A stretch of 62,754 nt of DNA, taken from positions 1 through 62,754 of the forward strand of contig WELB01000330.1 in the NCBI GenBank assembly GCA_009602725.1. The letters are read 5' to 3'. The notes below the pieces were generated by a model. That model saw only the letters and a list, made by a program, of their open reading frames with translations. It ran no database searches and had not been told where the DNA came from. The DNA is from Spirogloea muscicola. Taxonomy: Eukaryota > Streptophyta > Zygnematophyceae > Spirogloeales > Spirogloeaceae. The translations under genes and the position numbers were made by a program. Numbering within the stretch: the first letter of the stretch is position 1; each line of letters begins with the position of its first letter. Below are positions 1-62,754 of this stretch, piece after piece.

Positions 1-407
1 TTTGAACATTGTCCATTCTTTTTGGGTTGGCTTTGCCAGCCCCTCTCTTCTATGGGCGAGCTCATCTTCTTTTCCAGCCCCTATTCTCAAAGGGCGAGCA
101 CTTTCTTCGTTGCCCCAAGGCCCGCCTTGCGGCGGGCCAAAGATCGTCCGTTTGAACGGGCGAATCCTGGCGAGTGGTATATCTGGACGGGCGGGACCCG
201 CACCTGGGCGGGCCACTTGCCCCAATCAGCCGGTCATGTATAAACAACAAACCCGTGTGGCTTAACCAAACGGCTGATTCATTACAGAGCTCTACCACCT
301 GGTCATAGGCCGCTTTTGAAAGAAAGAGCTCGCCCATAGAGAAGAAGGTGCTCGCCCAGTGAGAAGAGGGGCTGGCAAAGCCAACCCAAAAAGAATGGAC
401 AATGTTC
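1..407. repeat. Inverted pair of non-LTR 3' hairpin tails
   Basis: Bases 1-61 hold a plus-strand copy of the hairpin tail that ends the local non-LTR elements: a GGGTTGG/CCAGCCC stem with a CTTTG loop, followed by ATGGGCGAGC. Bases 335-407 hold the reverse complement, matching about 47 bases exactly, so the segment can fold back on itself. The ~270-bp spacer has a second partial tail (60-110). Around 280-310, on the minus strand, it resembles the AYDxVVEL stretch of the retrotransposon ORF also seen near 18970. No intact gene is present. Confidence 0.7.
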
Positions 408-485
408 AAAGCCAAAGAAAGAGGTGCTGAAAAAGGACTACACTACAAAGTGCAAGACGGTGCAGAGGGAGATGCAGATGGCTGC

Positions 486-720
486 TCAGTATCCACGTGT
501 GAGCAACAGCAGATCAGAGTAACTCGGAGCAGGAGAAGCGGCACTCTGCCGAGGCCCGGAAGCAGCAGCCATAGCACGGCCAGCCCGCGCGTGGACCGCA
601 TGAGCCAAAGAGCGCTGCAGCGAGACCGCCAGCCTCATCCGAAAGACCTGCGAGAGGGAGCTGGCAAAGCCAGCCCAAAAAGAATGGACAATGTCCAAAG
701 CCAAAGAAAGAAGTGCTGAA
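486..720 (-). pseudogene. Non-LTR retrotransposon C-terminal fragment joined to an older tail
   Basis: Reading down from about 655 to the stop at 486, the minus strand encodes the last ~55 residues of the local non-LTR ORF: VFRMRLAVSLQRS, RAGRAMAAASG and the terminal DLLLLTRGY. Bases 656-720 are a hairpin tail of another copy fused directly upstream, so this is a 5'-truncated insertion next to an older one. The same terminal block recurs many times in the window. Confidence 0.65.
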
Positions 721-776
721 AAAGGACTACACTACAAAGCACGAGACGGTGCAGAGGGAGAGTCAGATGAAGCTCA

Positions 777-1285
777 TTATCCACGTGTGAGCAACAGAAG
801 ATCAGAGTGACTCCAAGCAGAAAAGCGGCGCTCTGCCGAGACCCGGAAGCAGCAGGGATAGCGCGGCCAGCGCACGCAGGTTGGGGGTATGCGCGAGGTG
901 GACGAATGGAAAAACCTGCTTCGACATGTGGTGTGGGCCGTCAGGAGCCCGTCGCGGGCAGCGCGGAGAGCAGCCTGGAGGGGCAACGGGCCGCTCTCCA
1001 CTTCAGCTACCACCCGCTCCAAGGTGCGGTGGCCGTGAGTTTGGAATCGCTGGCAGATGGGGGCGGCGACCTGGGCCCAGCTACCCAGGTAGGCGGCCTC
1101 GCAGGCGCGGGCAATTGGGCGGCAGCCCAAACCGCCGCGGCTAACAGGCAAGGCAGCAGCGCAGCTGGTGTGGTGAGGAACGCGGGGTGCTGCGCGAGGG
1201 TGGCTGCGGCCGCCAGGATGCGGGAGTCAAATGGCGCATACGCTTCCTTCGCCGCCGTTGAGGGAGGGACGGTGCGGACCAAATA
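777..1285 (-). pseudogene. Non-LTR retrotransposon fragment (RT thumb region plus C-terminus)
   Basis: From 1282 downward the minus strand reads VRTVPPS and then, after a frame change, GGLGCRPIARACEAAYLGSW. This matches the region just after the RT active site in the copy at 30097-33150. Near 780 the frame ends with the family's LLLLTRG terminus. The endonuclease region between is missing, so the copy is internally deleted. Confidence 0.65.
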
Positions 1286-1324
1286 GTGCGGAAGCTATGT
1301 CAGAACGGGTGGAGGATGGACCAC

Positions 1325-1543
1325 TCAGTAGCTACGAGTGAGGAGCCTCAGCTCCGGCAGACCAGCTGCCGGAATTCTATTCCCCTGACGAGATGCAGAG
1401 GCTGCAGCGAGAGCACATGCAAGGCGTGGGTCATGGACCGCTGAAGGGAGACTGACAATCGCCTCGGCCCACGAGCCAGCGGCGTTGAAATCAGCCGGCT
1501 CACCTCGCCTGCGGGACACAGCGCGCCGCGCAAGCCTGGCCAT
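1325..1543 (-). pseudogene. Non-LTR retrotransposon C-terminal fragment
   Basis: Minus-strand remnant ending in PELRLLTRSY and a stop at 1325, preceded by degenerate forms of the QRS and AAAS blocks seen in other copies. The bases after the stop (1324 down to ~1285) match the sequence downstream of the fragments at 19700 and 30030, a third type of 3' end in this family. Confidence 0.55.
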
Positions 1544-1571
1544 CAGGTCGAGCCACCGGGACCCTAGATTC

Positions 1572-1880
1572 TACGGGCTCGCCCATTGAGGATAGGGGCT
1601 GGAAAAGCCAAAGGAACCCAGAGCCCCGTGCACATCCACGGCCAGGGGTACGAACTCGTCCCCAGCCGAATTTTCTGCGTATTTAACCGCGTAGCAGCGA
1701 GCGTACATGAGAGGCCAGCCCAATGTATTGAAAAACCGGTCCGCCGCCTGCCGCAGCTACCCTCGAATATCAGGCCCCTTCGTCGCTGCTTAGCGCTTTT
1801 TATGCCCCTCCGTCATTTGGCCCCTTGGAACCTTAGTCAATTCTTTTTCGGGCTGGCTTTCCAGCCCTTGCCCCTATGAG
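1572..1880. repeat. Non-LTR 3' tails in both orientations
   Basis: A minus-strand hairpin tail lies at 1572-1615. A plus-strand 3' UTR/tail lies at about 1770-1880, with the landmarks GCTGCTTAGCGCTTTT, GGCCCC and GGGCTGGCTTTCCAGCCC. The bases between them show no recognisable gene. From 1880 to 2273 I see only low-complexity sequence, the probable promoter/5' UTR side of RLK-A. Confidence 0.55.
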
Positions 1881-2273
1881 GAGTGCCGCTTCTTCAGATT
1901 TGCCACTTCCTTCGGCAACTTCCGACCTTGTCGGAACATTCCCTTACGGCTGGCTTCCTAAAGCCCGGCCCCCTTCTGGAAGGCCTACGTCTTCTGTAAA
2001 TTTCATTGAGCTGGCCTCTCACAGCCATGGCCTTACGTTGTTACGTTTTAGCAGAGCTGTTTCTTTCCTCCTTGACTTCTGTGGAACTTTTCTCTGACTT
2101 CCTTCGGCGAGCTTCGTGCCTGGCGCACCCCAAGTGCGCCGCCATTAGCGCCGCCGCCGTCCGGACGTCGTCCGGGAAAGTCCAGTGGCCCAGCTGTGGC
2201 GAGCCGTCCAGCGGCGCCTCCGCCTTGGTGCTCAGTGGTAGGGACGCTGGCCACGTAGCGGCTCTCGTCGAGA

Positions 2274-5200
2274 ATGGCAGCCGCTGCAGGCACCGCAGCC
2301 TTGGCCACGGTGCTCCTCGCACTTGCGCTGTTGGGTTGCTTCGCCATTGCCATCGGGAGCCTCGCGTGAGCAGACCCTTCTCTGTGTGTCAGTCTCTTTG
2401 CAGCGAGCTCAGGCTCATGCTTTGCACCAGACAGCTGGTCGAGCCTTAGCTGGTGACACGAGGGCTTGTCAATTGCCCTCCAATGTTCAGCAGCAGTTAG
2501 CGACATTCAAGTGCTGATTTGTGGTTGCTGAGCAGGTCAGCTTAGCAGCAGGTCATGTACAGCTGTCAATGTACTTGCCTTTGTACTTGGCCACTCAGGC
2601 CCTCCATTACTCATTACAGACTCCATCCCCTTCTCCTCCCACCTGGATTTTAACCCCTTGAATTACCACGGCACTGCCATTCCTGAGCTGCGAGCAGACT
2701 GCGCCTGCCAATCATCTCCATGCGATTGCAGCATTTGCCAAACTGGGCTCCTGCGGTGGCATGCACTTCACTATACGCTGCATGGCGTCCTTATTTGCCC
2801 TCCTGACTACAGTCTCTTCTCCTCTTTGCAGCTCTGACAAGGCCGCCCTGCTGGCCTTCAAGGCTGGGATCACCTACGACCCCTATGGCACACTCGCCAA
2901 TTGGAGCCCAGCCGACCACACCCCATGCGACTGGTTCGGCGTTGTGTGCAATGCAACGATGCAGGGAGGCCCCAGGCAAGAGCTTCGTCCCGAGCCCATG
3001 TGTCAAGCAACAGGCACGAGCATTGGCGGCAGCCCTTATTGAGGTCGTGGCCCTGCAGGCCCACCTTCTTTGCGGCCACTCTTGCCAGGACCAACAGCAG
3101 TGGCTGCATTAGGCAGCAGAGGGCCCCTCAAGTTAGCAGCATTTGAACAAGCTAAATGAGAGGCGTGGCATGGAGACTCGTTCAAGCTCAGCTTCCTCCA
3201 CTGCTGGGCCACTGATATCTACTTGCAGGCAAGTAATTGGGCTAGATATGTCTGAGATGCTGCTAGAAGGCAAGCTGGCCCCGGAGCTCGGCAACATTGG
3301 CAGCCTGCACTACATATTTCTGAATGACAATTTCCTCTCGGGGCCATCCCGGCAACGCTGGGCATCCTATCCAGACTCCAGTTACTCCGCCTAAGAAACA
3401 ATAGGTGAGCAAGCTCAAATATCTCAATCTGGATCTTGCTTATAAGTCGGACAGCATTGATCACTTGTCTTTTGCTCTACCTCATGGATTCTCCCTGGGC
3501 GGCCTGCGTGCACACAAAGTCTGCGTGGCGGCTTGTGAGAGTGGCCTCGTTGAGGTCATATCTGTCTTTCGAAGGGTCAAGCAACGGGGCGGAAGCGTCT
3601 ATGGCTGCGCCCTTCATCATGAAGCTGCTACTTAAAGTGCAATTGCAAGAGTCTTGCTGTTTTCTTTGTGTCATGGCAGATTGTCAGGTCCCATTCCAGA
3701 AGAGCTTGGGAACCTCCTGGCCCTCCGAGGCCTCTACCTTGCCAATAACACGTATTTGCCCTCCCACCACCTGCGCATGTTTGAGAGGCTGTACATTGTT
3801 CACCCTTGACATCAGAAGCCCGCTAGCTTTGCATGCACATCACTTTCAGCAGGCTCGACAAGCTTCTATAGCCTCAGCTGAACGTGGCCGTGCTAGAATT
3901 ATGAGCTTCTAAGATTCTCGTGCAAGCACGTGGCAGTCTGCAAGGTAAACCTACGGCTTTTAGTTGCTATATCAGGCTGCCATAAGCAGCGGTGCTCTAA
4001 CAATACGGCCTAACACTGACTTGCGCGGGCGTGACTTCTCAGGCTGACAGGTCCCATTCCTGCCAGCATAGCGTCGCTTCTTAAGCTTGTCCAATTGCAA
4101 CTAAGCAACAACAGGTCAGTTTTTCCTTGAGATTGCAACAGTAGGCCATAGGTCATGCTAAGGCTGCTGCATGCTCCACAACCAGTATCTAAGCAAGCAA
4201 GTTGCTTATCACCGACTTATCAAGTGTACATCCTGCAATACCATCTACCATTCATTGGCCTTGAAGCTATCACTGACATGCCAGGGGATGACCACATTTA
4301 CCTCGCCATTATTCAGATTGAATGGCCCCATCCCAATCAGTCCCCCCACGCTTCCGCTCCTCGAGGAGCTCTACTTGACAAATAACAGGTTCCTCTTGTA
4401 CTCCATACTTCAATTGGAGATGAGGATGTGGACGTTTTGATGCACATGCCCTCTACTCGCGTTGCTTCCAGCTTTTGATTTACTTCTACTAGGCAAAATT
4501 GCGCAGCCTTACGGGTCAAGTGCCAGCTGAATTTGGAGTCTCTTTGAGCCTCACGCATTTATTCCTGGACTACAATAGGTGCGGTGATAGGCTATTTATT
4601 ATCTGGAGTTAGCGAGTCTGAATAGAAAAGCAGACACAGCATCGTTCAGACAATCAATGATATCTGCTGTATCTGCTTCTCTGTCCCGTCTTATCTCCCA
4701 TTCAGTCCGACCTGTATCTCAGCACATCTGTTGCATCGAGCATCGACGAAAGCTACTAAGACGAGCAGCTAAGACAGCTGGCTGGTTGCTCAAAAGCAAC
4801 CTCTCTGATTTTTAGGCTCGTGGGACCTATTCCGTCTCAGCTTGGTCAAAATCAGGCTCTCCAGTATTTGGTCCTCACAGGCAATCAGTAAGTACAAATC
4901 TGCTGGAAGGCACATCCACATGGGCGCTTTTACACTTGGGGTCTCATATGTCATATGTCCCTCTGGTTATTGTGGAGTTATTCCATCTTGAAATGTCTCT
5001 TTGGTGCTGTCAATCTACGGCAACTACATGCTGCTGCAACACCCAGTATCATGCACTTGTTGTCGTCAGCATCTATCGGGGATCACAATTCTTTGGTTTG
5101 TTCATGCAGTTTCTACCTTTTGCATGCGGCCGCCCATCTCATTCTTGACTATCCTTCAACCCAGATTGTCAGGAAGCATACCATCTGCACTTGGAAATTG

Positions 5201-8200
5201 CTCGCAGCTCCTTGGTCTCGATATCTCCTATAACAGGTGTGCTGCTGAGCATGGAACACTATCAGTCCGTGTGCACACACTACAAGGCTTTGCAGCATCC
5301 ATCTTATTGTAAAAAGCACTCGAGATGTTGGAGCAATACCTTCTTTGCTGATGCTATTTCTGCACGCTTGGGGTACTTCACAAAAACATCAATATGAAAA
5401 GTTTGATGTCGATCTAGGTTGGTTGGGGCCATACCTGTGGAGCTTGCGATGCCTCAGATTGAGTTCCTCTATGTCCAGAACAACAGGTAGGCATATGCAA
5501 CGACCTCACACTCAAGTTGCCAGCATTTCTGCCAGCTCTTTGCACTTTTCTGTTTCTGAGGCTGCCTTGCTGACGTCTTTGCTTGGCTTCCTGGAATATC
5601 AGTCTCACAGGACCCATTCCTAAGGAGTTTGGAGAGTAAGTCAACTTCACAGTCTTCTTTGCAGACAACAACAAGTATGCATCCCTTGCAGGACATGTAG
5701 CATCCCTTGCTTATACTGTCTAACTTCATCACGAGTCAGAAAGGACATATAAGGTGGAGTTTAAGGCAACATATGAAGCAACAAAGACCCTGTAGCCCCT
5801 CATGTTGCATATCTATGCAAGCAATGTGCAATGCAAGTGTGGCTGTGTCATAAACTTGGATGAGGCCTAGTTGCAATTGCCGTCTTTCTCTTTCCAGCTT
5901 GACAGGTGCTGTACCTGCTGAGCTGGGAAAGACCTCCCTGACAACTTTGAGCCTCACCAACAACCTGTACAGTCTTGACAGACCTTCATAAATGCAGTCC
6001 TTATCGAGAATGTTTTCAGCTGCGACACCAAGATGTCACTTGTAGTGAGAGAATGATTCTTGCAGCCTGGAGCAGATCAGCTGCACTCAACTTGTGATAA
6101 CAGATGCTTCATGGTGATATGTTCCCTTCAGGTTGGAAGGCATATTCCCTCCTGAGCTGTGTGGCCCCAGTAGTAGGTTGACTTTGTTGGCTCTCGATAG
6201 AAATAGGTGAGGTCACTTGATTGGATCTTCTTTGTCTCTACGCCTCTCATGCTTCTGCCTCTGATGTAGTGGTTGATGATGCATCCATGATGTGATTCTA
6301 TGGAAAACCCTCAAATCCCTACCACTGTAACTCTCGTTTGGGCTAAGATTATCGGGCCCACTTCCAGCAACACTGGGGAATTGCACGTACCTCACTTACG
6401 TGTTTTTAAGTAGCAACAGGCGAGGAAGCATGCTCCACTTCTCCTACATCCTAGAGAGTTCGCCTCAGAAGAGGTGTCACAGCACGGATAGCCTCTATGC
6501 AGCGCAAAAGAGTGGGTCCTCTGATGCCCTTAATATTCGGTGAAGCTATGGAGAAGGTGGACAGTTGTTGAAGCTCTTTGTTGTGATGCAGCCTAACTGG
6601 TCCCTTACCATCGGAGATAGGAAACTGCGGCAATCTCAGCTATCTCTTTGTCAACGATAACCAGTAAGCTCCGGGTTGCTTTTGCCCAGATGTCAGCCAC
6701 ATAGACCTACTTTGCTGTCCATGTGTGCGTCATCCCAAGCAACAGCTCCCAGTCTAGATGGAGCTGACGGCTGCTTGTGCACATAAGAGCCCGAGTGCTG
6801 GTCACATTGGCTTTGCTACTCTCAGAGAGTCCTGTGGCAATTTCAAGAAGTCCATGCAACACTGCTGAAGTGTGCACCTTAACAGACAAGCTCTCCAACA
6901 TAGTGCAGATTAAGCGGAGAGTTCCCCGCTTCGCTGGCAAGATTGCCCCTCCTACAGGTCCTCTCTATCTCGAATAATAGGTAAGTGACCACGTACACAT
7001 TCCGACTATTTGTCGTCTGCAACTGGCAGAAAGGTATGACTAGCTCTGCTGATTGACAGAACACAAGAAGTACGCAATCAAGACCTTGCAATCTAAGACT
7101 TGGATGTAACACTAGCTTGTGGACCTGAAGCAATTTTCCAAGGAGGCACAGGACCGCAACGCAGATGTTTCAAGCGGCCATGCGTTTCCATGATCTCTTG
7201 CGCAGCTTAAGTGGTAGCCTCCCACCAGAGCTCAGCCACTGTAGGTCGCTTGACACGCTTGACCTCAACAGCAACAGGTACTCCTCATCTAGCCCAACAA
7301 ATGAAACTCGCGGAAAACTCTAATGTAAATCATCTCACGACCAGCTGTTGGTCCAACTTATTTGGCATGTAACTTTGCTCCTTGTGCTGATGATCTGATC
7401 TGATGATCTGATTAGATAAACATTGTCATTCACTGTCTAAGCTGGCAGTATCAGAAGTGTGTCACAAACAGTGGGGCTCTGCTACAGTGTAGTTTAACAC
7501 CCCATCAGGCTTCAGGCTTTTAGCTTAACAAGAATCATGAGACAGACACGCTGCATCTCAGTTCCTCATTCGGCAGTAGTAGAAGTCTGTCACAAACAGT
7601 GGGGCTTTGCATAATTGTACTGTACATCACATTCTTCGTGCTTGTGGGACCTGTGAGAATGCTGCTCACAGCCTCTCATACCTTTTCCACAGACTCAGTG
7701 GGCCCATCCCTGCATCATATGGCAACTTGGCTAATTTGTCATTCCTCTCCTTGTATTCTAACGAGTAAGTATTACTCCTGAATTCTCGACTAGATTTTTG
7801 GCATTGATCCTGAATCAGACAGTTTCCGTGCTATCTTCATAAAGTCAGGATAAAAAACCATCATAGTCAGCTGAGCGCGGCATTTTGTCATAGAGCCCTT
7901 CACTTTGTACCAATTACAGGTTATCGGGCGGCATACCGAAGCAGCTAAGCAAGTGCAAAAAGCTCCGTTACCTGATCCTGAGCTACAACTTGTAAGGGGT
8001 TCTTGCTGCCCATGTCAACTGCTTGGTTGACTTGCAAGAATTCAGATTCTCAAGTCAAGGCATGTTTACATGGCTCTAGATATCACTCTCGGTGTAGCCT
8101 TCCAAAATCTTCATTGTCCACAGTGTGTCCAACATGTACCCTGATAGCTCATGAGGTGGCATTCTGCATATTGAACATGGCAGGCTTGTTGGAGGGGTGC

Positions 8201-10736
8201 CGCAAGAGCTTGGGGAGCTGCCTAATCTCCTCGATTTCCTGGCAGACTATAACAAGTGAGAGTAGCAAACACCTTTAAGAGTTTGGCAGCAGAATACAGC
8301 ATGTGACTGTAGATATTTGAATTTCATCAAGCCTGCAGTGTGAGGCCAACTGGACATAGTGTGCTGTTTCAGTCTGTGCTATGTATGAGGTCGACCTTGC
8401 AGGTGTCAGATCACCCACTTTCTCAAATGCTCGTTTGGTGTCAGCTTGGAGGGTGGAGTGCCACCAGAGCTTGGTAGTTGCAGGCAAATGGTCAACCTGG
8501 ACCTGAGCCACAACTGGTAATGAGCTAGGACTGCGTCTTCTATGGAGCCTTTGCTTGCCTGAGTTACCATGTCAGCAGATACATAAATTGCAGAAGAGTC
8601 ACATCCGACAATGTCACTTAGCGGCTCACTAGCATTTACTGGCAGGTTAAGTGGCCATTTGCCGCCTCAATTGGGAAGTCTTGTGAAGCTCAACAAGCTC
8701 TGGCTTAAGGGCAACAACTTCTCTGGACCGATCCCGGCAACCTTCTCCAAGCTGGAGAGCTTGCAAGAACTGGTGATGGAGTATAACAATATCTCTGGCC
8801 CACTCCCAGAGTGGCTTGGCAACCTAAGCAGTGCTTTGAAGATATACCTAGGTCACAACAGCTTGACCGGAGGAGTACCCGCGAGCATTCGAAGTCTGCA
8901 ATATGTTCAAAGTCTTGACATCTCCAACAACCGCCTAAATGGCAGTCTCCCCTGGGAAATTGGAGAATTAAGCACGCTCATTTCATTTTCGGCTGCAAGC
9001 AACTCATTCAGCGGGCCCATACCAGAGGGTATTGGCAACTTGCCGAGTCTTACCTATCTCGATCTTTCCAACAATGATCTCAATGGCAGCATCCCGGCAT
9101 CCTTTGCTAATCTGAATCTTACTTCCTTCTTTAACATCTCAAATAACAACCTCAGTGGGCCCATCCCTGGCGGTTCTATTGGTCAGTACGGCAGCAGCTC
9201 CTTTTCTGGCAATGCCGACTTGTGTGACGGCCCTTACGTGGCCTGCAAGACAGCTCCACCACCTCAGTCTCTTCCTCCTACCCCATCACCTCCGGAGCAC
9301 AAGTCGTCGAGCTTATCAGGGGGGGCAATTGCCGGCATTGTTGTTGGGGCTGTTGTCCTCCTTCTCCTCCTGTTACTGGGACTTCTCCTGCTGAATCGCT
9401 TAGGTCGGAAAAAGGACAAAACTATGACAGAGAAGGAGCGGAGCATTGAGAGCTTCTGCTCCGAGATGTCCATCACTAAGGACAGACTCCAAGGTCCCTT
9501 CACCTACGAGGAGCTCATGGACGCAACTGAGGATTTCAACGACAACCACATAATTGGATCGGGCGGCTTTGGGAAAGTCTATGGGTACGTACATTGCCCT
9601 GCTTGCAAGCGGTAGTTATACTTGGTACTTATTGTGCCGGTCTTTATCTTATCCATGGCTCTTCCATTTTCTATGGCAAATTTTCACCACGATGCGAAAT
9701 GCTGAGCAGTGCGCAGATGAAGGACGGGCAAAAGTATGCAGTGAAGAAGCTAGCCCCAGATAACAAGCAAGGACTGAGAACGGTGAAAGCTGAGGTGGAG
9801 GTATTGAGTCGTATCCATCACCACAATCTGGTCCTACTATGGGGCTGGTACATCCCTAAGGACAGCGACGTGGACATGCTACTCATCTATCCATTCTTAC
9901 CAGGCGGAAATCTTGACCAATTGGTGCACGGGCAAAATGGCGTGCCTCCAAAGGCAGAAGGATTTGATCACTGGGCTGCACGTAAGACGGTTTTGTTGGG
10001 TGCAGCAATTGGGCTGAAGTACCTACATCACGAGTGCAAACCTCAGGTGCTGCATAGGGACGTCAAGCCCAGCAACACCTTGTTGGATGAACATGGTGAA
10101 GGGTACATGGCGGATTTTGGGCTTGCACGAACCTTTCAGGCACATGACACGCACGTGTCAACCATGGCTGCAGGTAGTTCCGATGCCCTCCAATGTCTGT
10201 TGAGCTGTATCGTAGGCCTCTCTGGTGTCGAGCAAGAAGGATGTTAAGATACATGCTGGTCGAGGCACCTCAGACTGCCTGGCAATGATTAGGGGTCATC
10301 TTTCCTGCAACTCATGACGCGTCACAATATGCACACTGACAGGCACGGTCGGGTATATCGGTCCAGACTGCGCCCTAGGCCAACTGACCACATACAGCGA
10401 TGTCTTCAGTTTTGAGTGATGCTTCTCGAGACTGTTACTGGCAAAAGGCCTGTTGACCCTTTCTTTCAGATCGAAGTTGCAACTGGTGGCAACTTAATTT
10501 CGTGGGTGCGATCCTGCCTTCGTCACGAGAAGCCTTTGGAGTGCGTTGATATGGCGCTAGCTCCATTCGTCCCCCAGAAAGTGGACGATATTCGGGGCGC
10601 CTTGAGATTGGGGCTAATTTGCTGCTCTGATATCCCAAAACAAAGGCCAACAATGGTTGACGTGGTTGAGATGCTCCAGAATCTCGGAGCATTTGGTGCT
10701 GGGTCGGCGTTTCCTAAAATAATCATTGCCACCTAG
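2274..10736 (+). CDS. LRR receptor-like kinase RLK-A, 24 exons, three disabling lesions
   Basis: Predicted plasma-membrane LRR-RLK of about 1,167 residues. Exons: 2274-2365 (signal peptide MAAAAGTAALATVLLALALL), 2832-2975 (LRRNT with SDKAALLAFKAGI and TPCDWFGVVCN), 3229-3404 (two LRRs), then single-LRR exons at 3680, 4043, 4317, 4507, 4816, 5165, 5418, 5603, 5898, 6132, 6348, 6592, 6909, 7206, 7693, 7920, 8184 and 8445. Next come 8646-9584 (about seven LRRs, transmembrane segment, juxtamembrane, glycine loop GSGGFGKVYG), 9710-10173 (YAVKKL lysine, HRDVKPSN, ADFGLAR) and 10343-10736. Eighteen exons encode one LRR each, 14 of them exactly 72 nt, all joined in phase 2. Lesions: a 1-nt deletion near 3344, an in-frame TAA at 5637-5639 and a 1-nt deletion near 10414, judged against paralogs. 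Either a recent pseudogene or one with assembly errors. The ligand is unknown. Confidence 0.85.
2385..2460 (+). pseudogene. Non-LTR C-terminal fragment in RLK-A intron 1
   Basis: Within the 466-bp first intron the plus strand reads VSVSLQRAQAHALHQTAG, matching the C-terminal QRS-ALH block of the non-LTR ORF. The nearest relative is the fragment at 14362-14602. It is a short decayed relic and should not affect splicing. Confidence 0.55.
7446..7613 (+). repeat. Imperfect direct repeat in RLK-A intron
   Basis: Two ~40-base copies sharing TGTCACAAACAGTGGGGCT start near 7450 and 7575, inside the intron between the LRR exons at 7206 and 7693. A short GATGATCTGATCT microrepeat lies nearby at about 7388. 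Confidence 0.55.
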
Positions 10737-11240
10737 TGATTTGGATCTAGTCACCTCCTGCGTATCCTCTCGTGGCTGGCACCGTACCAATGCCCTACAT
10801 GATACTCCTGGAGGTCGAGACTTGATGCTGCAAAGACAATTTTTACGACAGGCCTATGTTGGTGCACTGGCCCGTCACTCCGTTTGCCCATCTGACCGTG
10901 GTGTTGAGTATGTAGCACGAGAAGTGTGATAGTGCGAGGAGAGGAAGAGGCAGAGGAGAGCTAGAGTGACTACCGAGCTTGACCGGAGAGAGAGGCGACA
11001 GAGAATGAAGGAAAGGGCGAGAGGGAGAAGGAGCAGGAGAAAGTGAGGGTGAAGGAAGAAAAGAAGTTAAAAGGTGGCCAGCCTCTTCGGCAGGGCAGCG
11101 TCCCATGAGCGTCCCAGTAGCATTGTGGTCAGTGAAATGCAGTTGAGCTTTGCCCGTCCTGCAGTGGTGGCAAAGATAGCTATAATGTACAAATTCTGAA
11201 GTATGGTCGTCACAGTGGTGAGAGTGAAAGGTAGTGAGAG
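10737..11240 (+). repeat. Duplicated 3' flank of the RLK family
   Basis: The sequence after the RLK-A stop recurs after RLK-H (20921-21470) and, inverted, after RLK-E (about 49400 down to 48800). Its second half also recurs after RLK-D (59359-59670). Landmarks are a purine-rich GAGAGGGAG stretch and then GGTGGCCAGCC...GTCCCAGTAG...GGTCGTCACAGTGGTGAGAG. It has no convincing reading frame, so it marks whole-locus duplication rather than a gene. Confidence 0.65.
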
Positions 11241-11389
11241 TGAAAGTATGGCACATAGAATTGACCGCTTGTGAATGCTCATCGGTGTTGAAAATGAATG
11301 AGGCAAGAGAGACAGATGACAGAGAGGAGATGTGAGGAGAGGAACTATGGTTCTCAAGAAGTGACCCTCCCAAAGTGCGCGAGCACGGA

Positions 11390-11640
11390 AAAAGTTGACA
11401 AGGTCCAAAGGGAAAATATGCTGAAGCACATAACCAAGTCAGCATGTGAAAAGCCAGCCCGAAACTAACTGACGTCACCCCAAGGGGCCGACAAGTGTTG
11501 AAATACATAAATAAGCACGTACCATGCAGGGTAATCACTTATTACATTCCTCCTCAGCAGCCGCAAGTCAGAAAAATAGCCCCCAGAAAGCGGTCCCTTG
11601 ATGTAAGTGAGAGGCTACAGCTAGAGCACGGCCCGCACGT
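11390..11640 (-). pseudogene. Non-LTR 3' end (terminal codons plus tail)
   Basis: Read on the minus strand from 11640, this holds the relic CTGTAGCCTC...TCAAGGGACCGC block that encodes the AAASGFRQG terminus in other copies. It continues as TGACTTGCGGCTGCTGAG and a GGGCTGGCTTTTCAC tail near 11470. Equivalent pieces lie at 48560-48810 (-) and 59690-59940 (+). Confidence 0.5.
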
Positions 11641-13060
11641 AGGTGCGAGGCGTGAGCTGTAGTGACCCGACCCCCTCTACACAGGCTAATGGGCGGTCAA
11701 GTCCTGATTGGGTTCGGACGTAGGGATCAAGAAGCAAACCCTTACACCGTGAAGCTCATGAGTATCGCCCAGCGGAAGTCTTGCCCTGTGACGCTGCCGT
11801 CAGGCGGCCTTTCCACTTCCCAGGCAACAGCCCGCAGCTAGCCCACCAAGGGCCGGTGTCGTGCTATATCCCGTCGACGGCCTATTTGTGCTGATCTGAC
11901 TCGGACAGTTGACCTGGCTTGACACATGGCTTCCTGGGCTGGGTCATACACTTTTGTGTGCTAAGGATGTAGGACCACTATTCTCTCATTGCTTCCTAGG
12001 CTGGGTCATACACTTTTGGGTGTGATACAAGCTTAAGGATGGAGGACCACTTCTCTCCTCTTTCTCTCTCTCCCACCCTCTTTTCTCTCGGCGACCGCTC
12101 ATCAAATTCGGACGACAACAATGACCGCTCATCAAATGCGGACTACAGCAACAACGGAGCGATCACAAGGGCCAAAGAAGAAAGCGCGGTCAGATTAGTT
12201 GATGGCTGGGAAAGGCCAGCCCAAAGGAATGGACAAGGTCTGAAGGAACTGGAGTGCGACGCGGTGGCTGGGCGATTGGGGAACGAACGGCCGAAGATGA
12301 CCATGGTATGGTCGAGTCGGCCACTGAGACGGTGACGACGGTCCACGACAGCCGGCCATCCAGCTTAGCCAACCACCCGTAGCCAACGGCCGAACCTGAC
12401 CAATCAGACAGCGCTAGGATCTTCGCCGCGCCCGGCCCAAGTCGGGGCGAGCGGCCTCTGCGACGAGTCCGCTTCGCAAGGTCTACCCTCTTGCCACGAG
12501 CCACGCCTACGCCAACGCGGCGCCATAGAAGCGTAGAGCCTAGGGCAGGAGCCGCAGCAGCCAGAGAATCTTCGCACGGACCCGCTGCGCGATTTCGAGA
12601 AGTCGTGGTGATTCTGCGGTGAGCAGCTTTGAAAACTGTGCTGCGTATGGCAAGCTTTACACTAGTTTGAGCACCAGTTGTGACATCTCTGCTCTAATCA
12701 CACAGTTAGAGTCAGAATATCCTGGTTTGGATTCGAGCATAGGGTGTTTTGGAGACAACCCTCATACAGGAGAACGCCAACGCACATACGCGCACAGAGC
12801 GCAGCGGAAGTCTTACCCTGAGGCACCGCCCTAGAGCGGTGACTCTACCAATAGACTTACAGAGAGCCGGCAGGGCCCGCAGCGATGAGCTGCGGCGACG
12901 GGCTGGCAGCAACCGGCAGCAGCAGAGCTGTGGCGGCGGCGGCAGCAGCAGGCAGCAGCGGGGCTGGCTAGGCAGCACGAGGGCTGTGTCTCTCTCGGGC
13001 GTTGGCCAACTCCCGGAGTCTGACCAAGGCCCACTACTTATAGCCGTTCTCCTGCCACCC
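11641..13060. other. Gene-poor stretch with a local duplication and one hairpin tail
   Basis: A ~60-bp unit containing GCTGGGTCATACACTTTTG occurs twice in direct order, at about 11930-11988 and 11989-12056, followed by a CT-rich run. A minus-strand tail of the TGGACAAGGTCTG variety lies at 12204-12245. The motif CAGCGGAAGTCTT occurs at about 11772 and 12803. I recognise no coding sequence or RNA gene. Confidence 0.5.
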
Positions 13061-13073
13061 CTCCCCTGAGGGT

Positions 13074-13735
13074 GTGACGAGGGTCGCCCCCAAGGCCCGT
13101 CCAGTGATGCCCGTCCAGCTCCGCAATGGGGTCCCTCGGACGAGGCGTGTCGATCTGGTTGGCGTCCCCCTGGGAGGTGGCAAGCGGCTCCTCATGGTCG
13201 TCGTCCTAACCGACAGCTTCCGGACGAAGGGCCCCATTACTTCTGAGACCGGCTATGCTGTGAAGGTGGCCGAACAGAAGAAGTTGAACAAGTACAAGGA
13301 CCACCCGGCGGGTGATACCTTTTACCCCCTGGCCATGGACATCCATGGGTGTTACGGGGGTCGGTGGTCCTCGTTACTTTCGCTGCTGGCCTCTCAAGCT
13401 GACCAGCGGCGCCGGGAGCAGGGTGCTGCCCTTCCCGGTGGCTCGGTGCCTTTGGGTCTGGTGTCCTGCTACCGTATGCGACTGTCTATGTCCCTGCAGC
13501 GCTCCCAAGCGCTTGCTTTGCACCGCCGCGCTGGTCGCGCCCTTGCAGCAGCCTCTGGCTTGCGCAGCGGGGTTGCTCTTCCTCCCCTCAGCTCATCTGA
13601 CTTCCTACTGCTGACACGGGGGTATTGAGGGCGCCCTGTCTGCCTAGCCTTTGGCTCCGTCATGAACACCTGTATGCATCTGGCTGGCATTTCACAGCCG
13701 ATTCTTTCATATCAGCAGCCGCTTTCTTTTTTCTT
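13074..13735 (+). pseudogene. Non-LTR retrotransposon restriction-like endonuclease domain, subfamily 2
   Basis: A 5'-truncated copy whose remaining 184 codons (stop at 13626) are open. It carries the PD-(D/E)XK-like endonuclease: RRVDLVGVP, LLMVVVLTDSF (other copies have LLMDVV, so one acidic catalytic position is lost), KYKDHPAGD, FYPLAMDIHG, then the terminal RMRLSMSLQRSQALALH, RAGRALAAASG and SDFLLLTRGY. The 3' UTR runs to about 13735 and contains GGCTGGCATTTCACAGCC, a potential hairpin. Near-identical copies lie at 27669 and 32500. In R2-type elements this domain nicks target DNA. Confidence 0.75.
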
Positions 13736-14195
13736 TTTGCCGGCTTCTCTATGGGCGAGCACTTTCTTTCCTTCAGACCTTGTCCATTTCTTGCGCGCAG
13801 GCCGAGCTTTGGCGGCGGCCTCCGGCTTCCGTCAGGGCGACGTCTTTCCCCCGGCTAGCTACTCCGACTTGCATCTCCTGACTAGAGGTTACTGAGCGTC
13901 CTCTGGCTGATGTCTTCGTCCTACTCCAAAGGCACCTCTTTCTTTGGCTTGGGATATTGTCCATTCTTTTTGGGCTGGCTTTGCCAGCCACTCTTCTCTG
14001 TGGGCGAGCACTTCTCTCTTTGGGCTCACAGCCACCAGTCAATTTGGCCGCGCATTCAGCCCCTATCCTCAATGGGCGAGCTCTTTCTTTCTTTCTTTCT
14101 TCTTGGCCCCCTTCTCGTACTTTGTTCATTCTTGTTTGAGCTGGCTTGTCCAGCCCCTATCCTCAATGGGCGAGCCCTTTCTTTCCGATGTTGGA
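13736..14195 (+). repeat. Cluster of stacked non-LTR 3' tails with one short C-terminus
   Basis: Hairpin tails lie at about 13738-13765, 13960-14015, 14060-14095 and 14125-14190. A short C-terminal coding relic (RALAAASGFRQGD to LHLLTRGY, stop near 13893) sits between the first two. The order fits repeated 5'-truncated insertions at or next to older tails. Confidence 0.7.
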
Positions 14196-14361
14196 AGGAA
14201 ATGCGTGTATATTAAGAGATGGGGAGGCCATGTGTGGCCAAGTACAAAGGCAAGCACATTGGACAAATGTACGTCACCTGCTGCTAAGCTGACCCGCTCA
14301 GTAACCACGAGTCAGCACATAGAGGTCGCTAGCTGACGCTCGAATACCGGACGGCAATTGA

Positions 14362-14602
14362 CTAGCTCTTGTGCCAGCAGCTAAGGCTCGACCAGCTTTC
14401 TGATGCAGAGCATACGCCTGAGCTCGTTGCAAACAGGTTGACACTCGACGTCGCAGAAATGAAATGCAAGGGAGCCGGCAGCATTGAAGCCTGGCAGACT
14501 CGGCCGCCTCTCGATGGCCTGTCGGGCAAGCCGCTGAAGGAGATCCAACCAGCCACTGCCGGAGGCCCCGTGAGAGAGAAAGCGCGCGGTGCGCATGGCA
14601 TT
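14362..14602 (-). pseudogene. Non-LTR C-terminal fragment nested in the 3' UTR of the next element
   Basis: The minus strand reads WLDLLQRLARQAIERR and GFNAAGSLA, with a later NELRRMLCIRKLVEP and stop, matching the segment after the endonuclease in intact copies. It interrupts the 3' UTR of the large element ending at 14670. That 3' UTR (CACTTAGCCAGCTCAT...) resembles 54354-54500. Confidence 0.55.
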
Positions 14603-14669
14603 AAAGAGAGGCCATTTCAAGCTTTACAAAAGTCCTGATAACGGGGAAATGAGCTGGCTAAGTGGGGCA

Positions 14670-17600
14670 CTAGTATCCTCGAGTGTGCATATACTGATCT
14701 GACAAGCTGAACGGAGGAGCCAGACCACTACCACGGAAGTCATTAGCCTGGCCTAGCGCACGCCCAGCACGCTGGTGTATCGCGAGTGCCTGTGAGCGCT
14801 GCAGACTTAACGACAGCTGCATTCTGTAGCATGCAAGGATGGCTTGCGGGACGCCAGAATGCCCTAAGCTACCCGCCCAAGTACGTCGGCGGGCATCAAC
14901 ATGCTGTCCCAGGCGATGGAGGAGGGAAGTCCACTTCGTTCCATAGCCGCCGTATATGTTCATGGCACATGGGAAGAAGTGGTCGCCCCCGGGGTGTCCC
15001 TTATGATGGCGCTCCTTCTTCTCCGCATGATGTGTCACCCAACCTGGCACAGTCGGCGTGGGTGCCCCTGGTTGGAATGCGTCGATGAGTACGACGTCGA
15101 GGAGAAGACGAGGCCCACCGCTCCGGGGGGCTAGCAACCACATCCAGACGCCTGACGTAAGGCCTGACACGCTTCTGGATTACCGGCATGATGCCCGGCA
15201 CCTCCATGGCCGCATGATAACCTGCCTCGCGCACCAAGCCATACATAGCGTCTCTGAGAAGATTGTGGGAGGCATTACGTTCACTTCTCTCAACAGATCG
15301 AAGCATGTGAGCTGCCAATGAGATCTCATCCTCTGAACGATTGCCACATTCACAATGTCGAAAGCCAGCCAAACTAAGCGGAGGGAGGCCGAGGTGGTGA
15401 TGGACGGCCGTCCGGAAGAGGTTGTCAGAGAGCCGGAGGAAATCGTGGATCGGCAGAGCGTTGAGCCACTCCAATGCCCCCGTAGAGCTGATGGAGTGAA
15501 GACGTGAGAGCCCACGCCCATCCTCCTTGAGCAGAGCCTTGAGGTGGCTCACGGCATGCTCATTGGCTGCCCGTGAAAAAAGCGAGCTTGAGCCTTCTGG
15601 TCGGAGCATCTTGCCCACGCTGCAAAATCGACTTGATCTGCCGCGAGTGATGGAAGGAGCGGAGGAGGTCTCTGCGAGCGTCAGAGAGGGAGGTTGGAAA
15701 GGGCAGGGTCCCATTTGCCATTCCAGCTATTGCTGGGGCCAGTACTGGCTGACCCCACCTAAAGAAGCGCGTTGAGACTGTGGAGGCCACTTTGGCCCAA
15801 CACCCAAGGTGTGCCGCGCGAGCCAGGTGAGCCAGTGGGCGGCAGCCAAGGCCGCCCTTGCCTACAGGGAGCGTCATTTGGAGGAGGGCGGCAGGCGATG
15901 CAGGGAGTGCCGAGTGGTCCAGCAGAGCCTGTTGGAGGCTGACATCCCCAGCGACATATATGTTGTCCAGAGCGGTAGTGGGAGGAACTGCCCGCTGCAG
16001 GTATGTGGGGCGTTGGGCCACGCACCGAGTTAGGATAGCAAGAGCCAGCCGGGAGTCATGCAAAGCGGGGAGGGCTGGGAGAGTTACACTTTCGCTCAAG
16101 GGTTGCCTGCAACTCCTGCACCATATGAGCTGCCTCGCCCAGAGTGACTCCAAGCACCACCATGCCGAGGGGGGGGGTCTGGCACCCTACCGGAAGCTGA
16201 AGGGTGGGAGGTATGCCGACTGGCGACCATGCCGTACATTTGTCGGGGCGGACTGTGAGGCCGAGAGAGTGGAGTTCACACTCCAAGGTGCTGAAGGCTC
16301 GGGTGACATCTGCAGGGGGGCGCACCAAAATTTGTCATCTGCATAGCTAGGCAGAAGCACCTCTGGGTGGGCCGCCGTCGTGGTGCGCAGCGCATGAAAA
16401 TGAGCCAAAGCAAAAAAGAAACCGCCAAGAAAGTCGCCCTGTCGGGTGCCTGTGTATGATGTTAGGACAACCCGCGAGGTGCCCGCTCCCCATAGTAAAT
16501 TAGATGCAGCACCATACATGCAACGAAAGAACGGGACAAGTGAGGGAGAGAAAGTGCGGAGCTCCTCTGCGATTGCTCCGCGGTCGATGCAGTTGATTGC
16601 GATATTACATCGACGGAGAATGCCAGCCAGCTAGGGTTGGTGTCCATGACCACCCTCAGGCCATGGACAACTGCTTCTGCACCTGCAGAGAGCCCCGCGC
16701 CGAACTGGTGGGGGAAGAAAATGGAGCTGGGCTGCTTCCACGTGCTGCTGGAAAAGTGCCTTGGAGACCAGGCGTGTTAGCACTTCGCCCATGGCGATGG
16801 GGAGTACGCCCCCTCTTGGTTTGGAAAGGGCGAGAAGGGTGCTGCAACTCAGAGCCGCCCGAGCCTTGGGGGTGAGGAGGCCATGCGCCACCGCCTGGCA
16901 CACTTTGTGGAACAAGGAGAAGTTGCCCGCCTCATCGTCTAGCCAGAGCTCACGGAAGTGTTCAAACAGCCAGCCCGATGGCCCGCCAGCTGCAGCTGTC
17001 CGGCTCCGTATCAGCGCCGACCGGAGAGCAGCCAAATCGAGCTCCACTGGTGTTGGGGATTGAAAATTGTCAAGCCAGGGCGGAAGGGAATTTTGGGCTG
17101 GGGAATGAAGGGCTTGCAGGGCAGCCAGTGTGTCGGCCTTGTGGGTGCCGGCTTAGCTTGATTCAAGGCTTGGGCGGCGCGTGAGAGATCCCTGGCACGG
17201 CCAAAGCGTGCGGCGCAGCGGACGGCTGTTGCGGCTGGGGTGGCAGGGGTCGGCCGATTGGCATTGAACACCTGGACAGCAGCCCGATGCTCTACCAAGG
17301 GCTGCTCCCATGCACCGCCCTCGACGAGTTGGAAGCGCGCCAGTAACACTGCTCGCTGGCCTGGTCCACTTGGTAAAGGTCCCAGGAGTAGTCGAGGGAG
17401 GAGCTGGAATACCGTTCACGCAGCGTCATCAAAGCTGCTGCGCGCCATGCGGACGAGGATTGGCCGGGCTGGACATTGCAGGCGAGGCCGTGCCCAGTGT
17501 GGAATGTGCCTCAGGGTGGCAGGCTGGGCTCGAGAAGATGTGTATCCAGGTCGAGGAGCTTCGCCCAACGCCACTGAGCGGGCGAGGGAGCTGGGGGAGC

Positions 17601-18340
17601 GGGTGCCAGCACTGGGGTGCCGGGCTGCCGTCGTCGGGAAGAGGCCTCAGCACGGGCTTGGGCCTGCAGCGAGGCGCGATTGGCTTTCTTGGAGCAGTGG
17701 TGCTCGTGCATGCGAACGCCCCGCCGGCTAGGCCAGGGCTGCTGGCAGTACCGGCAGGTCCTGGGGACAGCTGTTGCGGCGGGGCTTGTAGATGAACTGC
17801 TGCAGCTGCAGAGGTGGCGGGAGTTGGTAGGAGAGGCGGGAGGACTGGGGCCATCGGGGGCTGGGTGGCCGAAGGGGCAGGATCTGCAGCCAGGGTTGCC
17901 CCAGAGCCGGGGGGGGGGGGGGCTCGTCGATGGGGGCCTTGACGGCCCATCCTGCGGCCATTTCCGGAGGAGCTGCTGGAGGAATGGGAGGCCACAGCAA
18001 AGGCGGGAGGGTTGGGAGGGTTGGTCGAGGAGGCCAAGCCGGGGTCAGCAAGCCGAGCTATCTCATCAGAAGCAGGGACGACAGGGGGGGGCTTGGGCTC
18101 CACGGCCATCGTCGGGGAGGAGCGTGAAGAAGCGTTGAAGGAGTGAGAAGGTCGGCCTTGGGTGGCAACGGCAGCCCTCGTCGCAGCTGTCGAGCTGCGG
18201 GTGCCGTAAGGGCGAGTGGCGCGCCGCGGCGGGTTGCGCGCCGCGTCTCGACCTTCGGCGGACGCCGCCATGGCGGTGGGGTCGGCCAAGCGGTGGGCGG
18301 CGGCAACGGCGGGGAAATGCGGGGGGGGGGGGCGGGGTAG
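14670..18340 (-). mobile_element. Nearly full-length decayed non-LTR retrotransposon (zinc finger-RT-endonuclease)
   Basis: One ORF with several frameshifts runs from an ATG near 18271 to the stop at 14670. In order: an Ala/Pro-rich N-terminus; a C2H2 finger near 17700-17750 (CRYC, 12 residues, HEHH); RT blocks AAAGGPSGWLFEHF and VLPIAMGEVLTRLV near 16850-17000, GDFLGGFFFALAH near 16420 and the active-site YADD near 16340; GLGCRPLAHLARAAHLG near 15830; CECG...H...R near 15350, degenerate in the last ligand; and the endonuclease LLLDVVLIDAF, HFFPCAMNIYGGYG and terminal HTRGY. Zinc finger plus C-terminal restriction-like endonuclease is the plan of R2/NeSL/HERO-type elements, which reverse-transcribe at a nick in chromosomal DNA. 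It cannot make an intact protein. Confidence 0.85.
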
Positions 18341-18341
18341 N

Positions 18342-19627
18342 GGGGGGGGCGGGGAGAGCCGTTTAAATCATTGTGAACGTCAATGGCCCAGGGACGCGAA
18401 GTCATGGCCTGGAGGGTGGTCAGCGTACTTGCGCTCCTTGTTCCGGGCCGCCAGACCCGACCGCACGCCCAGCGAGTGACGCCGACTTGGCGGAGTTGGC
18501 GGAGTCGACACAATCTGTGGGTACCACATGCGCAATGATGCACGGACCTCCTCTGGGCGGGATGGCGACTAGGACAGCGCGTCGGGTGTGGAGCTGTCCT
18601 TTGGCGCCCAGCTGAATGGGGCATAATTGTCATGTCTTCCACGGCCACCTTGTAGCCGGCCTCCATGAACACACCCAGCATGCTGTGGTAGTGTGAGGCC
18701 GTCCGCTCGCCGTGCGCCCCCGTGCGCGCAGCGGAGCTTATGGGCAGCCAGCTCCGCATGGTTTTCGTGGCAGGCACCGCACTCGCAATCGAGGACCCCA
18801 ACGAGGCAGGGAGGGAGGAGGCCCAGGAGCCGGTGGATCTCGTCCTGAAAACCTCGTCTGGTATCGTGAGCGCCGCGTATATTAGTAGAGCTAAAAGGCA
18901 CGCCGCCGCCCCTGGGAAGGAGGCTGAGAGGAGGCGGGCGCGCCCTCGGAGGTCGTGCGGCGGAAGGAGCTCTACCACCTCGTCATAGGCTTTTTGCAGC
19001 TGCGGGTTGCTGCGGGTTGTTGCAGCTGCGGCCCTTCTGCCACGGGAGGCGCACACACAGGAACATCAAGGCCAGCATCGCGCCCAATGGACAGAGTATC
19101 CGGAGGAATGAGCGGGTGCACCTCTGTGGGCCCTTTACTCATCAAGGGCGGAGGTGGGAGAGCAGGTGCCCCTTGCGTCTCAGGAGCGGGAGGCGATATG
19201 TGCTCCCTCGTGAGTTGCTCCTGCGCTAAAACAGCCCGGACAGAAGGGATGGGGCCGCACGCCGCGACGGCCACAGCAGGCGCCGTGTCGGCGGGACTGG
19301 CACGCCCTGAGCAGGAGTGCGCGTGAAGAGACCCCTGTTGTTCTTGCAGGTATTCGGACAGTCGGGCACTGCACACGCGCAGGCATCGCTGGCGGGTGTG
19401 ATGGTGGCGGCGGAAATTGAGGGGGGGGCGAAGGGGACGATGGCGATGGGGAGGGGATTGACGGTGGGGGTGGCGGCTGAGGCGGCGTGGACACGGAGTC
19501 GGGGCCGGTTGGGAGGGCGAGCTGCGGCCTGGCGAGCTTGGCCGGTGGGTACGCGGGGCTCCGGCTCCGGGGGCGGCATCGGGAGCGCACGGACGGGGTG
19601 GCGGCGGGCGGTGTGGCGGCTGCGGGA
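18342..19627 (-). mobile_element. Second non-LTR copy with the RT region deleted
   Basis: Minus-strand, Pro/Ala-rich N-terminal-like sequence (about 19620-19060) includes CAVPDC and TCKNNRGLFT near 19350, a possible degenerate zinc finger. It joins directly, near 19000, to LQKAYDEVVELL and then DCECGACHENH...HKLRCAHGG near 18750, the cysteine/histidine region before the endonuclease. The RT between them is absent. The copy stops in a poly-G/C run at the single N (18341), where the next element's 5' end begins, so the junction may be an assembly join. Confidence 0.65.
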
Positions 19628-19984
19628 GGAGCTTTTCCAGCCCCTCCTCAATGGGCGAGCACTTTCTTCCTCTCCTTTCGTCAGGGGGAGTGCCTCCCAG
19701 CCGCTAGTCCTCACTCGTAACTACTGAGTGGTCCATCCTCCCCCCGTTCTGACAGCTTCTTTGGGACCCTTCGTAGCTGCTAAGCGCTTTTGGCCCCTTC
19801 GGAATTTTGTCAATACTTCTCGCGCTGGCTTTTCACAGCCCTTGCCCCCATTAAAGAAAGTGCTCGCCCATTGAGGATAGAGGCTGGAAAAGCCAGCCCA
19901 AGAAAGACTGGACGAAGGACGAGAAGGGGCCAGGGGAAGCAAGAGCTACTTCCTCCGCAAGCATTACCTTGCAGTTGATTAGCC
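19628..19984. repeat. Opposed non-LTR tails that truncate RLK-H
   Basis: A plus-strand tail and C-terminal relic occupy 19628-19735. A second plus-strand tail with GCGCTGGCTTTTCACAGCCC runs to about 19850, and a minus-strand hairpin tail occupies 19855-19915. The remaining 70 bases lead to the abrupt start of RLK-H homology at about 19985. Confidence 0.65.
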
Positions 19985-20920
19985 ATGAGAGAGGTCCAAG
20001 CTGAGGTGGAAATACTGAGTAGCATCAGCCATCGCAATTTGGTTCCGCTACGGGGCTGGTACATCCCCAAGGACAGCAATGTGGACATGCTGCTCATCTA
20101 TTCATTCTTGCCCGGCGGGACTCTTGACCAATTGGCGCATGGAGGACATGGCGTGCCTCCAAAGCCAGAAGGGTTTGATCACTGGGCTGCACGTAAGAAG
20201 GTCATCTTGGGTGCAGCAGCTGGGCTTGAATACTTGCATCACGAGTGCAAACCTCGGGTGCTGCATAGGGACGTCAAGCCAAGCAACATCTTGTTGGATG
20301 AACATGGTCAAGGGTATGTGACGAGTTTTGGGCTTGCACGGATCTTCCAGGAACATGACACGTACGTTTCAACCATGGCTGCGGGTAAGTTCCAATGCCC
20401 TTCAATGTCCATTGAGCTGTATCGTAGGCCTCACTGGCATCGTCCAAGAAGGATGTCTTGTACATGCTGGTAGAGGCACCTCAGACTGCACTATTGGCCA
20501 TCTTTCCTGCAACTCATGAACTCGTCACGATGATGCACATGGGCAGGTACAGTCGAGTATGTCGCTCCAGACTGCTTCCTAGGCCAAGTGACTGAATACA
20601 GCGATGTCTTCAGTTTTGGAGTGATGCTTCTCGAGACAGTCACTGGCAAACGGCCTGTTGACCATTTCTTTCAGGACAAAGTGGCAACTGGGGGCAACTT
20701 GATCATGTGGGTGCGATCCTGCCTTCGCACCAAATCTTTGGAGTGCGCTGATATGGCGCTTGCTCCACTCGTTCCCCAGAAAGTGGAAGAAATACGGGGT
20801 GCCTTAATGGCAGGGCTGCTTTGCTGCTCCGATATCCCAAAACCAAGGCCAAGGATCCTTGACGTTGTTGAGATGCTCCAAAATTTTGGAGCATTTGGTG
20901 CTGGGTTGACGTTTCCTTAG
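19985..20920 (+). pseudogene. Truncated LRR-RLK kinase domain RLK-H
   Basis: Only the kinase remains. Exon 19985-20384 begins at REVQAEVEILSSI, so the signal peptide, LRRs, membrane span, glycine loop and ATP-binding lysine are missing. It keeps VLHRDVKPSNILLDEHGQG, but DFG has become SFG in VTSFGLARIF. Exon 20547-20920 gives GTVEYVAPDCFLG through VVEMLQNFGAF and a stop. Exon joins match RLK-A and RLK-D. The upstream border is a pile of retrotransposon tails. Loss of the metal-binding Asp and of the N-lobe means no catalysis is expected. Confidence 0.8.
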
Positions 20921-21550
20921 TAACTTGTAGCTACCGGGTGACTTGGATCTATCCACTTGTGCATATCTCTCTTGTGACCATACGAATGCCTTCCATGAGA
21001 CTCCTGGAGGTCAAGGTTTAACGCGAGGAGACAATATCTATATACTACTAAGGTCCATGTCGGTGCGCTGCCCCCCCGCTCAATCTGCTCTTCTGACCAT
21101 GGTGTTTGACATGTAGCACGACACAGCAAGAAGCGGAGCTGTGAGACACTGACAACTCGAAAGAGAGGGCGATAGAGCGAGGATAGGAAGAGTCAGAGGG
21201 GAGTCAGAATGGTTGGCGAGCATGGTTGGGCACAAAGAAGGCAGACATTGAAGGGAATGGCGAGAGGGAGCAGAAGAGAGAGTGAGGGTGTGACGGAGGA
21301 GGGAAACTGAGAGGTGGCCAGCCCTTTGGCCTGGCCGGCGTCCCATCTGCGTCCCAGTAGAATTGTGATCAATGGGATTCATTTTAGCTATGCCCGTTCT
21401 GCTGCGGTGGCAAAAGCAGCTATGGTGTACCCACTCACAAGTATGGTCGTCACAATTGTGACAGTGAGATGATGGCACATGAAACTGACCGGTTGTAAAA
21501 TGCTCATTCGTGTAGAGAATGAATGACGCACACGCAGGCTGACAGAGACG
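20921..21550 (+). repeat. RLK-family 3' flank, second copy
   Basis: Co-linear with 10737-11300 downstream of RLK-A, with shared blocks GACTCCTGGAGGTC, CTGACCATGGTGTT, a GAGAGGGAGCAG purine run and GTATGGTCGTCAC. No gene is evident within it. It supports duplication of whole RLK loci. Confidence 0.6.
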
Positions 21551-21833
21551 AATCATGAGAGGTAGTATGCTTCAATGTTAAAAGAGTTGCTGGGGCGCAG
21601 CCTCGCTGACTGAATGTCTGTTGTGGGGGTTGAGGAGGCTGTCGGCCATCGCGGCGGAGGTGTGGACGAGGCAGGGGCTGTGTCATGCGCAAAGGCGTCA
21701 ATGCGAGATGGCGTCGATTGGGCCGATATAGAGACAAATGCTGACGTATACGAGCTATGTGATACACAAACCAAACAAGAAAGTGGTTGCGCTGGCCATG
21801 CCAACAAGAAGGCAGTCCGTCGAGAGGCCATTG
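21551..21833. other. Unassigned bases downstream of the gypsy element
   Basis: Non-coding sequence between the RLK-H flank and the last recognisable codons of the gypsy polyprotein. The 3' LTR would be expected here for a minus-strand element, but I could not find a matching copy above 25.9 kb, so no LTR is called. Confidence 0.4.
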
Positions 21834-21929
21834 TCACCAATCGTTCATCTCACGCAATGTCAACAAGGAAAAATCAGAGGTCCAAATTTGAACCTGTGAT
21901 TTCCCACCCCCCCCAACTGTGAGTCCTGG

Positions 21930-22094
21930 CACAGGATGAGAAGTTGGGTAAGTATCTGAGCACTTGACACAAAACCAGTCATCTTGCGGTATAGAAGTCA
22001 TGGGTGGAGTGAGGCAGTGGATATGCCAACCTTTGTTACAATGAGAACACAAAAGCATTGCAGCCACCTGATCAGCTTGTTGGCAGACTGCTCA
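21930..22094 (-). pseudogene. PHD finger at the integrase C-terminus
   Basis: In the same frame as the integrase the sequence reads VCQQADQVAAMLLCSHCNKG, then WHIHCLTPP and DDWFCVKC. This is the Cys4-His-Cys3 spacing of a PHD finger, except that the expected first Cys codon is TGA at 22092-22094 (one base from TGC or TGT). PHD fingers commonly read histone H3 tail methylation, so a role in targeting integration is plausible. That role is inference, by analogy with chromodomains of chromovirus integrases. Confidence 0.7.
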
Positions 22095-22379
22095 GAAACC
22101 CATTGTTTAGTTGTAGCTGGTGGTGTCTAGATTGCTAAGATGGCAAGGAGCAATGTTCTGCACATGATCGCTGATGATGCGATTGCACGAGCCACGAAGC
22201 TTAACAACACCGGAAGGATGTTTCTCCACCACCTGTAAAATCAGTGGTCCGGTTGACGAATCTAAGGCGTCTTGGGGTGTGACCTTGACATACACAAAGT
22301 CACCCACATCAATAGTTTTCGGGGTAGGTGTATACTTGCCACTACGAACAGTAGCATACCGATGAGTGTCGCGATGCTG

Positions 22380-23340
22380 TGCAATGCACAGGTTGTCCAA
22401 TGCCATTGGCATGTGTTATTGGAAGAATTTGCCACGTGCTGTGCAAACCTGCTGCTAAGTCACAGGGTCATCGAGCTTAACAAAATCAGTAACTCTGCTG
22501 ATATTAGCAGGAATAACGGGGTGTCTACCGAAGAGTAAAAAGTACGGACCATACTTGGACAGGGGAACCTGATTCGACAGACGATATCCCATGACCAACC
22601 ATGGCAAAAATCAATCTCAATGTGCTGAACCATGTCTCAGAACATATTTTTGCAAACCCCTTCTTATTGTTTGCACCATCCTTTCTGCCAATCCATCAGC
22701 TTGTGGATGATCACGAGAGGTAAGACGATGATCAATGTAAGATTGATCCAACAGCTTCTGGATGTCACCCTGAAATTCAGAGCCACGATCTGTGAGTACT
22801 TCTGCCGGAGCTCCATATCGTGTAAGCACGGCAGTGCGAAAAGCATCAGCGATGAATACAGTGGATTTCGTTGGGATTATAGCAACTTCGACCCATTTTG
22901 AAAAGTGTTCAATCATAATCAGAATGTAAGGTCGTTCGTCATCGCCTTTGCCGTCGCCTTTGCGTAACGGTCCGGCTAGGTCAAGATTCCATCTGTAGAA
23001 GAGTCCTGCAATTGGTAAAGGATGTAAAACAGGTGACTTCAAAGAGAATGTGCTGCGGATACGATCACATTCCTCACATTGTGACAAAACCTGCTTGACA
23101 GTGGCAGTCAACCCATACCACCAAAATTGAGGCATAAGAAGACTAATCGTACGCTTAACTCCGAAGTGGCCATAGTCGGTATGGACATCTTGTACGAGTT
23201 GCAAGCGTGAAACAGGAGAAGGGACAACCTGATGTCCATAATCCTCGTGAGGTCGCATCAACTGGTTGTTTTGCCGAACATATCTTTTAGCTCTGTGCTT
23301 GATGCGATCCTTCTGGATGATAGTAGTATTGGGTAGGTAG
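22380..23340 (-). pseudogene. Gypsy integrase
   Basis: An HHCC zinc-binding module is seen as HTDYGHFGVKRT followed by CEECDRI near 23070-23190. The DDE core gives WNLDLAGP (about 22980), LTDRGSEF (about 22785) and QADGLAERM (about 22690). The C-terminal part after stops at 22617 and 22611 still reads MGYRLSNQVPLSKYGPYFLL, then GDFVYVKV and GPLILQVVEKHPSGVVKL, a GPY/F-like tail. The frame is intact apart from point stops. Confidence 0.85.
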
Positions 23341-23536
23341 GTCCCAGTCTGAAGATGATGTAGAACTGGAACATCCAACCATACATCTTTTGAAAAGAAA
23401 CTATCATCAGGAGCATCAATAGCACAAGCCACTGGAGAATACTTGGCGAAGCGAGCCAAATAAGAAGCAGGATTGCTGGGAAGCACAGGAACAGTGGCTA
23501 TAGACATCAGAGCAAAATGATCATTCACACTTGTTG

Positions 23537-25001
23537 GAATGGGGTGGCGACTGAGGGCATCTGCATCCAGATTTTGAAGCCCTGGCTTATGAATGATGTC
23601 AAAGTCGTATTCCTGCAACCGTAACGCCCAGCGAGCCAATTTATCAGTCAGATTGGTAGAGGTCATCAACCATTTCAAAGGTTGATGATCTGTAAACAGT
23701 GTAAATCGACGCCCAATTAGGTAAGGCCTGAAATGTGTAATAGCCCAAACAGCTGCAAGGCATTCGCCGTCATATGCCGAGTAGTTTTGTTGAGCAGCAT
23801 TGTTAGAACGAATAGCAAATGCAATGACGTAACCATGGTGGTTCTCATCCTGCTGTTTAAGTACAGCTCCCATGCCGAGTTTACTCCAATCTGGCTGCAA
23901 CTGGTAGTCTTTGGCATAGTTAGGACGACGCAATACAGGAGCAGTTGTCAGTGATCTCTTCAACTGACAAACAGCGTTTTCCTGCTCGGAACCCCAAAGC
24001 CATTGCTTGTTTTTCTGAAGTAGGTTATTCAGAGGACGAGCCAGAGAGCTAAAATGCTCAATATACCGACGGTAGAAGCTGGCAAGTCCTAATAAAGATC
24101 TCAAAGATGTAAGATTCGTTGGAGCAGGAATGGACAGAATTGCCTGCACCTTACTTGTTTGAGGAGAAAGTCCATTCTCCGTGATGTTATGACCAAGGTA
24201 CGAAACTTCAGGAAGCGCAAACCGGCATTTCCCAGGGTGGCACTTCAAGCCTGAAGTTTGTATCAGTTTTAGTACACAGTCAATGTGAGTCACATGTTCA
24301 GCAAAGTCATGATTGAAAACCAAAACGTCATCAATGTAACATCGAGCAAACTAAACCCCTTTCAGCACTTGATCCATTGCACGTTGGAACATAGAAGGAG
24401 CATTTATCAACCCGAACGGCATTTTCACCCATTGGAACAGTTGGTCAACACCCCAGAAGGCCGTCTTGTGACGGTCGCACGGCTCAATCTCGATTTGATT
24501 GAAACCCTGTCTCAAATACAGAACAGAAAAGATTTTAGCGGAACATATACGATTGAAAATTTCTTCAGGTGTCGGCATTGGATATCTATCAAGTGGCGTA
24601 TTGGCATTCAAAAGACGATAGTCACCACACATACGCCGGTCTGTGTAACTCCCATGCTCATCCTTTTTGGCTGGAAGCACAGTGGGAGCTGCAAAAGAAT
24701 TATTAGAAGGCTCAATCATACCAATTGTCAGCAATTCTTGACAACGCTTGTGTACAAAGTCATCTTCAAAAGGAGATAGAGTATACCGTCTTCGGAAGAT
24801 TGGTTTGTCATTGCTGAGGTCAATCTTGAACTTGGCACCCTGAAAAGTACCCAAATCAGTTGCTGAAAAAGCATAACATGCAATATTGTTCTGCAGCATT
24901 CGGATCAATTGTTGCTTCTGCCTGGCATGCAGTTGGGAACCAAGATGCCAGTCATAGGTAGCAGATAAACTAAAAGCAACAAGTGATACAAATGGTAATT
25001 G
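23537..25001 (-). pseudogene. Gypsy reverse transcriptase and RNase H
   Basis: The RT starts at about 24950 with HARQKQQLIRMLQNN and SATDLGTFQGAKFKIDL. It shows PIFRRRYTLSPFE, GMIEPSNNSFAAPTVL, RMCGDYRLLNANTPLDRYPMP and the active-site YIDD at 24327-24338. The first catalytic Asp of the usual LDL motif reads SVLYLRQGFNQ, so it is mutated. An in-frame TAG at 24351 splits the domain. RNase H follows from about 23960 with ALRRPNY-like entry, GMGAVLKQQDE, TDHQPLKWLM and LQNLDADALSRHP. Confidence 0.85.
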
Positions 25002-25079
25002 CTACGTCTGCAGTATTGTTTCGTCTGTTTCATCGTCAGAGCCTCCAAGGAGGGGAGCATCAAAGAGACTCAGTATACG

Positions 25080-25904
25080 ATTGTTCAAGTCTGTAAGTGG
25101 CGTAGTGCCAGCCATGCAATCTATCCACCTGTAGTGAGCCTGTATGCGATGTATCACGCTAGATAGCCAGGTGATAGCATTCAAGTCAAAGGCCTGCCCT
25201 ATGAGGCGATTCTTGGTGACATCAGAAAAGTGAGGAGTAAGGTCACCGGGGTAAAAACCCATGCATTTCTCACGCTCCCGTGGTGTAGGAGCCTCATACT
25301 GGTCGGAGCCCCCCGACTTGATCAAAATCATGCCTTGCCCAACAGCTCCTCGGTCGGAAACTCGAAAAGCTGCAGACATGTCAGTGGCTACAAAGGTCGG
25401 CAATGTGCGCCGATGATGACCAGCCTTGTTGAGTGGGTGTCCGGTAATAAAACGTGGAACCGCTGGAGTTTTCCGCCAAGCGTCAAGGATCAGATCGACC
25501 CGTGTATCCTTTGGAGGGTGTTGTCAATTTATGCAAGCCTGGAGAAGAACTGCGGGTGCCAAGTTTGTCCAGAATAGGCGTGTCCTATCAGCTAGAGAGC
25601 CTACCCTAGCAGCATCAAGTGTCACGCAAGGTCCCAAAATGTGGAACACCCTGCGAAAATCATACATCGCCTGCCTCTTGTCATTGGCAGCTTCTACATT
25701 CTCTAGAATATAACCCATGTATCTTCTCTGCCTACTACGATTATGCAGCAGTATCTTGATCATGGGGAAAACAATGCAGAACTTGGATGATCAAAACCTC
25801 GACCTGATCTTGCATTGCTAAGGCCTTCACAAGGAAAGCCAGCAATGACAAGGTCGATCACAGGAAGCCTGCTGAGATAGTCTCAGTTGATGTTCCTGAT
25901 GTTC
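25080..25904 (-). pseudogene. Cytosine-C5 DNA methyltransferase domain (DNMT3/DRM-like) of the gypsy element
   Basis: Motif IV is IDLVIAGFPCEGLSN, with the catalytic Cys codon at 25829-25831. Motif VI is GYILENV (ENV codons 25695-25703). Motif VIII is DAARVGSLADRTRLFWTNL. After a TGA at 25524-25526 the frame continues through the target-recognition stretch to PTPREREKCMGF and RLIGQAFDL (motifs IX/X) near 25190-25290. The spacing and the R.R.FW.NL signature resemble DNMT3/DRM enzymes, which methylate cytosine de novo. The SAM-binding motif I is not evident; that side is cut or replaced by the minisatellite. A frameshift near 25765 and one stop disable it. The same frame runs on into the RT, so it was part of the polyprotein rather than a neighbour gene. 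Confidence 0.8.
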
Positions 25905-25980
25905 CTGATGTCGGCAAGCGAAGCGGTATCGAACGAACTCGGTCATGTAACTCGGTCTCGACTGTTGTAATTGATAGTGC

Positions 25981-26115
25981 AAACCGCGGATTTTGTAGCT
26001 TATGTCCGAACCGCGGCTTTTGTAACGTATAGTTCGAACCACGGCTTTTGTAACGTATAATTCGAACCACGGCTTTTGTAACGTATAGTTCGAACCGCGG
26101 CTTTTGTAACCCAAT
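25981..26115. repeat. 28-bp minisatellite next to the methyltransferase 5' end
   Basis: About 4.7 tandem copies of a 28-base unit (AACCGCGGCTTTTGTAACGT plus eight bases). The middle copies differ at one or two positions and the end copies are more diverged. It lies exactly where the N-terminal part of the methyltransferase (motif I) would be expected, so expansion or recombination here may have removed it. Confidence 0.85.
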
Positions 26116-27668
26116 GCACTAATGCAAGCATGCAAGGATATACACGCAGGCACTAAGTGCAGCACCTTGCCTCAATATAAAGATATGGCAAGATTAGCAA
26201 CTGCTTACCGCAGTGTCACGGAGACTTCACGCAGTCGTACGCGGGTCCAGGCTAAGGTTCACTAGCTGCCGTCTGCCGTATGCTCTACGCGCTACGCTCT
26301 CTGAGTGCAGGCGTGGACGCAGGCGCGGGGCCGTCTGCCGTATGCTCTACGCGCTACGCTCTCGGGACGCAGGCACGGGCACCGGCGCGGGTGGCGCAGG
26401 CGTGGGCAAGAGGGTGAAGCTTGCCGAGCGGACTGCTCGGCTTGGGGTGCCCGCTTTGGCTCGGGACCGGCGCTGCTGCGGCCGCTGGCCCTGGCAGGCA
26501 GGGCATCGTAAAGATTCGATCGCTGCCTAATAGGCCAGGTTTGGCTGTGGCGACGCTGGTTGGCTAAGTTGGATGACGGGCTTAGTGTGGGCCAACCACA
26601 AGACCCAGGGGGCAATCAGTCCCCGGGTGGTGACCTCCAGCCGTCCGTTCCACAATCGGATGGTTGTAGTCGCGCGTGGGCTTGGGCCCTTGCCGTCGCG
26701 TGTTCGTTGTCGTTCCGCCAAGTTGTCGTCATCGCTCCGTCGCGTTGGTCATCGCTCCGTCGCATTGGTATCGCGTCGTCGTTGGGGTTGAGTTGGTTGA
26801 GCGGTTGCCTTGACTTCCGGCTGGAAGAGGTTCCCATCCCCGACTCGTCTCACATCTGGAACGCGTGACTCAGCCGTAGGACGCGTGTCAAGCAGGTCAA
26901 CTGTCCTAGTCAGATCGACACAAATAAGCAGTCGACGGGATATCGCACGACAGCTGCCGCAGGCCTGGAAGATAGTTACAGCCGCGCCAGTGGGGTCTGT
27001 CGAGGCGCCTCCTCGCAGGCGCTCCCACGGAGCCCGAGGCATCCTCCCAGTGCCGCGCTGCACCTACTGCTGGGGGATGCGGCTGCTGATACTGAATGAG
27101 CGGCCGTAGAAGCCAGCCAGGTGCATATTTGATGACTGTGTAGCGGAGCCACAGACGAGCCGGTCATGGAGAAGAAGCTTTTCTATCAGAAAAGCATGTC
27201 CTGTGAAGGGCTGGCCCACGAGAGCATGACAAGGTCCAGATGAGACGAGAAGCGGAGAGCACGAAGGCCATTTGCCAGTGCCATCTCCCAGTGGGAGCGT
27301 GTACGGTGTGGCATGCACAAACGCTGCTCTGATGGGGCGCCTGCCCCTGGCTTTCCGCCACGATGCCTCGCCTGGCTTGGCAGGAGGATATATTCGCGCC
27401 TGTCCCGTAGAGGCCTCCTTGCCCCGGCTTGCTTGCTCCTCGCCTCTGGCTTGCGGGGTTGCGTCTTCCTCCCCTCAGCTCACCTGACTTCCCATTGCTG
27501 GCACGGGCGTGCTAAGAGCGCCCTGTCTGCTAGCCTGTAGCTCCGTTTATGTAGAGAGGCGCGCGGGTGCGCAGACGTTCGAAAGGGAGCTTATGTAGCA
27601 ATCAACACCCTCTGTATGCACCTGGCTGGCTTTTAGAGCTTTCTTCTAAGATCAGATCTTCTAAGTCT
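26116..27668. other. GC-rich stretch without recognisable genes
   Basis: A 33-bp direct repeat (GCCGTCTGCCGTATGCTCTA...) lies at 26268-26300 and 26330-26362. Around 27420-27560 the plus strand resembles the 3' end of the subfamily-2 non-LTR ORF (CTCCCCTCAGCTCACCTGAC, AGAGCGCCCTGTCTGC). I see nothing else I can name. Confidence 0.45.
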
Positions 27669-28260
27669 CCGCAACGGGGTCCCTCGGACGAGGCGTGTCG
27701 ATCTGGTTGGCGTCCCCCTGGGAGGTGGCAAGCGGCTCCTCACGGACGTCGTCCTAACCGACAGCTTCCGGACGAAGGGCCCCATTACTTCTGAGACCGG
27801 CTATGCCGTGAAGGTGGCCGAACAGAAGAAGTTGAGCACGTACAAGGACCACCCGGCGGGTGATACCTTTTACCCCCTGGCCATGGACATCCATGGGTGT
27901 TACGGGGGTCGGTGGTCCTCGTTACTTTCGCTGCTGGCCTCTCAAGCTGACCAGCGGCGCCGGGAACAGGGTGCAGCCCTTCCCGGTGGCTCGGTGCCTG
28001 TGGGTCTTGTGTCCTGCTACCGGATGCGTCTGTCCATGTGCCTACAGCGGTTCCAGGCGATTGCTTTGCATCGCCAGGCTGGTCGCGCCCTTGCAGCAGC
28101 CTCTGGTCTGCGCAGTGGGGTTGCTCTTCCTACCCTCAGCTCATCTGACTTCCTACTTCTGACACGGGGGTATTGAGGGCGCCCTGTCTGCCTAGCCTTT
28201 GGTTCCGTCATGATCACCTGTATGCATCTGGCTGGCAGTTTACAGCCGATTCTTTAACAT
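27669..28260 (+). pseudogene. Non-LTR endonuclease domain, subfamily 2, second copy
   Basis: From about 27669 the plus strand encodes GVPRTRRVDLVGVPLGGG, LLTDVVLTDSF, KYKDHPAGD-type and FYPLAMDIHG blocks and the terminal SDFLLLTRGY, with the stop at about 28174. It is nearly identical to 13074-13735 and to 32530-33110. The 3' UTR contains GGCTGGCAGTTTACAGCC and joins tail to tail with the minus-strand element that starts near 28300. Confidence 0.75.
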
Positions 28261-28295
28261 CAGCAGCCGCTTCTGAAAATCAGCAGCCGCATTCT

Positions 28296-29230
28296 CTTGC
28301 CCCGCCGGCAGAGAATGAGCTCGCCCATAGAAGAGAGGGGCTGGCAGAAGCCAGCCAAAAAAGAATGGACAAAATCCAAAGAGCTACAGGAGAATCACTC
28401 AGTAACCTCTGCTAAGCAGCCGCAGGTCGGAGATGCTAGGCTCGTTGAAGTGGGTCCCCTGGCCAGAGCCAGAGGCAGCAGCGAGGGCTCTGCCGGCACG
28501 AAGGTGCAACGCCCGGGCCCTAGACCTCTGCAGCGAGACGGCCAGGCGCATTCGATACACTTGCGCCAGCGACCCGACTGCAGGAAAGGCCACCGGCTCC
28601 CCATGGAAGCGACGGGCGATGGTGAGGCGGGCGAGCTGGGTGAGCAGGTCGAGCCACCGAGCGCCCAGCGCCCCATGGGTATCAATGGCCAACGGGAAGA
28701 ACTCATCTTCCCGCGGATGATCTGCGTACTTCAGCTTTTTGGCCCGCGCAGCGCAGGCGACCGCATACCCAGCCTTGGTGGCACATTGAGCTGGGTGTGA
28801 GCGGTCGTAGGCATCAGTGGTCACCACGTCCAGGAAAAGACGTGGCCCGCCGGCCTGTGGGGTGGCCACCAGGTCTACACGCCGGGCGTGGAGACCGTCG
28901 GCCCTTTCCTGGACCGGCATGATGCCGGAGTGCTCCGCTGCCACGGAGAAGCCCGCCTCCAACAGGATGCCATGCATCGCGTCGCGGAGGCGGTCGTGGG
29001 CCGCTGTCCGCTCTCCGCCGTGGGAACAGCGCAGAACATGAGCAGCCAGCTCTCCAGGCTCGGCCCCGCACTCGCCACACTCACATTGACGCACACCCTG
29101 GAGACATGGCGGCGGTAGGCCTAGGAGCCGGTGGACGGCACTACGGAACACCTCGTCCGGGAGGGTGAGGGTGTCGTTGAGGGGGGAGGGCCTGGAGCCA
29201 CGCCGCTGCCCCCGGCAGACGCTCCCGCTC
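28296..29230 (-). pseudogene. Non-LTR 3' half with an intact endonuclease domain
   Basis: The minus strand has an uninterrupted frame down to the stop at 28399. It starts before FRSAVHRLLGLPPPCLQGV and continues through CECG...H...C (QCECGECGAEPGELAAHVLR, then C), AHDRLRDAMHGILLEAGF, ARRVDLVATP, LFLDVVTTDAY, KLKYADH, EFFPLAIDTHGALGARWLDL, RMRLAVSLQRS and LRLLSRGY. It is the best-preserved endonuclease in the window: both acidic positions and the Lys-Tyr are present. The tail at 28318-28375 ends in a GGCTGGCTTCTGCCAGCC hairpin. The RT half is missing, as expected of 5' truncation. Confidence 0.8.
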
Positions 29231-29369
29231 GCGTGACGTCGCGGCCAGTAGGAGATGCTCGGGCTGCTACTGGCCGGGCCAACTGGCTAGGGACTGCAGG
29301 CGGCAGGCACATTAGCACGCGACAGCTCTCAACTCTGTCGCATCCGACAGACCACATCAGGGAAAGGGC

Positions 29370-29575
29370 TGGCGGTGCGTTTGCCTCTCCTCATCGCCTT
29401 GAAGGTCCCCAGTTCTGTAATGGGTGCATCTTCGCTATGCAGCCTAAGCCCTCCCTTCATGTCCTCGTCGACACCGGCGCTACCACCATGCATTCTCTGT
29501 CTCAGCTGTGCGGAGCTCTAGGCTCCACTCCCGGACGGCTCATGGCACTCTCGCGTGCCATCATCAGCGCCTGAA
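29370..29575 (+). pseudogene. Possible retropepsin fragment
   Basis: The plus strand reads PSLHVLVDTGATTMHSLSQL near 29445-29510, ending at a stop at 29572. LVDTGAT is the active-site motif of retroviral-type aspartic proteases found in LTR retrotransposons. No flanking gag or RT is recognisable, so this is a relic at best. Confidence 0.35.
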
Positions 29576-30096
29576 AGGCCCCAGGCAACCAAGATAGACA
29601 CCGATTTCCTGCCAGGTTCTGACGAGTTGCCGGACCGGGTGAAGGGTGCCAGGGTCTTTGCAAGTACGTACGCAACAGCAAGTCACTGGCAAAGTAGAAC
29701 GACTGAGGTCGATTTTCCTCAGTGTACATCTTATGAAAGGAGCACTTTGTACAGAGAAAGTGACAAACTTCAGCATAAAAGTGGTCTCATGTCTGTAAGT
29801 GACGGTCCACAGCCACTGCTCTTGTAGCATTTTATCCCTTGGAACATGCTGAGACGATACCTTCGAGGACGTAGTGCGTCGCTTCTCTCTGCGAGACAAT
29901 CATCATAAAAGAGAATAAGCAGGATCGAGCTTGCCTTGCGACTGCGCCGGTTTGAGTTCCGGGCAACGGACTCCTGCCGGGTGAAGCTCTTTAGCATAGT
30001 TTTCCGGCAGCTAGTCTGTCGGATCTGAGGCTCCTCACTCGTAACTACTGAGTGATCCATCCTCCCCCTGTTCTGACCTAGCAACTTCACGCCCCT
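29576..30096. other. Unassigned spacer with a non-LTR terminus
   Basis: Mostly unrecognised sequence, more AT-rich than its neighbours. Bases 30015-30080 repeat the GGCTCCTCACTCGTA...ACTGAGTG 3'-end block seen at 1285-1345 (inverted) and 19700-19760. Confidence 0.4.
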
Positions 30097-33000
30097 TTGG
30101 CCAGCTCCCTCAATCCCTCCTTAACCGAGATCCTGCGGACGACCAACGCGAAGCTCCTACGACACATCCCGTACTGGGCCCGGCCCCACATACGGCGAGC
30201 CCTTCGGCCCCTCCTGACACGTCTGGCTCGTGACAGCGAGGATGAGGCTGCATGGGCTGTGTTTGTGTTGTTTCCGCGATTCTTGCTTGGTCGCCTGCCG
30301 CAGGGTAAGGCAGGTCGCAAGGAGCTGCTGCTGCGCCTCCACCTCTTTGAAGGTGGGGAGTGGCAGCTGCTACTTGCAAAGCACCAAGCGGCTGCGCAAC
30401 TCGCGCAAGCCAACTATCGGCCCACCATGTCGGAAATGGAAGTCAAGGAGGCGGGCAAGCGACGTGCCATTCGGATTTGCCGAGCCGGCGACCTTGCCAG
30501 GGCTGCCCAAGCCTTGGAGCCCTCCACACCAGCACCGCATGATGCCGCAACCTTGGCCGCACTCGAGCAGCTCCATCCTCCGGCCCAGCGAGGATTAGAT
30601 TCATGGATGGAGAGCTTCACGCCTGCTCAACCGGTGGACCTGGACCCGGCTGTCTTCCGTCGGGCGATTGTGAGTAGCCGCAAGGCAGTCGCCGGGGGTC
30701 CATCGGGCATGCTCTTTGAGCACTTGCGGGAGCTCTATGGGGAGGACGACTCGGAGGATTCCAATCTGCTGCTTAGGGTTGCGCAACATATTGCGCGTGG
30801 ACACCTCACCCATCGAATAGGCGCAGTCCTCTGCACAAGCAATTTCATTGCTTTGCAGAAGGACAGCGGGGGAGTGCGTCCTATCTCGATGGGGGAGGTC
30901 CTGTCGCGCCTAGTGGGGCGCACCCTAATCATGCAGATCCAGGACGATGCCCAGGCGCACTTCCATCCCCACCATATTGGGGCTGAGATGCGTGCTGGCG
31001 CTGAGACCCTGGTGCACGGGGTACGAGCGGCACTGGATGTCAACCCCCATTGGCTGGCCTTAAGCGTGGACGTACAGAACGCCTTCAACTCCGTGGATCG
31101 GCAGGTTATTGCCAAGGAGCTAAGGCAGTACTTTCCCACCCTCCTCCCTCACTTCCGCTGCATGTACGGGTCGCCATCTGCATTGTTGTGAGAGTCAGGG
31201 ACTTCTTTCGCTGTTCTGCAGTCAAAGACGGGGACACGCAAAGGTGATCCAATCGGTGGTTTCCTCTTCGCTCTGGCACATCACCGTGCTTTGCTCAACA
31301 CGGCGAGCGCTCACCCTGGCCTTCTCCTCCCGAGCTATGCGGATGATACAAAGCTCCTCGGCCTCCCATCGGAGGTGCTGCGAGCTTTCGGCACGCTTCA
31401 GCACCAGCTCCAGCTTATCGGGCTTGGGGTCAATCCGGCTAAGTGCTCTGCCTGGTCCCCCATTGGCATCACTCTTTCCCTCTTCCCCTCGTTGCCGACA
31501 GCTTGTCAGACTCCAGAGGGCGGCTTGAGGATCTTGGGAGTGCCACTAGGGGACCCGTCTTTCTCGGAGGGTGCTGTCCTTGCTCGTCTCCAAGGATACA
31601 TGCAGGTCCTGCCAGAGCTCCCCAGCCCTGGGGACTCTCAATTGGCAGTGGCCATTTTGATTAGGAGTGTGGCGCAGCGGCCGTGCTATGTCCTGCGTAC
31701 GGTCCCACCGTCGGTCAGCTTGGATGCTATCTATGCATCCATTGATGTCAAGCTTCAGCAATGCCTTGCTGATCTGATTGCTCACCCACTCCTAGAGCAG
31801 TCTCCAGCAGCACTGGTGCAATGTACGCTGCCCATACGCCACGGTGAGCTTGGTTGTCGCCCCTTGGTCCGCTTATGCAGACCAGCGTACCTTGGCAGCT
31901 GGGCTCAAGTGGCTTCGTCCATATCTGGACGATTCCTCCTTGAGCAACAACGTGTATTGGCGTCTCACATCAGTAACGTGGTCCAGGGGAGTCTGCCTTT
32001 CCAAGTGACTCTCAAAGCATGCCAACAGGACCTCTTTGCCGCATACCCGCCTCTGGTGAATGAGCCTGTATCTTTTGCTACCTGGGCTGACGTATCTTTT
32101 GTTAAGGCTCAATCGCGGATTTCCCGTGCTGCAGACGAGCAATCACTGGAGCATCTCCGACGTCTCCTCCAAGGGGATGCTCGAGGCCAGGCTCGGCTCC
32201 TATCTGTTTCGTCTCTGGGAGCGTCTGAGTGGCTCCGCGCTTTGCCTTTGCATGCAGGCTTGCGAATGGAAAATGCTTTGTTTTGCGATGCTATGCGCCG
32301 CCTTGGCTTACCATCCCTGTGCTTGGCAGGGGTGGCCCAATGTGAATGTGGGCTTATTGAGCATGATGCATTGCTCATGGGTGACCACATGCTCAGGTGT
32401 GCCAGGGGCATTGAGCGTACGGCTCCCACAACCTCCTACGTGACGCCATGTATGGCATCGTTAAGGAGGCGGGATAGCAAGTGGCGGTGGAGAGCACCGG
32501 GGTGATGCCCGTCCAACTCTGCAAACGGGGTCCCTCGGACGAGGCGTGTCGATCTGGTTGGCGTCCCCCTGGGAGGTGGCAACCGGCTCCTCATGGACGT
32601 CGTCCTAACCGACAGCTTCCGGCCGAAGGGCCCCATTACTTCTGAGACCGGCTGTACCGTGAAGGTGACAGAAGAAGTTGCACAAGTACAAGGACCACCT
32701 GGCGGTTGATACCTTTTACTCCCTGACCATGGACATCCATGGCTGTTACGGGGGTCGGTGGTCCTCGTTACTTTCGCTGCTGGCCTCTCAAGCTAACCAG
32801 CGGCGCCAGGAACAGGGTGCAGCCCTTCCCAGTGGCTCGGTGCCTTTGGGTCTTGTGTCCTGCTACCGAATGCGTTTGTCTATGTGCCTACAGCGATCCC
32901 AGGCGATTGCTTTGCATCGCCGGGCTGGTTGCGCCCTTGCAGCAGCCTCTGCTCTGCGCAGCGGGGTTGCTCTTCCTCCCCTCAGCTCATCCGCCCAACG

Positions 33001-33110
33001 GACTGCTGACACGGGGGTATTAAGGGCGCCCTGTCTGCCTAGCCTTTGGCTCCGTCATGAACACCTGTATGCATCTGGCTGGCAGTTTACAGCCGATTCT
33101 TTAACATCAG
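30097..33110 (+). mobile_element. Non-LTR retrotransposon, best-preserved RT
   Basis: One frame runs from 30097 to about 32420, with a single in-frame TGA at 31189-31191. RT blocks: AVAGGPSGMLFEHLRELYG, GGVRPISMGEVLSRLVGRTL, LALSVDVQNAFNSVDR (motif A Asp), KGDPIGGFLFALAH and the active-site YADD near 31340. Then GLGVNPAKCSAWSP, LGCRPLVRLCRPAYLGSW, and the knuckle CECG...H...C near 32345-32400. Frameshifts near 32420 and 32530 lead into the endonuclease (RRVDLVGVPLGG, LLMDVVLTDSF, ALHRRAG). The C-terminus is corrupted near 33000. The N-terminal zinc finger is missing, so it is 5'-truncated. It belongs to the same family as 14670-18340. Confidence 0.85.
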
Positions 33111-33159
33111 CAGCCGCTTCTGAAAATCAGCAGCCGCATTCTCTTGCCCCGCCGGCAGA

Positions 33160-33302
33160 GATTGAGCTCGCCCATAGAAGAGAGGGGCTGCCAGAAGCCA
33201 GCCAAAAAAGAATGGACAAAATTTAAAGAGCTACAGGAGAATCACTCAGTAACCTCTGCTAAGCAGCCGCAGGTCGGAGATGCTAGGCTCGTTGAAGTGG
33301 GT
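33160..33302 (-). mobile_element. 5'-truncated non-LTR insertion that cuts RLK-B
   Basis: At 33302/33303 the minus-strand kinase sequence (...GGNL) switches to the non-LTR C-terminus HFNEPSISDLRLLSRGY, which ends in its stop, a short 3' UTR and the hairpin tail at 33170-33225. The same C-terminus is present in full context at 28399. This is a clear insertion junction. Confidence 0.75.
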
Positions 33303-36300
33303 CAAGTTGCCCCCACTCACATCATCACTCTGGAAAAAAAGGGTCAACAGGACGTTTGCCAGTGACTATCTCCAGAAGCATGATCCCAAAACTGAAGACA
33401 TTGCTGCGTTCAGTCAATTGGCCCAGCTCAGCGTAGTCTGGAGCTAAATATCCAATCGTGCCCTGCAGATGTGCATCATGAAGTTGTATTTACGAGCTGC
33501 AGGAAAGATGACTCGTTGTAATTGCGAGGGTCTGAGGTGCCGTGACCAGCAGGAGGCAACACATCTAATGAGCAGCTCATCCTTTTGCATGATGCCAGAG
33601 AGGCCTATGACAGCACACATAGAAGTTTGAGTGCTTGGACAAATCACCTGCAGCCATGGTTGATGCGTGTGTGTCATGCTTCTGCAGGATTCGTGCAAGC
33701 ACAAAATCTGCCAAATACCCTTGACCATGCTCTTTCAATAAGATTTTGCTTGGCTTTACGTCCCTATGTACCACCCGACTACTGCAGTCATGATACAGGT
33801 ACTTCAGCCCAACCGCCGCACCCAGCATGACCTTCACCCGTGCAGACCAGTGATCAAATCCCTCTGGCTTTGAAGGCACGCCCATTCCCCCGTGCACCAT
33901 TTGTTCAAGATCCCGCCAGGCAAGAATGGATAGATGAGCAGCATGTTCATGTTGCTGTCCTTTGGAATGTACCAGCCCCGTAGCTTGACCAAATTGCGGT
34001 GATGAATGCATCTCAGTATCTCCACCTCAGCTTGCACCTCTCTCAGACCTTGCTTTCTGTCTGGCGCTAGCCTCTTCACTGAATACTTTTGCCCGTCCTT
34101 CATCTGCGCACTGCTCAGCAATACCGTAATCTCAGTAGCTTGACGACTTTGCGGATCGTAGAACATGGAAGAGACCGGGACAACAAGCACCATAAAAGAA
34201 AACCACCTGCAAGCAGGGCGGGCGTGATGATAAGCTTCAATCAACAGTTTTACGTCCGTCATGTCTGTACCTATATTTTCTAAAGCCCTCTGTGCTGACT
34301 ATGTGAATACCATTGAAGTTCTCAGTGGCATCCATGAGCTCCTCAGTGGTGAATGGACCTTGAAGTCTATCTTTAGTACTGGACATCTTGGAGCAGAAGC
34401 TCTGAGTGCTTCGCTCCTTGTCTGTCACAGTCTTGTCATTCTTCCGAGCTAAGCAACACAGCAAAGGCAGTCCAAGCAACAGGAGGAAAAGGGTCACAAC
34501 AGCCCCAATAATAATGCCGCCAACTGCCCCCCCAAAAAGGCCTCCAAGATATGACGATTCGTCCTCTGGAGGTGGAAAGGAAGGAGGACTTCCACAGGCC
34601 AGATAAGGGCCGCCGCATAAGTCTGCATTACCAGAGAAGGAGCTGCTGTTGTATTGACCAATACGACCACCAGGGATAGGGCCCACTGAGGTTGGTAATT
34701 AGAGACGTTGAGAGAGTCAATGAGATTGATGTCTGCAAAGGACGCCCGGATGCCGCCATTGAGTTCATTGTTTGAAAGGTGGAGATAGGCAAGATCCAGC
34801 AGATTGCCAATCTCCTCTGGTATGGGCCCACTGAATGAGTTGTTCGCAGCTGATAATACGGTGAGCTTGCTTAAATCTCCAATCTCTGAGGGGAGGCTGC
34901 CTGTAAGGAGATTGTCTGAGAAATTCTTCACTCTGCAGCTTACGACTATTTGCAGGTGCACCTCCTTTCAAGCTGTTGTGACTTGGAAATAAAAAAACTG
35001 CACTGCTCAGCATGCCAAGCCACTCTGGAAATGGGCCAGAGAAAATGTTGTTGTCCATCATCAGCACTTGCAAGTTACTGAAATTGGAGAAGGTCGGCGG
35101 AATGGGTCCACAGAGGTTGTTGCCATCCAACCGGAGCTGTGTGAGCAGCACAAGTCTTGCTAACTGGGACGGCAGTTGACCACTTAACCTGCCAGGAAAT
35201 GTAAGTGAGCCGCTTAGCGACTTGCAGCTTGTCTACAGTCCATGTATCTGCTGACATGTGCCTTCCTTGTCGGAGGAAAGCTAGGCATACAAGGACCACA
35301 TCTAGAAACACAACTACACTACTAGCAACCAAGGGTTTATCCACTCACTCATTGTCTCCAAGGAATACCTCTTGCAAGTACGTAAGCTTGCCCAATCATG
35401 CTGGCAGTGTGCCATTCAAGCTGCTACCAAAGAGCCTCAGTCGTCTCTGTTATAATCATACCTTTGAGGAGATATTCTCAATCTGGGCCCTGATGATAGA
35501 AGAACTGATATGGATATTGCTTGTTACAAGTAGCAGTGATGTATACCTGTTGTTTTGTAAGCTGAGAGTTTGCAGCTGAGTGCACTTTCCGAACTCAGGT
35601 GCAGGGGACCTGACAAACTGCAGCAGTAACCCAAGGACACCCACAGTATAATGTGAGAGTGAGGATGAAAGATGAGCACCACACACATAGCAAAAGGAGC
35701 AAGGGACTATGCAAAAGGCGGCATGAGTTGTGAAGCGTAAAAGAATTTGCAACCAGTAAGGCTGCATTGCAAAGAAGATGAAAGCATTTTCTTCACTTAT
35801 TATGCACCTTCTGTACAGCTACTGTCTAAGAACCGACTGAGAGAAATCAAGAAGCGTAGGCATGCTGACCTATTGCCACCGAGGCGGAGGACGCAAAGGT
35901 ACGGGAGGCTGCCCAGCGCCGCAGGGATGGAGCCCGACAGCACGTTCCCGGTCAGATTCACGTAGCACAGCTGCCAATATTGCCGAGGTTGGATGCCAAC
36001 GGGCCTTCCAGCTGCCCATTGGACAAGTCGAGCCCAACTACTCGCCTGCAGGTAGACAATAGTGGCCAGTGGTGGAGGAAGCTGAGCTTGATTGACTCTT
36101 GGGAATGATGCTCCCCCTTGCAATGAGCTAACAACAACGCTGCTGTTTCAGAAGCCCTCCGATATGCAGCCACTGCCGCAGGTTCTGGCGAGAGGCCGCA
36201 GAGGAGGCGAGCCCTTCAGGGCCACAACCTTGCCACCGGCTGCCGCCGGGACCCCAATGCTTGTGGTGCCTTGACATGTCGCAGCAACCGGCTAGTGAAG

Positions 36301-36913
36301 GGCAGGGCTCGAGACAAAGCTCTTGCCTGGAGCCGCCGGGCGTGGTGGCGTTGCATGCAACACCAAGCCAGCCGCATGGGGTAAGGTCAGTGGGTCCCAC
36401 ACTGTGAGAGCCGATAATAGGTTGTGATGCCGGCCTTGAATGCCAACAGCGCGGCCTTGTCAGAGCTGCGGGACGGAGGAGCGATGGCAGTTAGCGGGCG
36501 GGGCAATACGGAGGCCACGCAGAGTGACGCTGGAGTGCATGCCGCCCCAGGAGCGGAGGTGGGTAATGTGGCAAAATATACGGAGAGGACGGGCAGGCGC
36601 AACGTGCCCGCGGCTCAGGTCTGGCACCGCTGTGGTAGTCCGGAAACCCACTAGACTAGACCAGACCAGACCTTCTGGAAAAAAGAAAGGCTCTTACAGT
36701 AGGGGGCGATGGCTGTGATCGGCCAGCCCAGACAGAATAATGTACAACGAAGTCTGCAGGGGCCAGAAAAGTCGCACACAGCGACTCAAGTGGCCACAAG
36801 TGGAAAGGAGGAGGACGGGCGGCTCACTCAAGGTCGCCGGCGGCGGAGGCGAAGCAACCGAGCTGCGCAACGGCGACGAGCGCCGCGGCTGCGCTGGTCA
36901 GAACGGCTGCCAT
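33303..36913 (-). pseudogene. LRR-RLK pseudogene RLK-B
   Basis: Exons on the minus strand: 36913-36828 (signal peptide MAAVLTSAAAALVAVAQLG), 36465-36327 (LRRNT, frameshifted; GC donor), 36045-35870 (176 nt where paralogs have 177), 35617-35547 (71 nt, one short), 35420-35349 (72 nt with TGA at 35396-35398), 35188-34271 (LRRs, membrane span, degenerate glycine loop STEGFRKY), 34110-33648 (kinase) and about 33462-33303 (truncated). HRDVKPSN reads HRDVKPSK and DFG reads DFV. The C-terminus is lost to a non-LTR insertion. With at least five frame lesions and a broken kinase it is a pseudogene of the RLK-A/D family with only two single-LRR exons. Confidence 0.85.
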
Positions 36914-37035
36914 GCTCAGACGAGCGCGACCTTGTGGCCGGTGCCAGAGCCAGCGTCTCGGCGGCGCGGCAGAGGCGGCGGCAGCTGCGCAGGTGGCGGC
37001 GCGCGAGGTGTCAATCTCACTGAGGAGCCTCAAAA
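36914..37035 (-). promoter_or_regulatory. Conserved 5' leader upstream of RLK-B
   Basis: The ~120 bases before the RLK-B start match the bases before the orphan first exon at 54685: ACACCTCGCGCGCCGC, CCGAGACGCTGGCTCTGGCA and GTCTGAGC directly before ATG. Conservation of the leader suggests a duplicated 5' UTR or core promoter. I see no clear TATA box. Confidence 0.5.
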
Positions 37036-37039
37036 GTCA

Positions 37040-37533
37040 GAAAAGAAATTGGGTAGAGGAAAGAATATGCGCCCTTCTTTTAAAGCAAGAAAGATTGAAA
37101 GTGGCTCGCCCAAAGGAGAGGTGCTCGTCCACATAGAAGAGGGGCTGGCAAGGGGCTGGCAAGGGGGCAAGGGCTGTGAACAGCCAGCTCAAAGGTCTGT
37201 GCAAGGCCTGGGAGAAATGGCGCGCCCTGAGAGAAGAGGGGCTGGCCAAGCCAGACACGAGACGACGCAAAGGAAAGCTCAGTAGCCACGGGTAAGCAGA
37301 GGCAAGTCCGCAGCCGGGAAAGAGGCACTCCGCCTAGACCCGGAGGCAGCAGCCATAGCGCGGCCTGCTCGCGTGCGGACGGCATGAGCCAGGGAGCGCC
37401 GCATGCGGAATACCTGCGCCGACGGAGCCGGCAGCGTTGAAGCCGGGCACCTCCCCCTAGCTGACCCGGTCAACGGTCGATGGCCTGACGGGCAAGCCGC
37501 TGAAGAAGATCCAGCCAGCGACTGCCTATTCAC
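37040..37533 (-). pseudogene. Non-LTR C-terminus and stacked tails
   Basis: The minus-strand relic VFRMRRSLAHAVRTRAGRAM through DLPLLTRGY ends at 37279. It is followed by tails at 37235-37262 (GGCTTGGCCAGCC hairpin) and 37130-37200. Its upstream end abuts the plus-strand fragment beginning at about 37527. Confidence 0.6.
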
Positions 37534-37830
37534 AACCTCCTTCGCGATGCCCTGGCGGATTTGATGCTCGACGCTGGTTACCGCGCAGTCGTGGAAGTCA
37601 ACAACATCATGTCTACCAATCGCGAATCCCCAGGGACGTCATCACCGCCGCAACATTGACATTGTGGGCGTGCAATCTGGTGGAGGACCACGGGCCTTGG
37701 TGGATGTCGTCGTTGTGAGGCTTCGGCACCTCTTTCTTTGGCTTTGGACACTGTCCATTATTTTTGAGCTGGCTTTGCCAGCCCTCTTCTCTATGGGCGC
37801 GCACTTCCTCTATAAAGGTTGGCTTGAGAT
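37527..37830 (+). pseudogene. Non-LTR endonuclease fragment with hairpin tail
   Basis: The plus strand encodes HNLLRDALADLMLDAGYRAV and, after a frameshift, RRNIDIVGVQSGGGPRALVD with VVVV. This aligns with the start of the endonuclease domain in intact copies. It then jumps to a 3' tail at 37745-37815 (GAGCTGGCTTTGCCAGCCC). It is an internally deleted copy. Confidence 0.6.
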
Positions 37831-37914
37831 ATTTCGTCGGTGGCTTATCTGCTGTCGATCTGACTAGGCATGGTGAGGTGGCTGCATACGTGGAAATCTG
37901 AGGCACGTCACCTT

Positions 37915-38165
37915 TTACAATAGTGTGAACCAGGATTCGCAAACACGGCACCGCCTCTGGCTCTGGCCAGGGGACCCGCTACCCGGAGACTAGTTTCTCT
38001 GACCCGGGGCTGCTCGATAGAGGATATTGAGCACCCAGTGGCCACTTGAGTGGCTTTGTGCAATAAAGGCTTTTCTGGCCCCAACGATTCACTCATTAGA
38101 TTTCTGGGCTGGCCAATCCCAGCCATCGCCCTCCACTGGAAGAGTCTTCCTTTGAGGTTACTGAG
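37915..38165 (+). pseudogene. Non-LTR C-terminus with variant tail
   Basis: CGCCTCTGGCTCTGGCCAGG (37952 onward) is the AASGSGQG-coding block of the C-terminus. It is followed by a short 3' UTR and the tail GGGCTGGCCAATCCCAGCC at about 38108, of the variety that continues with ATCGCCCTCCACTGGAAG. Confidence 0.5.
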
Positions 38166-38269
38166 TGCCTCGTGGCTACTTGACTCCCTGTGCTTTGACC
38201 TTTTCTCTGGCCCCCTCGAACTTTATTGTTTTTTTTTGGGCTGGCCTCTCACACCCACCGCCCCTACTG

Positions 38270-38522
38270 GAACCATCTTTTCTCTCTTTCTTTCTCTCCA
38301 TGCCGCCTACTCTCGCTTCTAGGGCTTAGGGCGCAGGGTTGAGGGTCGAAGTGCTCAGGATCTGAGGTGCGGAGGGCTTAGGGCTTAGGGTTCTGCCTGC
38401 GACTCAAGGTCAGCGTTCCCAGCACGCCAAGTACAATGTCGTGTGCTAGAAGATCCAAAGCCATAACAAGTCCGCATCCCTTGCTGTATCTAAGCAATGC
38501 TCTAATAGCACGTCTTAGCATG
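38270..38522 (+). repeat. Telomere-like dispersed repeat, copy 1
   Basis: A ~250-bp unit containing GGGCTTAGGGCTTAGGGTT, preceded by TTTCTCTCCATGCCGCC and followed by TGCCTGCGACT...TGTCGTGTGCT...GCTCTAATAGCACGTCTTA. The reverse complement lies at 46828-47095. The TTAGGG-like runs resemble degenerate plant-type telomere repeat but are embedded in a longer unit that ends next to a non-LTR tail in both copies. Confidence 0.75.
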
Positions 38523-38573
38523 GTTACACATTTTCGGCGGGCTTGACCGGCTCTACAGCCAGCTCGAAAAGAT

Positions 38574-38995
38574 TTGACAAGGTCCGAAGGGGCTCTTTTG
38601 GTGTATGACGCCCTATATGTGCCAGACGAGACCTTCCGCACGACCGTCCATCGCCTCCTGGAACTTCTCCCGCCCTGTCTTCAAGGAGTGCTGCAGTGCG
38701 CGTGCGGACAACGGACGACGGATGAACCGGAGCTGGCGGCACACGTCCTCCGCTGTGCAGATGGAGGGCAAGCAAATGGCTCCCCATGACCTCCTCAGGT
38801 TTGCCATATTCGGCAGATTCCTGGAGGCAGGTCACGGTCACTCGCCACGGAGGCGCCACATCGGGCGCTGACTAGGGCGCCTCTTGCCCCCGTTGAGGAG
38901 GAAGAACGCGCCGTTTGCACATCTGGCGCCGACTAGGACGCCTTTAACCCCCGTTAAGGAAGAAACGGCGCCGTGTGCCACGAGGGTGGTCAAGT
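38574..38995 (+). pseudogene. Non-LTR cysteine/histidine fragment plus a GC-rich palindromic relic
   Basis: Bases 38574-38790 encode VPDETFRTTVHRLLELLPPC, LQCACGQ and ELAAHVLRCADGG, the region before the endonuclease. From about 38830 the sequence CGCCACGGAGGCGCCACATCG is shared with the inverted repeat at 61640 and 61790. It is followed by two diverged GGCGC...GACTAGG(A/G)CGCC units. Confidence 0.6.
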
Positions 38996-38999
38996 TCCC

Positions 39000-39415
39000 G
39001 GCCCTTGCTGAGCGTTCCCTGGCTGATGTCTTAGCCCCAGTCCTTCGTACTCCGGCTCCTTCAGACCTTGTCCATTTCTTTGGGCTGGCCTTTCCCAGCC
39101 ACCAGTCAATCTGGCCGCGCTTCCTTCCTCACGAGGAGGTGCCGAGTTTTCGACCACCCGCCCTCCCCCTCGGCCCGCCTCGGCCTCCGTGGCGGCGACC
39201 TCCCCCTTCCCTCGCTGCTGCCTCTGGCTCTGGCCAGGGGACCCACTTCCAGGAGCCCAGCATCTCTGATCTGCGGCTGCTTAGCAGGGGTTACTGAGTG
39301 TCTCGTAGCAGCTTTGTTTCTGTTACTTAGCGCTTCCGTGCTCGTACTCGTACTCTGTTCATTCTTTTTCGGGCTGGTTGTTCCAGCCCCTATTCTCAAT
39401 GGGCGAGCACTTTCT
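39000..39415 (+). pseudogene. Stacked non-LTR tails and C-terminus
   Basis: A tail of the TTTCCCAGCCACCAGTCAAT variety lies at 39070-39120. The C-terminal coding relic AAASGSGQGTHF to LRLLSRGY stops near 39297. Its 3' UTR (TGCTTAGCGCTT-like, CGTACTCTGTTCATTC) leads into the hairpin GGGCTGGTTGTTCCAGCCC at 39372-39390 and ends GGGCGAGCACTTTC. This copy shows the complete order stop codon, 3' UTR, hairpin, end. Confidence 0.7.
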
Positions 39416-40345
39416 CCCCCTTGCCCCGGTGGTGGTCAGCACGCGTGTAGCCAACCGACCAAGTGTAGAGTGGCCCTAGGTAGTTCTAGGTAGCAGCAAT
39501 TGTCAACAGTGTCCAGCAGTGACTGCCCCATCACATAAAAATAAAAGCGCGGCCCGATTGACGGCCATAAGAAACGGTAGACTTACATTGCAGTGGGAAG
39601 CGCGGCCAGATTGACTGGTGGCTGGAAAAGGCCAGCCCAAAGGAATGGACAAGGTCTGAGGGAGCCTGAGTGCAAACGACTAGGACTAAGACATCAGCCA
39701 GGGAACGCTCAGTAACCTAACCTCTAGTCAGGAGATGCAAGGCCGAGTAGCTAGCTGGCGGAAAGACGTCGCCCTGACGGAAGCCGGAGGCCGCCGCCAA
39801 AGCTCGGCCTGCGCGCAAGTGAACCGCGAAGGCAAGGGACCGCTGCATCAAGACGGCCAAACGCATACGGAAGACTTGAGCGAGGGACCCGGCGACGTTG
39901 AAGCCGGGATCCACCCACTGCAGCCCCAGTCAATTTGGCCGCGCTTCTTCTTCTAGCACTGTGGGTGGATCTCCCCGGGTCATCGGCCGCGGAAAAGAAC
40001 CGCCGGGGACGCAAATGTCAACTGTAGCTGCTTTGTTTCTGTGTGCTTGTTTTTCTTAGCGCTTTTCCTGGCCCCCTCCTCGTACTGGGTTACTGAGCGT
40101 TACATTGTCCATTCTTTTTGGGTTGGCTTTGCCAGCCCCTCTTCTCAATGGGCGAGCACCTTCTCCCTGGCTGATGTCTCAGTCCTAGTCGTTCGCACTC
40201 AGGCTCCCTCAGACCTTGTCCATTCTTTTGGGCTGGCCTTTCCCAGCCACCAGTCAATCTGGCCGCGCTTTCTTTCGTACTCTGTTCATTCTTTTGGGCT
40301 GGCTTTTCCAGCCCCTATTCTCAATGGGCGGGCACTTCTTCCTCG
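39416..40345. repeat. Non-LTR termini and tails in both orientations
   Basis: Minus-strand C-terminus at 39717-39914 (VFRMRLAVLMQRS to LHLLTRG) with a tail at 39618-39660. Plus-strand tails at 40105-40165, 40215-40265 and 40280-40340. The remaining bases show no gene. Confidence 0.65.
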
Positions 40346-40762
40346 CAATGTCAACGGGGGGTCTCGACGGCGAGCCCCACGGCCCGGCGCGCCGGTTGCC
40401 TGCCTGCCCGTACTGATCAAGTCCTGAGTGTCCGACGGCGTGGCGGCCGTGGCGGCGGGAGGGCGCTGCCGCGCCGGCGATGGCCGGGGCCGCCGGGGCC
40501 CGCCGNGCAGGGCCCCGCAGGCCTGCGACGGGCACGTCCGGCGGCGGCGCGCCGCCAGCGCCACGACATGGCAATGACGCACATGGCCGCACTCGCTGCG
40601 CGGCGCTCTGCCGGCCAGTAGCCACGGCCTCGCAGTCCGAGTCGTTCGTCTCAGCCGGCTCTCGCCGGCCGGCTCTGGAGCGCAGCGGGCCTGACGTTGC
40701 CCCTCCTCCTCCTCTGGCCTCTCTCTCGCGCCTTCTGGGACTGCTGCCCCGCCTCCCGGCAG
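40346..40762 (+). other. GC-rich 5' region of the SERK-like gene with an ambiguous base
   Basis: Very GC-rich, palindrome-prone sequence with an N at 40505. It should hold the first exon and promoter. ATG codons occur (about 40479, 40568, 40582), but none gives a convincing signal peptide followed by a donor, so no start is called. Confidence 0.4.
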
Positions 40763-43700
40763 TGGAAGCGCTGATCCGCGTGAAGCAGCAGCTCGTGGAC
40801 CCCGGCCAGAAGCTCGACAGCTGGGACGACTCCCTCTCCAACCCCTGCAGTTGGTACCACGTCACCTGCTCCAGCGACGACCTCGTCACGCGCCTGTCAG
40901 TCCCCTTCGCTCTGCCGAGCCCCCCACCTTAGGTAAGAGTGGTGATTATGTAAATTGCTCCAGAAAAGAGGGAATTCCTGGTAAGTGTAATAGCTATCCT
41001 CCCCCCCTGGCAATCATCAGCCTGCGGCTGGATGTTGGCTCCCGTCCCCGACGCATGTCCTCCTCGTCAATGTCGTCTGTAGCATCTGCAAAGGCTTACT
41101 TGGCTTCTGCCAGGCCAATCAGAGGTACTATTTGACTGGTCGTTACCATCCCCCTGCACTCTGGCCGCGGGAGCAGTATGAGACGATGTTCTTGTTGTGT
41201 TGGCCATATGATGGCGGTGCAGAGACTTGTCTAAGTCAGACCTCTCTGGCACATTGGATCCTAGCATCGGCATGCTGCCCCAGCTGCAGTACCTGTAAGT
41301 TCTGACTCCTGTCCTTCGACTTCAGTGCATGTCCAAAGCGTGTCAGGCTCTCTGTCCAATGTCCACATTGCGTGCGAGGTTGCGGATGCATGTGCTCCAC
41401 CACGGAAGCATAAGAGTTGACTGCAATGTCCATATTGACTTCCTGGTGGCATTTGACCAAATGTGCAGGCTCCTATACAACAACTCTCTTCGCGGGCCCC
41501 TGGTGCTTGCATGCATGCCTTGGCTTGAGCCAACCTTTGCATAGTGTTGTCTTGGGGCATTGCCTAGGACATTTGACTCGCCTCTTCATCGGCACGATAT
41601 TACGCAATCATAGACTTTAGCATGTAGTCAAGTTCTCACCTAGACAGACTCTTACTTTAGGGTCACGATGTGATAGCCACTGCATAGCAGTAGGAAACTG
41701 CAGGCGCTGCCAATATGTATGTCTGTAACTGTGTTGTCAGTTGCACATCGATCATTGACTGTGAGTTATCTCGATGCAGCCATCGGAGCTCGGCAACCTG
41801 ACCAACTTGATCAGCCTTGAGGCCGAGGAGAATATGTTCACGGGCTCTATACCTGCCAGCCTCGGCCAGCTCCGAGGGCTCGAGTCCCTGTGAGTCAGCT
41901 GAATGCCACAATACATAGTTTTCAGCTCTACTGGCATGGTTGTCTCCACTAATGGCATGGTGGGGTGGGGGGTATGGGAAGGGGGGTGTGAGGTGGGCGG
42001 GGGGGGTGGTAGGTGCTTGGTTATCGTGGTGGATGACTTCCACATTGCTGTCAAGCTAAAGTTACTGAACCTAGCGGTCAAACAACCTGTTCTGGTACAG
42101 GAAGCTGGACCACAACAATCTCTCCGGGTCCATCCCCACATCTCTAAACAATTTGCCGCTCCAAGTCTTGTAAGTCGTAGTTGACGTCTCCCTGCACACC
42201 TCCTTGCTTGCATCTGCTGCCGCTCTCTATCTTTTCCGAGCTGGCTGCTGGGAACCACGGTTGACATCGGCCATTTAAGGCTTGTTATTCTTGCAGCAGG
42301 GAGACTGTGCATATTGGCAATGTATCGTCAGTCCCTCAATTTGCTGGAGGTTGGGTGCAGAAACCTAACTTACAACAACTTGTCGGGACCTGTACCAACA
42401 AATGGGACACTTGGCACTTTTGGTACTCTTCCGTGAGTCTGAAGCCTGCCCTTTACTGCACCTCAGAATAAGCCAAAACCTCAGCAGCTTTACGTGCAAT
42501 CCAATTTGAGGCTTGTTGTATTGAGCAGCTATCTGAAGAGCTTATGTTTTGAGAGCTTGACAATTCACACTCTGCACTTTGCACTTTCTCTGTGCCTGCT
42601 TCTATCATCTACCATACTTGCAGAGAGTGTTCCTCAGTGCCGCTTTCCTTGGTCCCTCAATGGCTATCTGATGTCCAGGTTTGTCGGGAATCCAAACTTG
42701 TGCCGTGGCTCGATTGGGCTCCAGCTTTGCCCAGGCGAGATGCTTTCACCTCCTCCTCCAACTGGAGCACCTCCAACTGCAGCCCCATCTCCTGCACCAG
42801 CATCCTCAGGTACCAGTGGTCACAACTTCTCCGCCTCCTGAAAGCTGCCCTGCAGAGCTTGTTTCCTCAGTGGAAGGGAAGCTTATGGATAGTGCGGAGA
42901 GGCCTGCAACGGGTTTGGTGAGAGTGTTGTATACTTTGAACCCTGGCATCAAGCTGGGTTAAACTGGCATTGCTGGTCAAGATCAGTGCCTATCAAGCAT
43001 GGCGCTGGAGGGTGTCGTACTGACACGAGGAAGAGTGCTTGTCCGTAGGAGGTGGCAGTGGAAGCATCGGTGCAATTGTTGGTGCTGTGGTTGGCGTGAT
43101 TGCGGCAGCCATTGGCCTTTCAGTCCTTGTCTACTGCTACATGCGGAAGCGCAAGCCTCCCCTAGAGGAAGATATTGTATATGAGTACTTTGGTATGCAG
43201 ACAATGCAGTGCTCTATGATGTAAACTTTGAGCTTGGTTTCTATCTCTCAGAAGCTGAACCTTGTTGAAGCGGTCAACACATGCAAGTGTAGAGGACTCT
43301 TTGAGCACTTGATTGGAAATCTGACCATGACTTTATCACGATTGCAGACAAAGATCCTGATACTCACCTCGGACAGCTCAAGCGTTATGCTTTCAAGGAC
43401 CTGTATGCTGCATGTAACGCCTTTGACGAGAAAAATGTGCTGGGAAAGGGGGGATTCGGCAAGGTGTACAAGGGCAAGCTAGACAACGGCACACTTGTTG
43501 CTGTTAAACGACTCAAGGTGCGACTTGAGTTTATGGCTTATCCCACTCCATTTGAGAGCAGATATAGCTGCAGATAGTCACTTATCTATCTTTCAGTTGA
43601 GTTTGTTTGAGTTTGATAATGTCCGCTGCCTAGCCAGCCACTAGGTGCTCTGCTTGTGCAGGAGTTCGCTATGACGAACTCGTGATGTTTCCTCATTGTA

Positions 43701-45534
43701 GTGCTCTGCCTCTTCAATGAGCATAGGCTAAGACAAGAGCTACTGATGCATTATTGTCACTTGAGGCTGTCAATCCCTGTCATGGACGGTACTCAGAAAG
43801 AGAGGAATGCCGGTGGCGAGCTCCAGTTCCAAACTGAAGTGGGGCTGATTGGCAAGGCAGTGCACCGAAACCTTCTGAAGCTTTATGGCTTCTGCATCAC
43901 TCAAAAGGAGCGGCTGTTGGTGTACCCTTTCATGTCAAATGGCTCTGTGGCGTCGCGGTTGCAAGGTCCTTGCTACTTTTTGTCCCAGCTGCAAACATTC
44001 GCAGTTTACAGCCCTTGTTCAGGTTTCCGCCCTTGTTAAGGTAGTTGAAGCTCTTCGCTTATGGCTCCAAGAGTGTTGGATAAATGGTGAATAACTGTTC
44101 TAAAGTGCAGAGAGGGAGACTAGCCAGCCACCGCTTGATTGGTCAACGAGGAAAAAGATTGCAATTGGAGCTGCTCGTGGGCTTGCCTACTTACACGATA
44201 ACTGCGGCGACAGGATCGTTCACAGAGATGTCAAGGTTCAGTCTTCGAAAATAGATGCGAAGGGCGATATGTCTCACGATATCTTTGTCAACTTGTAAGA
44301 TGCATATGCCAACTCTAGGAGAACACTTCTTCATTTTAAGCTCAGAGTGCTGCAGGCAGAGTCTCAGGACAGTAGTGCTCTCGATGCAGGCAGCAAACAT
44401 CCTACTAGATGACGACTATGAGGCTGTTGTTGGTGACTTTGGGCTCGCAAAGCTCATGGACTTCAAAGAGACACATGTGACAACAGCTGTACGGGGCACT
44501 ATTGGGCACATCGCTCCAGGTGACAGGGCTTTCATGGATCAAAAGATCCCGAGAGTCATCACACTGCACTTCATCATACTCTACGCATACTTCTGGCTTT
44601 CCAAGTTGTAGAGTGAGCAGTTCTGTGTATGCTGCTCTTCCTGTTGTATAGTTGTAGCTTGATCAATTTTAAGTTTTGCTGACATGTTCTGTGTGCTGGA
44701 GCAGAGTACCTCTCAACTGGCAAGTCTTCAGAGAAGACTGATGTGTTTGGCTATGGCGTCATGTTGCTGGAGCTCATGACCGGGCAGCGAGCATTTGATC
44801 TTGCCCGAATTGCGAATGACAAAGATGCCATGTTGCTGGACTGGGTGAGTCCAACAGGGCATACTGCATAGTCGTGCGCCCCTTGCCGTTTCTGCCATTG
44901 CTGCGTGGTAACATGCGTGCAGCAGTTTGTCATATACCAATATGGCACTGTGTTTGGCCTTGTGCCAGGTGAAACGATTGTTGAGGGAGGGCCAAATATA
45001 TCAGCTGGTTGACAAGGACTTAGAGGAGGGCGAGTACAACGTCGTGGATGTGGAGCAGATGATTCAGGTTGCGCTGCTGTGCACGCAGGGCACCCCAGAC
45101 GATCGCCCTAAGATGGCTGAGTGCGTGCGCATGCTCGAGGTAGGTGCCTGCTCATTGCTTCTCCGCGAAGTCAGAGGCATGGTGTCGCATTTGAGCTTTT
45201 CGCATGGGACTTTTGGTGGTCAAGCTGAGGCAAGCCTCAGCCGTTGCACCACAATTTATCCTTATGAAGCACTACATGTCTGCCGCATGCTGTGCTCCCA
45301 AGCAAGAAAGCAAGATAGCCCAATGATGCTGCAACTTCCGCAGCTCGTTCTTACTGTTACTGCTATTTCGTCTGGCAGGGAGACGGCTTGGCAGATAGAT
45401 GGGAGGAGTGGCAGAAGGTGGAAGTCATTCGGGGACAGGACCCCAACTACATGCTCCAGATGCGGCCCTCCGCCTGGGCAGTGGACTCCGAGCAGAGCTT
45501 CATCAGGGCAGTTGACCTCTCGGGCCCAAGATAA
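40763..45534 (+). CDS. SERK/BAK1-type LRR receptor kinase (co-receptor class)
   Basis: Fifteen readable exons: 40763-40899, 41236-41294, 41469-41502, 41780-41889, 42101-42169, 42361-42432, 42679-42809, 43052-43192, 43348-43517, 43797-43965, 44111-44235, 44390-44519, 44705-44844, 44969-45139, 45379-45534. They join into 604 codons in frame. Order: LRRNT ([16 protein letters not shown]), about five LRRs, Pro-rich SPP region ([19 protein letters not shown]), transmembrane helix ([20 protein letters not shown]) and basic stop, then kinase with [36 protein letters not shown] and IAPEYLSTG, and the C-terminal MLQMRPSAW...DLSGPR tail diagnostic of SERKs. In plants SERKs pair with ligand-binding LRR-RLKs. 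The first join (40899/41236) is my choice to keep frame. The signal-peptide exon was not found; it may lie in the GC-rich stretch with an N at 40505. No lesion seen. Confidence 0.9.
41955..42015 (+). other. G-run cluster (possible G-quadruplex) in a SERK-gene intron
   Basis: On the sense strand GGGGTGGGGGG, GGGAAGGGGGG and GGGCGGGGGGGG runs are spaced by a few bases, inside the intron between exons 41780-41889 and 42101-42169. The run pattern fits a G-quadruplex motif. A role in splicing is only inferred. Confidence 0.6.
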
Positions 45535-46827
45535 TGCTTCTCTTCTATCCCTCTTTATACTCAGCTGCCCCCTGTGATTAGGACTGCCATCTGGAGCCAA
45601 AACAAGCTGCACAGGGGCAAGGGTTTGCATTAGGGCTCCTTTTGGTGTGAACCTCCGACCCCGTGCCACCTCTTGCAGCAAGCTCCACTTACAGCAACCA
45701 ACCTTAGTCCCCTTCGACAAAAGTCTCTCTGCCACACTGAGTCCTACAGCAACAAGCCACTGTTTGCCACAGTATGAGCTTTTAGACGAGATGCTTTGAG
45801 TGTCTCATTCCTGCTCATGACATGCAGTAATACGGTCATGGGCAAAGAATGCACCGTGATGACATGCTTTTCACACAAGCTCTTAGACTACTTAGGTGTG
45901 GCGTTGTTAGGACCGAGTTGCTGAGACAGCGCTGAGCTCGGGCCAAGTAAGATAGCTCTTACAGCTATCTTACTTGGCTCGAGATTCGCCATCCGTATGC
46001 TACTTGCCTGTCTCCCATACTAAGCAGCATTCCTTGATCATTCAAGAAGCGAGCATGCTGTGCCTTTTACCTTGAAACGGAAAGTGCAAGGATAGTGTGG
46101 ATAGTCTCCAACCTTCATGGTGAAGGACAGTTTCCTGTGGATGCACCTTGCCACTATTGAAGTGCCACATCTACCCATTTGTTCTTGATAAGATGTAACA
46201 AATGAATATCATCGTTCTGAAAAATGCAGCCCAGAACATGATTGGGCTTTTGAATGAGTGAATGAAACAATGCAATTACCCCCCTGCTGCTTTCACATGA
46301 GAGCCAGTATACAGAATGACCAGGATACTTAGGTTCTGTTTGGCTGGTCCTATATAGCATCGATGTGATAGAGTCGGCTTGCAAAGGCTGCAAGTTAGCT
46401 GGTCGAATGCAGCGTCCAAATAGTTGTGCGCAGTGTGAAGGCTTGAGCTCGGCTCTGTTGGGCAACATGGATGATGCCTCAGACTTAGAACACGCTCCTG
46501 CTCTTTTAAGACTTGATGCTAATTGCCGCTTGACATGAGGGCCTACCTAGATCTGGCATCCTGCAATTGGCGGCGGTGGCTACAAGCATGACATCTACAG
46601 TCATTCGAAGTGCTCCGCAGGTGACTGCCTATGGTTAGTACTTGTAGGGCATGCACTGCCCCTAAGAGAGGTTTTATTAGTGGCGCCAACCTCACACCAA
46701 AAACAGCTTGATGTCACACACAAAAGCGAAGAGCCTTCTCGAAGCAAAATGAGAGGTCAGTACTTGCACCAGTATTCAAGAGGAACCAGACTCCAGCCGC
46801 TACTACTACCTAGCACTACCTGGTAAT
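45535..46827. other. Intergenic DNA downstream of the SERK-like gene
   Basis: Apart from the hairpin at 45942-45978 I see no repeat, gene or RNA. It includes the 3' UTR of the SERK-like gene and is the longest stretch here with no retrotransposon piece. Confidence 0.45.
45942..45978. repeat. Perfect 16-bp inverted repeat with 5-nt loop
   Basis: GCCAAGTAAGATAGCT at 45942-45957 is matched by its exact reverse complement at 45963-45978 around CTTAC. The stem extends outward with a mismatch into CTCG/CGAG. It lies about 410 bp after the SERK-like stop. It could be a short foldback element relic or a structured 3' RNA feature. Confidence 0.85.
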
Positions 46828-47095
46828 CATGCTAAGAGGTGCTATCAGAGAATTTCTCGACTTACAGCACAAGATGCAGTAGTATATGGGGTTTGGATCT
46901 TCGAGCACACGACAATGTACTAGGCATGCAGAGACAAGCGGCTGGAAACGATGACCTCAAGTCGCAGGCAGAACCCCTAGCCCTAAGCCCCTTCGCACCT
47001 CAAGTTCCAGGCACTTCAACCCTCAGCCCTGCGTCCTAAGCCCTAAGAATGAGAGTGCGGCGGCATGGAGAGAGAGAAAGACGGCTCGAGAAGAA
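46828..47095 (-). repeat. Telomere-like dispersed repeat, copy 2 (inverted)
   Basis: Reverse complement of 38270-38522 with the same block order, including the TTAGGGCTTAGG-type core near 46980-47045 and the CATGCTAAGAG edge at 46828. On its telomere-like side it again abuts a hairpin tail (47095-47130). Confidence 0.75.
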
Positions 47096-47760
47096 TGAGC
47101 TCGCCCATAAAAGAGAGGGGCTGGCAGAAGCAAAGAGAAGAGGGCGGTGGCTGTGAGAGGCCAGCTCAGGGAAAAGAATGAACGAAGTTTGAAGGAGCCA
47201 GAGAAAGCTCTGAAGCACACAGTGAATCAAATGGCCACGAAGCAATCAGTGACCTCAGTAGAAGTGCTCGCCCATAAAGGATAGGGGCTGGGAAGACAGA
47301 GCAAGACTCTTTCAGTAAAGGGCGATGGCTGGGATTGGCTAACCGAGAAAACAAATGATGGCCAGAAAAGCTTTCATTGCACACAGCGACTCAAATGGCC
47401 ACCGGGTGCACGATACCACTATTTATGTCGAGCAGCCTTGGGTCAGAGAAAAATGATCTCCGGGTAGCATTTCCCCTGGCCACGGCCAGAGGCTGCAGCC
47501 ATAGGGCGACTGGGACGCAGATGCACTGCGTGTGCCGTGGACTGCTGCAGCAATACTGACAGGCGCATGCGATAGACATAGGCGAGAGGGCCTGCCGCGT
47601 TGCATGAGCCACCCACCAGGACCGACGCCTCGGCTCGTCGCCCAGCAAGGCGCGGGCCTCAGCATGAAAGGACTCACCCATTAAGGATAGGGGCTGGAAA
47701 AGCCAGCCCAAAAGAGTGAACAAACTACGAGAGGGGGCCAGGGGAAACGCTAAGAAAAAC
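47095..47760 (-). repeat. Non-LTR tails and decayed C-terminus
   Basis: Minus-strand tails at 47095-47170, 47265-47340 and 47670-47720. Between the last two is a C-terminal relic near 47430-47580 (VYRMRLSVLLQQSTAHAVHL, AAASGRGQG). Confidence 0.6.
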
Positions 47761-47794
47761 AAGCACAAGAAGAAACAAAGCAGCTACGAAGCAC

Positions 47795-48187
47795 TCAGTA
47801 ACCCCTGCTAAGCAGCCTCAGGTCAGAGAAGCTGGGTTCCTGGAAGCGGGTCCCCTGGCCAGAGCCAGAGGCAGCAGCGAGGGCTCTGCCGGCACGCAGG
47901 TGTAGCGCGCGGGCCAGATACCTCTGCCGCGAGACGGCCAAGCGCATACGGTACACCTGCGCTAGAGACCCGGCTGCATGAAAGTCCACCGGCTCCCCAT
48001 GGGAACGGCGAACGATGGCTTGGCAGGCGAGCTGGTTGAGCAGCTCGAGCCACCGAGCGCCTAACGCCCCATGCGTGTCGATAGCCAGCGGGAACAACTC
48101 GTCTTCCCCGCGGACGATCGGCATACTTGAGCTCCGTGGCCCGAGCGGCGCAGGCGACCGCATACCCAGCGTACTGTATGTGCTCAC
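47795..48187 (-). pseudogene. Non-LTR endonuclease C-terminal half
   Basis: Open minus-strand frame ending at 47795: DELFPLAIDTHGALGARWLE, LLNQLACQAIVRR, GSLAQVYRMRLAVSRQRY, LHLRAGRALAAASG and LRLLSRGY. Upstream it is frameshifted and cut near 48180. Downstream (47794 to about 47670) the 3' UTR with TTAGCGTTTCCCC leads to the hairpin GGGCTGGCTTTTCCAGCCC, giving stop-UTR-hairpin order again. Confidence 0.7.
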
Positions 48188-48559
48188 TCGTGGGTACTAG
48201 CTGTTGAATGTAGTAATCTGGTGAACCAGCGAGCCGGGTTGGGTGACTATCTGACCCATCCTATTGAGCCGTGAGAGCATCCCTGGATAAGAGAGGCCTC
48301 GGCTCATCGGGTGGGCGATCCCGCTACTCTGTGCGCCCAAGCCATGGCTGCCACCCACTAAGGGTGCGGCTCTGTGTGCGGCCGGGCGGAGCTGTGTGCT
48401 CGCCGGCTCTGTGTGCGATGTTACTGCGCTACTTCAATCCCCAGACTTAGTTTGTTGGTTCTGCCTGCCACGTAAGCTCTGGCACGTCACTCTTCTGTCT
48501 CGATCTGACTTATCGACGTAGTATGGCGACCTCCTGTGGCGTGACAGCCAGCACGGGAA
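48188..48559. other. Unassigned spacer
   Basis: No coding, repeat or RNA feature that I can support. A few GGCTCTGTGTGCG-type short repeats occur near 48370-48420. Confidence 0.35.
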
Positions 48560-49528
48560 GACGTGACCAGGTCCGAAAGTGCTGAGAATCTGTTCAACGA
48601 CATAATCAAGCCAGCCTGTGAAAAGCCAGCCCAAAGAGAGTTGACAAGGGAAGGGGCCGGAAAGCGCTGAAACACATGTTCAAGCAACTACTATGCAGTA
48701 ATCACACATAAATCACCCATCAAATTTCCACTCAGCAGCCGCAAGTCAGAAAGACCAGCAGCCAGAAGCAGTCCCTTGACGAAAGCCGGAGGCCACAGCT
48801 GGTTCTTGTACCATTTCTCACTCTCACCACTGTGACGACCATGCTTGTAAGTTGGTACATCACAGCTGTTTCTGCTACCGCTGCAGAACGCGCAAAGCTC
48901 AATCTCCTTCCACTGACCATAATGCTACTGGGACGCTGGTGGGACGCTGCCCACCTTAAAAGGCTGGCCACCTCTCAACTCCCTTGGCACAAAAGCTTGT
49001 CAAATGCCGTCCCCTATTTGGGCATGAGTCTGCGACCTCTGTGTGCTGACTCGTGGTTACTGAACGGGTCAGCTCAGCAGCAGGTGGTTTACATGTGTCA
49101 ATGTGCTTGCCTCTGTACTTGGCCACTCAGGCCCTCCGTTAATCAATACACACTCCACTCATTTCTTCATTCACACTCTCAGTCTCTCTCCTGCTCCCTC
49201 TCGCCGTTCTCTTCATTATCTGTCACCTTACTCCCAATTAAACTCGCCAATCACTCTCACTCTCCTCTGCCGCTTCCTCTCCTCGCACTATCACCCTTTC
49301 AATTGAGTTCTCCATGTCTCACACTCTACTTCTTGCTATGTCGTGCTACCCATCTAAAACCACGGTCAGCGGGCAGATGGAGTGACGGGGGAGTGCACCA
49401 AGATAGACCTGTCGAAGTATTTAGAAATAGTCTTTGCAGCATCAAACCTCGACCTCCAGAAGTCTCATGTAGGGCTTTAGCATGATGCCAGCCAAGAGAG
49501 GGATGTGCACGAAGTGGATGTAACTGAA
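48560..49528 (-). repeat. RLK-family 3' flank of RLK-E plus a non-LTR 3' end
   Basis: On the minus strand, bases 49400 to 48800 repeat the RLK-A 3' flank (purine run, then GGTGGCCAGCC, GTCCCAGTAG, GGTCGTCACAGTGG). At 48810-48560 follows the relic CTCCGGCTTTCGTCAAGGGA C-terminus and a GGGCTGGCTTTTCACAGGCTGG tail, co-linear with 59690-59940. Confidence 0.6.
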
Positions 49529-52500
49529 TTACCCGGTGGCACCGATTGACTTAGGGAACGTCAACCCAGCACCAAATGATTCGAGATTCTGGAGCATCTC
49601 AACAACGTCAACCATCGTTGGCCTTTGTTTTGGGAGAGTCGAGCAGCAAAATAGCCCCGCCTTCAAGGCGCCCCGTATTTCGTCCACTTCCTGGGGGACG
49701 AATGGAGCTAGCGCCATATCAACACACTCCAATGGCTTCTTGTGATTAAGGCAGGATCGCACCCACAAAATTAAGCTGCCACCAGCTGCAACCTCGGTCT
49801 GAAAGAAAGGATTCAACAGGCCGTTTGTCAGTGACAGCCTCCAGCAGCAGCACTTTAAAACTGAAGACATCGCTGTACTCCGTCGGTTGGCCTAGGGCGC
49901 AGTCTGGAGCGAGATACCCGATTGTGCCTGCCCATGTGCATCACCGTGATGTCATGAACTGTAGGAAAGATGACCCATGATCATTGCGAGGCAGTCTGAG
50001 GTACCTCTACCAGCATAGATTTACACATTCTTCTTGCACGATGCCAAAGAGCCTACGACATAGCTCAACAGACATTGAAGGGCATAAATTTTACCTGCAG
50101 CCCTGGTTGAAACGTGCGTTTCATGTGCCAGAAAGACTCGTGCAAGCCCAAAATCCGCCACATATCCTTGACCATGTTCATCCCACAAGGTGTTGTTTGG
50201 CTTGACGTCCTTATGCAGCACACGAGGACTGCACTCATGATGCAGGTACTTAAGCCCAACTGCTGCAGCACATGTGACCTACATCCGTGCAGCCCAGTGA
50301 TCAAACCCTTCGGGCTTTGGAGGCACGCCTTTTGCCCCGTGCAGCAACTGGTCAAGACTTTCGCCAGGCAAGAAAGGATAGATGAGGAGCATGCCCGCTT
50401 AGCTGTCCCTGGGGATGTACCAGCCCTGTAGGGAGACCAAATTGCGATGTCTGACGCGACTCTGTGTCTCCACCTCAGCTTTCACCGATCTCAGTCCTTG
50501 CTTGCTGTCTGCTGGTAGCCTCGTCACTACATACCTTTGGCCATTCTTCATATGCGCACTGCTCAGCATCTCCATCGAAATGATTTGTAAGTTTGTGTGT
50601 ACCATAATTTAAGGAGAGGCCTGGACAATTTGCACCAAGGACAGCACACCACCCTGCAAGTAGGCAAAGCTACTTACCAGTAGACTTTTCCGAAGCCCTC
50701 AGTGCCAACTATGAAATCATCATTGAAGTTCTCAGTTGCACTCACGAGCTCCTCGAAGGTGAAAGGAGCTTGGAGTCTTTCCTGCGGGATGGACATCTCG
50801 GACTAGAAGTGCTCAATGCTACACTCCTTGTCTGGCATAGTCTTGTCCTTCTTCTTCGTCCAATCTAAGCAGCACAGCCGGAGAAGCCCCAGCAACAGGA
50901 GGAGAAGGCCAACGGCCCCAACAACAATGCCAGCAACTGCGCCCCCTGATAAGCTCGATGACTTCTGCACTGGAGGTTGTAGGGAAAGAGGATGAGGTGG
51001 GGGAGCTGTCTTGCAGGCCACAAAAGGGCCGCCACACAAGGCGGCATTGCCCGAGAAGGCGCCGCTGCCGTACTGACCAAGAGAACCGCCAGGAATGGGC
51101 CCACTGAGGTTGTTATTTGAGATGTCAAAGAATCTAAGAAGACTCAAATTAGCAAAGGACGCCGGGATGCTGCCATTGAGATTATTGTTGGAAAAATTGA
51201 GATGAATGAGACTCGGCAGGTTGCCAATATTCTCCAGTATGGGCCCGCTGTATGAGTTGCTTGCCATCACTAGCGCTTGCAAGTTCTCCAGGTTGGAGAA
51301 GTTTGTCGGGATCGGTCCACAGAGGTTGTTGCAAGCAAGCACGAGCTTCTTGAGCAGCACAAGTCTCCCCAACTGAGGCGGCACAAGGCCAGTTAACGTG
51401 CCAGTGATGGGAGTGAGCCGCTAAGATTGCCTGCTGTGGTCTTGTGCAATTTATGTATCTGCCGACACGGCAAACCAGGCAACCTATGGCTGCATTAAAG
51501 ACGCAGTCACCAGTCAGCTTCTTTCAAGGTCCGGGCAGCTACTGTCGCATGAGATATCCAAACAGTATGGCAGAGATATATGGCTGAAACTTGGCAGAGG
51601 GCAGCTTCAAGCCTACTGGTTGTTGCTGACAGAAAGAGAGCTGAGACTGGTGCAGTTGCCCAGCTCAGACGGTAAAAGACCAGTGAGGCTGCAATGCGAG
51701 GAAGAGCAAAGCTCAAATACCAAGTCGCCAGCATTTGGGCTTTTACTAACACTACTTGTAGTCAGCTTCTTCCAGGTCTGGGCAGCTGCTCTTCATCTAC
51801 TGCTCTAAGTAATCTCCTTGATGTTGGTCAATCTGACAATCAGATGCAGTCTTACAATGATATGTTATCACTTGTCAATGCCTGTTCTGCCACAGACTGA
51901 TACGTCATGACAGTAGCTGCACAGAAGAAGCAGGACCCTCACGGCTCAACATAGTTGCACATGTCATGATGGACTCTGAGGAAACCTGTTCCTGACGAAG
52001 GCCCAATTGCAGCTAGATCTCCCAAGCGCTGGCAGATTTTCATTACTGCATGCCAGTGCATGCAGGAGGATGCACAGTAGTAGTCACTGACCCTAATTAC
52101 AACCAAGAATCCTGCTCATCAGAGCAGAATGGTGTCTCTGCAATAAGCTGTGCATCTGCAACCCTCGAATATGCTTAACCTTTGGCATGCTGACCTGTTG
52201 TTGTTGAGGATGAGTTTGTCAAGCTGCGGGAGGCTACCCAGCTCAGGAGGGATGGGCCCGAGAAAGAGTCGAAGGACAGATCTATTTACGTCAGGCTGCC
52301 AATGTTGGCAAGCTCCGTGGCCAGCGTGCTTCGAATTGCCCAACTCCCAGATTAAGCCCAGTCACTCGCCTGCAGGTGTGCATCAGCGGCCAGCAGCGGA
52401 GAGAGCTGAGCTTGATCAGATCTGGAACTCACATTGCACCTCGCAAAGAGCAACGCTGCTGGCTCAGAAGCCCTCCACGTCCACGGAGCTGCCGCTAGTC

Positions 52501-52944
52501 CTGTGGCTGCAGAGGAGGCCGGCCCTGCAGGGTCACGACCTCAACAACGGCGGCTACTGTGGCTACCAATGCTTGTGCACTTGCCTCATGTCGTCGTCGC
52601 ACAGAACACCGGGCCAGTTGCACGGCGTGGGATCGGCGGGTGCCAGTAGGTGAGATAGCCATGGGGGTCGTGGGTGATGCGGGCCTTGAAGGCCAGCAGC
52701 GCAGCCCTGCCGGAGCTGCGCGAGGGAGGATGACGGGCAGTCAGGCGGGGGAGGGCCACACGGAGGCCCACGCAGCGCGGGCGCTGGAGTGCAGCCGCAG
52801 CAGAAGCCGCGGCGGATGGGGAGAGGGCTCGCAGGCGCAATGTGCTTTCTGACTCAGGAGTAGTCGCGGCGCGCACGGGCTGCTCGTGAGGTTCCCGGCG
52901 GCGGCGGAGCCGAGGCGGGTGAGCAGCGCGACGGCGGCTGCCAT
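49529..52944 (-). pseudogene. LRR-RLK pseudogene RLK-E
   Basis: The first exon begins at 52944 (MAAAVALLTRLGSAAAGNL), but its GT donor is missing: GAGCAG follows directly where paralogs have GTGAGCAG. The LRRNT exon near 52690-52580 has a 1-nt deletion. The two-LRR exon near 52380-52190 is frameshifted. A single-LRR exon lies at about 51700-51630. The acceptor of the long LRR exon near 51400 reads AC for AG. A TAG at 50803-50805 replaces the Trp codon of EHFW. In the kinase the glycine loop is GTEGFG, YAVKRL is YVVTRL (ATP-binding Lys lost) and HRD is HKD. The terminal exon reads VVEMLQNLESFGAG and ends at 49529. Many independent hits show it is long dead; close in sequence to RLK-D. Confidence 0.85.
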
Positions 52945-53105
52945 GCTCGCCACGCCGGGCCCGCGGGAGCCCCTCCCGGGCGGCGGCGGCGGCGGGCCCG
53001 TNACCCTAGTCACTATCAAGAATCCTGCTCAACAGAACATGAAGGTATCTCAACAATAAGCTGTGCATCTGCAAGCCTAAAATGGTTAACCTTTGGCATG
53101 CTGAC

Positions 53106-54033
53106 CTGTTCTCGTCGAGGTAGAGTTCGCGGAGCTGCGGGAGGCTACCCAGCGCCGGAGGGATGGGGCCGGAGAAAGAGTTACCAGACAGATATATGGA
53201 CGTCAGGCTGCCAATACTAGCAAGCTCCGGTGCCAGCGTGCCTTCCAACTTCAAGTCCTCCAGATTGAGCCCAATCACTCGCCTGCAAATGTGTACCAGC
53301 GGCCAGCAGCAAAGAGAGCTGAGCTTGATCAGATCTCGAACTCACACTGCACCTCGCAAGGAGCTCGCAACAACGCTGCTGGCTCAGAAGCCCTCCACGG
53401 AGCTGCCGCTAGTCCTGTGGCTGCAGAGGAGGCGGGCCCTGCAGGCTCACGACCTCGACAACGGCGGGGCCGCTGGGGGTACCAATGCCTGTGCCCTTGC
53501 TTGATACGTCGCGGCGGCCCACTCGGACTAGACCGGGCTCAGGACGAAGCTCTTGCCTGGGGCCGCCTATGTAGTCGCACTCAACGCCATGCCACTTGCA
53601 CGGTGTGACATCGGCGGGGTGCCAGTCGGTGAGAAAGCCACGTGGGTCGTGGGTAGTGCGGGCCTTGAATGCTAGCAGCGCAGCCTTGTCGGAGCTGCGC
53701 GAGAGAGGATGACGGGCAGTCAGCCGGGGGGAGCCACACGGAGGCCCACGCAGCGCGGGCGCCGGAATGCAGCCTCAGCAGGAGCCCGACGGCGACGCGG
53801 CGGACGAGGAGAGGGCTCGCAGGCGCAATGTACTTCCTTTGGGAGAGCCACTTGGTGCTCTAGGCGCAATGTGCTTCGTTTGGGAGAGCCACTTGATGCT
53901 CCAGGCGCAATGTGCTTCCTGGCTCAGGAAGAAAGCCGCGGCGCGAAAGGGCTGCTCACTTGAGGTCCCCGGCGGCGGCGGCGGAGCCGAGGCGGGTGAG
54001 CAGCGCGGCGGCGGCGAGCGCTGCGGCTGCCAT
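53106..54033 (-). pseudogene. LRR-RLK 5' fragment RLK-F
   Basis: Three clean exons: 54033-53960 (signal peptide MAAAALAAAALLTRLGSAAA, then GDL), 53694-53557 (LRRNT with SDKAALLAF, TPCKWHGVEC; GC donor) and 53282-53106 (177 nt, two LRRs, VIGLNLEDLKLEGTLAPEL). All junction phases match RLK-D. The intron after exon 3 ends at the single N (53002), beyond which RLK-E's upstream region begins. The rest of the gene is therefore either deleted or hidden in an assembly gap. No lesion is visible in what remains. Confidence 0.8.
53825..53930. repeat. 41-bp tandem repeat in RLK-F intron 1
   Basis: About 2.5 copies of GGCGCAATGTGCTTC followed by TTGGGAGAGCCACTTG. Related units lie inverted in RLK-D intron 1 at about 55500-55570, which shows that the two genes are inverted duplicates of each other from the 5' end. 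Confidence 0.75.
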
Positions 54034-54119
54034 GCTCGCCACGGCGGGGCCCGCGGGAGGCCCTCCCGGGCGGCGGGGGCGGCGGGCCCGTGCCAGGGCG
54101 GGCTCAAGTCAAGACGGGG

Positions 54120-54560
54120 CTGGGCTTCTAAGAAGTGGCTCGTCCAAAGTGGGGCAAGGGCTGTAAACGAGAAAGAGGAAGGGCTTGAGGATAGGGGCAC
54201 CCAGTGGCCACTTGAGCACCCGGTGGCCACTTGAGGCGCTGTGGGCTTTGATGACGCTGTTGCGCCATCCGGCCCTTCCAGGCCTTGCACATCCCTTTGC
54301 GCCTCAGTGTAGCTTGTCAGATATGCATGTGCTCACTCGGAAATATTAGTGTCCCCCTTAGCCAGCTCATCACCCAGTTTACAGGACATTTGTAAGGCTA
54401 GAATGGCCTCCCTTTCAATCTCATGCGCACCGCGCGCCTTCTCTCTTTGGGCTAGCTGTTCACAGCCCTAGCCCCCTTTGGGATAGCCACTTTCCATCCT
54501 TCTTACCGGTGGGAAGCGCCTACTTTCTCCCCTACCCACTCCTTGACTTTACTAAGACTC
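54120..54560 (+). repeat. Non-LTR 3' UTR and tail between RLK-F and the orphan exon
   Basis: 54354-54500 repeats the 3' UTR found after the large element (14669-14590, inverted): CCCCTTAGCCAGCTCATC, ATGCGCACCGCGCGCC, then the hairpin variant GGGCTAGCTGTTCACAGCCC near 54449. The rest of the stretch shows no gene. Confidence 0.55.
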
Positions 54561-54770
54561 CTGAGGCTCCTCCTCTTTGAGGCTGACACCTCGCGCGCCG
54601 CTATCTGCGCAGCAGCCCCCCGCCTCTGCCGAGCCGCCGAGACGCTGGCTCTGGCACCGCCCACAAGATCCCGCTTGTCTGAGCATGGCAGCCGCTTTGG
54701 CCGGCGCTGCCGCGGCGCTTGTCGCCTTTGCGCAGCTGGATTGCTTCGCCTCCGCCGCCGGGGACCTTGA
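54561..54770 (+). other. Orphan RLK first exon with conserved leader
   Basis: Exon 54685-54770 encodes MAAALAGAAAALVAFAQLDC and FASAAGDL, then GTGAGC, 86 nt like RLK-B exon 1 and ending in the same phase. The ~120 bases before it match the RLK-B leader. There is no second exon before the RLK-D first exon at 55397. Its phase fits the RLK-D exon 2 acceptor at 55689, so it could be an alternative first exon of RLK-D or a remnant of a deleted gene. Confidence 0.6.
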
Positions 54771-55396
54771 GTGAGCAGCCCGTCCTCCTCCGTTCACTTC
54801 TGGCCACTTCAGTCGCTGTGTGCTCTTAACGATTTTCCGGCCCCTTCGTTCTTTCCTTTGTCTGGGCTGGCCTCTCCCTGTGTGTTTTTTTCTTTCTTTG
54901 GCTTTTCGGACATTGTCCATTCTTTCCGGGCTGGCTTTGCTGGCCCCCTTTTCTTATGGGCGAGCACTTTCTCTCCCAGCCACCGCGCTCCCATGGAAGC
55001 ATCTTCCTTTCGAACTTCGTTCATCCTGTTATTCGGGCTGGCCGATCACAGCCATCGCCCTCTACAAGGTCTGAAAGGGCCGGGCGGCGCAAGTAGTAAG
55101 CTAGTCTTCAAGGAGTCAGCAAGTGGGCGCTCAATAACCTCTAGTCAGCAAGTGCGTCTAAGTCAGATTGTTTACAAAAGAAAGTCAAATAGCGTAGAGG
55201 GCGGGAAAGCGTCAGAGCAAACAGCGACTCAGGTGGCCACTGGGTGCTCTCCGAAGCCCCTTCGGGCTTTTGGGCTGGCTGTTCCAGCCCCTATCCTCAA
55301 TGGGCGAGCTCTTTCTTCTGGATTATGCGCCCTCTTGGCACGGGCCGCCGCCGCCGCCACCCCGGGAGGGGCTCCCGCGGGCCCGGCGTTGCGAGC
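54771..55396 (+). repeat. Non-LTR tails upstream of RLK-D
   Basis: Tails at 54865-54890 (GGGCTGGCCTCTCCCTG), 54905-54975 (GGGCTGGCTTTGCTGGCCCC with GGGCGAGCACTTTC), 55035-55075 (GGGCTGGCCGATCACAGCC) and 55265-55320 (GGGCTGGCTGTTCCAGCCCC). The last lies only ~80 bp before the RLK-D start, inside the probable promoter/5' UTR. Confidence 0.65.
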
Positions 55397-58300
55397 ATGG
55401 CAGCCGCAGCGCTCGCCGCCGTCGCGCTGCTCACCCGCCTCGGCTCCGCCGCCGGGGACCTCGCGTGAGCAGCCCTTCCGCAACGCGGCTGCTCCTGAGC
55501 CAGGCAGCACATTGCGCCTAGAGCACCAAGTGGCTCTCTCAAAGCATGGCACATTGCGCCTGCGAGAGCCCTCTCCTCGTCCGCCGCGTCGCCGTCGGGC
55601 TCCTGCTGCGGCTGCACTCCAGCGCCCGCGCTGCGTGGGCCTCCGTGTGGCCCCCCCAGCTGACTGCCCGTCGTCCTCTCCCGCGCAGCTCCGACCAGGC
55701 TGCGCTGCTGGCCTTCAAGGCCGGCATCACCAACGACCCCCATGGCTTCCTCACCAACTGGCACCCCGCCGATCTCACGCCGTGCGACTGGTTCGGCGTT
55801 GCGTGCAACGGCGTAGAAGGCCCCAGGCAAGAGCTTCGTCCCGAGCCCGGCCTAGTCAGAGTGGGCCACCGCAGCATATTAAGCAAAGGGCACAAGCATT
55901 GGTACCCCAGCGGCCCCGCCGTTGTCGGGGTCGTGACCCTGCCGGGCCCGCCTCCTTTGGAGTCACAGGACTAGCAGCAGCTCCGTGGAGGGCTTCTGAG
56001 GCAGCAGCGTTGCTCCTTGCGAGGTGCAGTACGAGTTCAAGATCTGATCAAGCTCAGCTCTCTCTACTGCTGGCCACTGGTACACACTTGCAGGCGAGTG
56101 ATTGGGCTTTTTCTGAAAGACGGGCAGTTGAACGGCACACTGGCACCGGAGCTTGCTAATATTGGCAGCCTAAAGTACATATATCTGCTCAACAACTCTT
56201 TCTCGAGCCCCATCCCTCCGGCACTGGGTAACCTCCCGCAGCTTGGCGTTCTCGTCCTCGACGAGAACAGGTGAGCATGCCAAAGCTTAACCGTATTTGA
56301 GGGTTGCATATGCACAGCTTATTGCAGAGATACCTCTGATGAGCAGGATTCTGATGGTGATTAGGGTCAGCAACTGCTACTGCGCATCCTCCTGTATGCA
56401 CTGGGCATGCAATGATGGGAATTTGCCAGTGCTTGGGAAGTCTAGCTAGATATCGGGCTTAGTTAGGAACAGATATCCTCAAAAGTCCATGAAGACATGT
56501 GCAGCTATATTGAGCCGTGAGGATCCTGCTTCGAAATTGTGCGCTATTGTCATGATGTGTCAGTGTGCGGCAGAACAGCCACTGACAAGGAATATCATGT
56601 TTTTGTAAGGTTGCATCTGATTGTCAGACTGACCATCATTGAGGAGAGTACTTAGAGCAGTAGATGACAAGATGAAGAGCTGCCTGAACCTTGAAAGGAT
56701 CTGATCGCAATTTGTCCTAATAAAAGCCAAACTGCTGGCAACTATGTGAGCTTTGCTCTTCCCTGCATTGCAGCCTCACTGGTATTTCACCGCCTGAGCT
56801 GGGGAACTGCACCAGTCTCAGCATCATTTCTGTCAACAACAACCGGTAGGCTCGAAGCTGCCCTCTGCCCAAGTGTCAAGCCATATATTTCTGCTACACT
56901 GATTGAATTTCATGCAACAGTAGCTGCCCGGACCTTGAAAGGAGCTGTCAGGCCTCTCAGCTACTGCGATGCGTGTTGGTGAAAGCCCCATTGAGCCTGA
57001 CCTCCAACAAGGGCTTGCCTGCAGCCCACGTCAATTGCTTGACCCCTATCAATTGCTCTTTTGGTGTCAGCTTGGAGGGTGGAGTGCCACCAGAGCTCGC
57101 TGATCGCAGGGGAATGATCAGCCTGAACCTGAGCCACAACAGGTGCTGAGCTGTGACTGCATCTTCGCAGCCAGGAGTTGCCTGATTTAGCCACGTCAGC
57201 ATATCACATAAATCGCAGAGGAGCCACAGCTGGCATTCTTAGCGGCTTGCTCGCAACTGTTGGCAGGTTAAGTGGCCACCTGCCACCTGAGTTGGGGAGA
57301 CTCGTGCTGCTCAACAAGCTGTGGCTTGCTAGCAATAGATTCTCCGGACCAATCCCGACAACGTTTTCCAATCTGGAAAACCTGCAAGTGCTGACGATGG
57401 ACAACAACAATTTCTCTGGCCCATTTCCACAGTGGCTTGGAAACTTCAGCAGTGCATTGACTATCTCTCTAGGTCACAACAACTTGACCGGAGGAGTCTC
57501 TGCAAGCATTCGCAGTCTGCAGAGCGTTCAGTATCTTGACATCTCCAACAACCGCCTAACGGGCATTCTCCCCTTGGAAATTGGAAAATTAAGCAACCTC
57601 AAAACATTTTCGTCTGCAAGCAACTCATTCAGCGGGCCAATACCGGAGGGTATTGGCAACTTGCCGAGTCTTACCTATCTCGATCTTTCCAACAATAATC
57701 TCAATGGCAGCATCCCGGAAAGTCTGGGATTTATACCTTTCTTTAACATCTCCAATGACAACCTCAGTGGGCCTATCCCAGACATACTTATTGGTCATTA
57801 CAACAGCAGCTCCTTTTCTGGCAATCCCGCCTTATGCGGCGGCCCTTATGTGGCCTGCAAGACAGGTCCACCACCTCCAGAGCACAAATCGTCGAGCTTA
57901 TCAGGGGAAGCAATTGCTGGCATTGTTGTTGGGGCTGTTGTTCTTCTCCTCCTATTGCTGGGAATCCTCCTACTGTGCTGCTTAGCTTGGAAGAAGAAGA
58001 AGGACAAGACTATGCCAGACACGGAGCGGAGCATTGAGCACTTCTGGTCCGAGATGTCCATCACGCAGGATAGACTCCAAGCTCCCTTCACCTTCGAGGA
58101 GCTCATGAGTGCAACTGAGAACTTCAATGATGATTTCATAGTTGGCGCTGGGGGCTTCGGAAAAGTCTACTGGTAAGTAACTCTGCCTACTTGCAGGGTG
58201 GCATGCTATCCTTGGTGCAAATTGTCCAGGCCTCTCCTTAAAGTATGGTACACACAAACTTACGATCATTTCGATGGAGATGCTGAGCAGTGCGCAGATG

Positions 58301-59358
58301 AAGAATGGCCAAAGGTATGCAGTGAAGAGGCTACCAGCAGACAGCAAGCAAGGATTGAGATCGGTGAAAGCTGAGGTGGAGACACTGAGTCGCATCAGAC
58401 ACCGCAATCTGGTCCCGCTACAGGGCTGGTACATCCCCAGGGACAGCCAAGCGGGCATGCTCCTCATCTACCCTTTCTTGCTTGGCGGAAATCTTGACCA
58501 GTTGGTGCATGGGGGCAAGGGCGTGCCTCCAAAGCCAGACGCGTTTGATCACTGGGCTGCACGGATGAAGGTCATATTGGATGCAGCAATTGGGCTTAAG
58601 TACCTACATCATGAGTGCAGTCCTCGTGTGCTGCATAGGGACGTCAAGCCAAACAACACCTTGTTGGATGAACACGGTCAAGGTTACGTGGCGGATTTTG
58701 GGCTTGCACGAGTCTTTCAGGCACATGAAACGCACGTTTCAACCATGGCTGCAGGTGACTTTTACTGACTTTCAATGTCCCGTTGAGCTGTATTACAGGC
58801 CTCTCTGGCATCATGCAAGAAAGAGGTGCTGATACATGCTGGTAGAGGCACCTCAGACTGCCTTGTAATGATCATGGGTCATCTTTCCTGCAATATATGA
58901 CGTCATGGTGATGCACATGGGCAGGCACAGTCGGGTACCTCGCTCCAGACTGCGCCCTAGGCCAACTGACCGAGTACAGCGATGTCTTCAGTTTTGGAGT
59001 GGTGCTGCTGGAGACTGTCACTGGCAAACGGCCTGTTGACCCTTTCTTTCAGACCGAGGTTGCAGCTGGTGGCAGCTTAATTTTGTGGGTGCGATCCTGC
59101 CTTAACAACAAGAAGCCTTTGGAGTGCGTTGACATGGCGCTAGCTCCATTCGTCCCCCAGAGAGTGGACGAAATACGGGGCGCCTTGAAAGCGGGGCTAT
59201 TTTGTTGCTCCAATATCCCAAAACAAAGGCCAACAATGATTGACGTTGTTGAGATGCTCCAGAATCTCGAAGCATTTGGTGCTGAGTTGACGTTTTCGAA
59301 GTCAACTTTGCCCATAGACGGGACGGCAATGGACAAGCTCTTGTGCCACGGCACTTGA
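55397..59358 (+). CDS. LRR receptor-like kinase RLK-D, 8 exons, intact
   Basis: Exons 55397-55464, 55689-55826, 56094-56270, 56774-56845, 57071-57142, 57267-58172, 58291-58754 and 58925-59358 total 2,331 nt, 777 codons with the stop. Order: signal peptide MAAAALAAVALLTRLG; LRRNT (SDQAALLAFKAGI, TPCDWFGVACN); about eleven LRRs; membrane helix (AIAGIVVGAVVLLLLLLGIL) with a Lys-rich stop; kinase with GAGGFGKVYW, YAVKRL, HRDVKPNN, ADFGLAR and GTVGYLAPD. Intron 2 begins with GC (CCAG|GCAAG), as in its paralogs. A transmembrane receptor kinase of unknown ligand; its SERK-like neighbour could be a partner, by family analogy only. The last ~15 residues are unlike its paralogs and derive from former 3' flank. 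It has only two single-LRR exons against eighteen in RLK-A. Confidence 0.92.
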
Positions 59359-59930
59359 GAGGTGGCCAGCCTTTACAGGGGTTACTGAGGGTTTCGTAGC
59401 TACTTGATTCTCTGTGTGCTTAGCGCTTTCCCTTGGCCCCTCCGAACTTTGATCATTCATCTTTCTGGGCTGGCCTTCCACAGCCACCGCCCTCTCCTGG
59501 AAGCGTCTTTCTTCTTTCAAGGATGGGCAACATCCCATCAGCGTCCCAGTTGCACTGTGGTTATTGGAATGGAATTGAGCTTTGCCCGTTCTGCAGCGGT
59601 GGCAGAAAAACCTATAGTGTACCAACTTACAAGCATGGTCGTCATAGTGGTGAGAGCGAATCATGCACATAATACCAGCTGCAGCCTCTGGCTTTCGTCA
59701 AGGGACTGCTTTCCGGCTGCTAGTCTTTCTGATTCGCGGCTGCTGAGTAAAAATGTAGTGGTGATAAGAGTGACTACCCCGCATGGTGATTCTTAATCAT
59801 GTGTTCCAGCTCTTTTTGGCCTCTTCGGACCTTGTCAATTCGTTTAGGGCTGTCTTTTCACTGGCTGGCTTGGTTATGTCTTACAGCAGATTCTCAGCCT
59901 TCTTACGACCTGGTCACTTCGTTCCTGGAG
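59359..59930 (+). repeat. RLK-D 3' flank with a ~145-bp retro-insert
   Basis: From 59359 (GAGGTGGCCAGCC) the sequence follows the RLK-A/E flank, but 59376-59520 is extra. This piece (TTACTGAGGGTTTCGTAGC, TGCTTAGCGCTTTCCCTTGG, GGGCTGGCCTTCCACAGCC, TCTTTCTTC) has the layout of a non-LTR 3' UTR and tail. RLK-A and RLK-E have the empty site. At 59690-59760 is a C-terminal relic (AASGFRQGTAFPAASLSDSR) and at about 59830-59890 a decayed tail. Confidence 0.7.
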
Positions 59931-60302
59931 GGATTTGTCACAAGAAGGTTTTCAATGTTCCGCTCTTTGTCTGTCGTAGTCTTTTCCTTCTTCTGAGCTA
60001 ACCAATACAGCAGGAGCAGTCGCAGCGACTGAAGGAGAAGGACAACAAAAGCACCAAAGCTGCCAATTGCTCCCCTTGATAAGCTCGACGATTTGTACTC
60101 CGGAGGTGATCGAAAAGGAGGAAAGCGAGGTGGGCAGCTCTTTCTGTTCATTCTTTTTCGGGCTGGTTGTTCCAGCCCCTATTCTCAATGGGCGAGCACT
60201 TTCTTCTACCAGGCAGGCCACATAAGGGCCGCCACATAAGGCTGCATAGCCAGAAAAGGAGCTGGCGTCGTAATGAGTAACAGGACCACAAAAATAGGAG
60301 TG
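59931..60302 (-). pseudogene. LRR-RLK membrane-span fragment with hairpin insertion
   Basis: The minus strand reads SSFSGYAALCGGPYVAC near 60270-60215, then is interrupted, and resumes as PPRFPPFRSPPEYKSSSLS with a degenerate membrane span and KKEKTTTDKERNIE down to about 59945. This is the ectodomain-end/juxtamembrane part of the RLK-A/D long exon. Both ends stop at retrotransposon sequence, so only ~300 bp of the gene survive. Confidence 0.75.
60140..60212 (+). mobile_element. Solo ~70-bp hairpin tail inserted in an RLK exon
   Basis: A complete plus-strand tail (TTCATTCTTTTTCGGGCTGG, TTGTT loop, CCAGCCCC, TCAATGGGCGAGCACTTTCT) sits between codons that are adjacent in RLK-A and RLK-D. The exon context gives approximate borders and shows that the tail can insert as a short discrete unit. 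TTTCT occurs at both edges and might be a short target-site duplication. Confidence 0.75.
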
Positions 60303-60304
60303 AT

Positions 60305-60950
60305 GGGAAGAAGCGGAGGAGGTCTCTGCGAGCGTCAGAGAGGGAGGTTCGAAAGGGCAGGGTACCATTTGCCACTCCAGCTATTGCTGGGGCCAGTACT
60401 GGCTGACCCCTCGTAATGAAGGGCGTGGAGACTGAGGAGGCCACTTGGGCCCAACACCCAAGGTGTGCCGCGCGAGCCAGGTGAGCCAGTGGGCGGCAGC
60501 CAAGGCCGCCCTTGCCTACAGGGAGCGCCAATTGGAGGAGGGCGGCAGGCGATGTAGGGAGTGCCGGGTGGTCCAGCAGGCCGAGCAGAGCCTGTCAGAG
60601 GCTGACATCCGCAGCGGCATATATCTTGTTCAGAGCGGTAGTGGGAGGAACTGCCCGCTGCAGGTAGGCGGGGCGTTGGGCCACGCACCGGGTTAGGATA
60701 GCAACAGCCAGCTGAGAGTCATGCAAAGTGGGGAGGGCTGGGAGAGTCTTGAACTGTCGCTCAAGGGTTGCCTGCACCTCCTGCACCACATGAGCTGCCT
60801 CGCTCAGCGGGACTCCAAGCACCACCATGCCGAGCGGGGGGGGGGTGGGGGTCTGGCACCCTACCGGAACTTTTAGTGGGAGCGCCGATACCCACGCCGC
60901 CGCCCCAGGGGAAGAAGCTGAAAGGCTTTCCCCAGCCCCTATCCTCAATG
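60305..60950 (-). pseudogene. Non-LTR fragment: end of the RT domain
   Basis: The minus strand reads VGCQTP, LGMVVLGVPLSEAAHVVQE, LAVAILTRCVAQRPAYLQ, then after a frameshift GKGGLGCRPLAHLARAAHLG and CWAQVASSV, ending in TSLSDARRDLLRF at about 60310. It is very close to 15650-16150 of the full-length copy. Both ends are abrupt. Confidence 0.75.
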
Positions 60951-61156
60951 GGCGAGCAATTTCTTTTTACGGCTCCTCTTTCTTTGGCTTTATTATTTAG
61001 CCCGATTTATTCTGCCCTAGACCCTGCTTGAATGAATGTATTGGCTTGAATCGGCTCCAGTTCATTACATGCGCCCCGCGCGCCGCGCCTTCTCTCTTCG
61101 GCATTAGACATTGTCCATTTGTTTTGGGCTGGCTTTGCCAGCCCTTCTTCTTTAGC
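60925..61156 (+). repeat. Non-LTR tails
   Basis: Tails at 60925-60970 (CCCAGCCCCTATCCTCAATG) and 61105-61150 (TGTTTTGGGCTGGCTTTGCC). The bases between, with a CGCGCCGCGCC run, match the 3' UTR type seen at 54420. Confidence 0.6.
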
Positions 61157-62172
61157 CTAGCAGCTCCGACCTGCGGCTGATTAGCAGAGGTCTCTGAGTG
61201 ATTCGTAGCTGCTTTGCTTCTCTGTGTGCTTTCTTAGCGCTTCCCCTGGCCCCCTTCTCGTACTCTGTTCATTCTTTTTTGGGCTGGCTTTTCCAGCCCC
61301 TTTTGTATTTGAATTCCCGTGTATTTGGCGGAGCGTGGGTGCCAGCTGTCCCCTTCTCTTTTCGGGCAGGCGGGGCAGCCTCACTGGGGTCCGAGGTGGG
61401 GGGTGGTCGGAATCCAGACCACCTCGGGAGGTGGTCTGGATTCCGGCCGCCAGCTTGGCAAACGCGCGCGTTTGTCCCTTCAACGCGCTCAAAAGGAGTC
61501 CTGGTCAGCGTCTGATGAAGAAAGTGCTCGCCCATTGAGAAAAGGGGCTGGAACAACCAGCCCGAAAAAGAATGAACAGAGCTTGGCAAACGCGCGCGTT
61601 TGTTCCTTCAACGCGCTCAAAAGGAGTCCTGGTCAGCGTCCGATGTGGCGCCTCCGTGGCGGGCGACCACGACCGGGCGCGCCCGCGTTACACCGGGTTG
61701 GTCGGCCGCGACGAGGGATACGTGTCGCGCGTTGTATGGAATGACCGGCACCGGTGTAATGCGCGCGCGTCCCGGTCGTGGTCGCACGCCACGGAGGCGC
61801 CACATCGGACGCTGACCAGGACTCCTTTTGAGCGCTTTGAAGGAACAAACGCGCGCGTTTGCCAAGCTGGCGGCCGGAATCCAGACCACCTCCCGAGGTG
61901 GTCTGGATTCCGACCACCCCCCCCCCTCGGACCCCAGGGAGGCTGTCCCGCCTGCCCGAAAAGAGAAGGGGACAGCTGGCACCCACGCTCCGCCAAATAC
62001 ACGAGAATTCAAATACAATAGGGGCTGGAAAAGCCAGCCCAAAAGAGAATGAACAGAGTACGAGAAGGGGGCCAGGGGAAGCGCTAAAAAAATAAAGCAC
62101 ACAGAGAAGCAAAGCAGCTACGAATCACTCAGAAACCTCTGCTAATCAGCCGCAGGTCGGAGCTGCTAGGCT
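61157..62172. repeat. Nested ~1-kb inverted repeat (foldback structure)
   Basis: Outer arms of about 360 bases (61157-61515 and 61800-62172) are near-perfect reverse complements. Each contains a non-LTR 3' UTR and hairpin tail, then CGTGTATTTGGCGGAGCGTG and a GC-rich stretch. Inside is a second arm pair at about 61578-61697 and 61753-61880, around a 55-base loop. Each outer arm also carries its own short palindrome, GGAATCCAGACCACCT with its complement over a 4-base loop (61420-61455 and 61876-61911). No protein is evident. This could be a foldback/MULE-like non-autonomous DNA element or an inverted duplication of a retro-derived segment. Confidence 0.8.
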
Positions 62173-62754
62173 CGTGGAAGTGGGTCCCCTGGCCAGAGCC
62201 AGAGGCAGCAGCGAGGGCTCTGCCGGCACGAAGGTGCGACGCCCGCAAATACAAAAATCGAGAGAAATTGCTCGCCCATTGAGAATAGGGGCTGGATAAA
62301 CCAGCCCGAAAAAGATTGAACAGAGTACGAGAAGGGGGCCAGGGGAAGAAAAATCACCCCCCCCCAAAAGAGAAAGAGAATGAGCTCGCCCATAGAAGAG
62401 AGGGGCTGGCAGAAGCCAGCCAAGTAAGAATGGACAAAATCCAAAGAATAAGGGCTCGCCCATTGAGAATATGGGCTGGAACAGCCAGCCCAAAAAAGAA
62501 TGAACAGAGTACAAGAAGAGGGGGGGGGAAGCCAGGCAAAGCCCTAAGGCGAAGCAGCAGAAATGACAAGCACACAAGAAAAAACAAAGCAGCTACTAAC
62601 CACTCAGTAACCCCTGCTAAGCAGGCGCAGGTCGGAGAGGCTATGCTCCTGGAAGTATGTCCCCTGGCCAGAGCCAGAGGCAGCAGCAAGGGCTCGGCCA
62701 GCACGCAGGTGCAGCGCACGGGCCATGGACCTCTGCAGCGAGACGGCCAGGCGC
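62173..62754 (-). pseudogene. Non-LTR tails and C-termini to the window edge
   Basis: Tails at 62270-62330, 62385-62440 and 62455-62515. A C-terminal relic at about 62160-62235. A second, cut by the window edge, runs 62754 to 62607: RLAVSLQRSMARALHLRAG, RALAAASGSGQG and LRLLSRGY. Confidence 0.65.

Follow-up and report, generated by a model that had tools for sequence, protein, structure and literature searches.

A window of 62,754 nucleotides (the whole stretch of Spirogloea muscicola DNA that was analysed) contains a dead member of a family of Gypsy-type retrotransposons from this zygnematophycean green alga. The family probably encodes Gag, protease and a DNMT3-like methyltransferase ahead of a stop codon in a leaky context, and reverse transcriptase (RT), RNase H, integrase and a PHD finger behind it, such that the enzyme would be abundant and mark new cDNA while the histone reader is confined to scarce Pol. 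The domains and their order, their tie to a single RT lineage, conservation of the stop, target duplications of 4 bp, split repeats and purifying selection are shown by sequence comparison. Why a parasite subject to silencing by DNA methylation carries a methyltransferase itself was raised as a question in 2018 (PMC5890265).

Structurally, the well-preserved relative L010 carries Gag-protease-DNMT3-like methyltransferase, one stop codon, and RT-RNase H-integrase-PHD. Matches to the Pfam models RVT_1, RT_RNaseH, Integrase_H2C2 and rve define a Gypsy domain set, with RT and RNase H placed before a DDE (rve) integrase that has the spacing D-60-D-35-E in L010. The PHD finger of L010 is complete, with C4HC3 zinc ligands and a match above the cut-off to PF00628 (E 1e-9), and no match was obtained when proteins were searched with the PHD end of this copy. 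Chromoviruses, Gypsy elements in which a chromodomain follows the integrase, share with the Spirogloea element a histone-reading type of domain at the integrase C-terminus, although the reader here is a PHD finger and is accompanied by a methyltransferase. The methyltransferase of L010 has what we take to be motifs I, IV, VI, VIII, IX and X in this order, without the rearrangement of the DRM type. In a profile search of solved structures, DNMT3A (6e-11) and DNMT3B (2e-10) scored best and DRM2 was distant (2e-4), but the bacterial M.HaeIII (5e-10) followed close behind, and the grouping with DNMT3 proteins is tentative. Values of dN/dS well below 1 in most usable pairs indicate that the methyltransferase, RT and PHD domains are under purifying selection; for the recent pair L012-L021 the ratio is near 1.

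An element of this general type is already known. KnitGypsy-Dnmt3 of Klebsormidium nitens, described in 2018, is likewise a Gypsy element of a charophyte host with a DNMT3-like methyltransferase (PMC5890265), and the capture of such enzymes by charophyte retrotransposons, which the original prediction gave as established, is therefore on record. Compared by description, the two elements share the host group, the Gypsy domain set and A-coding-B-A-B repeats, and in each the polyprotein includes an intronless DNMT3-like methyltransferase that is under purifying selection (PMC5890265). Given these similarities, the Spirogloea element might simply be KnitGypsy-Dnmt3 as described, with the PHD finger and the stop merely passed over in that report. 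We consider this somewhat doubtful, because the main text on KnitGypsy-Dnmt3 mentions neither a PHD finger nor such a stop and places the methyltransferase in the Pol polyprotein frame (PMC5890265), whereas in Spirogloea the polyprotein terminates in a PHD finger and the methyltransferase, on the Gag side, is separated from RT by a conserved stop of the leaky type. When four types of retrotransposon methyltransferase were tested in yeast in 2018, no activity was seen for the one from Klebsormidium, a result that the authors call inconclusive (PMC5890265). SymbioDIRS-Dnmt3 of dinoflagellates also combines a DNMT3-type methyltransferase in the RT frame with split repeats, but this DIRS element uses a tyrosine recombinase (PMC5890265), unlike the DDE integrase and 4-bp target duplications seen here. 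Retrotransposon PHD fingers have been described in ORF1 of CR1 and L2 LINEs, where they are suggested to aid targeting; these LINEs lack an integrase and are not reported there to carry a methyltransferase (PMC4120745). The prediction that a writer and a reader on one transposon had gone undescribed thus holds in part: methyltransferase capture by a Gypsy element was published before (PMC5890265), and what is apparently new is a PHD finger downstream of the integrase, a leaky-type stop by which the writer falls to Gag and the reader to Pol, duplications of 4 bp around split repeats, and relatives from metagenomes whose methyltransferase sits between RNase H and integrase.

The window copy is a decayed remnant on the minus strand that extends from 5′ TGTC to 3′ GACA (26952 to 21681), as judged from its end sequences and from homology to the A and B repeats of the relative L013. 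It is flanked on both sides by a 4-bp target duplication, CAGC as read on the minus strand (26953-26956 on the 5′ side and 21677-21680 on the 3′ side). The start of repeat A (26864-26952, coordinates rounded to the element end) matches L013 at ~80% identity across 93 columns, and leader stretches within 26003-26455 correspond to L011 sequence that precedes gag (75% identity at 26003-26136 and 88% at 26222-26455). A deletion has removed gag, protease and everything else upstream through methyltransferase motif I. There follow in order, as originally proposed, methyltransferase motifs IV, VI, VIII and IX/X just upstream of RT. The piece with motif IV (25763-25903, placed by alignment) is offset by one base from the RT frame, while the segment with motifs VI to X (25062-25775, 92% identical to a copy in the same genome) has motifs VI and VIII in the RT frame and one stop at 25526, which agrees with the frame offset that had been noted. 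A Pfam search with the methyltransferase piece alone gave no match. Pfam and alignment both identify RT (24303-24956, with one decay stop at 24353), RNase H (23535-23861) and integrase (22509-23303, with two stops near 22616). The C-terminal part of the integrase (22119-22424) and most of a PHD finger (21930-22088) were recognized by alignment. The PHD finger does lie behind the integrase as predicted, but its first part has been lost from the frame, and it aligns to a 64-residue probe from residue 12 onward only. A G-rich tract (21903-21914) was read at the position expected for the polypurine tract, a position that it also occupies in L013 and L017, and the remnant closes with the end of repeat B (21681-21779, 73% identical to L013).

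The single polyprotein frame that had been proposed is not borne out. From motif VI downward, the RT frame of the window copy is interrupted by ten stops (first bases on the minus strand at 25526, 25004, 24353, 22619, 22613, 22457, 22418, 22109, 22094 and 21836). The second of these belongs to the sequence TAG CAA TTA (24996-25004, with the stop at 25004-25002), which junction comparison identifies as a conserved stop in a leaky context. Among 37 methyltransferase-RT junctions examined, 27 were readable and 10 were not. A stop separates the two domains in 24 of the 27, comprising 18 TAG and six TGA codons, and CAA is the next codon in all 24. This is followed by YYA in 22 cases, including all six with TGA; the two exceptions carry TAG. 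The junctions fit the context of tobacco mosaic virus (TMV), in which UAG is followed by CAR YYA, a known readthrough determinant (PMC2754532), and the stop is apparently leaky and of this type. The three remaining readable junctions have a sense codon, including that of L009, to which the window copy is most closely related, and some copies therefore lack the stop. When 109 bases around the stop were folded as RNA for three copies (z-scores 0.98, −3.57 and −1.39), no structure common to them emerged. The TMV replicase has its stop in the same CAR-YYA context (PMC2754532), and the gag-pol stop of murine leukaemia virus (MuLV) likewise separates two regions in one phase (PMC5778647). The Spirogloea element differs from both in carrying a DNA-marking enzyme on the Gag side, and readthrough is here predicted from sequence.

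The stop might instead only end the first protein, with RT-RNase H-integrase-PHD made separately by reinitiation, from an internal start or from a second transcript. In L010 the second frame has a Met as its residue 35, with counterparts at a like position in L013 and L011, and this would suit such a start. However, L017 does not conserve this position, and both the persistence of the leaky context and the common phase of the second frame wherever a stop was read make separate production unlikely. It is also improbable that the stop is an old inactivating mutation passed on within a dead lineage rather than a recoding site, even though the copies are mostly decayed and the sense codons at three junctions would be compatible with this. 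The stop is common to subfamilies with saturated silent sites, and yet the RT and PHD domains behind it are under purifying selection. Moreover, TGA replaces TAG in one RT subgroup, so the stop has changed and yet has stayed a stop, and the bases behind it are retained although the residue encoded by YYA varies among Leu, Ser and Pro.

The association of both added domains with this element is specific to one RT lineage. Among the 150 RT matches listed (48 close, 94 ordinary Gypsy and eight weak pieces counted apart), with 128 PHD matches taken in, a methyltransferase lies upstream on the same strand of 40 of the 48 close matches and a PHD finger lies downstream of 25, compared to none of the 94 ordinary Gypsy matches in either case. 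The original prediction thus withstands the refuting checks that it had set itself. In the RT tree, the group labelled as having no methyltransferase includes L024, which does have methyltransferase pieces; in L025 the sequence ahead of RT is masked by N, and L027 is a truncated copy. Methyltransferase and PHD domains occur in host genes too, but the notion that the element merely inserted beside two such genes can be dismissed, since this co-occurrence rules it out, the L010 methyltransferase shares one frame with protease and a zinc knuckle, and in L010 and L013 the duplicated ends enclose both domains.

Matching 4-bp flanks were found in five of seven end pairs examined (the window copy, L010, L013, L017 and one L026 pair), whereas those of L014 are mismatched and those of L021 are unreadable. 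In place of ordinary LTR-coding-LTR ends, L013 and L017 with L029 exhibit A-coding-B-A-B repeats, and L010 has a single B. Duplications of 4 bp around such ends suggest that split repeats may not need a tyrosine recombinase. The observed/expected CG ratio is 0.50-0.65 in 12 element copies and 0.71-0.99 in four ordinary Gypsy loci, a weak difference that is confounded by base composition, and the copies are not lower in CG than the surrounding window (background 0.64 and 0.66).

These features permit a tentative proposal for a self-marking cycle in which a single codon sets the dosage. Most ribosomes would end at the stop after the methyltransferase, yielding Gag and methyltransferase in equal, large amounts that are packed together, and a minority would read on to add RT, integrase and the PHD finger. 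Because the conserved stop splits writer from reader, the bulk of the product should contain only the writer. The DNMT3-type writer, present in structural-protein dose, might then methylate new cDNA within the particle. The PHD finger on the scarce integrase could steer it to matching chromatin, namely nucleosomes bearing a particular form of the H3 tail (perhaps unmethylated H3K4), where the DDE integrase would insert DIRS-like split-repeat DNA with a 4-bp stagger and without a tyrosine recombinase. Taken as a whole, this cycle is possible rather than probable. The stop predicts the amount of writer per particle, and the PHD finger offers a defined peptide-binding handle.

The metagenomic relatives P0001 and P0002 carry both methyltransferase and PHD domains. 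In the RT tree, these two join on long branches, for which the program issued a warning. The seven methyltransferase domains from the Spirogloea genome join with weak support only (59/45) in a tree that also contained P0001-P0006, P0011 and P0013 and no named DNMT3 gene. The enzyme of P0001 and P0002 is located between RNase H and integrase rather than before RT as in Spirogloea, and its presence at two places allows comparison.

In L010, a well-preserved relative of the window copy from the same genome, the first frame (1411 aa) encodes a zinc knuckle (CCHC), a protease motif (LLDTGA) and a methyltransferase in which motifs I, IV, VI, VIII, IX and X follow one another in this order. It ends in a single TAG. 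The second frame, 1037 aa long and in phase with the first, encodes RT, RNase H, an integrase with D-60-D-35-E spacing and an intact PHD finger of the C4HC3 type. The Pfam matches for DNA_methylase (E 6.7e-12) and PHD (E 1e-9) are above the curated cut-offs, and those for the protease (2.7e-4) and the knuckle (0.0024) fall short of them. A GCT-rich repeat coding for alanine/threonine lies between protease and methyltransferase (L010 3054-3311). Among twenty 10-kb loci from the same genome, no locus conflicts with the order methyltransferase-RT-RNase H-integrase-PHD, which the original prediction proposed to check. Among the exceptional loci, L028 retains only a methyltransferase piece, L025 and L027 have no methyltransferase match, and L012 carries gag pieces from another copy beyond its PHD. 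In L032 (C157:229501-235500), a long Gag-protease-methyltransferase frame runs into integrase-PHD, the RT having been lost through an internal deletion.

When the window was probed by tblastn with unaltered pieces of L010, all five predicted domains were found in the expected order on the minus strand. Methyltransferase motifs VI to X (25775-25062) are followed by RT, RNase H, integrase, the integrase C-terminal part and most of the PHD finger. The motif IV piece (up to 25763) is shifted by one base relative to the RT, in agreement with the proposed frameshift. In the frames of the window, Pfam detected RVT_1, RT_RNaseH, Integrase_H2C2 and rve, and it gave no hit for the methyltransferase piece alone, to which another copy in the genome is 92% identical. 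The proposal of a single polyprotein frame does not hold, given the two frames of L010 and the multiply stopped RT frame of the window. The window copy is a dead element, since its RT frame holds eight stops (25526, 24353, 22619, 22613, 22457, 22418, 22109 and 22094) beyond the one between methyltransferase and RT. The two nearest copies align with the window DNA as far as 25902-25903, and window positions 26003-26136 and 26222-26455 match sequence that precedes gag in L011, a near relative; gag, protease and motif I have therefore been lost by deletion. In the leader (25952-26110), a 28-base unit is repeated in tandem about five times, and L017 has 33-base units in a similar position (121-300).

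The methyltransferase and the PHD are linked to one RT lineage. An RT search of the 153-Mb assembly (471 contigs) listed 150 of 151 matches: 48 close (at least 110 bits), eight weaker pieces (38-66% identity) classed as fragments, and 94 from ordinary Gypsy elements (at most 101 bits). A methyltransferase counted as linked if it lay on the RT strand no more than 2.5 kb upstream, and a PHD if it lay no more than 6 kb downstream; the test used all listed RT, methyltransferase and PHD matches, counted as pieces such that one element may count twice. Among the matches listed, close RTs have the methyltransferase in 40 of 48 cases, the PHD in 25 and both in 21, whereas neither domain accompanies any of the 94 ordinary Gypsy RTs, as the prediction of linkage would have it. 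The weaker pieces listed have the methyltransferase in 2/8 and the PHD in 3/8 cases. In the RT tree, the window copy groups with L009 and L011, and the family is joined against ordinary Gypsy elements. Copy groupings in the methyltransferase tree are compatible with this, and the own-genome set as a whole is weakly supported (59/45).

The stop between methyltransferase and RT is conserved. We examined 37 junctions (the window and 20 loci, then 16 further loci), of which ten were unreadable because of masking (L025) or because they are truncated, frame-broken or matchless (L027, L028, L034, L036, L038, L039, L045, L046 and L048). Of the 27 readable junctions, 24 have a stop (18 TAG, 6 TGA) and three a sense codon (L009, L016 and L040); the copies are related, and these counts and those of the context are therefore non-independent. 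For L042 and L043, the alignment was offset and the stop was placed from flanking residues. CAA directly follows the stop in 24/24 cases, and the next codon is TTA (8), TCA (6) or CCA (8) in all except L019 (TCG) and L017 (CGA). In tobacco mosaic virus readthrough in plants, CAR YYA behind UAG has been called essential and UGA less efficient, and a rice Gypsy element is mentioned as another readthrough candidate (PMC2754532). TGA replaces TAG in one RT subgroup, and YYA is retained while the encoded residue is Leu, Ser or Pro. Selection for a leaky stop is the best explanation of this junction, because the swap keeps a stop and YYA persists though the residue varies. No shared RNA structure was seen at the stop in three copies. 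In such an arrangement, the methyltransferase (the writer) would be made together with Gag, and integrase-PHD would be made only through readthrough. We found no literature describing such a stop in a search that covered few subscription journals.

Nei-Gojobori type counts on copy pairs gave methyltransferase dN/dS values of 0.12-0.15 (three pairs, dS <1.5) and of 0.05 and 0.09 (two pairs, dS 1.6-2.4). RT values are 0.07-0.27 (seven pairs), and the methyltransferase is thus under about the same constraint as the RT. Two methyltransferase pieces of the recent pair L012-L021 gave 0.90 and 1.08 (dS 0.03-0.04), and this pair also provides the PHD maximum of 0.78 (median 0.20, 15 pairs). For all three domains, the remaining pairs are near or at saturation. 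Searched against solved structures, a profile of six single-frame methyltransferases has DNMT3A (6e-11) and DNMT3B (2e-10) as its best matches, closely followed by M.HaeIII (5e-10), with DRM2 a weak match of partial coverage. The L010 PHD is closest to those of KMT2C, KMT2D, CHD4, ATXR5 and PHF21A, and may prefer unmethylated H3K4.

L013 consists of A1 (994-1381), the coding part, B1 (8953-9161), A2 (9161-9555) and B2 (9557-9765); its A copies are 96% and its B copies 98.6% identical. L017 with adjoining L029 shares this A-coding-B-A-B plan, which is also reported for KnitGypsy-Dnmt3 of Klebsormidium (PMC5890265), and L010 has a single B at its end. The window element runs on the minus strand from TGTC (26952) to GACA (21681). 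Of seven end pairs examined, five have matching 4-bp flanks (window CAGC, L010 GGCT, L013 GTGC, L017 ACGT and L026 CGGC), which fits insertion by a DDE integrase. The plus-strand pair of L026 (1632-6891) encloses minus-strand coding parts and is perhaps a nested or non-autonomous copy. The L014 flanks mismatch (AAGG versus AATG), and this locus may join ends from two copies; the L021 end was unreadable.

A search with the L010 methyltransferase recovered two polyproteins from metagenomes, P0001 (2132 aa) and P0002 (1918 aa). Related methyltransferases also occur in two shorter proteins, P0003 and P0004. In both polyproteins, the methyltransferase lies after RT and RNase H and before integrase and PHD. 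The P0001 methyltransferase has no Pfam hit, but BLASTP gives 33% identity to L010 over 351 residues. RT-RNase H identity of L010 is 40-43% to these polyproteins versus 31-36% to ordinary Gypsy loci of its own genome, to which the polyproteins are 34-39% identical. Since both carry the two domains, the pairing extends beyond this genome. Judging from domain positions, either the methyltransferase shifted within the polyprotein or two separate captures may have occurred. More than 300 residues without a Pfam hit lie behind the PHD (P0001 past residue 1791, P0002 past residue 1580).

The original prediction pointed to no earlier description of this pairing, and we found none in one element, again in a search that covered few subscription journals. 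Methyltransferase capture itself is known from a charophyte Gypsy element (PMC5890265); the main text of that paper mentions no PHD, plant homeodomain or chromodomain. A 2025 survey states again that some DNMT3 members sit in retrotransposons (PMC12344493), and CR1 and L2 LINEs are known to carry PHD fingers (PMC4120745).

Among streptophyte algae, a whole-genome multiplication is described for Spirogloea muscicola alone, a triplication, and GRAS reportedly arose in the ancestor that Zygnematophyceae share with land plants (PMC11712027, PMC7994812). The genome has multi-exon GRAS genes, some of them in triplets that share one exon pattern (such as those on contigs C28, C27 and C180), which would fit Spirogloea muscicola as the host; for PF01015 it has one gene only. 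A broken receptor-kinase-like gene (window 19979-20920, plus strand) adjoins the element, and a related kinase sequence (L009 1507-2431), 76% identical at the DNA level over 1371 columns, lies beside the element's nearest copy, L009, the only one of 21 loci searched to have it; the target flanks of the two differ. A repeated 295-aa frame with Cys/His pairs (window 28402-29286, minus strand) has no match in Pfam or solved structures and is perhaps the end of another retroelement. Similar stretches occur at L009 9725-9876 and L013 266-708, and window 18061-19065 (minus strand) is alike by eye. Outside the element, a direct repeat of about 470 bases (27673-28145 and 32524-32991) is 93% identical.
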